Assembly (NCBI GenBank): GCA_020852965.1
Contig: JADYZV010000015.1
Location: 1 to 64,000, forward strand
Length of the DNA: 64,000 nt
Reading direction: 5' to 3'
DNA from: Pirellulaceae bacterium
GTDB lineage: Bacteria > Planctomycetota > Planctomycetia > Pirellulales > Pirellulaceae
Shown here: positions 1 through 64,000 of the stretch, piece by piece
How positions within the stretch are numbered: position 1 is the first letter of the stretch
Layout of the letters: each line of letters begins with the position of its first letter
Program-made: the position numbers and the translations under genes
Notes under the pieces: generated by a model
Databases searched by the model: none
The model's input: the letters and a program-made list of their open reading frames with translations, nothing else
Told to the model about the DNA's origin: nothing

Positions 1-2
1 CT

Positions 3-105
3 TGGGTTTGGGGTTGGTACATTGTGACAGTGGTTGTTACTAGCAACCCGAGATCACGGGCCTGAGTCGCCAGATTTTAATCGAATGGCTCCCACCCCAA
101 ACCCA
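3..105. repeat. 12-bp inverted repeat at the window edge
   Basis: The 12-mer TGGGTTTGGGGT at 3-14 recurs as its exact reverse complement at 94-105, and the match extends a few bases outward with a mismatch. The pair encloses about 80 bp with no convincing coding capacity. It lies just downstream of the point where the decayed dimethylformamidase-like gene loses its reading frame. It could be the ends of a small insertion or a chance hairpin, and the window edge prevents a judgement. Confidence 0.35.
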
Positions 106-121
106 GGACTTACATGGATTC

Positions 122-578
122 TTAGGGCCCCCCGCGGAACATGATGCGGTTGGGTTGTCCGCTGCTGCTGGGTTGCAGCGGAGTCACCCAGCAAACTGAA
201 TTGCCCGACAGGAACAACAAGTTCACGCCGGCGTCGCGCATGGCGACAACACTTTCGTACTGGCGAATGTCCCAATACTCGTCATGGCCGACACTCAAAA
301 ACGCCTTGCACTTGAGTCCTCGATCGGGCGCCAGCAGGTCGCTGCTTGGAACAGTAACCTTCAATCGCCGGCGAGCGACTGCCGTCGCTGCGGTCCACAC
401 GGACGCGGGTCAACTGCCAATCGGTGGAGCCCGGCTTGGCATTTTCCTGCTGGATCCGATTTGGCTCCGATGCCGATGCTTCAGCGGCCAAGTAGGTCTG
501 GCACGCTAAGCCAGTCAGAATCAGAACGCCGCTCGATACGGCGCTCAGCACGCCACGTAGCAATGGATGGGGATTCAT
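122..578 (-). pseudogene. N,N-dimethylformamidase-like large-subunit relic
   Basis: The ATG at 576-578 opens a signal-peptide-like N-terminus followed by ENAKPGSTDWQLTR and IEGYCSKQ, which match the start of planctomycete proteins related to the dimethylformamidase large subunit. Around position 350 the frame shifts and the sequence jumps to the later block SVGHDEYWD...LFLSGNSVCW...NRIMFRGGP, then meets a stop at about 122. A large internal segment and the C-terminus are therefore missing, leaving about 150 codons where the family has several hundred residues. I read it as a gene broken by an internal deletion plus a frameshift. It lies in the same direction as the DUF1501 and DUF1549 genes upstream and probably belonged with them. 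Confidence 0.7.
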
Positions 579-693
579 TTTAGATCTTACGATGGGGATA
601 CTTAAAAAATGGAAACGGATGTGGCGTAGGCTTCCAGCTTGCGTTGGCTGCATGCGATAACTGATTCGAGTCGATTCATCATGTCAGGTCGCC

Positions 694-1980
694 CTAGACA
701 AATAATTTAGCGATTGGCGTTCCCTGGTCGGTCACAGGAACCGGACGGTCTCCTGCGTACAGGTACTTGCTGTAGTCGACGCCGACACAGCCGCAGATGG
801 TGGCAAACAAGTCGGGCACACTGACTGGATCGGCGACGATCTTCTTGGACAATTCGTCGGTTTCACCCCACGCCCCGCAATGGGCCAAGCCACCTCCAGC
901 CAACACACAACTGAACGTCGAGCCCTGATGGCCGCGTCCACCACCGCTGTCGAATTCTGGCGGACGGCCAAATTCGCTGGTGATCACGATCAGGGTTTTG
1001 TCCAGCAAATCTTTGCTTTGGAGGTCGGCGATCAGGGCCGATACGGCGGTATCCATTTCTTCGATCAACTTGTGTTGGTTAACGATACCGCTGTTGTGTA
1101 CGTCCCACCCCGAGCCGTTCAGGAAGTTCAGATTGTGGCTAACTTCGATAAACCGCACGCCGCGTTCGATCAACCGTCGACTGAGCAGGCAGCGTTGTCC
1201 GAATTCTCCGCCGTAACGATTGCGTAGATCGTCCGGTTCGCCGTCGAGGTGGAAGACACTACTAAACTCGGGACCACTCAGCTTCATACTCTGTTCAATC
1301 GCGGCTTCGTAGTCGATCAATTCGGTCACGGCGGTGGTGCCGGCGCTATTGCGCAAGGAGGCGAGGAATTGCTCGCGTCGGCTCTGACGCTGTGGTGTGA
1401 TGATGTCGGGGCGAGATAACCCAGCGGGGCCGCGACCCGTTTCGGTCAGGTACAGGTAGCCGTACTTTGCTCCCAGGAAGCCCGGCCCGCGCGTCACGTT
1501 GGGATAACCGATCAAGACGTAGGAGGGCGCGTCTTCGCTGGCCGCGCCCCGCTCGTGCACAATCAGCGAGCCGAGCGATGGATACGTCACCGTTCCGCTG
1601 ATCGCGCGGCCGGTATGCATGCGATTGGTAGCCGCCGCGTGTTCGTCAATCACGCCATGATTCACCGTCCGCACGGCCGTAACACGGTCCATTACTTTGG
1701 CCATCGACGACAAGTGCTGGCAGACCTGCACTCCGCTCACAGCAGTATCGATGGAATCGTAGTACGAACCCGGTTTCTTAGCTTTGGGATCGCCTTTGAG
1801 CTTGGGGTCAAACGTATCGATCTGTCCCATGCCGCCGCCGAGCCAGATTGAAATCACGTGTTCGGCTTTTCCCTGCAGCAATGTCTGCGTTTCGCTGCAT
1901 CGAGCGATCGACGCGACACTCAGCGCGCCGGCGGCCGCCATACCGTTGGCCAAAAACTGTCGTCGGGTGGTATCTTGCAT
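694..1980 (-). CDS. DUF1501 domain-containing exported protein
   Basis: This 428-residue protein begins [10 protein letters not shown], a twin-arginine-type signal, followed by an Ala-rich hydrophobic stretch. [16 protein letters not shown] and [14 protein letters not shown] are the signature blocks of DUF1501, a domain related to the sulfatase/alkaline phosphatase fold that is strongly expanded in Planctomycetes. The length is usual. It follows the DUF1549/DUF1553 gene by 56 bp on the same strand, the standard pairing in this phylum. Such pairs are thought to act on complex polymers in the periplasm, but no reaction is established, so none is assigned. Confidence 0.9.
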
Positions 1981-2036
1981 AGCTCGCCTCGGATTTAAGG
2001 AGTGTCGAAAACGGTGCGGGTGGGAAGGCTAATGGA

Positions 2037-5000
2037 TTAAGGAACCCACACGAACTCGCGATGGTTTAACAGGCTCCAAACGATATCTTCGTAGACTTCA
2101 CGCCACTCGGGCTCAAGGCGTGGGTCGACCGCCGGGCCACGCTGCACCTGGCGCTGCCACTCTTCCTGAATGTTATTGGCTTCGGGCATTAAGTGGTTCG
2201 ACCAGGTGATTTGCGGCAACAGTGGCAGGCTAGGTGGCCGCTGCACTCGATCTGCGGAGACCGCGCGAGATTCGAAACCACTCGCTAAAGCCGGTAGCAG
2301 GTCTGCACGCTCCTGTTCGCTGGGGTAGCGCGACAGGAACCGCAGGAAAAGCGTGTCCAGCAGGGTCTCGGGGGATGCAGCACCAAGAGCCAACTCGGCC
2401 AATGGGCTTTGGTCGCTCGCGCGGGTCAGCGACATCGATAGCGTGCCGTTGGCCAGGATACCGGGCTGCAGCAGGTTGGGTTCGGTTTCACGCTGCGCGA
2501 TGGGTTGCTGCCGTGTGCCGGTCCAGCCAAAAGCTTCCAACACGTCGGCGATCGGTTGTGCTCGTGGCAACGATAAACTGGGGCGGTCCCGTTCGTTGTT
2601 TAGCCCGGCAAACATCCAGGCTCGCCGCGGGGCCCCCAAAGTCTGCCGCGCGCTAATTGGCTCAGCCCCATCATGCACAAACGTCAATTCGCCCGTATCC
2701 ATGGGAAGTCCAGACGCAGCGAACAATGAATCGACGATTTGCTCGCCCGCTAGACGCCGCGGATCAGGTGCATTGAAGAAACGCTGTTCAGCAGCAGCCT
2801 GTTGATTGCGCCCGATCGCTTGGCGTTGGTAGGCCTGCGACGTCATGATCTGGTTCAACACGTACTTCAAGTCATATTCGTGCGCAACCAACTGGTCAGC
2901 TAACCAGCGTAGCAGCTCAGGATGGCTGGGGGTCTTGCCTTCCCAGTCGTTGACCGGTTGCACAATTCCAGCCCCCAGTAAGCGATTCCACAGATGGTTG
3001 ACGACCACCTGAGCGAAGCGATGGTTTTCGGGCGAGGTGATCAGGGCCGCCAAGCGTTCGCGTGAGTCGTGTGGGTCACGCACCAGAACGTCGATGTGAG
3101 GTCCGTCTTCAATACCAGTGAACGATGCGAAAGGCCACTTGGGTTGGACTTGCACATCCGGTTTCAGCGTCACTCGAATCAAGGACTCGCGCCCGATGCC
3201 TGCAAAGAAAGCATCCGGCACGCGGCTGGTTTTTGGCGGTGTCAGCGATTTGCGATTCAACATCGCTGCCACCGAATACAGGTCTTCCTGCGTCGTGCTG
3301 TGGTAGGGCGAATCGTGACAACGAGCACACTGCAGTTCGATTCCTAAGAAGGCCGAGGCCACGATGTGTCCCTTGGCCGCCATCGGCGAATCGTTCTCGC
3401 CGGCCATGGCGAATCCGGCACTACCACCTTCGTGAGCACTGCCGCGCATTAGCAACAGTTCCGTCACCATGCGATCGAGCGGTTTGCCATCTCGCAATGA
3501 CTCGTACAAATACCACCGGAACGGACCGGTCGAGTTGAGCGATTGATTCAGGAGAGTGGGGTTCTCGGCCAATAAGTCCATCCAGAAACTAACCCAGTGG
3601 TCCGCATACCGCTGGTCCTGCAACAAACGCTCGACCAGTTTGCTGCGTTTGTCAGGATCGTCGCTGGCCAAAAATTCGCGTGCTTCGTCGGCCTTGGGTC
3701 CGACACCCACGGTGTCCAGAAAAGCTCGGCGTAGGAACGAGGCATCGTCCACCAACGGCACTGTGACCACTGCAGTCGGATCGATTGGCGGATTGGGCCA
3801 CACGGCACCGTCCTTGACCCACTGCTCCAGCGTGGCGATCTGCTGATCGCTCAGACCCTCGTCGGTGGGCGGCATGTCGCGATCACGAATCCGAACGATC
3901 ATTTCGCTGGCGTCGGGATCACCCGGCACAACGGCCGGTAGTTCGGACTCCCCCATCGCCAGCGCGTGCTCGCGGGAATTCAGCCGTAGGCCACTCTGCT
4001 CCTTTTCACCATGGCAGCGGAAACACTGATCTCGCAGGATCGGCAAGACTTCATTGTGGAAGTGTGCGGTGGTCGCTTCGTCGGTCGCAGCCGCTTGGCT
4101 GATCGCCTGCGATATCTTGTCAGCCACGAAGCCGTCGATAGGATGCACAGTGGAATCGGTGCTGTCTGTTCGCTCAGGTGTGACCGTCTTCCGGGCGAGT
4201 TCGCGTCGTTGCTGCCAAAAGGCATCTTGCGAAGTGGCAGCCTTGCGGCGTGATTCGTCTTCGAACGCGGTCATGTCGGATTCGAGCTTACGCAGGACCG
4301 GTTCGACCGACGCGTCGGACAGCATCAATGGCGACGACGCGTCGGGCGTCAACACAAACAGTGACCCATCGCTACGTGGTTGAATCGCCACGCATACTTC
4401 GCCAGTTTCCGTCCGGTCGCCGTTGCCACCCACGATAACTTCCAAGACCACGCGTGCCGTGCGCGGGCTGTCTTGCTCAGGCGGTGCGTCTTGTTTAGGC
4501 GGTGTGATTGTAAACGAGGTGAATGCTTCCTGTTGCGGGAACGGTAGCAGGCGGGCACCGGGCACCAACGGTTCGGGAATCGGCTCCACCGGCTCGAGAT
4601 TGCCGCCGCGGCTGCGCACCGTTTTGGTGTGAGCTATCAATTCGCCGTCAATCCACAGTCGGCTGAGCGAACGGGAGCGGACGAGGAAACGATGCTCGCC
4701 GGCGGGCAGCTCAATATCGCCAGCGATGCGCAACAGCAACGGAGCATTCCAACTGGAACGGATGCCCCAGTCGTCGTAACGCACCGGAATTCGCGACAGC
4801 AGAAACGCGTCGCCCACCCAGCGCGTCGATTCGACCGGCCACGATTCACTGTCGTACAACCAACGGTCAGCGGCGGGCATGCTTTCGCACAGTTGAAACA
4901 CGACGCGGCTTGCGGGGATCTGCCCCACGTCGGGCATGACCGCCGGCGCCATGCGGACGACTCGTTCCCCTCCCACGCGATTAAATCGAGCGGCCAAGGT

Positions 5001-5720
5001 TTCGTCGCTGAGCACCCGACGGTGGATGGCGACGGCGTCCAGCTTGCCGGCAAACCGTTCGCCGATGCGGACTTCATCGTCATCGACCACCGGCGACTCG
5101 GCGGTAGGGCCTCCCATGTCCCAGCGGCCATCGGTCGGCTTTCCATTGAGCCAACCGCGGATCGATTCCGGTTCGCCAAAGCGATAGCTGATCGCCACGT
5201 GATGCCAGCCAGTATTCACAGGAAAGCCCTGTTCGGAAGTCCAGCGGTGCCAGTGCTTGTCGCCGCTGGACGGCTTGGTTGCGAATAGGAAATTCACTTT
5301 GGCTTCGCCCTGACCTCCCACCAGTCGCAAGGCCCAGTTTTGGTTGTCGCGAGCGAACCCTGGCAAATTGGTGCGTCCCTTGCCGATGATATAGCGCGGC
5401 TCGCCCTCGCGGATCTCGGTCGGACTTACCCAGGCTTCGAGGGTAATGGGGTCGCCATTTTTAAAATCAAATTCGCTGTCCGCCCCTGAATCGGGAATCG
5501 ACAGATAGGCTCCAGCGTCGACGCGGACTGCCGTATTGTGGGGCGACATGTCGGGAAACTCTGGCGGACGCGGACCAGCTTGGTCGCGAGCCACGTTGCC
5601 TTGCGCGGTCAGCGGCATGGTTTCTTCGCTGCCGAAATCCCAGCGAACACCCGAGTCGGCTGCTGCCGCAATCGTGAACGAAGCAAGTAAGAGCATTGTG
5701 GAGAGGCAGGTGATACGCAT
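2037..5720 (-). CDS. LamG / PSCyt1 / DUF1549 / DUF1553 exported protein
   Basis: I start the protein at the ATG at 5718-5720, which gives a clear signal peptide (MRITCLSTMLLLASF...AAAADS); an ATG six codons upstream is also possible. The order is a LamG-like lectin domain (around residues 60-240, ITLEAWVSP), a linker, a PSCyt1-type segment with CFRCH (near 560), DUF1549 (from about 670, with CARCH) and DUF1553 (from about 900, VVNHLWNRLLGAGIV). The two CxxCH motifs could bind haem c. It is probably co-transcribed with the DUF1501 gene downstream. The lectin-like domain suggests binding of carbohydrate or another polymer. The catalytic role of the family is not established. Confidence 0.9.
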   Translation of the reverse strand: MRITCLSTMLLLASFTIAAAADSGVRWDFGSEETMPLTAQGNVARDQAGPRPPEFPDMSPHNTAVRVDAGAYLSIPDSGADSEFDFKNGDPITLEAWVSPTEIREGEPRYIIGKGRTNLPGFARDNQNWALRLVGGQGEAKVNFLFATKPSSGDKHWHRWTSEQGFPVNTGWHHVAISYRFGEPESIRGWLNGKPTDGRWDMGGPTAESPVVDDDEVRIGERFAGKLDAVAIHRRVLSDETLAARFNRVGGERVVRMAPAVMPDVGQIPASRVVFQLCESMPAADRWLYDSESWPVESTRWVGDAFLLSRIPVRYDDWGIRSSWNAPLLLRIAGDIELPAGEHRFLVRSRSLSRLWIDGELIAHTKTVRSRGGNLEPVEPIPEPLVPGARLLPFPQQEAFTSFTITPPKQDAPPEQDSPRTARVVLEVIVGGNGDRTETGEVCVAIQPRSDGSLFVLTPDASSPLMLSDASVEPVLRKLESDMTAFEDESRRKAATSQDAFWQQRRELARKTVTPERTDSTDSTVHPIDGFVADKISQAISQAAATDEATTAHFHNEVLPILRDQCFRCHGEKEQSGLRLNSREHALAMGESELPAVVPGDPDASEMIVRIRDRDMPPTDEGLSDQQIATLEQWVKDGAVWPNPPIDPTAVVTVPLVDDASFLRRAFLDTVGVGPKADEAREFLASDDPDKRSKLVERLLQDQRYADHWVSFWMDLLAENPTLLNQSLNSTGPFRWYLYESLRDGKPLDRMVTELLLMRGSAHEGGSAGFAMAGENDSPMAAKGHIVASAFLGIELQCARCHDSPYHSTTQEDLYSVAAMLNRKSLTPPKTSRVPDAFFAGIGRESLIRVTLKPDVQVQPKWPFASFTGIEDGPHIDVLVRDPHDSRERLAALITSPENHRFAQVVVNHLWNRLLGAGIVQPVNDWEGKTPSHPELLRWLADQLVAHEYDLKYVLNQIMTSQAYQRQAIGRNQQAAAEQRFFNAPDPRRLAGEQIVDSLFAASGLPMDTGELTFVHDGAEPISARQTLGAPRRAWMFAGLNNERDRPSLSLPRAQPIADVLEAFGWTGTRQQPIAQRETEPNLLQPGILANGTLSMSLTRASDQSPLAELALGAASPETLLDTLFLRFLSRYPSEQERADLLPALASGFESRAVSADRVQRPPSLPLLPQITWSNHLMPEANNIQEEWQRQVQRGPAVDPRLEPEWREVYEDIVWSLLNHREFVWVP

Positions 5721-6215
5721 TTCAAAACTCAAGGTCACGCAGCGGGCGGGAAAGCGGATGGGAAGGATAGTACGCTACGCACCAAGCGTACCAGACTCGA
5801 CTCGTCGCAAGTTCCCAGGTGAGGTGGGAGACGGCGTTAGGCTGGCAGGGTGAGGCGCCACGGCTTCCGCAGGGTGGGGCTCTTAACAGTAACTCCAATT
5901 CTACACGATTCTAAGTCGTATTTGAACTTCCAGCGAAGTCACGAGAGCCGGATTCGACCCGACGACTGCCGTGTTACCTGCTGGGCCAGCGTTGCCACAG
6001 CGATTCGCCTGCAAAAAGTCAAAGTTGTTGACCGAGCTCTGAAAACCTCCTGACGGTTAACTAGCCCGGCATCAGTGATTGTAGCTCAAATGCATTCCGC
6101 TGTTAGAATAGCAACTCCAATCACTTGGCAGGATCATGGCCAACTCTATCAATAGACCACGCCAAGAAAGATACCTTCAATGGGCGAAATACCTACGCGG
6201 CAAGAGAAAACGACC
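5721..6215. other. Intergenic region with a possible tRNA-like relic
   Basis: This is the divergent region between the DUF1549 gene and the GH9 gene. I see no credible gene here. On the minus strand, 5941-6000 holds a D-arm-like block (AGCAGGTAACACGGC) followed almost directly by a T-arm-like hairpin (GTCGG GTCGAAT CCGGC, one G-U pair). There is no anticodon arm between them and no matching acceptor strand. It may be a fragment of a tRNA gene or a chance resemblance. Confidence 0.25.
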
Positions 6216-8786
6216 ATGCAACATTCCACCATACAACGATTCCGAACGGTATTCCAAGTAGTCCTACTCTTGGCGGCCGCAGACGTTCACTCGCTGATGG
6301 CAGACGGCGCGGTCCATCTACGCGCCAATCAAGTCGGCTACCACCCTGAGGAGAGTAAAGTCGCCATCGCTTTTTCGCATGAGCCGATCGAAGGGAAGTT
6401 TTCCCTGCTAGAGGTGCCATCCGACAAGGTGGTGTTCTCAGGAGATGTCGCTCCTTCACCGGCTCCTGGTTGGGGCACTTTTGAACATCACTATCGACTC
6501 GACTTCACTCAGTTCTCAATGCCCGGACGTTATCGCGTAAGAATGGATCACTCGGGGGAAACCTCACGTCCCTTTACCGTCGGCAGCGACGCCTATGGCG
6601 ACTATGTTGAGGATTTGATGCGGTTCATGCGCCAACAACGCTGCGGCTACAACCCTGTGCTCGACATGGTCTGCCACCAACGAGATGGTAGGACAGCCTT
6701 TGGGCCCAGGCCGGCTGGCACGTTTGTCGACGCCAGCGGAGGCTGGCACGATGCGGGTGACCAACTCAAGTATCTACTTACCGGCAGCAATGCCACCGCT
6801 CGCATGTTATTAGCCTACCGGCTAGAGCCCACCAAATTTGACGACCGTACCGATCGGCTGGGTCATCCACTGCCCAATCAGATACCCGACGTGCTGGACG
6901 AAGCTCGTTGGGGATTGGACTGGATTTTCAAATTGCATCCCAGCCCAGACGAACTGTACCACCAGGTCGCCGACGATCGCGATCACATTGGCTGGAAGAT
7001 GCCCGACCAAGATACGTCCGACTACGGTTGGGGGCCCAATAGCTACCGCGTCGTCTATGCCGCAGATGGCAAGCCACAGGGCTTGCGCAAATACAAAAGC
7101 GAATCGACGGGACTCGCCAACCTTGCCGGGCGATGTGCGGTTGCGATGGCGACGGCTCACCAAGTCTGGAGGCAAAATATCGAAGACCCAATCTTCGCTG
7201 ATCGCTGCCTTGAAACATCGCGAGAATTTTATGCGATGGGAAAAGCAAAAGAAGGTGTCCAGCAAGGCAACTCATATGGAGCACCCTATCGCTACGCCGA
7301 GACGACCTGGGCGGACGACATGGAGTGGGCCGCTGCGGCCCTGTACGAGGCAACCGGCGAGAACTCTTATCTCGAAGATGCGGTCCGCTATGCGCGCCTA
7401 GCTAAAGACACTTCTTGGATGCCGCTCGAAACTGCCGGCCACTACCAATACTATCCTTTTCTGAACGTCGGCCATTTTGCGCTGTACCCGCATGTCGATG
7501 CCGAGCTACAGGACGAATTGGCCGGCTACTATCGCTCCGGCATCGAAGCGACGCTTGCCCGAGCCAACAAGAATGCGTTTGGCGTGGGTGCGCCGTTTAT
7601 CTGGTGTTCCAACAACCTGACTACGGCACTCATTACGCAAATACTGCTTTACGAGCGAATGACTGGAGACCTGCAATATCACGACCACATGCTGGCTCAG
7701 CGCGATTGGCTGTTTGGCCGCAATCCGTGGGGCACCACCATGTTCACTGAGATCCCGCGCGATGGCGAGTTCCCAGAAGACGTACACACAGCAATCTGGA
7801 AAATGACTCGCCGCGCCGTGCCAGGTGGTTTGGTCGATGGCCCCGTCTATGCCACAGTCTACAATAGCCTGCTGGGACTGCATCTTTTAAACGAAGACGA
7901 GTTTGCAGAGTTCCAGAACGAGCACGTCGTCTATCATGACGATATCGGCGATTACTCGACCAACGAGCCCACTATGGACGGCACTGCAGATGCCATCTAC
8001 ATGATGGCCCACTTTGGCGCTGAACCAGACGCGGCACGGCAGGTTGTAAGCTCTCGAGTACCAACCCCTCCCGCTGATTTTCAAATCGATGCAGGCGCTA
8101 TCCGCCGAGCGTCTCCGAAAGTCAAGCAGCTAGCCCTCTTGTTTACAGCCGACGAACATGTCGACGGGGCAGAGTCGGTCATGGAAACCCTGGCCGCACA
8201 CAAAATCTCAGCTGCGTTTTTCTTGACAGGCAGAGCTTTGAAAGCCGCCAAAATGCGCGACTGGGCACGGCAGGCGGTGGAAGACGGCCACTATCTGGGC
8301 CCTCACTCCGACGGACACCTACTCTACGCTCCTTGGGATGACCGCGAGCAATCATTGGTCACCCCAGAACAATTCCGAGCCGATCTGTATCGCAATTTAG
8401 CCGAAGTCCAAGAATTGGGCGGCAGCCGGAGCGAGCCTGTATATTTTGTGCCTCCCTACGAGTGGCATAACGCCGAGCACGCGAACTGGGCGAAGGAACT
8501 TGGCTGCCAGATGATCAACTTCACATCCGGCACTGGCTCGAACCGTGACTATGCACCCGAGGACCACAAGGCTTTTGTTCCAACGGAAGAGATAATACAA
8601 GATGTGTTGGATTACGAACAAAGAGCTGACTCAGGACTCAACGGCCATCTGCTACTGTTACACCTGGGCACAACTCGCCAGGACAAAGTATATGCCAAAC
8701 TTGGGGAGTTGATTGAAGAGCTAATTGCACGTGAGTATTCCATAGTCCGTGTCGACAAACTCTTTAGCGAGAGCAACGAGCAATGA
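6216..8786 (+). CDS. GH9 endoglucanase-like protein fused to a NodB-like deacetylase domain
   Basis: With the start at 6216 (signal peptide MQHSTIQRFRTVFQVVLLLAAA) the protein has 856 residues. Residues about 30-120 form the CelD-type Ig-like domain (LRANQVGYHP). Residues about 125-610 form the glycoside hydrolase family 9 (alpha/alpha)6 barrel, with the catalytic Asp pair in WHDAGDQ (D179, D182) and the acid Glu in STNEPTMDGTADAIY (E584). From about 640 a polysaccharide-deacetylase-like domain follows: LLFTADEH gives D646, and HSDGH gives H697 and H701, the usual metal ligands. Exported beta-glucan cleavage combined with de-N- or O-acetylation is the plain inference. The fusion is unusual, but both active sites look intact. 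An earlier in-frame ATG at 6180 lacks a signal peptide. Confidence 0.85.
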   Translation: MQHSTIQRFRTVFQVVLLLAAADVHSLMADGAVHLRANQVGYHPEESKVAIAFSHEPIEGKFSLLEVPSDKVVFSGDVAPSPAPGWGTFEHHYRLDFTQFSMPGRYRVRMDHSGETSRPFTVGSDAYGDYVEDLMRFMRQQRCGYNPVLDMVCHQRDGRTAFGPRPAGTFVDASGGWHDAGDQLKYLLTGSNATARMLLAYRLEPTKFDDRTDRLGHPLPNQIPDVLDEARWGLDWIFKLHPSPDELYHQVADDRDHIGWKMPDQDTSDYGWGPNSYRVVYAADGKPQGLRKYKSESTGLANLAGRCAVAMATAHQVWRQNIEDPIFADRCLETSREFYAMGKAKEGVQQGNSYGAPYRYAETTWADDMEWAAAALYEATGENSYLEDAVRYARLAKDTSWMPLETAGHYQYYPFLNVGHFALYPHVDAELQDELAGYYRSGIEATLARANKNAFGVGAPFIWCSNNLTTALITQILLYERMTGDLQYHDHMLAQRDWLFGRNPWGTTMFTEIPRDGEFPEDVHTAIWKMTRRAVPGGLVDGPVYATVYNSLLGLHLLNEDEFAEFQNEHVVYHDDIGDYSTNEPTMDGTADAIYMMAHFGAEPDAARQVVSSRVPTPPADFQIDAGAIRRASPKVKQLALLFTADEHVDGAESVMETLAAHKISAAFFLTGRALKAAKMRDWARQAVEDGHYLGPHSDGHLLYAPWDDREQSLVTPEQFRADLYRNLAEVQELGGSRSEPVYFVPPYEWHNAEHANWAKELGCQMINFTSGTGSNRDYAPEDHKAFVPTEEIIQDVLDYEQRADSGLNGHLLLLHLGTTRQDKVYAKLGELIEELIAREYSIVRVDKLFSESNEQ

Positions 8787-8857
8787 CTACTAAAATGACG
8801 TTGGTGGACTATGACTGGGGGGTAAGCCCAGATTCATAGGTACCTATAATCATGCTG

Positions 8858-8938
8858 CAAGGTGCCTTCGCGTGAGCGTGGGGGTCGCAACGTGCACCGA
8901 CGCGTAGCGTTGGTCGGCGAGCGGGGAGGGCCACCTTG
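8858..8938. repeat. Imperfect hairpin downstream of the GH9 gene
   Basis: The region 8787-9145 holds no gene. CAAGGTGCC at 8858-8866 pairs with GGCCACCTTG at 8929-8938 with one bulge, and the loop is itself rich in short complementary GC blocks. It may act as a terminator-like structure after the GH9 gene or be one copy of a dispersed palindrome. There is no T-tract, so a simple rho-independent terminator is not supported. Confidence 0.35.
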
Positions 8939-9145
8939 GCTATACTTCGAGCAAGATTAGTCCTGCGATAAGCGGGACATTGCGCCTCTTTGGGGTTGCC
9001 AAACCGTCTATCTGAAGAATTTCCAAGAAACTTTGTATCGCTCGTGTAAGTTCTTCGTCGACGTCACGACAGTCACTATAACATGATCCCATTGGCCTCG
9101 CCTAAAGGGCATGAATCTGAATCTCGATACGGAGAGGACTCAGTA

Positions 9146-10327
9146 GTGACGACAGGAAACAACGGCAGACACAACAGGCCAGTTGAATTGAGCGTCTATG
9201 ATCGCTATGCGGCAGCCGCCCAGCAGGTCGAACCAGCACTATGCTGCCCAGTCGAGTATGCGGCAGACTTTCTATCCGTAATTCCAGCGGAAGTCATCGA
9301 ACGCGATTATGGATGTGGTGATCCAACACCGTATGTCGAGTCAGGCGATACGGTACTCGACCTCGGTTCGGGAGGAGGGAAACTGTGCTTCATCGCAGCG
9401 CAAGTCGTCGGCGAATCTGGGCGAGTGATCGGTGTGGATTGCAACCGCGAAATGTTGGCCTTGGCCCGCAGGGCCGCTCCCCTGGTGGCCGACCATGTAG
9501 GTTTTAGCAACGTGGAGTTTCGTTATGGGATGATCCAAGATCTTGAATTGGACTTGGAACGGCTGGAAACCGAGTTGGCGGAACGCCCCGTCAAAGACTC
9601 GGAGGGGTTTCTTCGGCTGCGTCACCTGCAAGAGCATCTGCGTAGCCAGCACCCGCTCGTCGACAGCGACTCGATCGACTGTGTTGTTTCCAACTGTGTC
9701 CTCAATTTAGTCCGCCAGCAAGACCGCAGGCAATTATTCGCAGAGATCTTTCGTGTGCTACGTTGTGGAGGTCGGGCTGCCATCAGCGATATCGTTTCCG
9801 ACGAGACGGTGCCGGAGGAAATGAAGCATGATCCTCAACTCTGGTCGGGCTGCTTATCGGGAGCCTTTCGCGAAGACGAATTTCTGTGTGCTTTCGAGGA
9901 AGCCGGTTTCCACGGTATTGAAGTTGCCAAGCGAGCGAAAGATCCTTGGCAAACGATCAACGGAATTGAATTTCGTTCGGTGACGGTTGTTGCCTACAAA
10001 GGCAAGCAAGGTCCCTGCTTGGAGCGAAACCAAGCCGTAGTCTACCACGGTCCGTTCAAGCAAGTTGTAGACGATGATGGACACGCCTACCGTCGCGGAG
10101 AACGTGTGGCCGTTTGCGACAAGACGTTTCGCTTGCTCGGAAAAAAGCCCTACCAAGGCATGTTTGATCCGATCGAACCTATCACTGCAATACCTCTGGA
10201 CGACGCAGTGCCGTTCGATTGCCGACGATCCAAACTCCGTGACCCTCGCGAATCCAAGGGAATCGACTACCAAGCCACGACCGAGTCGCAGGGACCCTGC
10301 TGCAGCATAGACTCGGATTGTTGTTAA
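9146..10327 (+). CDS. arsM: Arsenite methyltransferase-like protein
   Basis: A GTG at 9146 is preceded by GGAGAGG with 8 nt spacing, so I prefer it to the ATG at 9083, which has no ribosome site. The class I SAM methyltransferase motif VLDLGSGGGK is present. So are three cysteines in the context expected for As(III) binding in ArsM: YGCGDP (C57), SNCVLNL (C184) and SGCLSGA (C236). The protein extends past the methyltransferase core by about 100 residues and ends in a Cys-rich tail (GPCCSIDSDCC). It should transfer methyl groups to trivalent arsenic in the cytoplasm. The adjacent arsS suggests its product feeds arsenosugar-type synthesis rather than only volatile arsines. Confidence 0.85.
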   Translation: MTTGNNGRHNRPVELSVYDRYAAAAQQVEPALCCPVEYAADFLSVIPAEVIERDYGCGDPTPYVESGDTVLDLGSGGGKLCFIAAQVVGESGRVIGVDCNREMLALARRAAPLVADHVGFSNVEFRYGMIQDLELDLERLETELAERPVKDSEGFLRLRHLQEHLRSQHPLVDSDSIDCVVSNCVLNLVRQQDRRQLFAEIFRVLRCGGRAAISDIVSDETVPEEMKHDPQLWSGCLSGAFREDEFLCAFEEAGFHGIEVAKRAKDPWQTINGIEFRSVTVVAYKGKQGPCLERNQAVVYHGPFKQVVDDDGHAYRRGERVAVCDKTFRLLGKKPYQGMFDPIEPITAIPLDDAVPFDCRRSKLRDPRESKGIDYQATTESQGPCCSIDSDCC

Positions 10328-10470
10328 ATGACGATAAAGTTAACTGACGACTTAACGGTCTGGAGTCAATTGTGCTAGGCAACCGTAGGGCCGCTAGCGG
10401 CAAAGGACGCCTGCCCCCTCGATCATTCCCAAAATACTTCCCATGCCACGTGCATCAGAACGGAGACGCG

Positions 10471-11520
10471 ATGATTTTGAAGACTCTTCAGCGCGAGGGA
10501 AACCCATTAGCCTCGCCTGCGCAACAATTGGTCGTGCTGGGTGATCCTGCACGCATCGCGTTGGGAAGCTTCCAACAAAGTCTCGGTACGTTGGGTTCGA
10601 ATCGTCTACAACGTACTCGCCTCAAAACACTGCAGATTAATGTCGGTAAGGTTTGCAATCAAACGTGTACTCACTGCCACGTAGACGCCGGACCGGAACG
10701 TAGAGAAAGCATGTCCGCAGAGACCGCGGAGCAGGTCATCGAATTCCTAGTAGGTTCGCAAGTTGAAACACTGGATATTACCGGTGGTGCACCCGAGATG
10801 AACCCTAACTTCCGATCCTTGGTCGAACAGGCTACTGGCCTCGGCAAACATGTCATCGATCGCTGCAATCTCACCATATTATTGGCCAAGGGGTTTACCT
10901 ACTTGCCGGAATTCCTGGCAACCCATCGCGTCAATGTTGTCGCTTCACTACCCTGCTATTTAGAGGAAAACTGTGATGCACAACGAGGCGATGGAGTTTT
11001 TGTGAAATCGATCCAAGCGATACGTGCTCTCAATGAACTCGGATATGGTCAACCCAATTCCGGCTTGAAACTCGACTTGGTTTACAACCCAGTTGGCATC
11101 GGACTTCCTCCAGAGCAAACCAAGTTGGAACAAGACTACCGCGAGCAGCTAAACGAACGTTATTCAATCTGTTTTAATCGGCTATTTACGATCACAAATA
11201 TGCCGGTGAGTCGATTTTTGCACGACTTACTTCGGCAGGAGAAGTACGAGGTCTATATGCAGAAATTGATCGACGCCTTCAATCCTCAGACAGTCAACGA
11301 TCTGATGTGCCGCTCACTAGTGTCCGTTGATTGGAACGGATATCTGTACGATTGCGATTTCAATCAAATGCTTGACTTGCCGTTGTACGGACAGGAACGC
11401 CGATTGCATATTTCTGAAGTTCGCGATTCGGATCTAGTCGATCGATCGATTCAGACAGCCAATCATTGCTATGGTTGCACCGCCGGATGTGGCTCCAGTT
11501 GTACGGGTAGCTTGGCATGA
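10471..11520 (+). CDS. arsS: Arsenosugar biosynthesis radical SAM protein ArsS
   Basis: The ATG at 10471 follows GGAG with good spacing; the longer frame from 10372 adds a tail without homology. VGKVCNQTCTHCHVDAG is the radical SAM CxxxCxxC cluster, LDITGGAPEMNP is the SAM-binding GGE-like motif, and the C-terminus carries the DUF3641-type CYGCTAGCGSSC cluster. This order and length (349 residues) fit ArsS, which joins the adenosyl moiety of SAM to dimethylarsenite on the way to arsenosugars. Some family members use selenocysteine; here every expected position is Cys. It lies about 140 bp after arsM on the same strand. Confidence 0.88.
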   Translation: MILKTLQREGNPLASPAQQLVVLGDPARIALGSFQQSLGTLGSNRLQRTRLKTLQINVGKVCNQTCTHCHVDAGPERRESMSAETAEQVIEFLVGSQVETLDITGGAPEMNPNFRSLVEQATGLGKHVIDRCNLTILLAKGFTYLPEFLATHRVNVVASLPCYLEENCDAQRGDGVFVKSIQAIRALNELGYGQPNSGLKLDLVYNPVGIGLPPEQTKLEQDYREQLNERYSICFNRLFTITNMPVSRFLHDLLRQEKYEVYMQKLIDAFNPQTVNDLMCRSLVSVDWNGYLYDCDFNQMLDLPLYGQERRLHISEVRDSDLVDRSIQTANHCYGCTAGCGSSCTGSLA

Positions 11521-11598
11521 ATTCTTTAGTTCTGGAGGGGACGGTTCACATGACGAAGGAAATGGCTTCGGAAATGTGGCTGCAATTCAGGAAAGCGA

Positions 11599-11645
11599 AG
11601 GAGGAGCTGGGAGTGGCACCGCTCCCAACTCCCAACTCCCAACTA
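11599..11645. repeat. GGGAG/CTCCC hairpin array, copy 1
   Basis: GGAGGAGCTGGGAG followed by the short loop TGGCACCG and three CTCCCAA units make a near-perfect hairpin between the convergent ends of arsS and the 12.8-kb CPV/CCxGC gene. The array ends 3 bp from the stop codon of the latter. The loop TGGCACCG recurs as TGACACCG in the copy at 32.9 kb, which suggests a common origin rather than independent slippage. Confidence 0.85.
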
Positions 11646-11647
11646 GA

Positions 11648-12781
11648 CTAACGCAGCGCAGGAGCTTGCACTCCCTGCGATTCCAAAACGGCCAAGTACT
11701 TTTGTGGTTCGGCCGCAATCTTTTTCGCGCAGCCAGGGCAGCAAATGTAAATTGCTTTACCATCCGCATCGACTTTGTAGGGGCCACCCATCGCATCGAG
11801 CGGTTCGTCCATTACAGGACAGCGTTTTTGTGCTGCGACGAACGGAGCATCCGCCGCGCTCAATCTAAAGATCCCCTCGCGAACTTGCTCAGTTCCCATC
11901 GGAACACTCCCAACTCCCTCCCCGTAGACCAACGCCAAGTACTTCGCTGGCTCGGCTTGAATCTTCTTCACGCAGCCTTTGCAACACAGGAAGATTGGCT
12001 TGTCACCGACCATGGCCTTGATCGGTGTCCCCATGCTCCCAAGTGATTCGTCCATCACAGGACAGTTGCCTTGCTTGGTGATGAGCGCCGCGTCGGCTTC
12101 CGTTGCCGTAGTCACAACGACTTCAAGTCGACCGGATGCGAACTTGGCTGGGTTGGACTGGATTGGGGTCACACATCCGCTACAGCAGACGTACACCGTC
12201 TTTCCATTGACATCGACTGCGACTGGATCGCCCATGCTCCCGAGCGGTTTGCCACTGACCGGACAGAGTTTCTGTCGAGCGATCGCTGCAGCGGCCCGTT
12301 GTTGCTCGCTAACTGGAACCGTCGACACTTCTTGCAGGTTGATTGTTTGGCTACCGATGCCCGGAAGTCCCACCAACTGCAAGTCGATTTCGATTTGACG
12401 ACCTGCGATCTGCGACAGATTGACGGGAGCAGAAAGGCCACCTTTGCCGTCGGGCAAAAGATCATAACGGTATCGTTTGGCGTTACCTTCGATCCGCAAC
12501 GAAGCCGCCCCACGGCCACGTTCGACCGAGAGTGGCTGACCGTTGAGATCAAAGACGAACATCTGAATGCCCCCCTGTGAGACAATCGTTTCGAATTGGT
12601 GTGAGCCCGATTGCCTTAACGTTCCTCCATGCGGTCCTTGTCTTGGAGCAGTTGGCACCTGTTCCAGCATTGCGTGTTGATGACCGTGCGCCTCAGGGGC
12701 CAACTGAGCATCTGCAACGGTTGAGCAGGCCGCGACTAACATTCCTGTCAGCATGTATGGTCTAATTGAGTTGTAGTTCAT
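11648..12781 (-). CDS. Exported protein with three Cys-rich CPV/CCxGC metal-binding modules
   Basis: The ATG at 12779-12781 is preceded by GGAG and gives a 377-residue protein with a signal peptide (MLTGMLVAACSTVADA). After a His/Gly-containing domain (PHGGTLRQSG..., residues about 55-150) come three copies of a roughly 45-residue module: CPVxxxxLGSMGxP...GKxxYVCCxGCxxxIxxxPxKY. Each offers four cysteines and resembles TRASH/YHS-type metal-binding domains. The position beside cusA and cusB suggests a periplasmic metal chaperone or buffer. Between modules 2 and 3 the linker GEGVGSVPMG is encoded by one arm of the local repeat family (about 11904-11921). Confidence 0.75.
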   Translation of the reverse strand: MNYNSIRPYMLTGMLVAACSTVADAQLAPEAHGHQHAMLEQVPTAPRQGPHGGTLRQSGSHQFETIVSQGGIQMFVFDLNGQPLSVERGRGAASLRIEGNAKRYRYDLLPDGKGGLSAPVNLSQIAGRQIEIDLQLVGLPGIGSQTINLQEVSTVPVSEQQRAAAAIARQKLCPVSGKPLGSMGDPVAVDVNGKTVYVCCSGCVTPIQSNPAKFASGRLEVVVTTATEADAALITKQGNCPVMDESLGSMGTPIKAMVGDKPIFLCCKGCVKKIQAEPAKYLALVYGEGVGSVPMGTEQVREGIFRLSAADAPFVAAQKRCPVMDEPLDAMGGPYKVDADGKAIYICCPGCAKKIAAEPQKYLAVLESQGVQAPALR

Positions 12782-12878
12782 CCTTGATCTCCATAGTCTG
12801 GTAATAGAACAATTCCAAGGGCCACTGTGACTCTTGGATGCACGAAGGAACCATTCCTTCACGGCAAATCGAAAATTC

Positions 12879-15800
12879 CTAAGCGGCATTGATCAGTTCC
12901 TCTTTCTCAACTGTAGACATTTCTTCCGTACCTTCCCAGAGCGGATCACTAAACCCAAATCGCATCTTGAATTCGAGGTAAGCCGAGTACAGGGTGGGCA
13001 CGATGAACGATGTTACTGGCTCGGCTAGCATCCCGCCGAACACCGGAATCGCCATTGCGCGGGCCACATCGGCTCCGCGACCGGTCGCGAGCAAGACCGG
13101 AATCAAGGCAGCTAGCGTGGTGACAGTCGTCATCATGCAGGGGCGGATGCGTTTTAGTCCCGCTTCATAAACGGTGTCACGGATGTCCTGAACACTGGAA
13201 ATTTTCCGCCTTCGCAACAGTTGGTGAATGTAGGTCGCCATCACGACACCATCGTCGACGGCTAAACCAAACAGTGCGATAAAGCCGACCCAAACAGCCG
13301 TATTCAATTCCACTTCCATCCATGCCACCAGGATCATTCCACCCGCGAATGCAACTGGGATACCAGTGAACACGGCCATCGCGATCGGCAAATTGCGAAA
13401 CTCTATATAGATCAACAGCAGGTTGATCAGAATCACGACCGGAATGATCCACATCAAACGCAAATTAGCTTCGATTTGATTGCGAAAGCTGCCGACGGAT
13501 TCCAGAGAGTAACCGGCTGGTAGAACGAGGGAGGGGGAGTTGGGAGTGGAGGAGTGGAGGAGCTGGGAGCTAGGAGTCGGGAGTGGAGGAGAAAGGTGCT
13601 GACTCCCAGCTCCTCCACTCCCAACTCCCAACTCCCAACCTCCCGTCTGAGCATCTTGCAGTTCTTTTTCTATCGCAGCAATAGATTCCAAAGCACCTCT
13701 GACTCCACTGGGCATGAAGGCGACATGAGCAACCAAACGCCCATTCTCACTATTGATGGCTCCCGGTCCCCAAGTCGTTTCCAACGTGGCTAACGCTTCT
13801 AGCGGCACCACCGCACCACTGGCTGTCACCACCGGCAGTCGCGATAATTGGTCGATGCGTTCGCGAAGGTCACGGTTGTAGCGCAGCCTTACCGGATAGC
13901 GCTCGCGGCCTTCCACCGTTTTGATCAAATTCATTCCGCCGAGTGCAGTTTCGATGACTTGATTGACCATCGAAGTGCTCATGCCGTAGCGTGAGGCGGC
14001 TTCGCGATTGACCGTAAATTCAATGTACGGCTTCCCCAGCACAATATCTGGATTTACTGTGCCTGCGTTTACATACGAAGACTTCTTGAGCTGCGCCGCG
14101 ACGTCCATAGCCGCCTTAGCCAGTGTCTTCAAGTCGTCTCCATAGATGCGGATTGCCATCGGAGCCTTGATGCCAGACTGTAACATCACGACACGGCCTT
14201 CGATCGGTTGCAAGGCTGCGGCCGGCGTGACGCCGGGAAGCAGAGCAACGCGATTAATCTCGTCCCAAACATCGCGCGAGGTGACGCCTTCGCGCCATTC
14301 ACTCTCTGGCTTGAGCATCACATACGTCTCGATCATCCCCGCCGGTGCTGGATCGAGGGCTGATTCGGCACGGCCAATTTTCCCCATCACCTCTTTAACT
14401 TCTGGGATCTGGCCGATCAACACGTCCTGCGTTTGCAGTATCTGCATGGCTTGTGAAAAGCTAGCTGCTGGGTAGAGCGTCGGCATGTAGAACCAACTCC
14501 CTTCGTCCAATGCAATCCAGTCATCGCTTTGCAATCCCGTAAAGATATGCTTGGCATCGATATAACCTGGGAAGTCATTCAATTCCGCGCCTAGCACTCG
14601 CGCGACCTTTTCGACAGGCTGCAAAATCACTGGCATGCCAAAGAAGGCACCGACCCCCACGAATAGCAAAATCAAAGGGAACGATAAAGCGAATGCTTTA
14701 TGCTGCAAGGCGTGTTTCAATCGCGCCGCATAGATCCAGTGAATAAGACGACTGGTCGGAATTTCCTCAATTGGGCGAATGCGTTCGCGAAACAATTGCC
14801 ACCCGAATAGAAATGCGAGCAATCCGGCTGCCAGCGTGACGATCCATGGCTCAGTTCCGAAATAGATGGCCACCCTGTCACTCCACATCCAGTGCAAAGT
14901 CGCACCGACCAACCCGGCGAACGATAATCCCGACACGAGTGCCGTCCACCTACGATAGTTCGCGCTCCTTAAAAGCAAACGACTCAGCGCAGGTACCAAA
15001 GTGACAGCCGTGATCATCGCTGCGGCGATTGCAAACGTCTTGGTAAAGGCAAGCGGCGAAAACAATCGATAATCCCGACCGGTCAGGAAAAACACCGGCA
15101 GGAAGCTAACAATCGTCGTAGCCACCGCCGTCACCACCGCTGGAGCCACTTCGATCGTAGCTTCGTAGACAATTTTGCTTCGCGTCTGTTTGGTGGAGCG
15201 AGGAGTGGGGAGTGAAGGAGTGGAGGAGCTGGGAGCTCGGAGTGAAGGAGTGGCGGAGGCGGGAGCTGGGAGTGAAGGAGAAACGTACTGGCTCCCAGCT
15301 CCTCCACTCCCAACTCCTCCACTCCCAACTCCCTTCTCCCATTCCGCAAGATGCTGATAAATATTCTCCGATACAATAATCCCCATGTCGACCATTGTGC
15401 CGATGGCAATTGCGATTCCCGCTAGCGACATGATGTTGGAGCCAACACCGACGACGTGCATGGCAATGAAAGACATCAACACTGCGACGGGCAAGCAGAT
15501 AGCAACGACGAAGCTACTACGAATATGTAGCAAAAAGAGCAAGATAATAATGGCGGTAATGATAATTTCGTCACGCAGCGCATGGGTCAGCGTCGCCATG
15601 GTCTCGTCGATCAATCCGCTGCGATCGTAGACGGCGTGCAGCGTGACTCCCTTCAACGCTGGTTCAATTGCCGCGATCTTCGCTTTGATCCGATCGATAA
15701 CGACGCGCGGATTCTCTCCGTATCGCATGACGACGACGCCACCGACTGCTTCGGTTCCATTGAGGTCTAAAGCACCGCGTCGAAAATCGGGGCCAAGCTG

Positions 15801-16613
15801 AACGCCGGCCACGTCACTGACACGAACCGGCACTCCGTCGCGTTGCATGATTACGGTATCTTCGATATCTCGAATGGCTTTTTCCGTGTCACCGTCGGTA
15901 CCCAGAAAGCCCTTGCCGCGAACGATGTACTCCATCCCAGTTGTTTCAACCGTCTTGGCACCGACGTCTAAATTGGAGCCCTTGACTGCCATCGCCAGCA
16001 TGTCGAGCTGAATGTCGTGGAATCTCAGCTTGTCCGGGTCGACCTCGATCTGGTATTGCCGCACGTAGCCACCGATCGAAGCAACCTCACTGACTCCTTC
16101 TACAGCTTGCAATTCATACTTCACGACGAAGTCTTGCAGGCTACGAAGGTCCGCCAAGTTCATACCTTCTGGTGGCGGTTGCAGCGTGTAGTAGTAGATT
16201 TGACCGAGTCCCGTTGCGTCGGGGCCAAGAGCTGGCACGACGCCATCAGGAAGCTGTGCGGCGGCAGCACCAAGCTGTTCCGACACACGGCTGCGCGCCC
16301 AATAAAAATCAATATCATCCTTGAAAGTGACCTGCACGAAACTCGTGCCGAACATGCTCTTACCTCGCACCGATTCGGCACCGGGTACAGCCAGTAGCGA
16401 CACGCTGAGTGGATAGGTAACTTGATCTTCAATGTCTTTAGGCGAACGTCCGGGCCAAGAGGTTAGCACGATGACTTGGTTTTCACCCACGTTGGGAATC
16501 GCATCGATGGGAACCGATTTGAAAGCAAACCAGCCACCGACAGACAGACCAATTGCCAGCATGACAACCAGCCAAGGTTCCTTGACGCAGAATTTGATGA
16601 GCAGGTTAAGCAT
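12879..16613 (-). CDS. cusA: CusA/CzcA-family heavy-metal efflux RND pump (copy 1)
   Basis: The ATG at 16611-16613 has CGGAGG six bases upstream and begins at the usual MLNLLIKFCVKEPWLVV. The longer frame only adds repeat-encoded residues. The protein is an inner-membrane proton antiporter that exports metal ions, with conserved SWPGRSPKDIEDQVTYPL, the TM4 motif GIAIAIGTMVDMGI and the late VGFIALFGLAVDDGVVMATY. At 1244 residues it is about 200 longer than typical. Two segments (residues about 424-474 and 989-1029) are low-complexity GVGSGG.../SSTPSLP tracts translated from the hairpin repeat, and extra membrane helices sit between the two RND halves near 560-630. It is co-transcribed after cusB and the four-helix-bundle gene. 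The TM4 motif is closer to Cu/Ag than to Zn/Co/Cd pumps, but the substrate is not certain. Confidence 0.9.
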   Translation of the reverse strand: MLNLLIKFCVKEPWLVVMLAIGLSVGGWFAFKSVPIDAIPNVGENQVIVLTSWPGRSPKDIEDQVTYPLSVSLLAVPGAESVRGKSMFGTSFVQVTFKDDIDFYWARSRVSEQLGAAAAQLPDGVVPALGPDATGLGQIYYYTLQPPPEGMNLADLRSLQDFVVKYELQAVEGVSEVASIGGYVRQYQIEVDPDKLRFHDIQLDMLAMAVKGSNLDVGAKTVETTGMEYIVRGKGFLGTDGDTEKAIRDIEDTVIMQRDGVPVRVSDVAGVQLGPDFRRGALDLNGTEAVGGVVVMRYGENPRVVIDRIKAKIAAIEPALKGVTLHAVYDRSGLIDETMATLTHALRDEIIITAIIILLFLLHIRSSFVVAICLPVAVLMSFIAMHVVGVGSNIMSLAGIAIAIGTMVDMGIIVSENIYQHLAEWEKGVGSGGVGSGGAGSQYVSPSLPAPASATPSLRAPSSSTPSLPTPRSTKQTRSKIVYEATIEVAPAVVTAVATTIVSFLPVFFLTGRDYRLFSPLAFTKTFAIAAAMITAVTLVPALSRLLLRSANYRRWTALVSGLSFAGLVGATLHWMWSDRVAIYFGTEPWIVTLAAGLLAFLFGWQLFRERIRPIEEIPTSRLIHWIYAARLKHALQHKAFALSFPLILLFVGVGAFFGMPVILQPVEKVARVLGAELNDFPGYIDAKHIFTGLQSDDWIALDEGSWFYMPTLYPAASFSQAMQILQTQDVLIGQIPEVKEVMGKIGRAESALDPAPAGMIETYVMLKPESEWREGVTSRDVWDEINRVALLPGVTPAAALQPIEGRVVMLQSGIKAPMAIRIYGDDLKTLAKAAMDVAAQLKKSSYVNAGTVNPDIVLGKPYIEFTVNREAASRYGMSTSMVNQVIETALGGMNLIKTVEGRERYPVRLRYNRDLRERIDQLSRLPVVTASGAVVPLEALATLETTWGPGAINSENGRLVAHVAFMPSGVRGALESIAAIEKELQDAQTGGWELGVGSGGAGSQHLSPPLPTPSSQLLHSSTPNSPSLVLPAGYSLESVGSFRNQIEANLRLMWIIPVVILINLLLIYIEFRNLPIAMAVFTGIPVAFAGGMILVAWMEVELNTAVWVGFIALFGLAVDDGVVMATYIHQLLRRRKISSVQDIRDTVYEAGLKRIRPCMMTTVTTLAALIPVLLATGRGADVARAMAIPVFGGMLAEPVTSFIVPTLYSAYLEFKMRFGFSDPLWEGTEEMSTVEKEELINAA
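13528..13647. repeat. GGGAG/CTCCC hairpin array inside cusA copy 1 (C-terminal half)
   Basis: GGGAG-type units run from 13528 to about 13593 and CTCCC-type units from about 13605 to 13647, forming two long complementary arms. The array is a multiple of three within the gene and keeps the cusA frame open. It encodes residues about 989-1029 of the pump, in the second periplasmic porter region just before the LPAGYSLESVGSF block. Confidence 0.9.
15192..15341. repeat. GGGAG/CTCCC hairpin array inside cusA copy 1 (loop after TM4)
   Basis: About 85 bp of GGAGTG/GGGAGCT units is followed by about 50 bp of CTCCCAACTCCTCCA units in the opposite sense. It is read in frame as GVGSGG...SSSTPSLPTP between ENIYQHLAEWEK and IVYEATIEVAPAV, the loop after the fourth membrane helix. 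The second CusA pump carries a related array at the same place (29308-29402). Confidence 0.9.
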
Positions 16614-17205
16614 TGTCCGCCTCCGGGTTTCCAGATGGCGAGTTGGGGAGATCGGGAGATGGGGAGTCTGGGAGTGGAGGAGCTGGGAGTGGAGGAGCTG
16701 GGAGTGGAGGAGTGGAGGAGTAGGGAGCCAGAAGACTTTCTTGATCGAGTATGGGGCAATCATTTACTATCCAATAATGTTCTCCCGACTCCTCCACCCC
16801 CGGCTTCTTCACTCCTTTCGTTTTGAAGTCAACACACCATTTTTCTGATTCATAGATCATTGCGACGATCATCCGTAGGATATCATCATAGAACTCGATG
16901 GCCTGTTTGGCAGTCTCAGCGGCGAGGTAGCTGTGTGCCTCCGCATATTCAATCCAAACTTGCGTTTCAGCCGCTTCCGCCTCAGCGGTATTGAGCGTGC
17001 TGCAAAAATGTTTCTCGTAGCGCCTCTTTCGCCATGCCTCTGCAATGTTTGCACTCGTGCTCCGAGCGGATCTTCTTACCTGATCAGTCAACGAATACAT
17101 CTCCTCACGAGGAAACAAAGTTGACAACTCGAAAATGCGCTTTCCAGCCGCAAACGACTTCTGATACACGATTAGGTCGCGATGCGTTTTAATTCTCTCT
17201 TTCAT
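16606..17205 (-). CDS. Four-helix-bundle protein (23S rRNA intervening-sequence / S23 family)
   Basis: The core of about 120 residues (THRDLIVYQKSFAAGKRIF...LTDQVRRSARSTSANIAEAWRKRRYEKHF...AETQVWIEYA) matches the S23/IVP four-helix-bundle family, small proteins first found in intervening sequences of 23S rRNA and of unknown function. The start ATG overlaps the stop of cusB (ATGA at 17202-17205), and the stop at 16606 overlaps the cusA start, so translation is coupled on both sides. The last 75 residues (GVEESG..., STPPLPAPPLPAPP) are encoded by the hairpin repeat. Inverted repeat arms flank the gene at 16641-16728 and 17242-17284. A stand-alone IVP-type gene inside an efflux operon is odd, and I suspect it arrived with the repeats. 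Confidence 0.85.
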   Translation of the reverse strand: MKERIKTHRDLIVYQKSFAAGKRIFELSTLFPREEMYSLTDQVRRSARSTSANIAEAWRKRRYEKHFCSTLNTAEAEAAETQVWIEYAEAHSYLAAETAKQAIEFYDDILRMIVAMIYESEKWCVDFKTKGVKKPGVEESGEHYWIVNDCPILDQESLLAPYSSTPPLPAPPLPAPPLPDSPSPDLPNSPSGNPEADNA

Positions 17206-17284
17206 TTGACCACTCTCTTTAGCTCGCCCTGTTGATCCATACTCCCATCTCCTCCACTCCCAACTCCCGACTTCCCCATCTCCC
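16641..17284. mobile_element. Putative repeat-bounded element carrying the four-helix-bundle gene
   Basis: The arm at 16641-16728 (GGGAG sense) and the arm at 17242-17284 (CTCCC sense) are inverted copies. From 16654 the left arm reads GGGAGATGGGGAGTC, and the reverse complement of the right arm reads GGGAGATGGGGAAGTC; both continue to GGGAG, TGGAGGAG and TGGGAG. A third arm in CTCCC sense lies at 16783-16818. The core between the outer arms is the four-helix-bundle ORF. The unit lies between the tail of cusB and the start of cusA. The outer arms could fold the intervening mRNA into one large stem, as in 23S rRNA intervening sequences. Mobility is inferred; no target duplication was identified. 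Confidence 0.5.
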
Positions 17285-19460
17285 TAACCAGCTCCCCACA
17301 TCGCAGCATCTCTTCACCCCAATACGGATTCGCGATCTCCCCGCCGGGTTGCATCCAATCACCGCCATCGCCGAGAACCATCGGACAATAGTAATGAGTG
17401 AGCGATTGAGCTGATTTGGGGCCGCGTGCCTCCACGGCGGCATGGAGCAATGCGTGACTGACGCCTCGAAAAGCCTCGCGGGCCGTTTCGATTGAGCCAT
17501 CCATGCGCACCGCTGAGCGACGCGCCTGTGCGATCTTCCTTTGAGCTGCATCAGGAACTTCCGCTGACAGCTCTAACCTAGACAAAGCTTCAAGCAGCGT
17601 ATTGAGCGCGACAGGTGGTGGAGGCAAGTCGGCCGCCAGCGCCCCCTGAATCTCAAAGTACGCATCATAGGCACGGTCGAATTCTTCCCCCGCCCGACCG
17701 GTGAGTACTACGGGTTGGCTTTCCGGCAGTTGCAGTGGTCCGGGTGGGAAGCTCGGCGCTTTGCTCGGGTCCAGCAACGACGGGTTGCCTGCAAGCTGCA
17801 TCTGCGAATCAATTAAGAAGTTGCCACTCGTGGCGACGGTCTCGCCGGCGGCCAAGCCCTCGACAATGACCGCCTCGGTATCATTCATGGGCCCAACATG
17901 TATGCGGCGAATTTCAAACCGTCCGGGTTCCGTTTCTACGTAGATCACACCGCTATCGCCCGCCAACAAAACCGAATCACGCGGAACCGTAACAACTCGT
18001 TGCTGTGGCTGCGGCTCGGCGGCGTATCCAAGTTGAACTGTCGATACTAACTCCATTCCGCATAGTGGGCATTTCCCAGGTTCATCCCGGATGACTTGTG
18101 GATGCATAGGGCTGATGAACTTGCCGGACAATGCAGGATCGTAGACCAGCGTACCGGGAATCGCCGGGACGGTAATTCTGGCGGTTGCATAGTCGCCAGG
18201 GCGCAGTTTGCCATCAAAATTCATTACTTCAACACGCACGCGAACGGTTCGCGTGCGCTGGTTGACGGTCGGATCGATGAACGCAACTCGACCGGTAAAT
18301 ACTTCACCGGGCATCGACTGAATTTCCGCTTCGACTTGCTGTCCGAAACGAACATTGGCTGCGTCATCTGGGAAAAGATCAAGCATCATCCACACGGTGC
18401 TCAAGTCGGCGATCTGCAATAGCTTTTGACCCGTCTTTACATAGTCACCTTCCACCGCTGACTTCTCGATGACAGTTCCGCTTTGCGGCGACTTAATGCG
18501 AATGCGAGACTGGGGTGTTCGACTCTTGCTCAGCGATGCGATCTGCTCGTGCGTCATGCCAAGTTCGCTTAGGTTTTCTCGTGCCATCTCCAGCATGTCA
18601 CTATTGCCAATGCTGAAGCGGCTCGACGTGCTGCTGTCTAAACTGGTGACGAATTCTGTCTGAGCCGAATAGAGTTGAGGGCTATAGATCAACGCTAAAT
18701 CGTCCCCATCAGAGACCTTGATCCCCACGTAATTGGCATACATCTTTTCGAGCCGTCCATCGATGTAGGCGGATATTGTGGAGAGATGACTTTCGTCGAA
18801 ATCGATCGAGCCGATCGTGCGAATGGTGCGCGTCATCTCGCCCAGCTTGGACGTGGCGGTCTGGATTCCAACTAGGCGACGTGCCGCCGCTTCGATCGTG
18901 ACCGAGATTCCATCACCGCCGCCGTCGCCGGTAGCCTCAACCAGCTCCATTGCACACACTGGGCAACGGCCAGGTTCTGTCGATGGCGGTGTACACATCA
19001 TGGGACAGATGTAGCGTTTATCCTCGCCACCACCAGCGTCGCTCACGCTCTGCGCCGCGTTGCCACTACCAGAAATGCCGCCCGCGGTGATCCACTCCGA
19101 GCGCTGCGCCAAACCAATCATGACCAGAAGAACTGCCCCGACTGCGACGACCATGGCTGATTTCAGCCCAAAACGAACTAACCAGCTCCAACCACCAAGA
19201 CGTGACTCGGCGAGAGCCGACGAAACCGGCATGGGTTGCTTGCTAGTTGAACTCTTATTGGCCGAAGTGACGACAGCGTCCAGCGAGTCATCCACTTGTG
19301 GTGGTGCCGAGTCTTTCGATTCGGATTGAATCACTGGCTCAATATCTGCGCCCCCATCCGAAAGCACTTCAGCCGGTTGCTTATCTGCGACCGAATGCTT
19401 GCTACTTGCCTCGTCAATTTGCTTGTCGTCTGACTTCATTTCGATATCTCGCAAGTGCAT
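17202..19460 (-). CDS. cusB: CusB-type periplasmic adaptor with heavy-metal-binding domains (copy 1)
   Basis: The ATG at 19458-19460 or the one at 19437-19439 could start this protein of about 750 residues. An N-terminal cytoplasmic Ser/Asp-rich stretch precedes one membrane helix (SAMVVAVGAVLLVMIGLA). HMBD motif 1 is YICPMMCTPP...CPVCAMELV, followed by the lipoyl/beta-barrel adaptor core (VEGDYVKTGQKLLQIADLSTVW) and HMBD motif 2, FISPMHPQVIRDEPGKCPLCGMELV. A C-terminal domain ends with YYCPMVLGDG...NPYWGEEMLRCG. It bridges the CusA pump and an outer membrane channel and may hand over metal ions. The last residues (KSGVGSGGDGSMDQQG) are repeat-encoded, and the stop overlaps the next start. 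Confidence 0.88.
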   Translation of the reverse strand: MHLRDIEMKSDDKQIDEASSKHSVADKQPAEVLSDGGADIEPVIQSESKDSAPPQVDDSLDAVVTSANKSSTSKQPMPVSSALAESRLGGWSWLVRFGLKSAMVVAVGAVLLVMIGLAQRSEWITAGGISGSGNAAQSVSDAGGGEDKRYICPMMCTPPSTEPGRCPVCAMELVEATGDGGGDGISVTIEAAARRLVGIQTATSKLGEMTRTIRTIGSIDFDESHLSTISAYIDGRLEKMYANYVGIKVSDGDDLALIYSPQLYSAQTEFVTSLDSSTSSRFSIGNSDMLEMARENLSELGMTHEQIASLSKSRTPQSRIRIKSPQSGTVIEKSAVEGDYVKTGQKLLQIADLSTVWMMLDLFPDDAANVRFGQQVEAEIQSMPGEVFTGRVAFIDPTVNQRTRTVRVRVEVMNFDGKLRPGDYATARITVPAIPGTLVYDPALSGKFISPMHPQVIRDEPGKCPLCGMELVSTVQLGYAAEPQPQQRVVTVPRDSVLLAGDSGVIYVETEPGRFEIRRIHVGPMNDTEAVIVEGLAAGETVATSGNFLIDSQMQLAGNPSLLDPSKAPSFPPGPLQLPESQPVVLTGRAGEEFDRAYDAYFEIQGALAADLPPPPVALNTLLEALSRLELSAEVPDAAQRKIAQARRSAVRMDGSIETAREAFRGVSHALLHAAVEARGPKSAQSLTHYYCPMVLGDGGDWMQPGGEIANPYWGEEMLRCGELVREMGKSGVGSGGDGSMDQQGELKRVVK

Positions 19461-19712
19461 TCGATAGATCGCATTGAGCGCTGCCGCAACAGGTAGCGAT
19501 CAGCGTCGACCCGGAGTCAACTACACAGGTTAGGGCGTAGTAAAAGCCGTCAAGACTTTTCCCATCGCGTTCTCCCCTTGGAAAGCCGAAACTCTTGATG
19601 AGCTTCGGCACCAAGTCGCTATGCCCTCTTGGCGGTGTAGCTCGTGGTGGAAAGCGTGGCGAACGAAGATAGAGAGGTGCAATAAGTGCGCACCGCTCCC
19701 TAAATGAGGGCG

Positions 19713-20327
19713 CTACAAGCGCCAGACGCAGAGTTCGATCTGCGCGAAATGAAAGTTTGCTGAAGCTAGGCGGTCACCAAAGCTACCGTCGCCAGGTCGC
19801 TGTTCGTGCGGCTCGGCAATCACGACTGGAGCAAAGCCTAACGACACGAGATCACGTACTTCGTTTGCAGGCGATCGGGGTTCCGGAACGCAAGGAGTCT
19901 CGGGAGAATGCAGACAATGGCAGCCGGATTCCACAGTTCGGCTACTCGGTGTTATCCCTTGACTTTCGGCGGTACAGCACGATGCAGATTCGCTGGCCAA
20001 AGGTCCCTTGATGATCTCCGCTTTTGCAAGTAGATCGTCGTTGTCTACGAGCGAACTGGGTTGCTGCTTATGGGAGCTATGTTGTTCGCAGCAACTGGCA
20101 CTTTCAGCCGCAGAAACTTCAACCGCAGTATTTTCAGCCGCATGCCCACCGCAACATCCACAGCGGTCGCCAACGGTGTCGACTTGGCACCCGCCACACC
20201 CTTGGCAAGCCAATTGTGAAACGCATTTAGCCGCACAGTCCTTTTTAAACGCAAACACCATCGGCGGCTGAATCGTTATCGCAACGATCAGTGAGAGATT
20301 GACGATTATGCGAGTTAAGCTGGCCAT
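19713..20327 (-). CDS. Exported cysteine-rich protein, probably metal binding
   Basis: From the ATG at 20325-20327 the protein has a signal peptide (LTRIIVNLSLIVAITIQPPMVFA) and about 204 residues. The mature part is packed with cysteines: CAAKCVSQLACQGCGGCQV, CGCCGGHA, SCCEQHSSH, SCCTAES and CHCLHSPETPC. No known domain is recognisable. Its position between cusB1 and the divergent outer membrane lipoprotein gene, next to the 17-bp palindrome at 20368, suggests a periplasmic metal-binding or sensing role. A longer start at 20369 would overlap the palindrome and is less likely. Confidence 0.6.
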   Translation of the reverse strand: MASLTRIIVNLSLIVAITIQPPMVFAFKKDCAAKCVSQLACQGCGGCQVDTVGDRCGCCGGHAAENTAVEVSAAESASCCEQHSSHKQQPSSLVDNDDLLAKAEIIKGPLASESASCCTAESQGITPSSRTVESGCHCLHSPETPCVPEPRSPANEVRDLVSLGFAPVVIAEPHEQRPGDGSFGDRLASANFHFAQIELCVWRL

Positions 20328-20367
20328 GAGAATTGTGTGGAAGTTGCTCTTTAATCGTTCCGATATC

Positions 20368-20384
20368 ATACCCTGAGCTGGTAT
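20368..20384. promoter_or_regulatory. 17-bp palindromic operator candidate ATACCCTGAGCTGGTAT
   Basis: The site lies in the short divergent region between the Cys-rich protein gene and the outer membrane lipoprotein gene. Its outer flanks (GATAT / ATATC) extend the symmetry. It matches 14 of 17 positions with the palindrome at 34494-34510 in front of the sigma factor gene. The ATACCC-spacer-GGGTAT form resembles operators of copper-responsive CsoR repressors, although no csoR gene is seen in this window. The regulator is therefore unknown. Confidence 0.5.
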
Positions 20385-20479
20385 ATCAACTGTATCGGAG
20401 ATTCTGCCAATTGGTACAAGTCCAATTTGCCTAAACGGCTACATTGCCGATTTAATTGTACTTTGCGGAGTGGATTCGT

Positions 20480-22114
20480 ATGCGAAATCAGCGGAAAAAC
20501 GAAAGGTTTTCCTCGAAGAATCGCCGATTCTTGCTTGCGCTGTTGGCTGGGTTAACAGCAGGGGGATGCGCGACTTCGCCCAAACCTGACCCGATTGCCT
20601 TCTCACAATCCGCACAGCGAACCCCGGGCGTAGCCGCCAATGCAGAGGCTGGGCCGACGATCAATGGCGGCAAAGATAACTCTGCTCAATTGCCAAATGC
20701 AATTCGGACGGTTGGCTACAACGAAGGGTTAGTTTTGACCGCTCCCCAACTGGGCTTCATCCAGGATTCCGACGCAGGGGCGGGCGACGACACATCGCCA
20801 CCGTCGACAGAATTGGAGGAAGTCAACGCCGACACGGTACCGGCGCCTGGTTCAAATGATGGTGCAGGCCAGTTCAATACGGCCCAACCGCAGATCATGA
20901 ACCCCGCTTCTGCATCGGGGACGCAGCAACCTGCCCAATATTTCGTATCCGTGGCTCTGGCTGGGCATCCCAAAATTCGAGCCGCACGACACCGCGTGGC
21001 AGCGGCAACGAACGTCGCACCACAAGTCAGTGCGCTGCCAGACCCCATGTTCAATAATACCTTCTGGCCGATACAAGACAACGCCTTGCAAACTGCCGGT
21101 GGGCGAATTGACCATCAATTTGGATTGTCCCAAGGCGTGCCATGGCCGGAGAAGTTGCGGACCAGGGCGGATATCGCCAATCGAGAAGTGCAGATGGCGC
21201 AAGCTGAGCTCGATCGCATCGAACGCGAAATCACCGAAGCCGTGCGACTTGCATACTACGAAGTGTGGTTCGCAACGCGTGCCATGGCCATTCTCGATGA
21301 GACTCGTCAGTTGGTTGACGATCTAACACAAGTCGCCGAAGCGCGCTATAAGAGCGGCGGTACTCAACAGGACGTGCTTCGAGCTCAGTTAGAAACCGAT
21401 CGTCTCGACGATCAGACCGTGACGCTTCGCAAACAAAAGGAACAGGCCCAAGCTGACCTTGCTGCGCTGGTTCAACAACCCGTTGCCCTAATGCCAGAAG
21501 CGACCGAAGAGCTTGGCTTGACCAATGCGCCCGAACAACTCGACCGACTCTTGGCACAGGCCGAGCAATGCAGTCCAGAACTACGCGCGATTGCGTGGGA
21601 AATCCAACGGGATCGTCAAAAACAGAAGCTGGCTTGTCTACAGAAGTATCCCGACCTACAAATCGGCTTGAACTATTCGATTATTAGCAAAGGCGACAAC
21701 GTGCTGAGCGGGGTAGCCGACGGGCACGATGCCATCAACTTCACAGTTGGGACGACGCTGCCCATTTGGCGTGAGAAGATCAATGCGGGGATTCGTGAAG
21801 CCGCGCATCGCACCACCAGCTCGACCGAACGTCTGGAAGCCGAACGGGACGTGATTCAAGGCAAATTGCGCCGATTGATGGCTCAGGCGGATGCCCTAGT
21901 TCAGCAACAAGACATCTACAAGAAACGCATCATTCCGCGCACCGAAGATACGCTTAAGCTGTCCATCGCAGACTACCGTGGCAAGCGGACCGATTTCTTC
22001 GCACTGATCGAGACCTACCGCGAGCTACTCATGTTCGAAACTCAATTGGCTCGATTTGAAGCGACACTCGCAGGCACGGTAGCTCAGATCGAACGCACCG
22101 TCGGCTGCCCCTGA
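20480..22114 (+). CDS. TolC/CusC-family outer membrane lipoprotein
   Basis: The ATG at 20480 follows GGAGTGG at good spacing. The N-terminus is a lipoprotein signal (RFLLALLAGLTAGGCATS, with the Cys as the lipid anchor). About 130 residues of linker precede the outer membrane efflux domain, recognisable by SVALAGHPKIRAARHRVAAA, the long heptad-rich helices (EREITEAVRLAYYEVWFATRA) and a repeat of this layout in the second half. It should form the trimeric exit duct for one or both CusAB pumps; only one such gene is present for two pumps. The stop codon TGA at 22112-22114 lies at the first bases of a hairpin array. Confidence 0.85.
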   Translation: MRNQRKNERFSSKNRRFLLALLAGLTAGGCATSPKPDPIAFSQSAQRTPGVAANAEAGPTINGGKDNSAQLPNAIRTVGYNEGLVLTAPQLGFIQDSDAGAGDDTSPPSTELEEVNADTVPAPGSNDGAGQFNTAQPQIMNPASASGTQQPAQYFVSVALAGHPKIRAARHRVAAATNVAPQVSALPDPMFNNTFWPIQDNALQTAGGRIDHQFGLSQGVPWPEKLRTRADIANREVQMAQAELDRIEREITEAVRLAYYEVWFATRAMAILDETRQLVDDLTQVAEARYKSGGTQQDVLRAQLETDRLDDQTVTLRKQKEQAQADLAALVQQPVALMPEATEELGLTNAPEQLDRLLAQAEQCSPELRAIAWEIQRDRQKQKLACLQKYPDLQIGLNYSIISKGDNVLSGVADGHDAINFTVGTTLPIWREKINAGIREAAHRTTSSTERLEAERDVIQGKLRRLMAQADALVQQQDIYKKRIIPRTEDTLKLSIADYRGKRTDFFALIETYRELLMFETQLARFEATLAGTVAQIERTVGCP

Positions 22115-22197
22115 GTTGGGAGTTGGGAGCTGGGAGCTGGGAGTGAAGGAGTGCCGCTCCTCCACTCCCAACTCCTCCACTCCTCCACTCCCAGCTC
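22113..22197. repeat. GGGAG/CTCCC hairpin array at the stop codon of the outer membrane channel gene
   Basis: The array starts with GAGTTGGGAGTTGGGAGCT inside or directly after the TGA stop, passes a short loop (TGCCG) and returns through CTCCTCCACTCCCAACTCC units. The arms are about 40 bp each and largely complementary, so the transcript could fold into a strong hairpin at the end of the gene. Confidence 0.9.
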
Positions 22198-22384
22198 ACT
22201 CTTCTGCTGCCCCACCATGTCTGGTGAAAGGCGTATATGATAGGCTCTATGAGAGCACTGCGACGATCCTCCCGATCAAGGAAAACCCAAACGGGCCGGA
22301 ATCCTCAATGGCTCAGACTATGCGAGATCGGCGACAGCCTTTCCGCATCGCCTCAACTGCATAATGACCATTGAGAAATACGAA

Positions 22385-24031
22385 ATGAAAAGGTTTCTAC
22401 ACTTCGGCATGCTTGTGGGTGTCACCCTTCTGAGTATCCAGCCGGCGCTGGCAGGCGATTCGCACCCCAACGTCGTCTTTATCCTTGCAGACGACCTTGG
22501 CATCGGCGACGTCGAGTGTTACGGCGGCGAGCGATGCCTGATCGAGACTCCCAACATCGACGCTCTCGCGGCAAGCGGACTTCGCTTTACCGATGCCCAT
22601 CCGAGCGCATCGTACTGTGGGCCGACACGTCAAGCTCTGATGACAGGGCGCTACCCCTGGCGATTTGCAAAGCCAACGAACAACGGTCCCTGGGGATTCT
22701 GCGGCCCGCAACCCAACTCCGAAAAATACACGCTCGCGAAGGTGATGAAGCGCGGTGGATACCAGACCGGCTACGTGGGCAAATGGCATCTTGGTACGAT
22801 CATGGCGACGACCGATGGCAGGACACAGGGATTGGCGAACGTCGATTTTAAAAAACCTCTTCAATATGGGCCGCGGCAATTTGGGTTTGACGAAAGTTTT
22901 ATCCTACCGGGTTCACTGGACATGTATCCTTATGCGTTCGCACGAAACCATGTTTGGCAAGGCGATGTGTCAGCGCTAAAGGGCTGGAGCGCATTCAACC
23001 GTGTCGGCCCAGCGGAGAAAGATTTTCAGGATCATGAGGTTTTGGAAACCCTGTACGGCGAGGCTGAGTCGTTCATCGAAAAGCAAAGTAGCGATCGTCC
23101 GTTCTTTCTATTCCTCGCCTTGACGGCTCCTCATACGCCAACCAGTCCCGGAGTGGATTGGCGTGGCAAGAGTGAACTGGGCGTGTACGGCGACTTTGTG
23201 ATGCAGGTGGATCATTCTGTCGAACGAGTGATGAATGCACTCAAGCAACAAGGACTTGAACAGAACACTCTGGTACTCTTTTCATCCGATCACGGCCCGG
23301 CAGCGTACGCCGGCAATATTCTCAAGGCAACGCCAGGCCAGATCAAACAACTTGAAGCCAAAGGGCACTACCCCAGTGGACCTCACCGTGGCTATAAATT
23401 CTCTGTCTACGAAGGTGGGCTACGCGTTCCATTGATTGCCCATTGGCCCGGTGTTATTCCTGCCGAGAGCACCTGCGATGCGCTCATCGGCCTGAACGAC
23501 TTGATGAGCACCTTCGCGGAACTAGCCGACGTCAAGCTTCGCGACGATGAAGGTCCCGACTCGATCAGCTTCGTTCCCTTGCTCAGTCATCCTGAAAAAC
23601 CGGGCGGGCGAACCAAGCTAGTGATGCAGTCTGTCGTTTCCTGGGTCGTGCGTGATGGGAATTGGAAGCTTTGCATGTGCCCAGGTAGTGGCGTGCCTGC
23701 GGCTAGCGAACCCGCTGTCGGCAATGACCCGATGCCGGTTGTCGCATGGCGAAATGCACTCTCTCAGTTCAAAGGTAAGCCTACAGAAACTGATTTATTG
23801 AAATATCCTTTCGTCCAGCTCTTTGATCTCTCCAGCGACCCGCACGAGGACGTTAACCTCGCGGCGGACCATCCAGATCGCGTCGCGAGAATGGTCGCTA
23901 TATTGACGGAACAAATAGAAGCCGGACGAAGCACGCCCGGACCTGCATTCGCTAACGACAGTCCTATCAAGATAGTCAACCTAAGCGACAAACGTCTCCC
24001 CGAGTTTGTTCACGAGTCAGCTACCAAGTGA
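22385..24031 (+). CDS. Exported sulfatase
   Basis: The protein has a signal peptide (MKRFLHFGMLVGVTLLSIQPALAG) and an alkaline-phosphatase-superfamily sulfatase domain. NVVFILADDLGIGD carries the metal-binding Asp pair, SYCGPTRQALMTGRYPW holds the formylglycine-type Cys in a CxPxR motif (CGPTR, with Thr at the position often Ser), and SSDHGPAAY is the second metal site. Length (548 residues) is normal. An ATG at 22364 adds seven residues without a better ribosome site. It should hydrolyse sulfate esters, probably of algal polysaccharides, after activation of the Cys by a maturation enzyme not present here. No functional link to the efflux genes is evident. Confidence 0.88.
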   Translation: MKRFLHFGMLVGVTLLSIQPALAGDSHPNVVFILADDLGIGDVECYGGERCLIETPNIDALAASGLRFTDAHPSASYCGPTRQALMTGRYPWRFAKPTNNGPWGFCGPQPNSEKYTLAKVMKRGGYQTGYVGKWHLGTIMATTDGRTQGLANVDFKKPLQYGPRQFGFDESFILPGSLDMYPYAFARNHVWQGDVSALKGWSAFNRVGPAEKDFQDHEVLETLYGEAESFIEKQSSDRPFFLFLALTAPHTPTSPGVDWRGKSELGVYGDFVMQVDHSVERVMNALKQQGLEQNTLVLFSSDHGPAAYAGNILKATPGQIKQLEAKGHYPSGPHRGYKFSVYEGGLRVPLIAHWPGVIPAESTCDALIGLNDLMSTFAELADVKLRDDEGPDSISFVPLLSHPEKPGGRTKLVMQSVVSWVVRDGNWKLCMCPGSGVPAASEPAVGNDPMPVVAWRNALSQFKGKPTETDLLKYPFVQLFDLSSDPHEDVNLAADHPDRVARMVAILTEQIEAGRSTPGPAFANDSPIKIVNLSDKRLPEFVHESATK

Positions 24032-24189
24032 ATGCGGAAAACCAACACGCCGGCAGGTCGGTCGCCAGGGTCAATCGGTTGGTGATATCCTGCTCAAATG
24101 CGAGCGGTCTGTCAAGGTTAAGACTTAGGGCTAATGGTAGTGGACGAGCAATAGGTTGGCAGCGGCAGTTTACATGAGGAAGTTCTGAA

Positions 24190-25077
24190 ATGCTGAGCAA
24201 CAGCGTCGTTCTGGCTGCATTGGTATTGATTGCGACCCAACTCCGCGGGAGCGAGCCAATGGTCGCGTTGGAATTTTCAAATCAAGATGGCTCCATAACT
24301 TTTGAATTACCGACGGCTTCCGTGGGCTTGTTTTTCTCCAAAAACAAGATGCCATTAGGCGAACTCAAGCCGATTCTGGCGTCAAACAACGGACGGTTGA
24401 AGTATGTGTTGTCTGGAATTGCACCTGACGACAAACGTCGCAAGCAGGCCCGCACTCGCAGAAGTTTGATCATCGAAGTTTTCGATCAACAAACTGCGAT
24501 GGTCGTCGATGAAATCGAGAAGAACTGCTCTCTTTCCGATGAGCAGCTCGCCAAAATTGAACTTGCCGCAAACGGTGAGTGCGTGCGGTTGAAGAAACTG
24601 CTGACACGCTTAGAACAGTTAACCATTAATCCTAATGACATTCCTGCGGACGAATTCCAGCGACTCTGCGAAGAAGTTTACGACGTGAATTGTGTAATCG
24701 CGGATGGTCCACTGCGTGGCGATTCACTTCTATACTCCATTTGCAAAGCGACTCTCGATTCAGATCAGAATTCAACGCTTCGAGCATTCTACGTGCAACC
24801 CCTGCTGAAAATTCTCAGCGACAAAGGCGTAACGTCAGACCAGAGTCAGTTGCAACGATTAGAGCAAGCTATTCGAAAGGAAACCCTCGATCCGTTTCTA
24901 TTGCGCAATAGCTATGGTCAGCAGTATGAGACGCTCATCGGGCTTGGCGAGAAACGGCTGGCATCGATACTCCAACCGGAGCAACTTATCGCTTTGAAAT
25001 CACTTGGGCAGTCCGAGTACCGCATAACACTTAGCCGCTCTAAGCTAAACAAGAGACCACCAGCCTTAGTCAAATAA
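24190..25077 (+). CDS. Exported protein of unknown function
   Basis: The 295-residue protein has a short signal peptide (MLSNSVVLAALVLIATQLRGS). The block CSLSDEQLAKIELAANGECVRLKKLLTRLEQL resembles a segment seen in many planctomycete secreted proteins of unknown role, where a helical region follows a CxLxxxQ motif. A second helical stretch and the phrase RLASILQPEQLIALKSLGQ near the C-terminus look like Spy/CpxP-style helix packing, but I cannot support that assignment. It lies between the sulfatase and cusB2 on the same strand with gaps of 158 and 224 bp. Confidence 0.6.
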   Translation: MLSNSVVLAALVLIATQLRGSEPMVALEFSNQDGSITFELPTASVGLFFSKNKMPLGELKPILASNNGRLKYVLSGIAPDDKRRKQARTRRSLIIEVFDQQTAMVVDEIEKNCSLSDEQLAKIELAANGECVRLKKLLTRLEQLTINPNDIPADEFQRLCEEVYDVNCVIADGPLRGDSLLYSICKATLDSDQNSTLRAFYVQPLLKILSDKGVTSDQSQLQRLEQAIRKETLDPFLLRNSYGQQYETLIGLGEKRLASILQPEQLIALKSLGQSEYRITLSRSKLNKRPPALVK

Positions 25078-25301
25078 GTGCTGGCGGGATATTGTCTGAC
25101 CGCTGGCATCGTCCAGGTAACAGGTGTCGCAATACTTTAGGTTTGGTAAGTCGCTCGAACCATTGCCAATGGCTATATTCGCAATACCACCACGGCAAGC
25201 CGCTTAAATGATCCAATTCAAGCCGTGAATCTGGTAGGCTATCATCCAGTGGTCGCGGAGGGACTGCCCAAAGGCTATTCAATCAAGGGCGAAGCAAAGA
25301 C

Positions 25302-27644
25302 ATGAATCGAATGAACGAATTCTATCAGCAGCATCGTGGCAAGCTCTGGATCGCACAGGCCGTTGGGTTGTTGCTCATGGGTCTGCTCGTAGGCTTGTAC
25401 CTGCGCGGCGACTCCACGTCATCCGCGGTAAATGAACATGCTGCACACGCTGCAGATAGCCCATCTGGGAAAGATGCTGAAATCTGGACTTGCTCAATGC
25501 ACCCGCAAATCAGACGCGATGGTCCAGGAAGTTGTCCGCTTTGCGGCATGGACTTGGTCCCAGTCAAGCAATCGACCGGCGGAGTGCGTACTATCTCCAT
25601 TGGTGCGAATATCAAGAAGCTGATGAATGTGCAAACCGTCCCAGTGACGCGGAGGTATGTTACAGCCAACGTGCGGATGGTCGGCAAAGTCGATTACGAC
25701 GAGACGCGGCTTGCCTATATAACCGCTTGGGTGTCGGGGCGTTTGGATCGCTTGTTCGTCGACTTCACGGGAGTCGAGGTCAAGAAGGGCGACCACATGG
25801 TTTACATCTATAGCGAAGAGCTCTACACCGCACAGGAAGAGTTAATATCTGCAACACAATCCAGCGCACAACGGCCTTCGTCGCGGTTTATCGAGCCCAT
25901 CGATTTAGCAGAATCCGCGCGCGAGAAACTGCGACTGCTTGGAATCACAGAGAGTCAGATTCAAGAGATTGAACAAAGTGGCAAATCAAATGACCACATC
26001 ACGATCTACTCGCCAGTCGGTGGCATCGTCATTCAAAAGCTTAAACAGGAAGGGGATCGAGTTCGCACGGGAGACCGTATTTACACAATCGCCGACCTTA
26101 CCCAATTGTGGGTCCTGATGGATGCCTACGAATCGGATCTCACATGGTTGCGTTACGGACAAGACATCGAATTCACGACGGAAGCATATCCTGGCGAGGT
26201 CTTCCACGGTAGAGTCGCGTTCATAGATCCGATTCTCAATGGAGCAACCCGAACGGTCAAAGTGCGTATCAACGTCTCCAATGAAGATGGACGTTTGAAA
26301 CCGGAGATGTTCGTACGTGCGGTCGTGCGCTCCAAGATCGCTGCAGGCGGTCGTGTACTCGATGCATCGCTAGCGGGAAAATGGATCAGCCCAATGCACC
26401 CGGAGATCGTCAAGGATGAACCAGGGAATTGCGATGTTTGCGGTATGCCTTTAGTTCGCGCAGAGTCGCTTGGCTATGTCACTGCCGAACCAAGCGACAC
26501 GGCAAAGCCACTCGTGATCCCGGTATCGGCAGCCTTGCTGACAGGCACGCGGGCAATTGTCTATGTGCAGGTTCCCGACGCCGAAGAGCCGACCTATGAA
26601 GGGCGTGAAATCGTGCTCGGCCCGCGCGCAGGTGACTACTACCTCGTCAAAACGGGCCTGGAAGAAGGTGAGTTGGTTGTGACCAACGGTAATTTCAAGC
26701 TCGACAGCGCACTACAGATTTCTGCCAAACCGTCGATGATGACACCCGATGGCGGTGCTGCGAGCGAAGAGCACCATCACGGTAGCGACGCGATGTCGAA
26801 CGGGAAAGATGGCGAGAGGATCGACCATTCGGCAATGTCGCTGCCGCCACAGGTAAACCAGCAAATGATTGCGGTCCTGGATGCGGTCTATGCAATCGAG
26901 GTGGCGATCGAAGAGGCCGAGCTGAAAGGAATTCGCGAGGCATTCGCATCGCTGGATCAGCAGGTTGCGGCAGTGAACCGGCAAGCGCTGTTGGGTGACA
27001 TGGCGGCGCAGTGGGGCGAGTTTGCGATGTTGCTGCGGAACGACTCCGTCGAAGGCGCAAGTATCAAGTCGCTCCAAGAGGCGGACCGCGTGTTTTTGGT
27101 CACGAAAGATCATGCAAGGCGCTTGCAAGCGATGTTCGGCGTTTCCTATCCGAAGCACGAGCTACCGGTGGAAACGCTCGAAGTGCCGGTGGAGTTCCGA
27201 CAGCAACTCGATCGGCTCTTGTCTCCCTATTTGGTGATCGCTGAAGGGCTCGCGTCGGATGATTTTGGGGCGGCCACGGCAGGCGTTGACCCATTGCGAC
27301 AGTCGTTGAGTTCGATCGACGGCAGTAGCATCGACTCGGCAGTTGGCGAGCGATGGCAAGCCGAGCAAAAAGGCCTGTCCTCGATCGTTGGGCGACTATC
27401 GAGAGCCAGCGATTTAGACTCGATACGCTCGGCATTTGCATTGCTTTCCGAGGAAATGCTAACGATCCAGCGCACGTTTGGCTTCCAGAGTGCGAATCAG
27501 TTGTTTGAGTTGCACTGCCCAATGGCCTTCGATGGACGTGGCGCAACTTGGCTTCAAGCCAACGACGCCGTTCGCAATCCCTACTACGGAGCTTCGATGC
27601 TGAAGTGTGCGGATAAGGTTGAAAAGTTGGCAGTGGAGGAGTGA
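25302..27644 (+). CDS. cusB: CusB-type periplasmic adaptor with heavy-metal-binding domains (copy 2)
   Basis: The 780-residue protein starts with one membrane helix (LWIAQAVGLLLMGLLVGLYL). It then has HMBD 1 (WTCSMHPQIRRDGPGSCPLCGMDLVPV), the adaptor core (GRLDRLFVDFTGVEVKKGDHMVYIYSEELYTAQEE; QEGDRVRTGDRIYTIADLTQLWVL) and HMBD 2 (WISPMHPEIVKDEPGNCDVCGMPLV). Two helical DUF3347-like segments follow, then a terminal CPMAFDGRGATW...NPYYGASMLKCADK block also found in copy 1. It connects CusA2 to an outer membrane channel. The final codons (AVEE then TGA) come from the hairpin repeat at 27628. A His-rich linker (EEHHHGSD) precedes the helical part. Confidence 0.9.
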   Translation: MNRMNEFYQQHRGKLWIAQAVGLLLMGLLVGLYLRGDSTSSAVNEHAAHAADSPSGKDAEIWTCSMHPQIRRDGPGSCPLCGMDLVPVKQSTGGVRTISIGANIKKLMNVQTVPVTRRYVTANVRMVGKVDYDETRLAYITAWVSGRLDRLFVDFTGVEVKKGDHMVYIYSEELYTAQEELISATQSSAQRPSSRFIEPIDLAESAREKLRLLGITESQIQEIEQSGKSNDHITIYSPVGGIVIQKLKQEGDRVRTGDRIYTIADLTQLWVLMDAYESDLTWLRYGQDIEFTTEAYPGEVFHGRVAFIDPILNGATRTVKVRINVSNEDGRLKPEMFVRAVVRSKIAAGGRVLDASLAGKWISPMHPEIVKDEPGNCDVCGMPLVRAESLGYVTAEPSDTAKPLVIPVSAALLTGTRAIVYVQVPDAEEPTYEGREIVLGPRAGDYYLVKTGLEEGELVVTNGNFKLDSALQISAKPSMMTPDGGAASEEHHHGSDAMSNGKDGERIDHSAMSLPPQVNQQMIAVLDAVYAIEVAIEEAELKGIREAFASLDQQVAAVNRQALLGDMAAQWGEFAMLLRNDSVEGASIKSLQEADRVFLVTKDHARRLQAMFGVSYPKHELPVETLEVPVEFRQQLDRLLSPYLVIAEGLASDDFGAATAGVDPLRQSLSSIDGSSIDSAVGERWQAEQKGLSSIVGRLSRASDLDSIRSAFALLSEEMLTIQRTFGFQSANQLFELHCPMAFDGRGATWLQANDAVRNPYYGASMLKCADKVEKLAVEE

Positions 27645-27772
27645 AGGAGCTGGGAGCTGGGAGTGAAGGAGCTGGGAGACTCCTCCACTCCCAAATCCCA
27701 AATCCCAAATCCCAAATCCCAAATCCCAAATACCAAATCCCAACTCCTCCTCTCCCAGCTCCTCCACTGCCA
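27628..27772. repeat. Repeat element with perfect 14-bp terminal inverted repeats between cusB2 and cusA2
   Basis: TGGCAGTGGAGGAG at 27628-27641 recurs as its exact reverse complement at 27759-27772. Inside, GGAG-type units give way to a run of AAATCCC heptamers (about 27690-27740) and then CTCCTCCTCTCCC units. The element supplies the cusB2 stop codon and ends 10 bp before the cusA2 ATG, leaving no visible Shine-Dalgarno site for cusA2. It is the clearest bounded copy of the family. Confidence 0.9.
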
Positions 27773-27782
27773 GACTTGAATA

Positions 27783-30700
27783 ATGCCAGCCAACGAAAAC
27801 GCAGTCGACGATATTAAGGAAGCACGCCGAACACCTCTTGGCGGGATCATCTGGTTCTGCATTCACAACAAGTTCGTCGTTGCTTTGCTCGTGTTGGCCA
27901 TCGTCGGCTGGGGAGTGATGACCGCTCCGTTCGACTGGAGAGTGGGTTCCCTCCCGCGCGATCCCGTTCCGGTTGATGCGATCCCGGATATCGGAGAGAA
28001 CCAGCAGATTGTCTTCACCGAATGGATGGGGCGCAGTCCGCAAGATATCGAAGATCAAATTGGGTATCCGCTGACCGTCGCACTGTTGGGGCTGCCCGAA
28101 GTAAGGACCATCCGCAGCTACTCGACCTTCGGCTTCTCCACGATCTACGTCATTTTCAACGAAGACGCGGAATTCTATTGGTCGCGTTCGAGGGTGCTGG
28201 AAAAGCTGAATAGCCTACCGTCAGGGACGCTTCCTGAAGGCGTTCAACCAGCACTCGGGCCAGACGCGACGGCACTCGGCCAAATCATGTGGTACACGCT
28301 CGAGGGACTTGATCCCGACGGCAATCCGACGGGTGGTTGGGATCTCAACGAATTGCGAACCTACCAGGACTGGTACGTTCGCTACGCGATCACGGCGGCC
28401 GAGGGCGTTAGCGAGGTTGCGTCGATCGGTGGCTTCGTTCAGGAGTATCAGATCGACGTTGATCCCGACGCGATGCGGGCCGCTGGTGTCAGTCTGACTG
28501 ACGTCTATATGGCGGCGAGAATGTCCAACGTGGATGTTGGTGCGCGCACAATCGAGCTGAACAAAGTCGAATACATCATTCGCGGTCTAGGCTTCATCGA
28601 AGGCGTGGAAGATCTCGAAAAGGCCGTCGTCAAAGTTACTAACAATGTTCCTATCACGGTGAAGGACATTGGTAGCGTGCGTTTGGGACCTGCGCTGCGA
28701 CGCGGGGCCTTGGACAAGGCCGGAGCTGAAGCGGTCGGAGCGGTCGTCACCGTTCGCTATGGATACAACCCGCTGCAAGCGATCAAGAATGCCAAGGAAA
28801 AAATTGCTGAGGTTTCGGTAGGGTTACCCACCAAGGTCGTCATCGACTACACGCAAACGACTGCCGAGCAGGTCGACGCCTATGCCGCCGCGCATGAACT
28901 TCCTGCCACAAAGGGCATCGAACCCGTCCACGATCCTTGGGTTGCACACCTCAAGAACATACCTCGCGCGCAGTGGCCCAAGTGGATCACCACCAGCCAA
29001 ATTGGTATCGTTCCATTCTATGATCGCACCGGAATCATCCACGAGACTCTCGGTACCCTCAACACGGCACTTACCCAGCAAATCCTGGTCACAATCATCG
29101 TGATCATCGTAATGATCATGCACCTGCGCAGTTCTATCCTGATCAGCGCGTTGCTGCCGATTGCCGTCTTGATGTGTTTCATTGCCATGAAAACCTTCGG
29201 CGTCGATGCCAACATCGTCGCCCTCTCGGGCATCGCCATTGCAATTGGGACGATGGTCGATATGGGGATCATCTTATGTGAAAATATTTTAAGACATTTG
29301 GACGAATGGGAGCTGGGGGTTGGGAGTCGTGAACTTGGAGTCGGTAGCGAGCAGACTTCGACATCCAACTCTCCTTCACTCTCGGCTCCCAACTCCCCAT
29401 CTCTTATGACTCGTGGCGAAGTCATCTTCCGTGCGTCGCATGAGGTGGCAGGAGCGGTGCTGACGGCGGTGTCAACGACTGTAATTAGTTTCCTGCCGGT
29501 GTTCACCATGGTCGCGGCGGAGGGAAAACTCTTCCGACCGCTGGCGTTTACCAAGACATTTGCCCTGGTCGCATCGGTCATCGTCGCTTTGACAATCATT
29601 CCACCCGCCGCGCATGTGCTGATGGGGAGGCGATCGAAAAGAGGGGCAGACTCCAATCGCCGGCTCGGCCAAGAGGGTGCTTTGCACTTTTGGGGATTGC
29701 CCCTTTTCTCGATCATGAACATCGCATTGATCGGCGCGGGAGTCTTGATTGCCGTCCTGGTTTCGTGGTGGGCCGGTGCGATCGTCGCCAGCCTCGGGCT
29801 GTACAAGCTTCTGGAAAATCGGATTCCATCGAATTTCCAGAAGTCCGGTCCCATGATCGCCAGCGCCTTGGCAGTCATCGTCGTGACCTACATCTTGGCC
29901 GAAAATTGGCTACCCCTTGGTCCTGAAAAGGGAATGGTCCGCAATCTATTGTTTGTGGCAATTTTGATGGGAGGGCTACTTGGCTTCTTCACACTATTTG
30001 AGAGATATCTCTATGAACCGCTCCTGCGTTGGTGCTTGCGCCACAAGCTGCTTTTCCTTTCCATACCGTTAACGGTTGTGCTGCTCGGGGCTTGCGCGTG
30101 GCTGGGATTCGACAAGGTCTTCTCGTTCATTCCCAAGACGGCCTCCCAAGTGGGCATTTCGGAATCAACGTTGCGGGCGTCAAAACCGTGGGTCGCCGCC
30201 AGTTCCGCTTTCCCAGGGTTGGGCAAGGAATTCATGCCGCCCTTGGATGAAGGTTCGTTTCTGTACATGCCGACGACGATGCCGCACGCATCGATCGGCG
30301 AAGCCATGGATGTGATGCAGTTGCAAAACAAGTTTCTGATCTCGATTCCCGAAGTGGAATCGGTCGTCGGCAAAATCGGCCGGGCAGAGAGCCCGCTTGA
30401 TCCCGCGCCCATTTCAATGATCGAAACTTTTATCACGTACAAGTCCGAGTACAAGTCCGATCGGAACGGAAACCGATTGGAGTTCCGCTACGACGAGCAG
30501 GCGGGAGACTTTGTGCGGGACCAGGACGGAGAACTCATTCCCGACCCTCGCGGTCGCCCCTTTCGGCAATGGCGAGAAGAGATCCGATCGCCCGACGACA
30601 TTTGGGACAAGATCGTCGAAGCCGCCGACGTTCCAGGAACAACATCGGCTCCAAAGCTTCAGCCGATCGCCGCGAGAATCGTGATGCTGCAAAGCGGCAT

Positions 30701-31910
30701 GCGCGCTCCGATGGGGATGAAGTTCAAGGGCCCCGATTTGGAAACGATTGAAAAAGTCGCACTTCAAATGGAAGGCTACTTGAAGCAGGTGCCCACGGTG
30801 GAGGCGTCGGCAGTCATTGCTGACCGCATCGTTGGCAAGCCGTATCTGGAAATCGACATCGATCGCGATGCCATCAAACGTTATGGCTTGCAGATTCGTG
30901 ATGTGCAAGATGTCATCGAAGTGGCGATCGGTGGAAAGCGAATCACGACAACCGTCGAAGGGCGTGAACGCTATCCGGTTCGCGTGCGTTACTATCGCGA
31001 GCTTCGCGATGATTTTGAGTCGCTCGGTCGTATTCTTGTCCCGACACCGATGGGACCACAAATCCCGATCGAACAACTTGCCGACATCCGATACGTCCGC
31101 GGCCCGCAGATGATCAAGAGTGAGGACACGTTCCTGGTTGGCTACGTGATATTCGATATGAAGCCCGGCAATGCGGAGGTCGATGTGGTCGAAGATGCTC
31201 AGGCTTACATGCAGGAGAGGATTGACAGTGGCGAATTGGTCTTGCCAGCCGGAGTCAGCTACACATTCGCGGGCAACTACGAGAATCAAATCCGCTCGCA
31301 GAAGACGCTGATGATTGTCCTACCACTGGCCCTCGGATTGATCTTTTTGATTCTGTACATGCAGTTCAGATCGGTCATCACGACATCGTTGGTCTTCAGC
31401 GGAATCATGATCGCGTGGTCGGGTGGGTTCATCATGCTGTGGCTCTATGGCACCGATTGGTTTCTCGATTTCAACGTCTTCGGCACGAACATGCGAGAAT
31501 TATTCCAGGTTCACTCCATTAACTTGAGCGTCGCGGTCTGGGTGGGCTTCCTCGCATTGTTCGGAATCGCCAGCGATGACGGCGTAGTGATCGCAACTTA
31601 TCTGGACGAAAGCTTCCGAAAAGATAGAATCACCGATGCCCAGCACGCTCGCGAAGCCACCGTGGCGGCTGGTATGCGTCGTGTGCGTCCGTGCCTGATG
31701 ACGACCGCCACGACAATATTAGCCTTGATTCCAGTTTTGACTTCCACCGGACGCGGCAGCGACATCATGGTCCCCATGGCAATCCCCAGCTTCGGCGGCA
31801 TGACGATTGCGATCATGACAATGCTAGTCGTACCGGTGCTCTATTGTTCCGCCATGGAATGGAAGCTCAAGCTAGGCATTCAGGACGAAAAGTTCGCAGA
31901 GAATGCATAG
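27783..31910 (+). CDS. cusA: CusA/CzcA-family heavy-metal efflux RND pump (copy 2)
   Basis: This is a 1375-residue inner-membrane metal-proton antiporter. The signatures are VDAIPDIGENQQIVFTEWMG, SPQDIEDQIGYPLTVALLG, the TM4 motif GIAIAIGTMVDMGIILCEN and VGFLALFGIASDDGVVIATY. It exceeds the usual length by over 300 residues through a porter-domain insertion (about 360-400), a repeat-encoded loop after TM4 (residues about 509-541), extra helices between the RND halves (about 640-760) and an acidic insertion near 880-940 (DRNGNRLEF...). No ribosome site is visible before the ATG, so coupling to cusB2 or another start is possible. It pairs with cusB2; the substrate is probably Cu, Ag or a related ion. 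Confidence 0.9.
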   Translation: MPANENAVDDIKEARRTPLGGIIWFCIHNKFVVALLVLAIVGWGVMTAPFDWRVGSLPRDPVPVDAIPDIGENQQIVFTEWMGRSPQDIEDQIGYPLTVALLGLPEVRTIRSYSTFGFSTIYVIFNEDAEFYWSRSRVLEKLNSLPSGTLPEGVQPALGPDATALGQIMWYTLEGLDPDGNPTGGWDLNELRTYQDWYVRYAITAAEGVSEVASIGGFVQEYQIDVDPDAMRAAGVSLTDVYMAARMSNVDVGARTIELNKVEYIIRGLGFIEGVEDLEKAVVKVTNNVPITVKDIGSVRLGPALRRGALDKAGAEAVGAVVTVRYGYNPLQAIKNAKEKIAEVSVGLPTKVVIDYTQTTAEQVDAYAAAHELPATKGIEPVHDPWVAHLKNIPRAQWPKWITTSQIGIVPFYDRTGIIHETLGTLNTALTQQILVTIIVIIVMIMHLRSSILISALLPIAVLMCFIAMKTFGVDANIVALSGIAIAIGTMVDMGIILCENILRHLDEWELGVGSRELGVGSEQTSTSNSPSLSAPNSPSLMTRGEVIFRASHEVAGAVLTAVSTTVISFLPVFTMVAAEGKLFRPLAFTKTFALVASVIVALTIIPPAAHVLMGRRSKRGADSNRRLGQEGALHFWGLPLFSIMNIALIGAGVLIAVLVSWWAGAIVASLGLYKLLENRIPSNFQKSGPMIASALAVIVVTYILAENWLPLGPEKGMVRNLLFVAILMGGLLGFFTLFERYLYEPLLRWCLRHKLLFLSIPLTVVLLGACAWLGFDKVFSFIPKTASQVGISESTLRASKPWVAASSAFPGLGKEFMPPLDEGSFLYMPTTMPHASIGEAMDVMQLQNKFLISIPEVESVVGKIGRAESPLDPAPISMIETFITYKSEYKSDRNGNRLEFRYDEQAGDFVRDQDGELIPDPRGRPFRQWREEIRSPDDIWDKIVEAADVPGTTSAPKLQPIAARIVMLQSGMRAPMGMKFKGPDLETIEKVALQMEGYLKQVPTVEASAVIADRIVGKPYLEIDIDRDAIKRYGLQIRDVQDVIEVAIGGKRITTTVEGRERYPVRVRYYRELRDDFESLGRILVPTPMGPQIPIEQLADIRYVRGPQMIKSEDTFLVGYVIFDMKPGNAEVDVVEDAQAYMQERIDSGELVLPAGVSYTFAGNYENQIRSQKTLMIVLPLALGLIFLILYMQFRSVITTSLVFSGIMIAWSGGFIMLWLYGTDWFLDFNVFGTNMRELFQVHSINLSVAVWVGFLALFGIASDDGVVIATYLDESFRKDRITDAQHAREATVAAGMRRVRPCLMTTATTILALIPVLTSTGRGSDIMVPMAIPSFGGMTIAIMTMLVVPVLYCSAMEWKLKLGIQDEKFAENA
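29308..29402. repeat. GGGAG/CTCCC hairpin array inside cusA copy 2 (loop after TM4)
   Basis: GGGAGCTGGGGGTTGGGAG units are followed by about 25 unrelated bases and then by CTCCTTCACTC...CTCCCAACTCCCC units. Read in frame, it gives ELGVGSRELGVGSEQ and SPSLSAPNSPSL between ENILRHLDEW and VIFRASHEVAGAV. This is the same structural loop as in cusA copy 1, although the flanking protein sequences are only distantly related. Confidence 0.88.
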
Positions 31911-32028
31911 TCTAGTGCCATCGAAATGAGTGCAAGTTGCGATCATTTCGACACAGCTTTTGGCGGCGGCTTGGTAGCAGAGCGAAGGTCAACAGTGGCC
32001 CCTTTTAGAGCGCCAAATGACATCCTTG

Positions 32029-32670
32029 CTATTTCTTATGATCGGCGTGGTCGTGGTCGGCGTGTTCGTGGTCTTCTTTCATGCCGGCCTTCTTGAGTTC
32101 TTCAACCTTCGCGAGGGTAGCAGCAGGGTTGGCCTGAGCCTTTTTGGTACACCCACCGCAACACAAATACACCGGCTTACCATCGATCTCCAATTTGATC
32201 GGAGCGCCCATCGAGCCGAGGAATCCCGTATTGTTGATCGCGCAGTATTTCTGTGCTTCGGCGGCAGCTCGTTCGGCAGGTGGAAGCTTCGCGAGCTCGG
32301 CAGAAGCGTCTTTCAGTTTCTCAGTTGTCTTGACGGTTGCCGCTCCGCCAGCCTGCGCATCGTCAACGCATCCCTTGCAACATACGAATACCGGCTTGCC
32401 TTCGATGATCAGCTTGATTGGCGCGCCCATTGCGCCCAGTCGACTGTACGCCATCATCGGGCAAAATCGCTGGGCAGCAGCTAGCTTTTGATCTTCGGCT
32501 GGCAGGGTAGCCAGTGTATCGGAGATCTTCTTCTCAGCCTTTTTCATCGCTTCGTGATCGTGACCGTCATGGGCGGTGGCCCATGTCGCGCTCAAACCAC
32601 TTGTAAGAACCGCCATAGCCAAAACCAACAGGGAAAATCGTGCCTTCATCATCTTCAATCCGTCCTTCAT
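32029..32670 (-). CDS. Exported protein with two Cys-rich CCxGC metal-binding modules
   Basis: The 213-residue protein has a signal peptide; the ATG at 32650-32652 after AAGGA is an equally good start. A His-rich mature N-terminus (HDGHDHE) is followed by two modules of the type seen in the 12.8-kb protein: FCPMMAYSRLGAMGAPIKL...GKPVFVCCKGC and YCAINNTGFLGSMGAPIKL...GKPVYLCCGGC. The C-terminus is a His/Asp tail (EDHEHADHDHADHKK). Together these features suggest binding of soft or borderline metals in the periplasm. It lies convergent to cusA2, 118 bp away, and probably buffers or delivers metal to that pump. Confidence 0.72.
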   Translation of the reverse strand: MKDGLKMMKARFSLLVLAMAVLTSGLSATWATAHDGHDHEAMKKAEKKISDTLATLPAEDQKLAAAQRFCPMMAYSRLGAMGAPIKLIIEGKPVFVCCKGCVDDAQAGGAATVKTTEKLKDASAELAKLPPAERAAAEAQKYCAINNTGFLGSMGAPIKLEIDGKPVYLCCGGCTKKAQANPAATLAKVEELKKAGMKEDHEHADHDHADHKK

Positions 32671-32833
32671 TCAGGGAACTTTCGGGATGCGTTGCAACTC
32701 ACCAAGCTAGCAAAGTCCGACTCGCCAACCGAGATAACAGAGCGTCCGAAACGCATCCAGTGTGTGACATTGCTGGTTTAGATGCTACGCCGACGGCGTT
32801 TCTTCACGCAGATTCGGTTTTTTTTGGAAATAC

Positions 32834-32933
32834 GCTGGGAGTGGAGAGCTGGGAGTGAAGGAGTGGAGGAGCTGGGAGCTGGGAGCTGGGAGTGACACCG
32901 CTCCCAACTCCCAACTCCCAACTCCCAACTCCC
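32834..32933. repeat. GGGAG/CTCCC hairpin array upstream of the anti-sigma gene
   Basis: The array runs GCTGGGAGTGGAGAGCTGGG through several GGGAGCT units to the loop TGACACCG and then back through four CTCCCAA units. It lies in the roughly 500-bp divergent region between the two-module Cys-rich gene and the anti-sigma factor gene. The rest of that region (32671-32833 and 32934-33174) holds no gene that I can support. Confidence 0.9.
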
Positions 32934-33174
32934 TATGGGGCCGATGAAGTGACACCATACCGACATTGGTCGTGCACCCAAACAAGCTTTGAGGGAGGCA
33001 TGCTCCCGCGAAGTTAAAAATTTCTGGTATTTTGAAGATTCCTATGAAGGAAATTAACTCCACAAGCATCCAAAGATCGCGGGCTGAAGTGTTTTGATTC
33101 AGTTTGCTCTAAAGAGAAGCCAAAAGCATGCAGGATTTGACTGAATTTTTGTCTAGTGGGGAGACGCCGATAGG

Positions 33175-34074
33175 ATGAACTGCAAACAGGTTTGCGATCA
33201 GTTGTCAAGCTACTTTGATGGTGAGTTGGAAGCAGGATCCCAAGCGGAAATGCAGCAGCACTTTAGGCAATGCAATTCTTGCTCCGACGAGTTAGCGTCG
33301 TATCAAGCATTGCGAGAACTATTTCAACTTCCCGTTTCCGAGCCGTCGCTGGTGGCGCTACCCAGCTGGGAGTCGATCGCCGCTCGATTAGACCAAACCG
33401 ACGAAGCAGCGCCCCGCTTGGCTTCCTCCATGGCTAACCATTGGAAGGCAGCGGCCGGAATCGTCTGCGCCATAGCCGCATCCGTGGTCCTATTTGCCAG
33501 CCTTCGCGCCACCCTACAGCACGACAGCGCCTCGCACAATCATTCAACTCTGGAACAAGCTGGCGCGGCAAACATGAATTTGCAGCCAGTACTGGCGTTG
33601 TTCGCTCAAAGCCCGGAACTTGCAGTGGCCTTGCTAACGGACAAGTTCGCAACAAAATCCCTGTCGATCACTGAATTGGATTCGAGCTTCGGACGTCCAA
33701 CGCTTGTCGGCTCTCTTGCCGGGTCGGATTCGCTCCCGAGCAACGCGAAAGTTGTTTCAAGTCAACTTTTATCTTTTCCATTTTGCAGTTGTCCAGAGGG
33801 TGCGTGTACCTGTGGCCCCAACGGTTGCAACTGCGCTGCCAGCGTTTGTCAAAGACCCGATGGTTCAAGGTTCTTAGTTTTGGAACACTGCAAGTCGCAA
33901 GACGTCAGCTTCGGTGATCTACCAACGCAACTCGTCAGTCGCGGCGACCTGCATCTGCAGCAGGCGACATCCAATGGTACGCAGGCAGTTTCATGGGAGC
34001 GTGAAACTGGACGCATGACCGTTATTGGTCTGCGCGACGTAAATGAAATTGGGACATTGCTAGCCAGCAATTGA
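33175..34074 (+). CDS. Zinc-finger anti-sigma factor with a metallothionein-like periplasmic Cys cluster
   Basis: Residues 1-45 form an anti-sigma zinc finger (CKQVCDQLSSYFDGEL...HFRQCNSC, the HxxxCxxC motif). A membrane helix follows at about residues 92-110 (AAAGIVCAIAASVVLFASL). The outer domain of about 185 residues carries seven cysteines in CxC spacing at 204, 206, 211, 213, 218, 220 and 225 (CSCPEGACTCGPNGCNCAAS), unlike ordinary anti-sigma sensors. It should hold the ECF sigma factor encoded downstream, releasing it when the outer domain senses a signal. Metal binding by the CxC cluster is an inference supported by the location at the end of a metal island. GGGGAG upstream supports the start. 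Confidence 0.75.
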   Translation: MNCKQVCDQLSSYFDGELEAGSQAEMQQHFRQCNSCSDELASYQALRELFQLPVSEPSLVALPSWESIAARLDQTDEAAPRLASSMANHWKAAAGIVCAIAASVVLFASLRATLQHDSASHNHSTLEQAGAANMNLQPVLALFAQSPELAVALLTDKFATKSLSITELDSSFGRPTLVGSLAGSDSLPSNAKVVSSQLLSFPFCSCPEGACTCGPNGCNCAASVCQRPDGSRFLVLEHCKSQDVSFGDLPTQLVSRGDLHLQQATSNGTQAVSWERETGRMTVIGLRDVNEIGTLLASN

Positions 34075-34256
34075 CCAGGCGCGATTCCATAACGCGAGCC
34101 TTCAATACGCTTCTCCAGAGGCTGCGAGCAAAACGATGCGAATGATGCAACGCTCAAGATTCACATCTTGGATTGGTGATGCCTTGGGAGCTCTCCCATA
34201 AAATTTCTGGCAATAGATTTGCCTTCGAACTAGGACACATTCGTCTTGGATACCCT

Positions 34257-34491
34257 TTAACCGGGATTATTCATCAGTTTCCACGAAAATGAAGAAAACG
34301 ATGTTGCTGCATAGGTTTACGTCAGAGGGATAAAAAACAGTCTGCAGTGGAATCGCGGGCCCGCAGCGTCAGCAAGGACGTTTGACTCGACTGCAAAATG
34401 GCCAATCAAGACCAAGTTAATTCACGCTTCTGATATTCGATTCAAGCTCAAACGCCCTTGCTGACGCTGCGGGTTATGAATAATCCGGGTT
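34257..34491. repeat. Nested inverted-repeat element between the anti-sigma and sigma genes
   Basis: Two 26-bp arms at 34360-34385 and 34448-34473 are reverse complements with one mismatch (core CCCGCAGCGTCAGCAAGG). An outer pair of about 16 bp (AACCGGGATTATTCAT near 34259, and ATGAATAATCCGGGTT near 34477) encloses them. No ORF is present. A fragment of the right end (GCGGGTTATGAATAATCYGG) recurs at 56746-56766, so it is a dispersed element. It separates two genes that are usually adjacent. Confidence 0.75.
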
Positions 34492-34493
34492 TA

Positions 34494-34510
34494 ATACCCT
34501 GCTCGGGTAT
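34494..34510. promoter_or_regulatory. 17-bp palindromic operator candidate ATACCCTGCTCGGGTAT
   Basis: The site is a near-perfect palindrome (ATACCC-N5-GGGTAT) placed about 50 bp before the first possible start of the sigma factor gene. It shares 14 of 17 bases with the palindrome at 20368-20384 in the efflux locus. It may link expression of the sigma factor to the same regulator. Confidence 0.5.
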
Positions 34511-34557
34511 GTTACGATTGCCGATCTAGTTCGACCTCGTCTCTCGATCGTTGCAGA

Positions 34558-35169
34558 TTGCTGTTTTGTTTTATTGCTCGCTCACAAACGCACCCGATTG
34601 TTCACTGGGATATGCGACTCCACATGCCCTTACATTTGAAGCAACGCTCGATGGATTCCTTAGTCGCGTCGTGCGTGGCAGGGGATAGCGCCGCCATGCA
34701 AGCGATCTATGAGCAAAGCAAAAGTCGCGTCTATGGTTTGATGGTTCGGATGGTCGGACAGCAAGATGCCGACGACTTGACGCAACAAGTCTATCTTCAG
34801 ATGTTCCGCAAGCTTGGACAATTCAACGGGCAATCCAAACTGGAAACGTGGCTGTTTCGAATCGCAACCAATGAAGCCTTACAGTATCTGAGAAAGCAAA
34901 AGAGACAGACCACTGCATCGTACGCCGTAGACCCGATAACAGTCGATGACGATCACCTAATCAAGGGTGAGGAGTCGCAATTGGTTGAGGCCGCACTTAA
35001 ACGTCTCGATCCCGGACTGCGAGCGGTCTTTCTGCTCAAAGAACAACAAGGCTTGTCCTATTGCGATATTGCCGAATCGCTAGGAATTCCCGAAGGCACG
35101 GTTGGTTCACGACTGAATCGTGCTCGGAAAGAGCTTCGTCAAGAGTTGACTAGGCTCGGGTACGTCTGA
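34558..35169 (+). CDS. ECF-type RNA polymerase sigma factor
   Basis: Region 2 (YGLMVRMVGQQDADDLTQQVYLQMFRKLGQF...LETWLFRIATNEALQYLRK) and region 4 (LDPGLRAVFLLKEQQGLSYCDIAESLGIPEGTVGSRLNRARKEL) are complete. The true start may be 34612 or 34651, since the first residues lack homology. It is a group IV sigma factor that would direct RNA polymerase to promoters under control of the membrane anti-sigma factor upstream. That gene order and the location beside the efflux genes suggest that its regulon includes metal resistance. I could not identify its promoter motif from the sequence. Confidence 0.85.
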   Translation: MLFCFIARSQTHPIVHWDMRLHMPLHLKQRSMDSLVASCVAGDSAAMQAIYEQSKSRVYGLMVRMVGQQDADDLTQQVYLQMFRKLGQFNGQSKLETWLFRIATNEALQYLRKQKRQTTASYAVDPITVDDDHLIKGEESQLVEAALKRLDPGLRAVFLLKEQQGLSYCDIAESLGIPEGTVGSRLNRARKELRQELTRLGYV

Positions 35170-35410
35170 AGATACGTGTACAATCAATGCACAAACATTC
35201 AAGCCCATTGGCTCGTTTCGAACGCAGCCTACTAAAGCTATGTGGGACTGCATTGAAGTGGTAACTCATGCTGTTACTTGATTTGCGACTTGGGGTCGGT
35301 ATCATCGGGGGTTGGCTTTACTGTCCAGGTCGAGCAACACTTACTGCGGACTTTGGTTTACAATCTGCTTGAAACATTGCCTCGACTCAGCCAGTGCAAT
35401 ACCACCCACC

Positions 35411-35542
35411 CTAGTGCTCTTTCTACGTTTAAATTGAGGGTAGTGGACGAGGTTACGAGTCCCTTTGAATCGTTAACCGTTTGGGACTCGTAACCTCGTC
35501 CCCGACAACCAACCCTGAAATCAAGAATGACTGAAGCACTAG
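35411..35542. mobile_element. MITE-like element with CTAGTGCT/AGCACTAG ends, copy A
   Basis: The ends are CTAGTGCT (35411-35418) and AGCACTAG (35535-35542). Inside, GGACGAGGTTACGAGTCCC at 35445-35463 is repeated as its perfect reverse complement at 35483-35501. No protein is encoded. A second copy with the same ends and core lies at 62959-63082, and the short piece GTAGTGGACGAG at 24138-24149 may be a remnant. The rest of the region 35170-35608 shows nothing else. Confidence 0.8.
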
Positions 35543-35608
35543 CTTGGCAACTGACCAAAAACAAGAAGTATCTGATTCGTTGGATGCTGGTGACACTGGA
35601 CCGATGCT

Positions 35609-36748
35609 ATGACGAATTATATTTCGAGTCCTCGGAGTTCGCTCGTATTCTATATTGCGTTGGCTGTTTTATCCGTGGTGAGCATTGCGTGCAACGCGGC
35701 TCAAGAAGACGAGCCGAACGCAACGGAAATCGAATCTATCGGAAAGCTTCGAGTTGCGGCGAAGCATATTCCACCCTTTGCAATCAAGGACCGTGACGGT
35801 AACTGGTCTGGAATCAGCATCGAGCTGTGGAAGCACCTCGCACATGAGCTAGGCGTAGAATATGAGCTCACTGAGCACACGCTTGAGCAGATGCTTGCCG
35901 GTTTAGAGAACGGCGAGTTTGACGTTGCGCTAGGTGCGATTAGCGTTACCTCAGACCGGCAGGACCATTTGGAGTTTTGTCTCCCGCACTTTTCGACCGG
36001 ACTTGCAATTGCGGTTTCATCCAAAAACCACAGGAGCCCTTGGGTTATCTTCCGCAGAATCGTTTCCAGCGGTCTTTTCATTTTGGTCTTTTCAATGATT
36101 GGAGTAGTTGCGGTTTGTGGGCTGCTGTTCTGGCTATTTGAGCGCCGTCGCAACGAAAACATGTTTGGTGGAAAGAGGCGACAGGGAATCGGGATGGGGA
36201 TTTGGTGGTCGACAACCCTACTTCTTGGACACAAAGGCATCACGCCCGTCAGTACGCTGGGCCGAATCCTTGCGACCTGCGCCATGTTGTGCAGCATCAT
36301 CGTGCTGTCAATTTTTACGGGGATCATTACTTCCGTTCTAACCGTTCAGCAGTTGGATACTGGCATTCTCGATGTAACGGATCTCCATCGTACACGAGTT
36401 GTCACCGTCCAAGCGAGTACCAGCGAGGACTATCTGCGGAAGCGGCGAATTGCCTTTCGCTCCTACCCGGATGCCCGTGGCGCGATCCAAGCAGTTGAGA
36501 AAGATGAGGCCGACGCGGTTGTCTATGATGCAGCGCTGTTGAAGTATCTTGCAACCGAGAAGTTTGCGAATCGAATCAATGTACTACCCGTAACTTTTAA
36601 TGTTCAGGAATATGCCATCGCGCTGTCGCCTAATAGCCAATTGCGAAAACCATTGAATAGCGAGTTGCTCCGCTATCGGGAGAGCGATGCTTGGGAAGAT
36701 TTAGTCTATCGCTACCTGGGAGAGGAACAGTACTATTACCATGACTGA
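35609..36748 (+). CDS. Prokaryotic ionotropic-glutamate-receptor-like protein with an altered pore
   Basis: After a signal peptide, a periplasmic type 3 solute-binding fold (GKLRVAAKHIPPFAIKDRDGNWSGISIELW...FDVALGAISVTSDRQ) is split by a membrane module: helix VSSGLFILVFSMIGVVAVCGLLFWLFERR, a re-entrant loop WWSTTLLLGHKGITP (residues about 199-213) and a second helix LGRILATCAMLCSIIVLSIFTGI. The binding lobe then resumes. This is the GluR0 plan, a ligand-gated channel. However, the potassium filter TVGYGD is replaced by LLLGHKG, so selectivity must differ or conduction may be lost. Its stop overlaps the start of the next gene by 8 bp, indicating coupled translation. Confidence 0.8.
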   Translation: MTNYISSPRSSLVFYIALAVLSVVSIACNAAQEDEPNATEIESIGKLRVAAKHIPPFAIKDRDGNWSGISIELWKHLAHELGVEYELTEHTLEQMLAGLENGEFDVALGAISVTSDRQDHLEFCLPHFSTGLAIAVSSKNHRSPWVIFRRIVSSGLFILVFSMIGVVAVCGLLFWLFERRRNENMFGGKRRQGIGMGIWWSTTLLLGHKGITPVSTLGRILATCAMLCSIIVLSIFTGIITSVLTVQQLDTGILDVTDLHRTRVVTVQASTSEDYLRKRRIAFRSYPDARGAIQAVEKDEADAVVYDAALLKYLATEKFANRINVLPVTFNVQEYAIALSPNSQLRKPLNSELLRYRESDAWEDLVYRYLGEEQYYYHD

Positions 36749-38996
36749 TATCCGCCTGGCTAATACTGATACCGACAAGCTTCTTCCTCAACCTTTCGGT
36801 CGCGACGATGGTGTTCGCAAGCAGGATGACGCGGAGGAACCCAAATCAGATAAACATGCTGCGACAAGGTTTCTTCGGATGTGGCCGTTTGGATCGTTCG
36901 TTCTGTTTTGTCTGACGATTGCCTATTACCTGCCTTACATTGTACAACATACAGGTTTCAATCTGCCACTAATTTTTGGGCTTGGCTCAGGTGGGCTCTC
37001 GATACTTGCCGTTCTTGCCGGGCTATGTGGACGAAGTTTCATTCGGGGAATTGCAGGAGCGAGTTTCATTGCCGCTGCCGTGTTCGTGACGTTTTTCATC
37101 GGTGAATACTTTGCGTATCACGTGGCATATCAGGACGGTTTCTCAACTCGAATGCTTATCCAACGCGTAAAGCAAGCTACTCATGCGTTTAACATTCCGT
37201 TATTTGTGCTCGCACTCGCGGCCCCCATGGCCATTGTTCGATGGAAGACAAGGCATTATCTGAGCCTCGGTGCGGCCAAGCCTAAACCGCCTTTCGGCGT
37301 GGAAACACTGCTGTTATGGACAACCATCACAGCCTGCCTGTTGTATTACTGTCGTGTTCCCATGGAGATCCATTCGATAGGAGTCGCTGCCCTGGCTATT
37401 TACCTTCCTGGGTTGATCGCCATTTCGGCTGCCTCTAGCGTCATAGTAGCCTTACCCTCTGTTCGCTGGCCGTTCTTGCAGAAACGGCGATGGTGGCACT
37501 GGCCCGCTACCGCCGCTGTCGCGTTAGTGGGCATATTGATGCTTTGTATCTTGTTCAACTTGGTTCTGACTCAATGGACTAGAAGTGCGATCAGCTCGAT
37601 CGAAGAGCTCGCCGTGGTGTGCGTGTCTGCCAGTTCACTGTATCTATTGGGACTTTGGTCACTGCGAGCTAGCGGATTTCGTTGGATCGCTAACGCTCCG
37701 ATGAGCGATGCGTACCATGTCAAGCTGGCGAGCAAAGATCGCTGGATCGACAGACGCTGGACTACAGCTTTCATAGGCGTCGCGATACTGACGACGTTTG
37801 CAGTTGCGCTGAATCAAAAACTCGATGCCGACTCGCTGGCGCGACTTACCGAACTTTCAAGGAAGATTGCCGGTCGCGATGAAGCCATCTATGCATCGGA
37901 GCAGTGGATTTTTGGAGCTGCCCTCAAGAGTCTGTCCGAAGAAAGCGTTCCCATTGAAGTACTGGAATCGAGTGAGCTCAATTCTTTATACCTTACGGAT
38001 AGTTCGATCACCGACGACGACCTTGCTCTGCTAAGTCGCTGGCCTAGACTCGTGTCGTTGGATCTAGCCGGGACCGACATTGGCGACGAAGCGTTGAAGC
38101 ACTTGGCAGGCTTTAAACTCTATTCGCTGAATTTGTCTCGAACCAAAGTTACCCCCCAGGGCATTGCGAAACTGTTAGAAGAAATTCCTTCGCTCTCGAT
38201 GATATCCCTCCGAGGGCTACACTTGACCGACGACCAACTCCAATTGATCTATCGGCCCAACATTTCGGGGTGGGATTTGGCCAACAACCAATTGACGGAT
38301 GCCGGTGTTAAACAGCTCTGGGAAAACGCCAATGTACATAGCTTGAATCTTTCCGCCAATCCGATCACTTTGGCCACGTTCGACTCGAGCACGCGCGTCG
38401 GAACACTATACCTGACTGCCGATGACAGTCCGCTAGACGATGCAACTGTTGGCAAATTGGTTGCCGCAGGAGTCGTTGGTAGCCTTACTCTTGGGAAAAC
38501 CAAACTAACTCCCTTCGGCTTGGCGGGCCTGCTGAACGCTGGCATCCGAGTCGATCTGCGTTCCGGTAGCTTTACTGAGCAGGAATTGGCATCGATTGAT
38601 CCGATATGTAACTACTTGTCGATCGTCGACTGCGATATCACCGGCGACTTCCTTACTCATTGGACCAGACCACCTGACTACCTTTTCATGCGTGATTGCA
38701 AAGTTTCCGACAAGCAGATCATTGCTTGGTCGAAAATGGATTGGCAGCCTCAAGGCCTTGCTTTTCAAAACGAGGAGCTTACCGACCGATCTATTCCGGC
38801 GTTTAGGAAGCTTGGCCTCCAACATGAGCTATCCATCATGGGATCGAAAATCACCGCAGCCGGATTGCGCAGGTTAGGTTCAACTGAATGGACGCTTGTC
38901 GTTTCTCCTACAGACTACACGCCCGAAGAGATACGCAATCTGAAGAGAGCTTTTCCAAAACTCGAAATTCGGTTCACATTTTTTCCACGCGAATAG
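36741..38996 (+). CDS. Multi-spanning membrane protein with C-terminal leucine-rich repeats
   Basis: The N-terminal half has about eight hydrophobic segments (from FGSFVLFCLTIAYYLPYIV to AFIGVAILTTFAVAL). From about residue 400 the protein contains irregular leucine-rich repeats of roughly 24 residues (DDLALLSRWPRLVSLDLAGTDIGDEALKHL, LYSLNLSRTKVTPQGIAKLL). This is the type common in planctomycete proteins and is probably outside the membrane or cytosolic. No enzyme motif is seen. The start overlaps the end of the glutamate-receptor-like gene, so the two are likely to act together, perhaps with the LRR part as a protein-interaction surface. Function unknown. Confidence 0.7.
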   Translation: MTDIRLANTDTDKLLPQPFGRDDGVRKQDDAEEPKSDKHAATRFLRMWPFGSFVLFCLTIAYYLPYIVQHTGFNLPLIFGLGSGGLSILAVLAGLCGRSFIRGIAGASFIAAAVFVTFFIGEYFAYHVAYQDGFSTRMLIQRVKQATHAFNIPLFVLALAAPMAIVRWKTRHYLSLGAAKPKPPFGVETLLLWTTITACLLYYCRVPMEIHSIGVAALAIYLPGLIAISAASSVIVALPSVRWPFLQKRRWWHWPATAAVALVGILMLCILFNLVLTQWTRSAISSIEELAVVCVSASSLYLLGLWSLRASGFRWIANAPMSDAYHVKLASKDRWIDRRWTTAFIGVAILTTFAVALNQKLDADSLARLTELSRKIAGRDEAIYASEQWIFGAALKSLSEESVPIEVLESSELNSLYLTDSSITDDDLALLSRWPRLVSLDLAGTDIGDEALKHLAGFKLYSLNLSRTKVTPQGIAKLLEEIPSLSMISLRGLHLTDDQLQLIYRPNISGWDLANNQLTDAGVKQLWENANVHSLNLSANPITLATFDSSTRVGTLYLTADDSPLDDATVGKLVAAGVVGSLTLGKTKLTPFGLAGLLNAGIRVDLRSGSFTEQELASIDPICNYLSIVDCDITGDFLTHWTRPPDYLFMRDCKVSDKQIIAWSKMDWQPQGLAFQNEELTDRSIPAFRKLGLQHELSIMGSKITAAGLRRLGSTEWTLVVSPTDYTPEEIRNLKRAFPKLEIRFTFFPRE

Positions 38997-39087
38997 TGTG
39001 CTTCAACCACTTTAGATTTTAGGCTTGGTTGTAGTGGTCGCGTGTAATTCCCCTCTTCGCAACCAGCACCACAATGGAAGACCCTTG

Positions 39088-41817
39088 ATGGCGACCACCG
39101 CTTTATCTCCTCCCGAAACTATTGTCACGCCGAGTAGGGAATTGCTATTGGAGACAGTTGAGAATGCGGATGCGCGTTTGATTAAAGCGTTTTCGCAGTC
39201 GACGGCGACTGGGCTCACGTTTCTAGCGTCCCAGAAATGCGATTCGCCGCTGTCGCCGTCTCTGCACTATTTTCGGCAGTTCGCCAGGCGTTACTTTCAA
39301 GCGTTGTGTCGACAGCGCACTCCGGTCGACGGAGAGTGGACATCGCCGCATGCCCCCGATGAGACACAAGTGAAGGAATTGTTGCACGATGCACCACCGA
39401 TGCGAGGGTTGGAATACCTGACGAAGGATTCGTTAACGCATTGGTGGTCGGAACTCGATGCGTTGACGGCTGAAAAGTCGGCGGCTTGCAAAGGCGGTTT
39501 GCCAGCCTACTTGAACTCGCTGAATTCGGACTGGAACACCGTTGGCCGAGTGACCTTTCATTTGGCGGAAAACAAGAAGGATGCGAACCGACCGTTCGCA
39601 TTCATGGCGACCTTCACACCCGCTGCGCCGGCGTCTTCAGCCCGAGGTGCGGCAGGCATCCGGCACGTGCCACTTTCGGAGGCAGTGCGCCAATCGGTTG
39701 AAACCGGTGACAAAGACCAGCTTGACGTGCTACTGGAACCCGTCTCACGCGCCGCCCGATCGACTCCCTTGGTCGCGAAACTGCTCGAAACGCGAGCCTT
39801 GTTTTCACCGCAGGCTTGGAACATCGCCTTGGCGTTTGAGTTTCTTTCGGCGTTGCCCCAATTGGAGCAATCAGGCGTCATCGTGCGCGTGCCCAATTGG
39901 TGGAACGCCTCGCGTCCGCCGCGCCCGCAAGTCGATGTTCGCGTCGGATCGCGCCAGCAGTCCACTCTCAGCGAGGGGGGGCTCGATCTACAGGTCGGCG
40001 TCTCAATCGACGGCGAAGCGTTGACGGACAAAGAATTGGAACAACTCGCCCAAGCTCGCCAAGGCTTGACCTTTCTGCGCGGAAAATGGGTGCAAGTCGA
40101 CTCGGAGCGGTTGCAGTCGGCACTCGACCAGTGGAAGTCATTGCAGCAAGAGCATATTAGCGGACTTGGCTTTTTGGAGGGCATGAGGCTATTGGCTGGT
40201 GCGTCGATCGATGGCCAAGACGTGGATACCGACGTACAGGCTTGGACTCGAATTCACGCGGGCGATTGGTTGCAGGAAACGCTCGATCAATTGCGGCAGC
40301 CGGACGGCAAGATTCAGATCGACGCAGTCAAGGAACTCAACGCCACGCTGCGGCCATACCAGAGCGACGGCGTGCGTTGGTTGTGGCTGGCGACACAGTT
40401 GGGACTGGGCGTTTGCTTGGCCGACGACATGGGGCTGGGCAAGACGATTCAAATTATCACGCTGTTGTTGCAGATCAAGCGAGCAGAGAAGAAAAGAGGC
40501 TCGCAGGAAAAATCGTCGTCGCCGAGCCTGTTGATTCTGCCAACATCGCTGCTGGGGAACTGGAAACGGGAGATTGAAACCTTCGCGCCGGGATTGACCC
40601 TGAAGACTATCCACCGTTCGGCCATGGATGAATCCGAGATTAAGGCGATCGCCGCCGATCCGCACAGTGAACTTGCGGGCGTGGATGTCGTGGCAACGAC
40701 CTACGGGTTGGCGCGCCGGCAAAAGTGGCTCGCCGATGTTCGTTGGCGCCTGCTGGTGCTCGACGAAGCGCAGGCGATCAAGAACGCAGGGGCAGCGCAA
40801 ACGAAGTCCATCAAAGCGATCCCGTCGGACGGACGCATCGCATTGACGGGAACACCAGTCGAAAACCATCTCGGCGATTTATGGTCGTTGTTCGATTTTT
40901 GCTTACCCGGATTGCTGGGGACACCGGCGCAGTTCAAACAATTCGTCAAAGCCGATGACCCTCAAAAACTCTCGCGGCGATTGGTTTCGCTTCGTGAGTT
41001 GATTCAGCCTTACGTGCTGCGGCGGATGAAGACCGCCCCTAAAGTCATTTCCGACTTGCCAGCCAAAACGGAAATGCGAATCGATTGTGGGCTGACGCAA
41101 ACTCAGGCCAAGCTCTATCGAACGATCACCGAAGAACTTGCACAGGCGCTCGAGGTCGCCGCCGGCATCCAGCGACGCGGGATGGTTTTGTCGGCGCTGA
41201 TGCAACTAAAGCAAATATGCAATCACCCAGCGCTCTACTTGAAGCAAGAAGTCTTTGATCCCAAGAAATCGGCCAAGTTCAACGAGTTGGCGACGATTTG
41301 CGAAACGATCATCGAAAAGCAAGAGAAAGTAATTGTTTTTTCTCAGTTCCAGTCGATGTGCGATCCCTTGGCTAGCTTTCTGTCGGGGACGTTCGGTCGC
41401 GACGGGTTGGTGTTGACCGGCAAGACGCCCAGCCGGCAACGTGGTAAATTGGTGGAGGAATTCCAAGACCCTGCGGGGCCGCCATTCATGGTGATCTCGG
41501 TCAAAGCGGGTGGCACGGGACTCAATTTGACTCAGGCCAATCATGTCATCCACTTTGACCGCTGGTGGAATCCGGCGGTCGAAGATCAGGCGACCGATCG
41601 TGCGTTCCGAATCGGTCAGAAGCGAAATGTTTTGGTCCACAAATTCGTTTGCCGAGGTACGCTCGAAGAACGCATCGATGAGATGATTCGTGATAAGAAG
41701 AAGATTAGTAGCGAACTGTTCGATGGCGATGGGGAAATTAAGTTGACTGAAATGAGCAACGAGCAACTGATGAGTTTCGTGTCGTTAGATCTAAACAAAG
41801 CCTCGGCGAGCGAATGA
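39088..41817 (+). CDS. SNF2-family DNA-dependent ATPase / helicase-like protein
   Basis: The ATG at 39088 (MATTALSPPET) follows GGAAGA and gives 909 residues. The first 400 form the family-specific N-terminal region found in bacterial SNF2 proteins. The motor follows: Walker A DDMGLGKTIQ (around residue 450), LLVLDEAQAIKN (around 556), LTGTPVENHLGDLWSLFDF, VFSQFQSM, KAGGTGLNLTQANHVIHFDRWWNPAVEDQATDRAFRIGQ. It should use ATP to translocate on duplex DNA and remodel protein-DNA complexes. The SWIM gene starts about 50 bp downstream, a conserved pairing in bacteria. Confidence 0.93.
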   Translation: MATTALSPPETIVTPSRELLLETVENADARLIKAFSQSTATGLTFLASQKCDSPLSPSLHYFRQFARRYFQALCRQRTPVDGEWTSPHAPDETQVKELLHDAPPMRGLEYLTKDSLTHWWSELDALTAEKSAACKGGLPAYLNSLNSDWNTVGRVTFHLAENKKDANRPFAFMATFTPAAPASSARGAAGIRHVPLSEAVRQSVETGDKDQLDVLLEPVSRAARSTPLVAKLLETRALFSPQAWNIALAFEFLSALPQLEQSGVIVRVPNWWNASRPPRPQVDVRVGSRQQSTLSEGGLDLQVGVSIDGEALTDKELEQLAQARQGLTFLRGKWVQVDSERLQSALDQWKSLQQEHISGLGFLEGMRLLAGASIDGQDVDTDVQAWTRIHAGDWLQETLDQLRQPDGKIQIDAVKELNATLRPYQSDGVRWLWLATQLGLGVCLADDMGLGKTIQIITLLLQIKRAEKKRGSQEKSSSPSLLILPTSLLGNWKREIETFAPGLTLKTIHRSAMDESEIKAIAADPHSELAGVDVVATTYGLARRQKWLADVRWRLLVLDEAQAIKNAGAAQTKSIKAIPSDGRIALTGTPVENHLGDLWSLFDFCLPGLLGTPAQFKQFVKADDPQKLSRRLVSLRELIQPYVLRRMKTAPKVISDLPAKTEMRIDCGLTQTQAKLYRTITEELAQALEVAAGIQRRGMVLSALMQLKQICNHPALYLKQEVFDPKKSAKFNELATICETIIEKQEKVIVFSQFQSMCDPLASFLSGTFGRDGLVLTGKTPSRQRGKLVEEFQDPAGPPFMVISVKAGGTGLNLTQANHVIHFDRWWNPAVEDQATDRAFRIGQKRNVLVHKFVCRGTLEERIDEMIRDKKKISSELFDGDGEIKLTEMSNEQLMSFVSLDLNKASASE

Positions 41818-41868
41818 GCGCTGGCTGATTGGACTTGCCATTCCTACTCACTGGTTTTAGGAAATAAA

Positions 41869-42834
41869 ATGAATTGGCGAAGAGGGTCGAGCCGAAGTTA
41901 CGGTCGAGATTACGGCTATCCCGAGTACGTACCTGTCGGCGTAAGGCGTATTCAGGGAATTGCCAAGGCTCAAAAGAAGATCGGCAAAGGAAAGTCGCTG
42001 CAGCCCGTGACGATCACAGGCACCAAAATTGCCACCACGTTCTGGGGCAAGGGCTGGTGCAAGCACTTTGAAACCTACAGTGATTTCAGCAACCGCTTGC
42101 CCCGAGGTCGCACGTACGCTCGCAATGGATCGATCGCACATCTTGAAATCAATTCGGGACAAATCTCGGCATTCGTTTGCGGTTCGGACCTCTACACAAT
42201 TGAAATTGAGATCACGCCGCTTCCCCCAAAGGTTTGGAAGCAGTTGTGCGAAAACTGTACCGCGTCGGTGACCAGCGTGATCGACTTGATGAGAGGTCGG
42301 TTGCCGGACGACGTGGTGACTGCGCTGACTGATCCTAAGAACGGTATGTTCCCCAGCAATCGCGAAATCAAACTGTCGTGTGACTGTCCAGACGGAGCGA
42401 GGTTGTGCAAGCACCTGGCTGCTGTCCTGTACGGCGTTGGCAATCGACTAGACCAGTCTCCTGAATTATTGTTTGTCCTGCGTGGTGTTAGCCAAACGGA
42501 TTTGGTCGGAGTATCGCTAACCAAATCGGTCGATAGTTTGACCAGCAGCGCGGACGGTTCAATGACTCTAGCGGAAGCCGACTTGAGCGAACTGTTTGGG
42601 ATCGACTTGGTGGCCAATGAGAGTCACTCGCCAGTCATGCCGGCCACCAAAAAGAAGTCGACAAAGAAACGAGCCGTGAAGAAGAAGCCGCCTAAAGGAA
42701 CAGCAGTGAAAATGGAAACGGCAAACAAGAAGCCCGCAGAGAAGGCGACAGTGAAAAAGAAAACGGAGCGCAAAACGCCAGCCATTAAGAAAAAAGCGGC
42801 TAAGAAAAAAGCGGCAAAGAAGAATATCAGCTAA
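41869..42834 (+). CDS. SWIM zinc-finger protein with a lysine-rich histone-H1-like tail
   Basis: The SWIM motif SCDCPDGARLCKHLAAVLYGVG (CxC...CxH) is in the middle of the 321-residue protein, after a conserved region TFWGKGWCKHFE...LPRGRTYARNGS typical of the SNF2-associated SWIM family. The last 65 residues are almost all Lys, Ala, Thr and Pro (KKKAAKKKAAKK), like the tails of bacterial histone-H1-like proteins, and probably bind DNA non-specifically. It is very likely the partner of the SNF2 protein; the pair is implicated in DNA repair or protection, but its precise role is not established. Confidence 0.88.
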   Translation: MNWRRGSSRSYGRDYGYPEYVPVGVRRIQGIAKAQKKIGKGKSLQPVTITGTKIATTFWGKGWCKHFETYSDFSNRLPRGRTYARNGSIAHLEINSGQISAFVCGSDLYTIEIEITPLPPKVWKQLCENCTASVTSVIDLMRGRLPDDVVTALTDPKNGMFPSNREIKLSCDCPDGARLCKHLAAVLYGVGNRLDQSPELLFVLRGVSQTDLVGVSLTKSVDSLTSSADGSMTLAEADLSELFGIDLVANESHSPVMPATKKKSTKKRAVKKKPPKGTAVKMETANKKPAEKATVKKKTERKTPAIKKKAAKKKAAKKNIS

Positions 42835-42971
42835 GAAAAAGTGTAGGCCGTTCACGAGTCTTGTAGTCGCTCGTGCCATTCGTGTGAAAGTAAAAACAAT
42901 ACGTGGAAACGAGCAATGTCGCCTTGTGGCCGTGTCATCCGTGCTCCGGCTAGTTGTGGTGGGGAATCCCT

Positions 42972-43044
42972 ATTATTCTGCCGGCCATTATTCTGCCTTG
43001 AGGTTAATTTGGGGGAGCAGGCAGAATCATGAGAGGCAGAATGA
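42972..43044. repeat. Inverted repeat of ATTATTCTGCC / GGCAGAAT units
   Basis: Two copies of ATTATTCTGCC (42972-42982, 42987-42997) face two copies of GGCAGAAT (43020-43027, 43035-43042), forming a hairpin in the gap between the SWIM gene and the ABC permease. The same architecture with GACAGAAA units is present at 46782-46847, and a lone CATCATTCTGCC lies at 47657. The rest of the interval 42835-43148 shows nothing. Confidence 0.75.
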
Positions 43045-43148
43045 AAAAAACGTGTTTCGGTGTTGGCGTTCAGCGAGAAGCGCCGGTATTTATATCCTGA
43101 AATGAAGCGCGGCGAGCGTCAGCGAGTCAAGCGCGGGCCCCAGGACAG

Positions 43149-44666
43149 CTAGGGAGCAATTGAGGGCGATGCAGGTAGCAGTGCGTAGAGCGTAATGAAT
43201 ACACCGACGATGTGCAGTGCTAAGGCCAATATGACTGCTACTAGGAAATATCTGGGTAAGTGAAGTCCGTCGTATACGATCCACCTCCGTGCGGCGCGGA
43301 AAATGACAACCAGCAGAACCAGCATGGCTAGCGGCGACCACAGTTGGGCCAACTTGGTTAGCGATTCGTAGTCAAGCCATAACCCAAGCTGTCTTGAACG
43401 CTCCATACCGTAATGAACTGCAGGGACATAAACCATCAACGCGCCGATAAACGCCACCGTGGCTACAGTCATCGCAACCACGGGCTTGCGAAAACAAATT
43501 GCGGCCAGAGCACTGACCAAAAATGCCAAACAACAGAGCATGGTAGTAGGCATCCACCGAGCCGCTGCGAATGCCAGTGGGGAATACAGCATTGTGCACC
43601 ACAATCCGAGCATCCAAGCGGATGCAACGCCCAGTCGGCTGAGCACGAGTTTCCAAGGTGCTACACCACGGTCGGCCAGAAAATGGTATCGCTGGTTTGC
43701 TTGATCCCCTTGAAAGGCAGATAGGCCAAGTATGCCCGATGGGATCACCAGGAACTCAAGTGGTATGCCCCAAGACTTAAAGAATACCAAGCTAGCAAGT
43801 GCTGCAGCACTGAGTTGCAACCAGAGCGAACTAACCGATGCTAGTTTGATCAGCACCCGCCACGAAGCGGGACTTTCTATGGTTGAGTAAACGTATGCAG
43901 TAGACGATGCCACTGCAGCAGGCGTGTGCGCGCGAAACTGAAACACGGTTCGTTGACCTGTCGTCCACCGCCAATGAAATGCGATCAGCATGGCGACCAT
44001 GCCAATGGCCAAGATTCCGAGAGACGAGACGAACGTGATGAAAAAACTAGCAAAGTCTGGAGTTAAGCCCCAACGGACCAGGCGATTCGACGCTATCGCA
44101 AGCGACATTGCAGTAATGGCTACTTGCGCAACAGACAACCCTAGCCCGGCGATCACCAGCGCAGTGAGCGTCTCTCGAATCAACAAACTCGCCAAAAAGA
44201 AATAGGCTACCACTTCGAGCAAAGCGACAATGATCATGCCAGACATAGAGACAACAATTAACGATATTTTGTCTATTGGCAATCTCCCGGGTAACAGCAA
44301 CACTACTGGGATAACAGCCAGTACAATGCAAGTGACAATGCCGCCCGCTAAAGTAATTAGCAATTTGCTGGTCAGGGCAGATCGCCACGAAACCGGCAGA
44401 CTGCTCGACCATTCCCACGAGCCACTTTGGCGCTCATGCCCCACCAACATGCCGCAGGCACCGATTGCAAAAAGCATAGGGGCGATGTAGGCAATCAGAG
44501 GCGTAGCCTGCTGAACATCATCGAACCAACGCTCGGCCACGAGCAAGAGCAGTTGCATGGCCAACCCCCCGCCGGCGACTGCGATCAGCGTCGAGCGGAC
44601 TTGCATGAAGTCTTTCCACAGCAGGCAATACCACTGTCCGGAGCGTTGCAATGGAAACGTATCCAT
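43149..44666 (-). CDS. ABC transporter permease of a YtrA-type operon
   Basis: The 505-residue protein has about twelve hydrophobic segments (for example LIAVAGGGLAMQLLLLVAE, LITLAGGIVTCIVLAVIPVVLLLPG, FLVAVILALALHIVGVFITLYALL) and no soluble domain. The region GHERQSGSWEWSSSLPVSWRSALTSKLL matches the cytoplasmic coupling element of ABC-2-type export permeases. Its start abuts the end of the ATP-binding gene, so the complex is encoded as a unit. The substrate is unknown; related operons respond to cell-wall-active compounds. Confidence 0.75.
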   Translation of the reverse strand: MDTFPLQRSGQWYCLLWKDFMQVRSTLIAVAGGGLAMQLLLLVAERWFDDVQQATPLIAYIAPMLFAIGACGMLVGHERQSGSWEWSSSLPVSWRSALTSKLLITLAGGIVTCIVLAVIPVVLLLPGRLPIDKISLIVVSMSGMIIVALLEVVAYFFLASLLIRETLTALVIAGLGLSVAQVAITAMSLAIASNRLVRWGLTPDFASFFITFVSSLGILAIGMVAMLIAFHWRWTTGQRTVFQFRAHTPAAVASSTAYVYSTIESPASWRVLIKLASVSSLWLQLSAAALASLVFFKSWGIPLEFLVIPSGILGLSAFQGDQANQRYHFLADRGVAPWKLVLSRLGVASAWMLGLWCTMLYSPLAFAAARWMPTTMLCCLAFLVSALAAICFRKPVVAMTVATVAFIGALMVYVPAVHYGMERSRQLGLWLDYESLTKLAQLWSPLAMLVLLVVIFRAARRWIVYDGLHLPRYFLVAVILALALHIVGVFITLYALLPASPSIAP

Positions 44667-45667
44667 CAGGCCACCTCCGAGCTGTTTGACTTCGCGGCGG
44701 AGCTACTTGCGTCGACTCTATCTCCAGCAACTCGACTCCAAGCTGAGCTGCCGACTGAGCCTAGTTGAGAGGGCGCGGTCAGCGGCTGAGTAAATCCCAA
44801 ATAGAGTTCTTCTAGATTCGGCCGGACCACTTTCACTTCAAATAAGTTAACATGCTGGACTAAGGCGGCTTCAATGGCTGGCGTTAGACCGCGCACGATC
44901 GCGTGGTGCGTACGACCAGCCTGCGACTGATGCACAATATCGAGTTGATCGAATTCCGGAGGCAAAGCGAGCAGCGGATCGCGCATGGCGAAATTGAGTA
45001 CGCGGACGCTGCTTTTCAATTCCTCCAGCGGTGCCACAATCTGCAGTTTACCTTCATGCAGGATGGCTACCCAGTCGGCTACACGTTCCACCTCATGCAT
45101 CTGGTGGGAGCTGAGAAAAACGGTTTGCCCAGCCGCCGCGCGATCGATCATACTCTCCAAGAACGAACGCCGTACCAGGGGGTCGAGCCCCGATGTCGGT
45201 TCGTCTAAGATTAGCAGTTGTGGATCGAAGGCCATGGCTAACGACAATGCCACTTTGGCTCGCATGCCTTTGGACAAATCGCGAATTTTGGCATCCGGAG
45301 GGAGCTGGAATTCGTACAACAATTGACCGTATGTTTTCAAGAACCCAGGAGGGTAAAAGCCGGCTGCATACCAACCCGCTTGTGCGATTGTCATCCATTC
45401 GTACAGTCCCGGTGCATCGGAGACGTATCCCACGCGTCGTCTGATCTCCAACGGTGAATCCCGAGGGTCGAGTCCACACACCTCGATGTGCCCTCCATCA
45501 ATTTTGTGGTAGCCGAGCATGCTGCGTATCAGAGTCGACTTGCCCGCCCCGTTCTCACCCAACAGGGCGAACACCACCCCCTGTGGAACTTCAAAGGTGA
45601 CTTGGTCAACTACCTTGCGCCGCCCAAAACGCTTGCTGACATCCTGGACATGGATTGCACTAATCAT
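44666..45667 (-). CDS. ABC transporter ATP-binding protein
   Basis: All nucleotide-binding motifs are present: Walker A GENGAGKSTLI, signature LSKGMRAKVALSLA, Walker B LLILDEPTSGLDP and the H-loop VFLSSHQMHEVERVAD. The 333-residue length includes a C-terminal extension of about 90 residues rich in Ser and Ala. It powers the permease encoded directly downstream and overlaps the GntR regulator gene by 4 bp (ATGA), so the three genes form one operon on the minus strand. Confidence 0.9.
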   Translation of the reverse strand: MISAIHVQDVSKRFGRRKVVDQVTFEVPQGVVFALLGENGAGKSTLIRSMLGYHKIDGGHIEVCGLDPRDSPLEIRRRVGYVSDAPGLYEWMTIAQAGWYAAGFYPPGFLKTYGQLLYEFQLPPDAKIRDLSKGMRAKVALSLAMAFDPQLLILDEPTSGLDPLVRRSFLESMIDRAAAGQTVFLSSHQMHEVERVADWVAILHEGKLQIVAPLEELKSSVRVLNFAMRDPLLALPPEFDQLDIVHQSQAGRTHHAIVRGLTPAIEAALVQHVNLFEVKVVRPNLEELYLGFTQPLTAPSQLGSVGSSAWSRVAGDRVDASSSAAKSNSSEVA

Positions 45668-46062
45668 GACGGTTTGTCTCCACCGCGAAGAGAAGATTTG
45701 AGAGATTTTTCAAACATCGCTCGCAAGCGCTCTTCATCGAGACCACTGCGAATCGCTTCGTCGACCACCGAAGCCAGTCGTTCACTGACCAGTTGATGCC
45801 TGTCAGCCACACATATTTTTTTAGCTCCTTCGCACACGGCGACTCCTCGGCTGCGCAACGATTGCAGTATGTCCTCGTTTTGCAACTGCAGGTAAGCGCG
45901 TTGGACTGTGTTGGGATTGACCGCCAGTTGTCTGGCCATATCGCGCACGCTGGGAATAAGCTGCCCCGGTACGAGGATCCCTTCGGCGACAGCATATTTC
46001 ACTTGCCGCACGAGCTGTTCGTAGATTGGAATACCGTTATTCGGCTCGATGGAAAGCTGCAT
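45664..46062 (-). CDS. GntR-family (YtrA subfamily) transcriptional regulator
   Basis: From the ATG at 46060-46062 (MQLSIEPNNGIPIYEQLVRQ) the protein has 132 residues. It has the winged-helix DNA-binding domain (LIPSVRDMARQLAVNPNTVQRAYLQLQNEDILQSLRSRG) and the short C-terminal dimerisation region that defines the YtrA subgroup. YtrA proteins repress their own ABC operons. The inverted repeat TGTA-N12-TACA at 46146-46165 upstream is the likely operator. An 87-bp piece of this gene is duplicated at 50468-50554. Confidence 0.88.
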   Translation of the reverse strand: MQLSIEPNNGIPIYEQLVRQVKYAVAEGILVPGQLIPSVRDMARQLAVNPNTVQRAYLQLQNEDILQSLRSRGVAVCEGAKKICVADRHQLVSERLASVVDEAIRSGLDEERLRAMFEKSLKSSLRGGDKPS

Positions 46063-46145
46063 TGCCTTCGTACCTTTGCGGCGAATTGAACAGAAACAAC
46101 CGCCATTTACACGAGTGACACACCGTGCCACGGCGCAACCAGCGG

Positions 46146-46165
46146 TGTACTAACGTATTAATACA
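46146..46165 (-). promoter_or_regulatory. Candidate YtrA-type operator TGTA-N12-TACA
   Basis: TGTACTAACGTATTAATACA is an inverted repeat about 80 bp upstream of the GntR start, and its AT-rich centre could overlap a -10 box. Self-regulated YtrA operons usually carry such a palindrome next to the promoter. The remaining sequence to 46439 contains no gene that I can support. Confidence 0.5.
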
Positions 46166-46439
46166 ACAACACGAACCGCAAGTCAATAGTTTGGCGAGAA
46201 GAAATCGCAGGAATAATTCGAGCGACTTTTGGAGAAAGGAGAGTAGAACGATTGCACTCATTCGTTCCGCCCTCGGTAGCGGTCGCTTCCAGACAATAAG
46301 CGATGGTATAGATTGCTTGATAGATTGGCCGTTGCCATCTTCATCAAGTAGAGGATTTCGATTGTTGACGGCATAAGCTAAGCGATCGTACAATGGACAG
46401 ACAATCGTGTTAGAAAAAATCAAAACGGGATTAAAACGC

Positions 46440-46682
46440 ATGGCAATGTTCCCCCTAAAATTAGTCGGGCACGTTGATGATCAACATTGCTTGACTGCCG
46501 CAGTCCCAGCATCAGTGCCGGCTGGTCCAGTTACGGTGTTAATCGTACCCTGCTCGGGAGAGGACGACGCAGGCGATGAGTGGATTACGGGCGTCGCCCA
46601 CGAGTGGTCGGATGATTTGGACGATCGTCGTCAAGACATCTATTCGTTGAACGACGGGGAGCCTGTTCGTGAGCCCTTATGA
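46440..46682 (+). CDS. Antitoxin-like protein of a PemK-type module
   Basis: The 80-residue protein from the ATG at 46440 contains LVGHVDDQHCLTAAVPASVP and ends with WITGVAHEWSDDLDDRRQDIYSLNDGEP, a C-terminal pattern I associate with small proteins encoded just before PemK/MazF-type toxins. An ATG at 46407 would add eleven residues. Its 3' end overlaps the GTG start of the toxin fragment by 14 bp, as expected for a toxin-antitoxin pair. It may be a leftover antitoxin, since the toxin is truncated. Confidence 0.55.
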   Translation: MAMFPLKLVGHVDDQHCLTAAVPASVPAGPVTVLIVPCSGEDDAGDEWITGVAHEWSDDLDDRRQDIYSLNDGEPVREPL

Positions 46683-46866
46683 AATCTACCTTGCTAATTT
46701 TCCATTTGGTGGTAGCGCAGGGATGAAACTGCGGCCGGTGTTGCTTTTGTCAGAACCGGTTGGCAGCGTGCCTGAGGCTCCAGACAGAAAAATAAAGACA
46801 GAAAAATCAGTAGCTCGAACATATTTCTGCCTCTATATTTCTGTCCCAAGTCAATCTAGTGCTTGA
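46669..46866 (+). pseudogene. Truncated PemK/MazF-family toxin
   Basis: A GTG at 46669 with GGGGAG upstream opens SPYEIYLANFPFGGSAGMKLRPVLLLSEPVG, which matches the first strands of PemK-like endoribonucleases (about 110 residues when complete). Similarity ends near 46767, where a GACAGAAA inverted repeat (46782-46847) begins. The remaining residues are encoded by the repeat. The toxin has therefore lost its second half, probably when the repeat arrived or by a later deletion. Confidence 0.65.
46782..46847. repeat. Inverted repeat of GACAGAAA units that truncates the toxin gene
   Basis: The arm 46782-46807 (two GACAGAAAAAT-like units) and the arm 46821-46847 (TATTTCTGCC and TATTTCTGTCC) are complementary. 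The layout of two short units per arm equals that at 42972-43044, so both belong to one dispersed family. Confidence 0.75.
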
Positions 46867-46989
46867 GTTTCACTGCGTCGCCTGCAATCGAGTTGATCTC
46901 AGTCTCTTTGGGCTCCGCTGGGGAACCATCGCGGAGCTTGCAATTGGGGCAGCCGATCCAGCCGCGAGCCTCCAGCTAGTGATAGAACG

Positions 46990-47601
46990 CTATTCGGAAT
47001 CCACCTTCAGCCGTTGTCTCAGTCGCCGCAGGACGCGAGACTTGGCTTGATAGACACTTGCCGGCGACATGCCCGTGAGGTCGGCGACCTCCAACGCGGG
47101 GCAACCATCGACGACTGTCATCCAGAAGGCATCCCACGTCAGCACCTCGAACTCCGCTTGCACTCCATCTAAAACTCGGCGAAGCGCAGGGGAGCGGATG
47201 TTGTCCGTAAACGTGGTCGACTCGTGCAGTTCTACTTGCTGCTGCAGCCGAGTTAGCCCTGCGGTTCCTCCGGTGGCTTGCTCCAGAGTTTGTTTGCGGA
47301 AGTGATCCCGAATGCAATTGCGCGTGATCGTCGCCAACCAACAGCGAAAACTTCCCGCTTCTTTCAGCCGCCTAAAATCAGGAATACCACGAACTAGGGA
47401 AGCAAAGACTTCTTGAACGATATCCGGAGCATCACTGTTGTCTATGCCTGCAGTGCGACACCAGCGATAAATGATCGGTCCAAAAATCTGTACGAGCCGG
47501 TCCCAACCCTGGCTGTCCATCTGCTGTACCTGTGCCAACAGCATGGAAGACAGCGTCGGATGCTCGGGAGGAGTCGGTTGATAGGATGAATCAGATGCCA
47601 T
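46990..47601 (-). CDS. ECF-type sigma factor of a planctomycete subgroup
   Basis: From the ATG at 47599-47601 the protein has 203 residues: region 2 (WDRLVQIFGPIIYRWCRTAGIDNSDAPDIVQEVFASLVRGI...FRCWLATITRNCIRDHFRK) and region 4 (FWMTVVDGCPALEVADLTGMSPASVYQAKSRVLRRLRQRL). Relatives are very numerous in Planctomycetes and are often encoded beside Ser/Thr kinases carrying WD40 or TPR domains rather than anti-sigma factors. No intact kinase is adjacent, but a kinase C-lobe relic lies at 52914-53363 and may be what is left of its partner. Confidence 0.85.
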   Translation of the reverse strand: MASDSSYQPTPPEHPTLSSMLLAQVQQMDSQGWDRLVQIFGPIIYRWCRTAGIDNSDAPDIVQEVFASLVRGIPDFRRLKEAGSFRCWLATITRNCIRDHFRKQTLEQATGGTAGLTRLQQQVELHESTTFTDNIRSPALRRVLDGVQAEFEVLTWDAFWMTVVDGCPALEVADLTGMSPASVYQAKSRVLRRLRQRLKVDSE

Positions 47602-47890
47602 AAGCAGATTGTAGCCGAGTTCGTTGTAGACCTCGAAAGCGCCCCCCATCATATCCCATCATTCTGCCGACGACGCCGTCTCCGCAGAAACTCACCCACA
47701 TGATCAGTCTCTATGTTTTATGTTTTAACGTAGGGACTGGCCTAATTCCATGAAAAAAGAGTACTATTACAACAGGCGTGCGACCGGAGATCGTTAGTGA
47801 CGAGATTTGCGGTGCGATGATTGACCACCAAGGAAGATTCCGGCGTTCGCGGGCTAATACTGCACATTTTTCGATACGGAGGAAGGAATC

Positions 47891-49420
47891 ATGAGGACGT
47901 TGTTTGCTTTGTTGGTTGTCACGTTGCTTGTGACGGGCACTGCCTGGGCTGATTCTCCGATACTGACTGCCACTGAGGTTGGTGCGCTCAAGCTCCCGGA
48001 TGTTTTCATCGTGTCGGCGGATTACCACGATGGGTCGCGATCAAACGAGGGCGCCCAAGTCGCTCACTTGGACGTGCATGGGATCATCGGCGGGTCGATT
48101 CGCTTCGAACTTTTGCTGCCCGATCAATGGAACGGTCGTTTCGCCATGGGTGGGGGTGGTGGATTGGTAGGTTCCATTCAGAACGCCGCACGTAATTCAG
48201 TGAATGAAGGATTTGCGACAGTCGGTACTGATACTGGACATCAGGCTGGAGGTACCGACGGCAGTTGGGCTTTGAACAACCTTGAGGCGTTGGTCAATTT
48301 CGGTCACGTAGCAGTTCATCGGACGTCCGAGGTTGCCAAGGCGATCGTGCGTGCGTACTACGGTAAGGGTCCCAACAAGTCTTATTTCATTGGATGCTCG
48401 CGAGGCGGCGGACAAGCATTGATGGAAGCACAACGCTACCCGGATGACTTTGACGGAATTGTTGCTGGCGCTCCAGCATTCGATTGGCCGGGAATCGCGG
48501 CTCTGTTTACGCATGTCGCGCAAACCATGTATCCCGACCCGAACGATCTGAGCCAGACGGTGCTCACGCAGACCGACCTAGATCATATCTACGCGGAAAT
48601 CATGAAGCAGGTCGATGAGCAGGATGGCCTCGGGGATGGAATTATCGACGATCCGACCGCCGTCAACTTTGATCTGACGAAGGTGCCGGGCCTAACCGAC
48701 AAGCAGCGAGCGGCAGTGCATGCTGTCTACGAGGGCGTTCACAATGCCGACGGAATGATCTATCCAGGTTTTCCAATTGGCGCCGAGGGAGGTCCAGCAG
48801 GTTGGTTCGTATGGCTGGTTGGCCCCGTGCCTGAGACTGTCAATTTAAGCTTTGCATTCGGCACGAACATTTTCAAGTACTTCGTGTTCAATGATCCTGA
48901 TTGGGATTACTCGAACTACGACTTTGCGACTTGGGAAAAGGACACGCGTTTAGCAGGATCATTGCTGAGTTCCAAAGACCCCGACCTTGATGACTTTGCT
49001 TCGCGCGGAGGAAAGCTGATTCTCTGGCATGGCTGGGCCGACGCAGCACTTCCCGCAACAGCGACGGTCAATTATTACAATGAAATTTTGAAGCGAGATC
49101 AAAGCGCCCGGGACTATGTGCGACTGTTTATGATCCCGGGCTGTTATCACTGTGGTGGCGGCCCCGGAATTTCCCAGGTCGAGTGGTTGGAGGTGATCCA
49201 GGATTGGGTCGAGTTCGGAAACGCGCCAGACCGCATAATCGCCAGTAGAAACGCGCAAGAAGGCAACCCAGCGATGACGCGACCCCTTGTACCGTTCCCA
49301 CTACGCGTGGAGTACGACGGAAGCGGCGACAAAAACGACGCTGCCAACTTTGCCCCAATGCGGAAAACCTCTGCACGGATGTCTCAAAATAACGGCCGGA
49401 AGCCTTACTCAACTCGCTAA
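47891..49420 (+). CDS. Exported tannase / feruloyl esterase family protein
   Basis: The 509-residue protein has a signal peptide (MRTLFALLVVTLLVTGTAWA) and the alpha/beta-hydrolase fold of the tannase family. The nucleophile Ser lies in IGCSRGGGQALMEAQRYPDDFDGIVAGAPA; the acid Asp in LWHGWADAALP and the His in PGCYHCGGG complete the triad. The two cysteines beside Ser and His would form the family's disulfide bridging the active site. DGIIDDP resembles the calcium-binding lid. It should cleave esters of aromatic acids from plant or algal material. The last 20 residues (RKTSARMSQNNGRKPYSTR) do not look conserved. Confidence 0.85.
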   Translation: MRTLFALLVVTLLVTGTAWADSPILTATEVGALKLPDVFIVSADYHDGSRSNEGAQVAHLDVHGIIGGSIRFELLLPDQWNGRFAMGGGGGLVGSIQNAARNSVNEGFATVGTDTGHQAGGTDGSWALNNLEALVNFGHVAVHRTSEVAKAIVRAYYGKGPNKSYFIGCSRGGGQALMEAQRYPDDFDGIVAGAPAFDWPGIAALFTHVAQTMYPDPNDLSQTVLTQTDLDHIYAEIMKQVDEQDGLGDGIIDDPTAVNFDLTKVPGLTDKQRAAVHAVYEGVHNADGMIYPGFPIGAEGGPAGWFVWLVGPVPETVNLSFAFGTNIFKYFVFNDPDWDYSNYDFATWEKDTRLAGSLLSSKDPDLDDFASRGGKLILWHGWADAALPATATVNYYNEILKRDQSARDYVRLFMIPGCYHCGGGPGISQVEWLEVIQDWVEFGNAPDRIIASRNAQEGNPAMTRPLVPFPLRVEYDGSGDKNDAANFAPMRKTSARMSQNNGRKPYSTR

Positions 49421-49540
49421 CTCAACGCACCACAGTTTCCATTTGCCGGTGAACCAAAACACTTTCTCCATGTCCCCATTCTTACTCTACTTGACGGTCC
49501 CGCTGCCACGCGGAAGGCTTGAGCACGATGCGAGCGCGGG

Positions 49541-49608
49541 CGCGGTTAAACAGTAACATTCGTCGGCAGCACTTTCGCGCGGCCGGAGGACAAAACTGTT
49601 TAACCGCG
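49541..49608. repeat. 14-bp perfect inverted repeat
   Basis: CGCGGTTAAACAGT at 49541-49554 recurs as its reverse complement at 49595-49608 with a 40-base spacer, in the gap between the esterase and the toxin gene. The flanks are GC-rich and also show short symmetries (GCGGGCGCGG, GCGCGGCGCGGC). It is probably another dispersed palindromic element; it has no T-tract for a terminator. Confidence 0.7.
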
Positions 49609-49738
49609 TAGCGCGGCGCGGCGGTCCGAAGCGCTTGTGGGTTGTCGCTGTATTGAGACAGCTTCACGTTCTATTCTCCGCTGTAACTTTCCCCATTTTT
49701 CAAAAGCGTAGCCCAGCGTTACCGATAACCTCGTTTCG

Positions 49739-50077
49739 CTATTGCCCAGTAAGTCTTGCCAGCTCTGCTAACACCGCAGCGCACTCGCTTTGCAATGCAT
49801 TTCCTACCCGCTGCCCGACTTGGCTCCGGTCGATGGCAAGACACTGAAACACCAACGCGACGGAATCATTTCTTAAACCAGATTCCGGTGTGGCAACAAT
49901 CGCGGTTGTACCTGCGAAACGTAGTGCTTTCTGCGTGCTAGTTAGCGGGACGACGATGACCGTCGGAAGATTGCCCCCATACTTCTCGTCTTGAATGACC
50001 ATCGCTGGCCTGCGTCCGAACTGTGCTCGCCCGCCAGCTCCCGGTAGGTCGACCCAATGAATGTCTCCGATGTTCAT
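49739..50077 (-). CDS. PemK/MazF-family toxin
   Basis: The ATG at 50075-50077 overlaps the stop of the antitoxin gene (ATGA), so I prefer it to the ATG at 50095. MNIGDIHWVDLPGAGGRAQFGRRPAMVIQDE and VIVVPLTSTQKALRFAGTTAI are the family's conserved strands, and the length of 112 residues is complete. Members are endoribonucleases that cut mRNA when not bound by the antitoxin. This is the intact counterpart of the broken module at 46.4-46.9 kb. Confidence 0.85.
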   Translation of the reverse strand: MNIGDIHWVDLPGAGGRAQFGRRPAMVIQDEKYGGNLPTVIVVPLTSTQKALRFAGTTAIVATPESGLRNDSVALVFQCLAIDRSQVGQRVGNALQSECAAVLAELARLTGQ

Positions 50078-50286
50078 TGGTCCTCGCTCTCCCACTTATC
50101 AATCATTTGCCAAGCACTGCCACCCGCGCGTTGCCATGCCTCCAGTTCCTCTTTCAGGTCCTGCGGTATTGTCGCCGGTTGCAATACGATGTTGACATGT
50201 GCACCATCAGGCAATTCGATACCTGACTGTGGCACTACCACACCATTTTTGACGATGCCGGGTACTATTCGGTTGTCCGTTGACAT
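50074..50286 (-). CDS. Antitoxin of the PemK-type module
   Basis: The ATG at 50284-50286 follows GGAGAA. The 70-residue protein has VKNGVVVPQSGIELPDGAHVNIVL, the small beta-domain found in antitoxins of this kind, then a charged C-terminal helix EELEAWQRAGGSAWQMIDKWE that should occupy the toxin. Its stop overlaps the toxin start, so the two are made together. Confidence 0.75.
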   Translation of the reverse strand: MSTDNRIVPGIVKNGVVVPQSGIELPDGAHVNIVLQPATIPQDLKEELEAWQRAGGSAWQMIDKWESEDQ

Positions 50287-50467
50287 GATGTTCTCCGTTT
50301 GAGTGCGCTTCGCCGCCGGTCGCCCAAAATGGTTCTGCCGGAAAGCCCTTCGGCTCGGCTTCCATTGTAGCTCAAGAGAGAAACCATTGGGGCCATAGCA
50401 CATTGCTGGCTTGGCTGGAAATCAACCGCCAAGTAGCAGTGTCTTCGAGCTATCTACTCGTGCGCTT

Positions 50468-50554
50468 GGAATAAGCTGGCCCGGCACGAGGATCCCTTCG
50501 GCGACAGCATATTCCACTTGCCGTACGAGCTGTTCGTAGATTGGAATACCGTTA
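50468..50554 (-). pseudogene. Duplicated fragment of a YtrA-type GntR gene
   Basis: These 87 bases match 45953-46039 at all but four positions, in the same orientation. They correspond to the N-terminal part of the GntR regulator (GIPIYEQLVRQVEYAVAEG...). Nothing of the remaining gene is present here. It marks either a local duplication followed by decay or the scar of a second GntR/ABC operon. Confidence 0.85.
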
Positions 50555-51137
50555 CGGGAACCAAATTGATTCACGCGAATACAAATTGACATCTTTCGTT
50601 TAAATCTTATTGGGAGGCGGCGTTCTAACCGTTCGGGAATTTGCCGAGAGTAGGCCAGGATTTACAGCGTTTTTAGCGTTTCTGCGAACCTGCCGCGTGG
50701 AGCATGGGATTTGGCGCGCCTATTGCCTGATAGGCAATTCAAGGTAAGGGATGGCAAGTCGCGGTTTGATGGAGCAGACGTTTACAATTGCTTGGCGACG
50801 AGCGCAATCTTGCAAGGTATCACCACATGTTTCGCAATATATTTTGGATCGCGGTATCCTTGGTGGCTGGCATAATCGTCGCGAGCCAAACCGCCAGCGT
50901 TCAGAACGTTGGCTTCGGCGATTCGCACGGCTCATTCCATCAGGAATAGAACCGCTATGCCTCATGGATACACACGGATGATGAAACCTAGAAATGAGCT
51001 GCGACGCGAATTGCGTAAACACTGCACCTGATTTACCTTATGACACGACAGTGCCATTCATTCCTGACACCTTTTCATTCCTCGTTGTGAGTGAACGGAA
51101 AGTCTCCTGAAGGAATGAAATTAAAGCAGGAGTTGTT
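50555..51137. other. Decayed intergenic region with a 40-codon signal-peptide-like ORF
   Basis: The only notable open frame is 50827-50949 (+), MFRNIFWIAVSLVAGIIVASQTAS..., which looks like an isolated signal peptide with a short tail and could be the start of a lost exported protein. At 51051-51082 lies a direct repeat of the words CATTCATTCCT / TTTTCATTCCT around TGACACC, just before the ceramidase-like gene. No other gene is supported. Confidence 0.35.
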
Positions 51138-52526
51138 ATGAGACGTGTATGGCTTGTAAACGTGGCGATAGTTTTGTTTCTGACAGCCTGCCAGACGATT
51201 CCGGCAGTTACGGCATCAGAACCGGAAGGAACGAGTGCGAGTACGATACCGGATTGCACCTTTGATGTGGGTATCGACTTGGTAGATGTTACACCGACAA
51301 ATGAGGTTTTACTGGGAGGCTCACCGTTTCCAAAGAAAACTTCAGAGGTGGATACGCCCTTGTTTGTGAAAGCGATGGTGATTTCCTCAGGGACACAGAA
51401 AGTGGCCATTGTGACACTGGATCATTTGAAATATCCCTCAAACCTTGCTGACATAGCGCGGGAGCAGATTGAAGAATCAACCGGTATTCCGTTTGATAAC
51501 ATCATCATCTGTTCTTCGCACACGCACTCCTCTCCGATGTGGTGGAATCCCTGCTATAAGGAAGATAACCGGTTGCTGACTCCCATTCATAAAGCGGTTG
51601 AACTAGCCGCCGCCGATCTTGAGCCGTGCAAACTGGGAACGGCGACTGAAACCGTGGAAGGGATAACCCGCAATAGAAGGCTGATGGTGGACGGAGAGGT
51701 GTGGAACAGATGGCTGGTCGACCGCGGGGCACCCGATACGACGAAAGATACTTATCCGGCGGAAGGGCCGATTGACCCCGAGCTAATTGTGCTGGCGGCT
51801 GTTAATCAGAATGGGAAATACAAAGCCATTCTGTACAACTACGCGTGTCATGCGGACGTAACCCGGCCGACTATGATTTCTGCGGATTATCCCGGGCATG
51901 TTCAGAAGGTTGTGAGTGAAAATTTAGGATATGCTGTTCCCGCGTTATTCTTAGCGGGTGCCTGCGGTGACATCAACCCGTACCCGTACGGAAACAGTCC
52001 TGACAACAGCCAGGCGCCCGTCTTTGGCAGAAAGCTTGGGAACGGAGTATTGGAGAGCCTGGAACATCTCGAATTCATTACGAGTTCGACACTTTGTGCA
52101 GAGAGCAGAAATGCGAACATGCCGGGCAGGGAAGATCCTTGTTTTGCAGAGGAAGAGATAACTCGTAAATGGCCGGAAACGCTGGAGGTTCATAGAAAAG
52201 CATTTCAGGCGACGATGAGTCAGAGGAAACCGACGTATGAATTCTGGTTGAGCGGCATTCGCATCGGAGATAATTTTGCGATCGTCACCAATCCGGATGA
52301 ACTGTTTTGCCAGACAGGGCTAGATATTAAAAAGGGGTCCCCGTTTAAGCGAACGATGGTTGTGGAACAAACCAATGGCTCCCACGGCTACATTCCTACT
52401 CCGAATGCGTGTGAAGCGGGCGGATACGAGGCGTGGTATGGAGAGCATTCCTATCTTTCCACCAATGCCGCTACGATTATTGAGACAAATTCACTGGACA
52501 TACTGGCGCACTTGAAAAATAAATAA
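51138..52526 (+). CDS. Neutral/alkaline ceramidase-like exported protein
   Basis: The ATG at 51138 follows AGGAG. The protein has a lipoprotein-like signal (NVAIVLFLTACQTIPA). The neutral/alkaline non-lysosomal ceramidase N-terminal fold is indicated by VGIDLVDVTPTNEVLLGG, SSHTHSSPMWWNP (metal His pair), YNYACHADVTRP...SADYPGHVQK and GACGDINPYPYG. Length (462) fits the single-domain bacterial relatives, whose substrates are mostly unknown. The gene is less GC-rich than its neighbours, with many AAA, GAA and ATT codons, and is bordered by short repeats on both sides. This suggests acquisition by transfer. Confidence 0.8.
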   Translation: MRRVWLVNVAIVLFLTACQTIPAVTASEPEGTSASTIPDCTFDVGIDLVDVTPTNEVLLGGSPFPKKTSEVDTPLFVKAMVISSGTQKVAIVTLDHLKYPSNLADIAREQIEESTGIPFDNIIICSSHTHSSPMWWNPCYKEDNRLLTPIHKAVELAAADLEPCKLGTATETVEGITRNRRLMVDGEVWNRWLVDRGAPDTTKDTYPAEGPIDPELIVLAAVNQNGKYKAILYNYACHADVTRPTMISADYPGHVQKVVSENLGYAVPALFLAGACGDINPYPYGNSPDNSQAPVFGRKLGNGVLESLEHLEFITSSTLCAESRNANMPGREDPCFAEEEITRKWPETLEVHRKAFQATMSQRKPTYEFWLSGIRIGDNFAIVTNPDELFCQTGLDIKKGSPFKRTMVVEQTNGSHGYIPTPNACEAGGYEAWYGEHSYLSTNAATIIETNSLDILAHLKNK

Positions 52527-52551
52527 AAAAAGTAGGAAGGTTCACGGGCGA

Positions 52552-52645
52552 TTCACGGGGACACACTGCATCCATGGGTGCCTCAGGGGACACGCTGCGT
52601 TCGGTTTCACGGGGTTTCACGGGGACACACTGCGTTCGTGAGGGG
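52552..52645 (+). repeat. GGGGACACACTGCGTTC short repeat cluster
   Basis: Three imperfect copies of CACGGGGACACACTGCGTTC or close variants occur at about 52554-52573, 52585-52604 and 52617-52636, directly after the ceramidase-like gene. Such words are common next to REP-associated transposase genes in other bacteria, but no transposase is present here. The rest of 52646-52913 shows nothing that I can name. Confidence 0.7.
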
Positions 52646-52913
52646 AATAACAATCTGCAGCTAGCTAGCAAATACATCGGTTCGACGAGAGGGGCTGTGG
52701 CCGCGCCTGGAAAGTTTTTTTAGAAAAACTGGCGGAATTCTTGTAAGACTTTGGGGCTCATCTCCTTCTACTAGTGTCGGAATTTCTTCGACGCTCCCAC
52801 ACCTGCATCTTTGCTTGCTGGCGGATGCTTTGCCCCAAACGCAAGCTCCCCAACGGTTCACCGGCTGAGCCCAGAGAGACCGAGATCAACTCGATTGTCA
52901 ACGACGCAATGTA

Positions 52914-53363
52914 ACTCCCGCAAATATCATGCGTCGGCATGCTGACAAGGTATGTTTGTTAGGAGATCTCATGCTCGCCAAGGGGTTGGAGGGTACGTTG
53001 GCACAACAAGTCACGCAGCCAGGGCAGCTTATTGGCGACTTGCCATACATGTCACCAGAGCGTACTCAGTCGGATCGCAGCGTAGATTGTCGCAGCGATT
53101 TGTATGGACTAGGAGCGGCCTTGTACGCTCTGCTTGCGGGTCGGCCGCCGATTGAGGGCACTTCACTCGCTGAGCTGGTAACGAACGTTCGCAAGACAGT
53201 CCCGGCTTCACCGAAAACGTATCAGCTTTCGATCAACGACAAGTTCGCCGATCTCGTGATGCAGTTGCTCGAAAAGCGTCCTGAGGATCGCTACCAAACC
53301 CCCGCCGGGATGATGAAGGATCTCGAAACAATCGGTCGATACAACAGTATTCCGATCGACTGA
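52914..53363 (+). pseudogene. Ser/Thr protein kinase C-lobe relic
   Basis: The frame opens at PANIMRRH (from the end of the catalytic loop), passes LLGDLMLAKGLEG, where the DFG motif has become DLM, and continues through the activation segment GDLPYMSPERTQSDRSVDCRSDLYGLGAALYALLAGRPPI to the end of the C-lobe (RPEDRYQTPAGMMKDL). The whole N-lobe, the catalytic HRD and any sensor domains are missing. It must be inactive. It resembles the planctomycete kinases usually encoded near ECF sigma factors such as the one at 46990-47601. Confidence 0.8.
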
Positions 53364-53382
53364 CGCCGTTGATCTTAGTCAG

Positions 53383-53575
53383 CTATCCGTCGGAAATCAG
53401 CGAATACGATTTTGCAGCCTGTCTTTTTTCGGGCGTCTCAAAGACGACCAGCATCAAAGCCAGCACTATTTCTCCATGGGCTACATTGACGGATATAGTG
53501 CACAGGTTTTTGAAGCCTTGGTTAGTGTAAATGTAAGTAACGTCTGTGAGCCAGATGAGGTTTGGCTTTTGGCGA
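53383..53575 (-). pseudogene. IS3-family transposase fragment
   Basis: Read on the minus strand, the frame RQKPNLIWLTDVTYIYTNQGF matches the integrase-core start of IS3-type transposases (WxTDxTYIxTxxG, with the first catalytic Asp). Similarity fades after about 45 codons, and the frame ends at 53383. There are no partner ORF and no terminal repeats, so this is a relic. It shows that insertion sequences have visited this zone. The interval 53364-53755 contains nothing else. Confidence 0.65.
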
Positions 53576-53755
53576 TCGATCTAGGAGCGGTCCGGCTGGG
53601 ATGCCCTAGGAGCTGAACTAGATTCGGTGAGGGACCCCCATTGCAAATCTGTCCGTCACCAGCCTTGAAATTCTCTCGACATTCATGGTTTGGTTTGTGT
53701 GTGGGATGTTTTCGAGGTTTTTGAACACCGCTGCTGGCCGTCACCCTGGACGACC

Positions 53756-54895
53756 TCATTTTTCCCAGTAACCAAAAAGCCTTTCTCGCAGTTGCGAGTC
53801 AAGTGCAGGGTCTGTTTTCTTTTCATTGAGCCAGTTAATTACTTGAGCGTTGTGGCTAAATTCAGTAAGCAGCAAGATGGCATCGACGTGAGCGCTCGTA
53901 TCGCTGTCGTAATTGGCGTTTGCATTGACTTGTTCGAGATAGGCGATGATTGCTGGCACCACAATGTGTTCTCCATCCGAATGAGCGATGAGGCCCGGCC
54001 CCAGTGCCGCCACTCCTCGTTCCATACGGAGATAGCCTTCGCCCCGCTTGGTTAGGAGCACACGCACTGCCAAGCGCCGAATGTCGTTTGACATTGATTC
54101 GTCATAAGCCAAATTCACGATCTGAACTGCGCAGTTGTCGAGATTATGATTTAGGTACCACCAGCTTGGTAGGTACTCCATTTTCTCCAAGAGCAAAAGG
54201 GAGTGGTGCAGCAGCGGTTCATAATCTTGATCGCAGATTGCTTCCTGTAGGAACCCATTTACAAAAGGGCTGCCTGGATTAGGGGTTAGTTGCGAAAGTA
54301 TCGCTTCCACGGATTGTTGATCTTCTCCTTCAATTGCAGTTTTGAGCTGGCGAGCAGCCATTTTCCCCTTCGCGACCATTTCCTCTTTTCCGCGTTTGTC
54401 TGCGATCGATTGCTCAATATCTTGTTGACGTTTTTTCTGAAGAGCGACTTGGTTCCTCGCTAGCGTCTTAATATCAAGGACGCCAGTGATAGAAAGTACC
54501 AGTAATCCCACTACGACCTCCGCTTTTGATATCGAGCTGGGAACGGTCGACGAGTTTCTCGAAGAAAGGTAAGCACCGAGTGTTACAATCTGCAGAGTTA
54601 CAAAAAGCACTCCCAAAATCAAGGCAGCTAGTCCGGCATAGGCAGCGCCTTCAGCCCCAAGTCCCGTTTTGAAAATCGAGCTAAAAGCGGCCGCAATGCA
54701 CCAACCAAGGGTCACCGCCAGATATGGAAGCCAAAACCACTGAACTCTCCTAAAAATAATATAGGCAAGCAAGGTATGGGCAATTCCCAAAAATAAGTAA
54801 ACGGAATTGTGTGAAGGTAGCATCTGCGCGTGGAAGAATATGACTGCAATGAACGCGTGCATGATGGAAACGATAAATAATAAAACTGTGGCCAT
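53756..54895 (-). CDS. Membrane protein of unknown function
   Basis: The 379-residue protein has four or five N-terminal membrane segments (VLLFIVSIMHAFIAVIFFHA, VYLFLGIAHTLLAYIIF, FWLPYLAVTLGWCIAAAF, GLAALILGVLFVTLQIVTLGAYL, VVVGLLVLSITGVL). A charged coiled-coil-like stretch (QVALQKKRQQDIEQSIADKRGKEEMVAKGKMAARQ) and a soluble alpha-helical C-terminal half follow. The C-terminal half has a repeat-like look, as in HEAT/ARM proteins, but I recognise no family. The GC content is lower than nearby, with many AAA and ATT codons, so it may be acquired. Confidence 0.5.
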   Translation of the reverse strand: MATVLLFIVSIMHAFIAVIFFHAQMLPSHNSVYLFLGIAHTLLAYIIFRRVQWFWLPYLAVTLGWCIAAAFSSIFKTGLGAEGAAYAGLAALILGVLFVTLQIVTLGAYLSSRNSSTVPSSISKAEVVVGLLVLSITGVLDIKTLARNQVALQKKRQQDIEQSIADKRGKEEMVAKGKMAARQLKTAIEGEDQQSVEAILSQLTPNPGSPFVNGFLQEAICDQDYEPLLHHSLLLLEKMEYLPSWWYLNHNLDNCAVQIVNLAYDESMSNDIRRLAVRVLLTKRGEGYLRMERGVAALGPGLIAHSDGEHIVVPAIIAYLEQVNANANYDSDTSAHVDAILLLTEFSHNAQVINWLNEKKTDPALDSQLRERLFGYWEK

Positions 54896-55307
54896 TTTTG
54901 ATCGCTTTATATACTCAGCTTGCTTTCGAATCGCTCTACCGCTTTTTGTTGCTCTTGTTTGACGTCATTGGTACGCGTCGCGCCCATCTCTGAGCACACT
55001 GGAACATCGGTGTCGTCCGGCGCCGGAAGTGAAATCAGAATCGGAGAACGCCAGATTTACTACAGAGTCTGAGCCCAGTGTACCGTTGCGCGGTATATTC
55101 ACGCTGCGTCCAAAACGCTGCCCAACTCAGGTTCTCCTCCGATTCTCGAGAAGCGTTCATTCGGTTTGCCCAATACATTTTTTACTTTTCTTATTAATTG
55201 TTTTTTGGGGATGCGATTCGGTCGTTTGATTAGAGTCTCTAATACGTATGCCCTTTCCGGTTTATCTAGTGCTGCCCTACCTATCATGTCATGCGAGCTT
55301 CAGACCT
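54896..55307. other. Divergent promoter region without a gene
   Basis: This interval separates the unknown membrane protein (minus) from the MFS gene (plus). An AT-rich block near 55178-55210 (TTTTTTACTTTTCTTATTAA) is a reasonable place for promoters. I see no RNA gene, riboswitch or conserved palindrome. Confidence 0.4.
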
Positions 55308-56687
55308 ATGAGAATGCCTCAGTTGAATTCGTTCCGCTCTGGCGGTGCAGACAATCCATCGCCGCAGGTACCGATCCAAGGACGTAGTAAGGGGCAGCAA
55401 GCGCTGACGATGTTCAGTTTGATACTGGCAGGCGAAACTATCTTTCTTCCCGCTTTCCATCTTGGTCGTTACTTCAAATCGTCCCTACTAACCACCTTTG
55501 ACATCGACGAATTTCAATTGGGAGAACTGGGTGCGGTTTATGGAGTACTTGCGACGCTTTGTTACTTTTTGGGCGGACCTATAGCCGACCGTTGGCAACC
55601 AAGATTGTTGATGGTAGTATCGCTAATCGCCACGGGTATGGGTAGTTTGTACATGGCCACGATCCCAGGGATGACTGGCTTGTGCCTACTGTTCGGATTC
55701 TGGGGAGTGACGACAATCCTTGCGTTCTGGGCCCCCTTGATTCGCGCAACGCGAGAGTTGGCTGGCGAGAAGGGGCAGGGGCGCGCCTTCGGAATCCTCG
55801 ATGGAGGCCGTGGACTTGCATCGGCGATCATTGCCTCTGTTGCCGCTTATGCATTCGCTGTAATGGTCAGTGGCGACGCGGCAAACAACCCGGTAGCGGA
55901 GCGCGCAGCGGTACAGCGGTTGGTTCTATCCTATGGAGTCTTTTGCGTTCTTGCTGCGGTATGCGTCTGGCTCTTTGTGCCAACGTATAACGGCGGCGAA
56001 GTTGCCGAGACGGTTCACGACATCCCACCCAAATCATCCTTGCTGCGACGATTGGTGGCTGTGCTGAGCTCACCGGCGATATGGCTACAGGCGGTTGTCA
56101 TCATTGCAGCCTACAGCGCATTCAAGATGATCGACAACTATGGGCTCTATGCCGAGGATGCATACGGCATGTCGCGCTCCGATTCGGCCAAGTTAATTGC
56201 CAATATCAGCTATGCCCGAGTTGGCGCCGCGCTGGTTGCTGGCTGGGTAGCAGACCGCTGGTTGGGGGTGCGTGCAACCATCCAAGTCGGTTTCGCATGT
56301 CTACTGTTCGCCTATGGCTTGTTCCTGTTTGTTGCCCCCAATCCTAGTTTGGTTTGGCTGCTCACATGCAACATGCTCATCAGTTGCATCGGCTTCTTTG
56401 CCCTTCGAGGAATCTATTTTGCTTTGTTGGAGGACTCTGGAATCCCGACTCATTTGACCGGAACGGCGGTAGGCGTGATCTCTTTTGTGGGCTACACACC
56501 CGAAATTTTCATGGGACCGCTAACGGGTTGGCTGATTCGCGAGGCCCGATCCAATGGCAATGTGTCGGATGGCTATCATCAAATATTCAGCATACTTATG
56601 GCGTTGTGTTGCTGCGGCGTAGCGGCGGCATTTGCTCTGCGATGGTTCCGTTGCAAGCAAATCGTCCACCAATCTACGGTAGACTAA
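55308..56687 (+). CDS. MFS transporter
   Basis: Twelve membrane segments are visible. FLGGPIADRWQPRLLM is the MFS motif after TM2 and its echo is VAGWVADRWLGVRATIQVG in the second half. The N-terminal 35 residues are polar and unconserved; the start could be the ATG at 55308, 55314 or 55410. The overall pattern recalls the nitrate/nitrite and sugar-phosphate branches, but no substrate motif is present, so only export or uptake of a small molecule is claimed. It stands alone on the plus strand. Confidence 0.8.
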   Translation: MRMPQLNSFRSGGADNPSPQVPIQGRSKGQQALTMFSLILAGETIFLPAFHLGRYFKSSLLTTFDIDEFQLGELGAVYGVLATLCYFLGGPIADRWQPRLLMVVSLIATGMGSLYMATIPGMTGLCLLFGFWGVTTILAFWAPLIRATRELAGEKGQGRAFGILDGGRGLASAIIASVAAYAFAVMVSGDAANNPVAERAAVQRLVLSYGVFCVLAAVCVWLFVPTYNGGEVAETVHDIPPKSSLLRRLVAVLSSPAIWLQAVVIIAAYSAFKMIDNYGLYAEDAYGMSRSDSAKLIANISYARVGAALVAGWVADRWLGVRATIQVGFACLLFAYGLFLFVAPNPSLVWLLTCNMLISCIGFFALRGIYFALLEDSGIPTHLTGTAVGVISFVGYTPEIFMGPLTGWLIREARSNGNVSDGYHQIFSILMALCCCGVAAAFALRWFRCKQIVHQSTVD

Positions 56688-56745
56688 GACTCAAGTTGCG
56701 ACGGAACGATCTAACGGTAAAGGTACACGTTCCGGTGATGGATGG

Positions 56746-56766
56746 GCGGGTTATGAATAATCTGGA
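56746..56766 (+). repeat. Second copy of the 34.5-kb element end
   Basis: This 21-bp stretch (GCGGGTTATGAATAATCTGG plus one base) differs at two positions from 34469-34489, the right end of the nested inverted-repeat element. No second arm is visible nearby, so it is a solo end or remnant downstream of the MFS gene. Confidence 0.6.
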
Positions 56767-56846
56767 TCAAAGTTCGGAGTATCGAGCGTGCCGACCTGGG
56801 ACAGTAAATTCGAGCCGCCGGAGGGTGCAGTAACGAGCTCTTCAGC

Positions 56847-57590
56847 TCAGCATGCAGTTGAATGAGACTGAAAGCGAGTCACAGTTCTCTTAATGGCGAG
56901 GGGCAGAACACCGATGATTGCGAAAGCCAACAACATTTGCCAACTGAGAATGCCAGCAACTCCATCGTTCGCGAGGCTTTGTAGGCTGGGTACCGTCGAA
57001 CCGGCATAGACATAGGCTGCGGTGCCCGGCAACATTCCAAGTTGGCTAACCCACCAAAACGTTGTGGCGCGAACTTTGGTCAGCCCCATCACAGCGTTGA
57101 TGATAAAGAATGGCACGGCAGGTACGAGTCGAAGTGTGAACAAGTAAAACGCTCCCTCGCGCTCAAACGCTTCGTCGATTCGACGAAGACGCTCTTGCAT
57201 ACGGTTTTGAACCCAATCCCGCAACAAGTAGCGACTGATTAGAAAGGCAACCATCGCCCCACCTGTCGACCCAAAACTGACGACAAGCATTCCATGCCAA
57301 AATCCGAAATACCACCCATAGACCAAGGTTAACGCCGTTGCCCCCGGCAGGGACAAACCTGCCACGGCAATGTAAACCACAAGCGCTACCATCGTTGCAA
57401 TCATCGGGGAATCAACTTGCCAAGCACGCATTTGTGCTTCCTGACTGGCCAGATACTCTAGCGAAAGAACATCTCGCAAAAACCAGTACAGAGTGCTCCC
57501 AATCCCTGCTACAACTGCTAGCAGAAGGACCTTCTTGATCCAGCCGCTGCCCGGCTGAAGACCTGGAGAACGCTGTAGTTCGTCGACCAT
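56847..57590 (-). CDS. TVP38/TMEM64 family membrane protein
   Basis: From the ATG at 57588-57590, preceded by GAGGG, the protein has 247 residues. The SNARE-associated/DedA-related core is clear: LSLPGATALTLVYGWYFGFWHGMLVVSFGSTGGAMVAFLISRYLLRD, then the conserved RLVPAVPFFIINAVMGLTKV block and GMLPGTAAYVYAGS. Related DedA-superfamily proteins move or scramble lipids across membranes. A longer frame from 57698 adds residues without homology. No operon partner is seen. Confidence 0.88.
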   Translation of the reverse strand: MVDELQRSPGLQPGSGWIKKVLLLAVVAGIGSTLYWFLRDVLSLEYLASQEAQMRAWQVDSPMIATMVALVVYIAVAGLSLPGATALTLVYGWYFGFWHGMLVVSFGSTGGAMVAFLISRYLLRDWVQNRMQERLRRIDEAFEREGAFYLFTLRLVPAVPFFIINAVMGLTKVRATTFWWVSQLGMLPGTAAYVYAGSTVPSLQSLANDGVAGILSWQMLLAFAIIGVLPLAIKRTVTRFQSHSTAC

Positions 57591-58104
57591 CACGTCGCCC
57601 TCTAATTCGCAAGAAAACTGGAACCGTTTCGTATGTGCACAAGAACGTCGGGCAACGGCTGGTTTCCCTACAAACTTCCCTTGAAGGTCAGCGCTCAACC
57701 TATAGTATATGGGTTTTCACGGAGGCTACTGATAGATGAAGGCAGGCGGAGATCGCATTGGTCCTAGTCGGACTTCTTGTGTGATTCGTGGGACGTTGGA
57801 GAATTTGCCCTCGAATCACGCCAATTGCATTGATTGAAATAGGCAAATGAACCTCACGCCCCGCCATCTTTACACCTTACCATATAGATTCCAGTCGCCT
57901 ATCTTAGATGTAGAGGTATCATGGGTGGAGACTTTGGCACCGCGTTTGATGTGATGAACTCAATCTAAACTAAGAGTCGCATCGTAGACGAGACACGATG
58001 GAACATGACATGCCCCCACGCGTCAACCAATGGTACAATGTGCTGTTCCTAAATGCGTTTTAGGTAGAATCACAGCGAGCCCGCCCCCCCCCAGGAGTCC
58101 TAAC
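57591..58104. other. Intergenic region without recognisable features
   Basis: This divergent stretch between the TVP38-type gene and the hemerythrin gene has no open frame with homology and no strong hairpin. The ribosome site CAGGAG at 58092-58097 belongs to the hemerythrin gene. Confidence 0.4.
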
Positions 58105-58683
58105 ATGGCCGTGCAAATCAATGCTAAACCATTGGCAGGTTTCGACCGACCGATTGATATGCTAATTGATTGCCACCGACGAATCGAGCATTTCCTCGAA
58201 GTGATCGTCCGCGTGGTCGAGCGTTATGACGGCCAGGCACTCGATGCCGAAGGTCGCCAAGCGCTTGCGGCCGCGAAACACTACTTTGCTAACTCCGCCC
58301 CCAAGCATACAGCCGATGAGGAACAATCGCTGTTTCCCCGTATGCATGCGGCGGGTGCTATCGAGCCAGCCACGAACGAATTGCTGGAGCGACTGCGCCA
58401 AGACCATCGAACAGCCGACGATCTTTATGAGAGGATCGATCGACTGCTGGACCAATGGGTGGCTTCGAGTGAGTCGTTACCCGCAGATTCACTTACCACA
58501 CTACGTTTGGATCTGGCGGAACTGAAGCGGCACTATGCCACTCACATTCACGCTGAAGAAGAACAGATTTTCCCGTCGGCAGCCAAGGCACTCACCGCCA
58601 ATCAGCTTGGCGAAATGGGAGCGGAAATGCGTGCTCGTCGCGGACTGAACGTTGGTGGCCAATTGACAACGAGCCCTACGTAG
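58105..58683 (+). CDS. Hemerythrin HHE domain protein
   Basis: The ATG at 58105 follows CAGGAG. The 192-residue protein carries the four-helix hemerythrin pattern, with di-iron ligands in LIDCHRRIEHFL, PKHTADEEQSLFPRM, LRQDHRTADDL and YATHIHAEEEQIFPSA. Such cytoplasmic proteins bind oxygen, nitric oxide or iron, or sense redox state. The neighbours (TVP38 and a secretion protein) do not indicate which applies. Confidence 0.88.
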   Translation: MAVQINAKPLAGFDRPIDMLIDCHRRIEHFLEVIVRVVERYDGQALDAEGRQALAAAKHYFANSAPKHTADEEQSLFPRMHAAGAIEPATNELLERLRQDHRTADDLYERIDRLLDQWVASSESLPADSLTTLRLDLAELKRHYATHIHAEEEQIFPSAAKALTANQLGEMGAEMRARRGLNVGGQLTTSPT

Positions 58684-58693
58684 GTAGGAAACG

Positions 58694-60136
58694 TTATTGA
58701 GGCTGAACTGTTTCAGCCGGCTGCTGGCTTCCCTCAGATTCGTCGGTACGCGTCGCTGGCATCTCGGGTGACTGCGGATCCCCCGCAATGGCATCCAGAA
58801 ATTCGTTCGGAGTCAGTTCGTTGAAGCGACCGAGTGTGGAGTAGATCGACTTGAATTTACCAAAGTCGGCATTGTTCTCAACGAAATCCTTAACCATTCG
58901 ATCGCGTGTCTGGATCAACTCGTTGTCCTCGTCGCCGGCCGCTTCCGAGTCCAAACGTTCAGAGTCGGAGTTGCTGGAATTCTGCGAAGTCGAATCGACT
59001 ACAGCGGAATCCATTTCAAGGGATCCCGAGCCCAAAATCTCACGGCTTTGGATTGGTCCCGCAACGACCACTTCACGCATTTGCTGAAGAGTCTGAGAAT
59101 TAGCTCGCAGGGCTCCGCTAACCATTTGCAAGTATTGCGAGTACATCGACACGACGGTAAATCCCAGCAGTAGCACCACCGACAAGGAGACTGCCATCCC
59201 GCTGACTTGTCCCATGCGACGCAAGGCGATCGCGTTTTGTTCGTCGTAGTCGAGGGACAAACGTTGAACGCACTCGGTCACCTGACCGGTCGATTCCCCA
59301 ACGGCTATCGCCTGAACAAGCTCAGGTGGAAAGCGGTGTGTCGCTGCCAGCGCGGCTTCGAAAGACTCACCGTTCCGCAGTGATTCAACCAGTTGACTTT
59401 CAACCTTCTTGTAGCCTGCGTCTGAAGAACCGCGCACCGCCCAACGCACTGCGGTCACGGCATCGGTGCCCGCATCGATCGCGGCACCAAGCGTCCACGC
59501 AAAACGCGACGTCGAGATACGTTTCCACGTTGTTCCCACTCCAGGCAATCGGCGCAAAAGACCGGACAGCAGCGAAGACACTCGGCCACTCGACGTCCGC
59601 CATAAAATCACGCCCAGCGTCAGCAAGATAACGACTGTGACCACCATAACCACCGCCATGTTGCCGAGCGGCGGCAGGCCCAATCCGAACAGGTCGGGGG
59701 CGACGACGACCGTCACCGTCCGCTGCAGGTGATCCAAAGCGAAAAACAGCAGACTCAAAATAGTCGCCGCAGCGATCAGTTGCAGCACCGGCCGGAAAAT
59801 ACCTTGCCGAAACGCGCGTTGTGACCGAATCAACTCTCGATAGTAGTCCGCAAGCCGCAGAAACGTCTCGTCCAACTTTCCGGACGCTTCCCCCACTTCA
59901 ACCATTCCAATCAGCAGCTCTGGAAAGTTCCTGGACTTCTTTAAGGCCGATGCGGCACTCTCGCCACCCATTACCGCATCGATCACCGGCCGGGCATCCC
60001 ATTTCCCCGACCGACTGGTCGCGCGAAGCGCCTCGACAAACGACTGTCCGCCGCGTAAGGAAAGCCCCATCAAGTGGCAAAACCTCTCCAAAGTGGGCAA
60101 TGATAAGGAGACTCGGTGGTGAAGTGTTTCGCTCAT
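58694..60136 (-). CDS. Type II secretion system F family protein
   Basis: The two T2SSF repeats are visible: FCHLMGLSLRGGQSFVEALRA...GMVEVGEASGKLDETFLRLADYY followed by a helix FRPVLQLIAAATILSLLFFALD, and FAWTLGAAIDAGTDAVTAVRWAV...AIAVGESTGQVTECVQRLSLDYDEQ with SGMAVSLSVVLLLGFTVVSMYSQYL. It is the polytopic inner-membrane platform of type II secretion or type IV pili. The C-terminal 110 residues are an acidic Ser/Glu-rich tail beyond the family end. Other secretion genes are not adjacent, which is common in Planctomycetes. Confidence 0.88.
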   Translation of the reverse strand: MSETLHHRVSLSLPTLERFCHLMGLSLRGGQSFVEALRATSRSGKWDARPVIDAVMGGESAASALKKSRNFPELLIGMVEVGEASGKLDETFLRLADYYRELIRSQRAFRQGIFRPVLQLIAAATILSLLFFALDHLQRTVTVVVAPDLFGLGLPPLGNMAVVMVVTVVILLTLGVILWRTSSGRVSSLLSGLLRRLPGVGTTWKRISTSRFAWTLGAAIDAGTDAVTAVRWAVRGSSDAGYKKVESQLVESLRNGESFEAALAATHRFPPELVQAIAVGESTGQVTECVQRLSLDYDEQNAIALRRMGQVSGMAVSLSVVLLLGFTVVSMYSQYLQMVSGALRANSQTLQQMREVVVAGPIQSREILGSGSLEMDSAVVDSTSQNSSNSDSERLDSEAAGDEDNELIQTRDRMVKDFVENNADFGKFKSIYSTLGRFNELTPNEFLDAIAGDPQSPEMPATRTDESEGSQQPAETVQPQ

Positions 60137-60473
60137 AAACGACTCAACCGGATTGAGGCAAAGAAAAGACTAAATCCTTAGACAAACGCGTTGCTGCCAA
60201 TTCGTCATCGCGAACCTGGCTGCTAGCCTTTTCACTGCAAAGTTGATGCCAGAGCCGACGACTAGTCCCTCACCAGCCTAAATCCGCCTAAACTGCGACA
60301 CTTTTCACTAAACTCCACCATTTTGCGAATGTCAGTCGAAACAAGCTGAAGATTTTCCAAAAACTAGTCTCACTCAAAGGCGCCACGGCGCAAGGAAATC
60401 CACAGCGGTTTTCGAAGACGTAGCCACAGGCAGCCGATGCAACCAAGCTTGCAGACAATCGAACGCGATGGGC
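60137..60473. other. Intergenic region without recognisable features
   Basis: This gap separates the end of the housekeeping cluster (frr) from the secretion F gene start, both on the minus strand. No open frame, tRNA or clear terminator is visible. It should contain the promoter of the F gene. Confidence 0.35.
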
Positions 60474-61034
60474 CTATTGTTCCATCACATCGGCTTCGCG
60501 AACTTTGGCGGCTTCGGTGGCTTCGGCTTCGTACTTCTTGGTCAGCTCTTGGACCTCTTCCTTGAGCCGGTCGCGATCGTCTTCGCTGAGCTCTTTGTCC
60601 TTTTCCGCTTGATCGATGATCTTGTTGGCGTCACGACGAATGCTGCGAATAGAAATCTTCGCCTCTTCGGCCAGTTCCTTGATGCGCGCAACCATTTTCT
60701 TGCGCACTTCGGTGCTCAGTGGGGGAATGTTGATGCGGATGATTTTGCCATCGTTCTGAGGGTTTAACCCCAGGTCGCTGGCGACGATGGCCTTTTCAAT
60801 ATCCTTGATGGTCCCAGCGTCGTAGGGGCGAATCACCAATTGAGTTGGTTCGGGCGCAGTGACTGAGGCGAGTTGCTTGAGGGGGCTTTGCGAGCCGTAG
60901 GCCTCGACGCGAACCGAGTCGACCAGTCCGGGATTGGCGCGTCCTGTGCGAATGCCACCTAGAGCATGCGTCAGCACACTTACTGCTTTTTCCATACGCT
61001 CTTCGGCATCGACCAATACTTCATTAACACTCAT
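60474..61034 (-). CDS. frr: Ribosome recycling factor
   Basis: The 186-residue length and the blocks GGIRTGRANPGLVDSVRVEAYG, LVIRPYDAGTIKDIEKAI and IRINIPPLSTEVRKKMVARIKELAEEAKISIRSIRRDA are diagnostic. It splits post-termination ribosomes together with EF-G. It is the last gene of the rpsB-tsf-pyrH-frr cluster, 49 bp after pyrH. Confidence 0.98.
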   Translation of the reverse strand: MSVNEVLVDAEERMEKAVSVLTHALGGIRTGRANPGLVDSVRVEAYGSQSPLKQLASVTAPEPTQLVIRPYDAGTIKDIEKAIVASDLGLNPQNDGKIIRINIPPLSTEVRKKMVARIKELAEEAKISIRSIRRDANKIIDQAEKDKELSEDDRDRLKEEVQELTKKYEAEATEAAKVREADVMEQ

Positions 61035-61083
61035 GCGACTTCATCCTGTGTTTGAATAAACTAAGTTCTGGGGGCTGTCGAAT

Positions 61084-61854
61084 CTACGTTTGCCCAGCTT
61101 CGGTCAGTGTCGATTGCGGTCCAATGCGTGTACCGACTCGACCACCCGAAACCGCCTTGACAATGTTACCATTCTTTTTGAAGTTAAACACCAGGATGGG
61201 CATCTGGTGTTCGCGGCATTGCGTGATCGCCGTCCCATCCATCACGCGCAGATTTTGGCTGATGACCGTATCGTAGTCCAAATCCCGATAGAGTACGGCA
61301 TGTGGGTTCTTTTCAGGATCGTCGCTGTAGACCCCATCGACTTTGGTCGCCTTGAGTACGATGTCTGCACCGAGCTCAAGCGCACGCTGGGCGGCTGCAG
61401 TGTCGGTGGTGACAAAGGGGCTGCCGGTACCAGCGGCCAAGACGACGATACGTCCCTTTTCCATGTGTCGAATCGCGCGACGCCGAATAAACTGTTCGCA
61501 CACACCGTCCATGCGAATGGCTGACATGACGCGCGTACTGCAACCGATTCCTTCCAGTCCTTCCTGCAGGGCGAGCGCGTTGATGACCGTAGCCAGCATC
61601 CCCATGTAGTGCGCCGTAGCGGCTTCGATCTTGGAACCGGCCAATGTCGAAAACTGCGCGCCGCGCAGAATATTGCCGCCGCCCACCACGAGTCCAATTT
61701 GACAGCCGACCTCCAACGCCAACTTGATTTGTTCCGCGATGGCGACGACCTCTTCCATATTGATGCCCCGCTCGCCGGGACGGCACAAGCTCTCTCCCGA
61801 GAGCTTTAAGATGATACGGCGAAAGTGAGGCGAGGACCCATCGGCGGTTGTCAT
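61084..61854 (-). CDS. pyrH: UMP kinase
   Basis: The bacterial UMP kinase fold is shown by [21 protein letters not shown], the insertion [43 protein letters not shown] and [14 protein letters not shown]. It phosphorylates UMP to UDP in pyrimidine synthesis. The 256-residue length is normal, with a short extra N-terminus ([11 protein letters not shown]). It lies between tsf and frr in the usual order. Confidence 0.98.
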
Positions 61855-61895
61855 AGCGGCGGCTCTTGAAAAGTATCAAAGTGAATGAGCTCGAA

Positions 61896-62729
61896 CTACT
61901 GTCCTAAAATATACAGCTCGAACTTCTTGACGGTCATGCCTTTGCTCTTAGCAAAGTCGCCAACCGACTGCTTGTCGTCTTTGACGTAGGGCTGAGCCAG
62001 CAGAGCCTTCTCGGCGATAAATTGCTGCAAGCGACCTTCGACCATCTTATCGACGATATTGGCAGGCTTGCCCTCTTTGATGGCGGCAGAGCGCAGGAAC
62101 TCGCGTTCTTGATCCACCAACGCCTTGTCGAGGTCGTCCTTGCTCAGGGCAACAGGGCGCATGGCGGCAATATGCATCGAAACATCTTTGGCCGCTTCAT
62201 CCGAGCCTCCTTCGACCTGTACCAGCACGCCAGCCACCGTACCCAAATTATGGCTGTAGCCGCCGCAGGTACCTTCCATTCGACACATCCGACCGACTTC
62301 AAAGTTCTCGCGAATGCGATTGAACAATTCAGCCTTCTGTTCGCCGAGCGTCATACCTGGCTTCGAAGGGGATGGAAGAGCTAGCAGAGCATCGGCAGTT
62401 TTAATGTCGCCCTTGGACTTCGCCAAACCTTCCGCCAAATCGTTGCATAGGTTGATGAACTGTTCGTTCTGAGTCACCGGTGCGCTTTCGCACTTGAGCT
62501 CCACCATCGCACCATTGGATTTGTCGAGCCCGCAATACAAGCCGAAGCGGCCAAAGGCGGTCTCGCGCGCACCACGCTTGCCCTCCAATTTCTCTCCACG
62601 CTCGCGAAGAATGGCCACTGCTTTGTCTTCGTCTCCACCCGCTTCGGACAACGCCGATTTGCATTCCATCAGAGGCAAGCCCGTACGCTCGCGAAACGCT
62701 TTCACTTTTGCTGCTGTAATTTCAGCCAT
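61896..62729 (-). CDS. tsf: Translation elongation factor Ts
   Basis: The N-terminal UBA-like helix set and the signature VKAFRERTGLPLMECKSALSEAGGDEDKAVAILRERG are clear. The dimerisation core, MHIAAMRPVALSKDDL, and the C-terminal LLAQPYVKDDKQSVGDFAKSKG follow. It exchanges GDP on EF-Tu. At 277 residues it is typical. The gap to rpsB (349 bp) is longer than usual because a MITE-like element lies there. Confidence 0.98.
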   Translation of the reverse strand: MAEITAAKVKAFRERTGLPLMECKSALSEAGGDEDKAVAILRERGEKLEGKRGARETAFGRFGLYCGLDKSNGAMVELKCESAPVTQNEQFINLCNDLAEGLAKSKGDIKTADALLALPSPSKPGMTLGEQKAELFNRIRENFEVGRMCRMEGTCGGYSHNLGTVAGVLVQVEGGSDEAAKDVSMHIAAMRPVALSKDDLDKALVDQEREFLRSAAIKEGKPANIVDKMVEGRLQQFIAEKALLAQPYVKDDKQSVGDFAKSKGMTVKKFELYILGQ

Positions 62730-62958
62730 GGTCTACTCCTCAAAATTTGGCCGGAAGCGAATCGCCAGTCCGGTAGTCAAAGCCCATCCACCCGAGGTCT
62801 GACTCGGAGGGAAGTTGATTGGGTTGCAATGATTTTCTAAACCGTCGCGGACTAGGTTCAGACCCCTTGCCCGCTCGGGAGTATCGAGTGAACGGAACGT
62901 TCGCAGCTAAGCCCCCACCGATCTCGCCCAGCCGCAGCGCTTTCACGCTAGATTTCCC

Positions 62959-63082
62959 TAGCTTCAGTAACTGGCTTCATTCAGGGTAGTGGACGAGGCC
63001 CGCGAGTCCCTGGCACCTACTAAGCCGAAAGGACTCGTAACCTCGTCCACTACCCCAACCTTTAATGTGGTTGAAGCACTAG
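62959..63082. mobile_element. MITE-like element with CTAG...AGCACTAG ends, copy B, inside the rpsB-tsf operon
   Basis: The core GGGTAGTGGACGAGG at 62984-62998 faces its reverse complement at 63041-63055, and GAGTCC/GGACTC extend the inner arms. The right end is AGCACTAG at 63075-63082 and the left end begins CTAGCTTCAG at 62959. It is related to copy A at 35411-35542. Its right end overlaps the rpsB stop codon (TAG at 63079-63081), and it lies in the transcript between rpsB and tsf. Confidence 0.78.
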
Positions 63083-63912
63083 GCTTCGACTTGCTCAGAT
63101 TCACTGTCAGCAGCAGCCGCCGCTGGACTAGCCACTGTGGCAGGTGCTGCTGGACTCGCCAAGCTGGCGGCCGGCGCCGCTGCCGTTTCCTTCGCGCCGG
63201 CATTCTTCTGCAGCTCAGGATTCTGAGCCTTGCCCGCCAGCACGGCGTCGGCAAGTTGACCGAGCAACAACTCGATCGAGCGAATACCGTCGTCGTTGCC
63301 CGGAATAGGCAAGTCGATGGTGGATGGATCGGAATCGGTATCGATCAGTGCCAGCGTGGTAATCCCTAACCGACGCGCTTCCTTGACAGCGTTGCGTTCC
63401 TTGGTTGGATCGACCAGCACCAAACACTCTGGCAGGCGGTTCATGCTACGCAGGCCATTCAAGTTGCGGTAGATCTTGCGATACTCGCGATTGAGCGCAG
63501 ATTGCATCTTCTTCGAGTAGGTATTGATCTCGTCGGAGTGCATGATTTTCTCCAGCTCTTCCAAACGCCCGAGTCGGCTACGAATGGTGCGGAAGTTGGT
63601 CAGAGCTCCACCCAACCAACGCTCGGAGACGAACGGCATGCCGCAGCGTTCCGCTTGAGCTTGTACCGTTTCGGAGGCCTGTCGCTTGGTGCCGACAAAC
63701 AGCACCAAGCTACCACCGGCGGCCACTTGATTCAAATACTTCTTGGCTCGCAACAGTCCGCGCAGCGTTTCGCGGATATCGAGGATGTGGATCGAGTTCT
63801 TGCGACCGTAGATATACGGTGCCATCTTGGGGTTCCACCGGCTGACGCGGTGGCCGAAGTGTACCCCAGCCTCGATCAATTTCTTGACGAATTCGCCTTC
63901 CATCTCTTGCAC
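63079..63912 (-). CDS. rpsB: 30S ribosomal protein S2
   Basis: The signatures [74 protein letters not shown] and [27 protein letters not shown] are those of S2. The C-terminus carries an Ala/Pro-rich tail of about 40 residues ([19 protein letters not shown]) beyond the compact fold, often seen in this phylum. The last codons, SEQVEA and TAG, abut the MITE-like element. It is the first gene of the translation cluster. Confidence 0.98.
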
Positions 63913-64000
63913 TCACTTTCTGTGTCCACAGGCAATGTAGCCACGCATTCCCCCCAAGGGAGCGCAAACCACACAGGCTCGATGGTGCGAGCCTTCAGCA

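Follow-up and report, generated by a model that had tools for sequence, protein, structure and literature searches.

Inverted heptamer arrays pair around bacterial S23 genes and suggest a compact element with arms-only derivatives

The closest described relative of the locus studied here is the intervening sequence (IVS) of 23S rRNA. The passages of PMC4990558 on the Coxiella IVS report up to three tandem heptamers (GACAGAT) in front of the S23 start, in numbers that vary from strain to strain; the terminal stem measures 28 bp, and RNase III excises the IVS. The same passages describe the Coxiella S23 ORF as decaying, state S23 proteins to be without known function, and quote the Xanthomonas S23p, the solved relative 2GSC (XCC0516), as a homopentameric ring (PMC4990558).

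Several other systems resemble this family in part. Short repeats with a common period of seven have been described in Xanthomonas (GGGAATC), Nostoc (GGGGAYT) and Beggiatoaceae (TAACTGA); according to the main texts, the Xanthomonas repeats form 70 and 75 convergent pairs in two genomes (PMC4692102), and mobile elements were considered as carriers of the Beggiatoaceae repeats (PMC4679880). Neither main text mentions S23/IVP or 23S intervening sequences, and among the matches listed in a literature search (titles and abstract openings, mostly open-access) no general link between S23 and heptamer arrays was found. REPINs are built on REP palindromes, and the RAYT protein is their suspected driver. 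In outline this is similar, with dispersed short inverted-pair hairpins and a single-copy protein gene as the suspected driver; however, S23 has no transposase domain, its repeats are tandem heptamers, and the arms flank the S23 gene itself. Finally, Avd of diversity-generating retroelements is a distant homologue of S23, a relationship to PF05635 that is stated in the relevant part of PMC10053308.

The window analysed here is a stretch of 64,000 nucleotides from a Pirellulaceae bacterium (contig JADYZV010000015.1). It contains an S23/IVP four-helix-bundle gene at 16606..17205 on the minus strand (core 16864-17181) that scores well above the curated cut-offs of its family profiles (PF05635, 92.8 bits against 33.8, E 1.9e-26; TIGR02436, four helix bundle protein, 88.2 against 24). 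The element lies not in a 23S rRNA gene, the site of the classical IVS, but at the junction of a cusB-type adaptor gene (17202..19460, minus; PF16576, TIGR01730) and a cusA-type RND pump gene (12879..16613, minus; TIGR00914, PF00873; start ATG 16613 set from orthologues). The cusB stop overlaps the S23 start at 17202-17205, and the S23 stop (16606-16608) falls within cusA. In gene orientation the 5′ arm, recognized from inverted repeats, occupies 17241..17284 and is G-rich on the minus strand, while the 3′ arm, delimited from a direct-repeat family and inverted repeats, occupies 16645..16727 (left tract limits approximate) and is C-rich on the same strand. Both arms are part of reading frames rather than of spacer: the 5′ arm codes within the tail of CusB, and the 3′ arm within the C-terminal tail of S23. 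Of the best arm pairs, one spans 44 nt at 77% complementarity (16662-16705 with 17241-17284) and two span 22 nt each, at 95% (16669-16690 with 17241-17262) and 82% (16654-16675 with 17263-17284); an additional internal partner found among the inverted repeats (16782..16815) pairs with part of the 3′ arm. The arm score of the locus was 30, against a maximum of 14.5 among 2,461 shifted control positions in the window, and Rfam gave no match across positions 11000-34000. The original prediction, that complementary arms at 16654-16689 and 17242-17284 enclose an IVP-type gene within a cusB-cusA operon, thus agrees with the best inverted pairs found, and its view that these arms belong to a repeat family spread through the surrounding island is borne out by hairpins of that family elsewhere in the window.

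The window element shares with the 23S IVS its protein family and the complementary terminal arms around an ORF. It differs in residing in a protein-coding operon, in having tandem arms with locus-specific units and in the existence of arms-only copies. Between the arms S23 is the sole ORF of at least 80 aa on its strand, with family matches of S23-/Avd-type or to unnamed families; among the same-strand ORFs scanned there was no transposase of the kind that recognizes terminal repeats, whereas gene-less copies with similar ends that are polymorphic between relatives, as expected of a transposon with MITEs, were present. Unlike the decaying ORF of Coxiella, the window S23 copy is kept by purifying selection: against the paralogue on contig C69 of the same genome its dN/dS was 0.056 at dS 0.94, compared with 0.043 at dS 1.44 for the first 400 codons of cusA. 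Apart from G009 with G011, the remaining S23 comparisons within the cus group were saturated at synonymous sites.

The same genome encodes six PF05635 genes, all of which had arm scores (14 to 41.5) above the threshold of 13 set by the 99th percentile of shifted controls. Inverted arms were clear at L001, L004 and L006; at L002 (15.5) and L003 (41.5) they were present, yet the direct-orientation score was higher, and L005 was marginal, with an inverted score of 14 below a direct score of 16.5. Tandem repeats of 6- to 8-nt units flank the other S23 genes of the genome on both sides, mostly with other units. By eye these were GGGAG-type in both cus copies (L002, L004), GAGGGRC in L001, TTGGTGC with GAACTAA in L003, ATCTCAG in L005 and the hexamer TCGTGC in L006. 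Because the unit differs between loci of a single genome, it is not the sequence that marks the family but the short period together with the pairing of the two sides. The GGGAG/CTCCC motif that had been proposed as the family signature was accordingly discarded in favour of a period of about seven with a locus-specific unit.

Named genomes were scanned for S23 genes, and the best 80 of 589 confirmed loci, drawn from many phyla and one archaeal contig, were examined. At 65 of 79 loci (one was dropped for a short flank) the inverted arms scored above the 99th percentile, as set by 1,999 pseudo-gene positions shifted within these loci; 2.9% of 1,580 mismatched arm partners did so, and in direct orientation 10 of the 79 loci. 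Arms of S23 loci are therefore locus-specific partners, and such arms do surround IVP genes outside rRNA far more often than chance, a strongly positive outcome of the check proposed with the original prediction. Four short 23S motifs, used to look for a 23S rRNA context, had no match in the loci fetched to that point. For a pooled test of four sets, 169 loci were submitted, with incomplete loci left out beforehand and duplicates and loci with too-short flanks then dropped; 131 of the remaining 167 exceeded the 99th percentile and 145 the 95th, as set by 4,364 shifted controls, leaving 36 not above the 99th. The three added sets contributed 32/41 (own genome and relatives), 24/36 (paralogues in named genomes) and 10/11 (viral contigs). 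The last of these reflects a separate observation, that S23 genes also occur on contigs classed as viral (L116-L127).

Two lineages were then assessed with the same thresholds. In the Pseudoxanthomonas family (which we take to be Xanthomonadaceae) 27/28 loci passed (30 given, of which two were too short; the flanks were longer by 50 nt, and the pooled set shares one locus), and in the Sphaerospermopsis family (presumably Nostocaceae) 24/28 passed (29 given, one too short). An unrelated small antitoxin family, PF02604, gave 0/26 loci above the 99th percentile (28 given, 26 measured). A bAvd-profile control gave 4/23 (30 given, 23 measured), and three of these four are S23 proteins by their higher PF05635 scores, leaving one plain bAvd (L342). 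Gene and arms thus behave as one unit, in line with the original prediction that protein and repeats form one element, and the S23 gene family usually lies between two matching inverted heptamer arrays.

The arms have a characteristic form. Among the 65 strong cases the best lag was 7 in 56, 8 in five, 6 in two and 9 in two; G exceeded C in the 5′ arm in 58 and fell below it in six; and the median paired arm length was 31 nt. Coverage by arrays with a period of seven fell with distance from the S23 gene, from 8.3% of bases within 100 nt to 4.2% at 100-200 nt and roughly 0.2% past 1.2 kb, whereas periods of 3-5 and 10-11 were absent and periods of 8 and 9 reached about 1.3% in the nearest bin. 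A strict array test within 400 nt of the gene was passed by 29 of the best 80 of the 589 loci. In Calothrix PCC 7103 (L279-L283) at least five identical S23 proteins lie within larger repeated segments with differing flanks, so larger repeats, too, can carry S23 as cargo; since these copies ride in larger repeats, they were rejected as proof of self-mobility.

Orthologous sites allow the gene, the arms and the unit to be followed separately. In a set of 13 cusA loci at ≥69% identity, the four with S23 all had arms, and the nine without S23 had none on inspection of 800 nt upstream. The S23 genes of G011 and G009 are orthologous to that of the window, but their arms are built of a GGAGACAA-type unit. 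A similar situation was found in the nuoC-nuoD gap of Alphaproteobacteria, where six S23 genes fall within a clade of nine tips (support 0.78): L037 and L041 share GGCAGTC units, which fail to pair with the other four sets of arms (scores 7 to 10), while among those four the cross pairs scored 7 to 28 and the own pairs 18 to 28.5. S23 genes at the same site can thus have different units, each with its own arms matching. Between some close relatives, for example the two cus copies of the window genome, L064/L116 and L065/L080, cross pairs equal or beat the own pair. Sites of recurrent S23 occurrence, with gene names assigned by eye, include this nuoC-nuoD gap (L037, L041, L044, L052, L057, L058), carA-carB (L054, L083) and, in the Pseudoxanthomonas family, the gap preceding an accC-like gene. 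S23 also lies directly before a cusA-type gene with an in-frame repeat-like insert in a further genus of the window's family (L008 in G020), possibly an independent parallel.

Arms also occur as hairpins that contain no gene. Two are in-frame inserts in loops of the window cusA. That in the first loop (15195..15345) has a shorter relative in the C69 paralogue and is absent from orthologues G011 and G009a, while G009b, G007 and G012 carry shorter inserts of other sequence there; that in the second loop (13528..13648) is absent from all five of these orthologues, and the C69 insert is shorter. These arms-only insertions are therefore polymorphic between relatives. Further hairpins of the same repeat family lie at 32836..32933 (found by BLAST), 22117..22192 (motif positions and BLAST) and 27625..27775 (read from the sequence, with a BLAST piece at 27625-27671). 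Motif positions, absent from the BLAST list, indicated a more decayed copy at 29306..29400 and a possible short one at 11608..11640. With one cusA hairpin as query, BLAST returned 42 pieces in the genome, merged by hand to about 26 places including S23 arms, and about 10 of these places are on the two contigs with cus copies, which make up 1.5% of the genome. Of 20 hairpins lying away from S23 in the 80 named loci, six matched the local S23 arms best of all 80 (about 0.25 expected) and 14 did not, and the five loci holding the six locally matching hairpins contain one S23 gene each and no second copy. Arms-only copies and the S23 element nearby often have the same unit. A pglX-type gene in L069 contains two in-frame hairpins, and one of them, judged by eye, occupies the site of the full element in L064/L116.

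Taking these observations together, we consider it probable that an S23 gene and its arms constitute one compact heptamer-armed element and that arms-only hairpins are its non-autonomous derivatives. According to the model, the element would comprise the S23 ORF and two complementary inverted arrays, mostly of 7-nt units, placed in operon gaps or long genes. We further infer that S23 binds the arms, that the element is mobile and that S23 is its driver: the protein, a pentameric ring in the solved homologue, would hold the arms, folded as RNA or single-stranded DNA, and help to copy, keep or re-insert them. The ring of five may match the paired arms, which are some four to five heptamers long, a suggestive parallel. 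Unit and arm length would turn over by slippage and fold-back copying, a proposal under which both arms would change together. Hosts would tolerate an insertion because it either fits in where genes overlap at their junction or leaves the frame of the host gene open.

The last point is illustrated by S23 genes inside other genes. A long host frame stays open through S23 at a fixed +2 offset in 10 of 133 loci (L001, L009, L012, L040, L042, L049, L053, L064, L116 and L118). For nine of these hosts the matches are to DNA-methylase families, in L042 at a score under the curated cut-off, and the tenth host is DnaE; L040 is the least certain case owing to its short N-terminal part. In comparison with solved structures, the 196-residue DnaE insertion is flanked by residues 579 and 582 of chain 5fku_A, which we take to be the E. 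coli chain, and the 147-residue L064 insertion by residues 976 and 993 of a BrxX methylase (9ewz_C). Searching the loci by tblastn with halves of the ten hosts revealed no broken nested case for those host families. Three candidates were set aside, L008 because its frame reads into the neighbouring cusA-type gene, and L127 and L167 for want of a Pfam match. Three lineages have S23 immediately ahead of the methylase motif DPACGS, the host frame staying open through S23 (L042, 4501-5800; L053, 4501-5800; L001, 1001-2400), and there are possible nested cases in the Pseudoxanthomonas family (e.g. L360, L366, L370). Across 123 S23 genes the +2 frame was open in 21, against 3.05 expected from synonymous permutation, and the +1 frame in one, against 2.1. 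Since ordinary genes in the same loci also exceeded expectation (87/820 open against 45.1), part of the +2 excess is a general codon-context effect, so that for intergenic S23 genes an open +2 frame is weakened as a proof of selection.

These nested cases bear on the suggestion that excision removes the segment from the mRNA. An RNA-processing module would have the arms form a dsRNA stem that is cut by RNase III, isolating the S23 message as in the 23S IVS, and the whole would spread by ordinary horizontal transfer. Consistent with this, folding of 16640-17290 on the minus strand predicted a strong stem with the arms paired (z = −8.3, 20 shuffles), neighbours were co-oriented on both sides in 47/74 loci, and the Coxiella stem is cut by this enzyme according to the passages on that IVS (PMC4990558). 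However, excision would not require open host frames, and the frame is open through the element at ten loci; at the window locus the arms are themselves coding. Moreover, arms-only copies have no gene to isolate, and a cut within dnaE or methylase mRNA would split the host message. Excision is thus weakened, and we regard RNA processing as an unlikely, though the least unlikely, alternative to a heptamer-armed element.

The association was also followed at the level of whole genomes. In the Pseudoxanthomonas family (119 genomes, 54 with S23 and 65 without), five or more GGGANTN triplets (three consecutive units) were found in 44/54 genomes with S23 against 12/65 without (Fisher p 2.7e-12, uncorrected for kinship), with medians of 107.5 and 0, and 10,036 of 10,582 triplet hits (95%) were in S23-bearing genomes. 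Ten of the 54 had fewer than five hits with the single pattern used. In several genomes of this family the S23 arms are built from GGGAATC/GGGATTC units. In one genome (G376) the unit of the S23 arms is GGGCTTA, a sequence covered by the reversed control pattern, and the control hits of this genome, 31 and 46, were by far the most of the 119 genomes (next highest 12 in all), an agreement in hit counts that is suggestive of the same link. In the Sphaerospermopsis family (118 genomes, 111 with S23; pattern made for cyanobacterial units) the link was weaker: the seven genomes without S23 had 0, 78, 473, 12, 7, 0 and 1 array hits, and those with 473 and 78 indicate that arrays can be abundant without a detected S23. 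Random stretches of relatives of the window genome gave one array in 400 kb with S23 and none in about 369 kb without; in the window's own lineage arrays are too rare to compare, and the genome-level link rests on the two families above.

A passive association would explain such a link differently: heptamer arrays would be tolerant or recombinogenic spots arising by slippage, and S23 genes would land there by chance. The two array-rich Sphaerospermopsis-family genomes without S23 fit this reading, as do the published arrays in whose main texts S23 goes unmentioned (PMC4679880, PMC4692102). Chance landing is nevertheless improbable, given that the arms are inverted and are locus-specific partners, that none of the 26 control loci had them and that arrays are rare in random stretches.

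Gain or loss of 7-nt units could alternatively shift a host frame on and off, making the arms a phase-variation switch. This agrees with the methylase-type domains in nine of the ten nested hosts (including L042, below the curated cut-off) and with the strain-variable unit number upstream of Coxiella S23 in the IVS passages (PMC4990558), but most of the 133 examined loci are not nested, and the ten hosts are all in open frame, openness having been the search criterion; we judge a switch to be improbable as well. The poorest account, that S23, like the related Avd, works with a reverse transcriptase encoded elsewhere, is very improbable: the window protein matches the bAvd profile weakly (22.8 bits, below the cut-off of 40) and its genome has two RVT_1 matches, on contigs other than that of the window, yet 7 of 27 S23-bearing genomes, the window genome among the 27, lack an RVT_1 match (G032, 99% complete with seven S23 matches; G035, G039 and G034; and the less complete G002, G005 and G014), which speaks against a dependence on RVT_1, and 19/23 bAvd-profile loci were not above the 99th percentile for arms and three of the four that were are S23 by score.

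The heptamer-armed element also casts the classical IVS in a different light. With its tandem heptamers and terminal stem the Coxiella IVS fits the rule of armed S23 genes, a generalization that the passages of PMC4990558 on the IVS do not draw, and the 23S rRNA IVS looks like a special case of the armed S23 element. A wider proposal, which we advance tentatively and hold to be somewhat short of an even chance, is that S23 genes drive transposase-free mobile elements found across bacteria and ending in inverted, element-specific heptamer arrays; that arms-only copies account for most unexplained bacterial heptameric repeats; that the ring-shaped S23 protein reads a period rather than a fixed sequence; that the 23S rRNA IVS is one such element caught in rRNA; and that inside genes the elements are dual-coding, with S23 in one frame and a spacer of the host protein in another.

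Heptameric repeats of bacteria have been described without an agreed source in the main texts on Xanthomonas and Beggiatoaceae (PMC4692102, PMC4679880), and the armed S23 element is a likely source of such scattered repeats in bacterial genomes. Inside genes such as dnaE, two reading frames can stay open over one stretch. A general link between S23 and the repeats makes both the function of S23 and the source of the repeats testable, with one protein, one period and many unit sequences.
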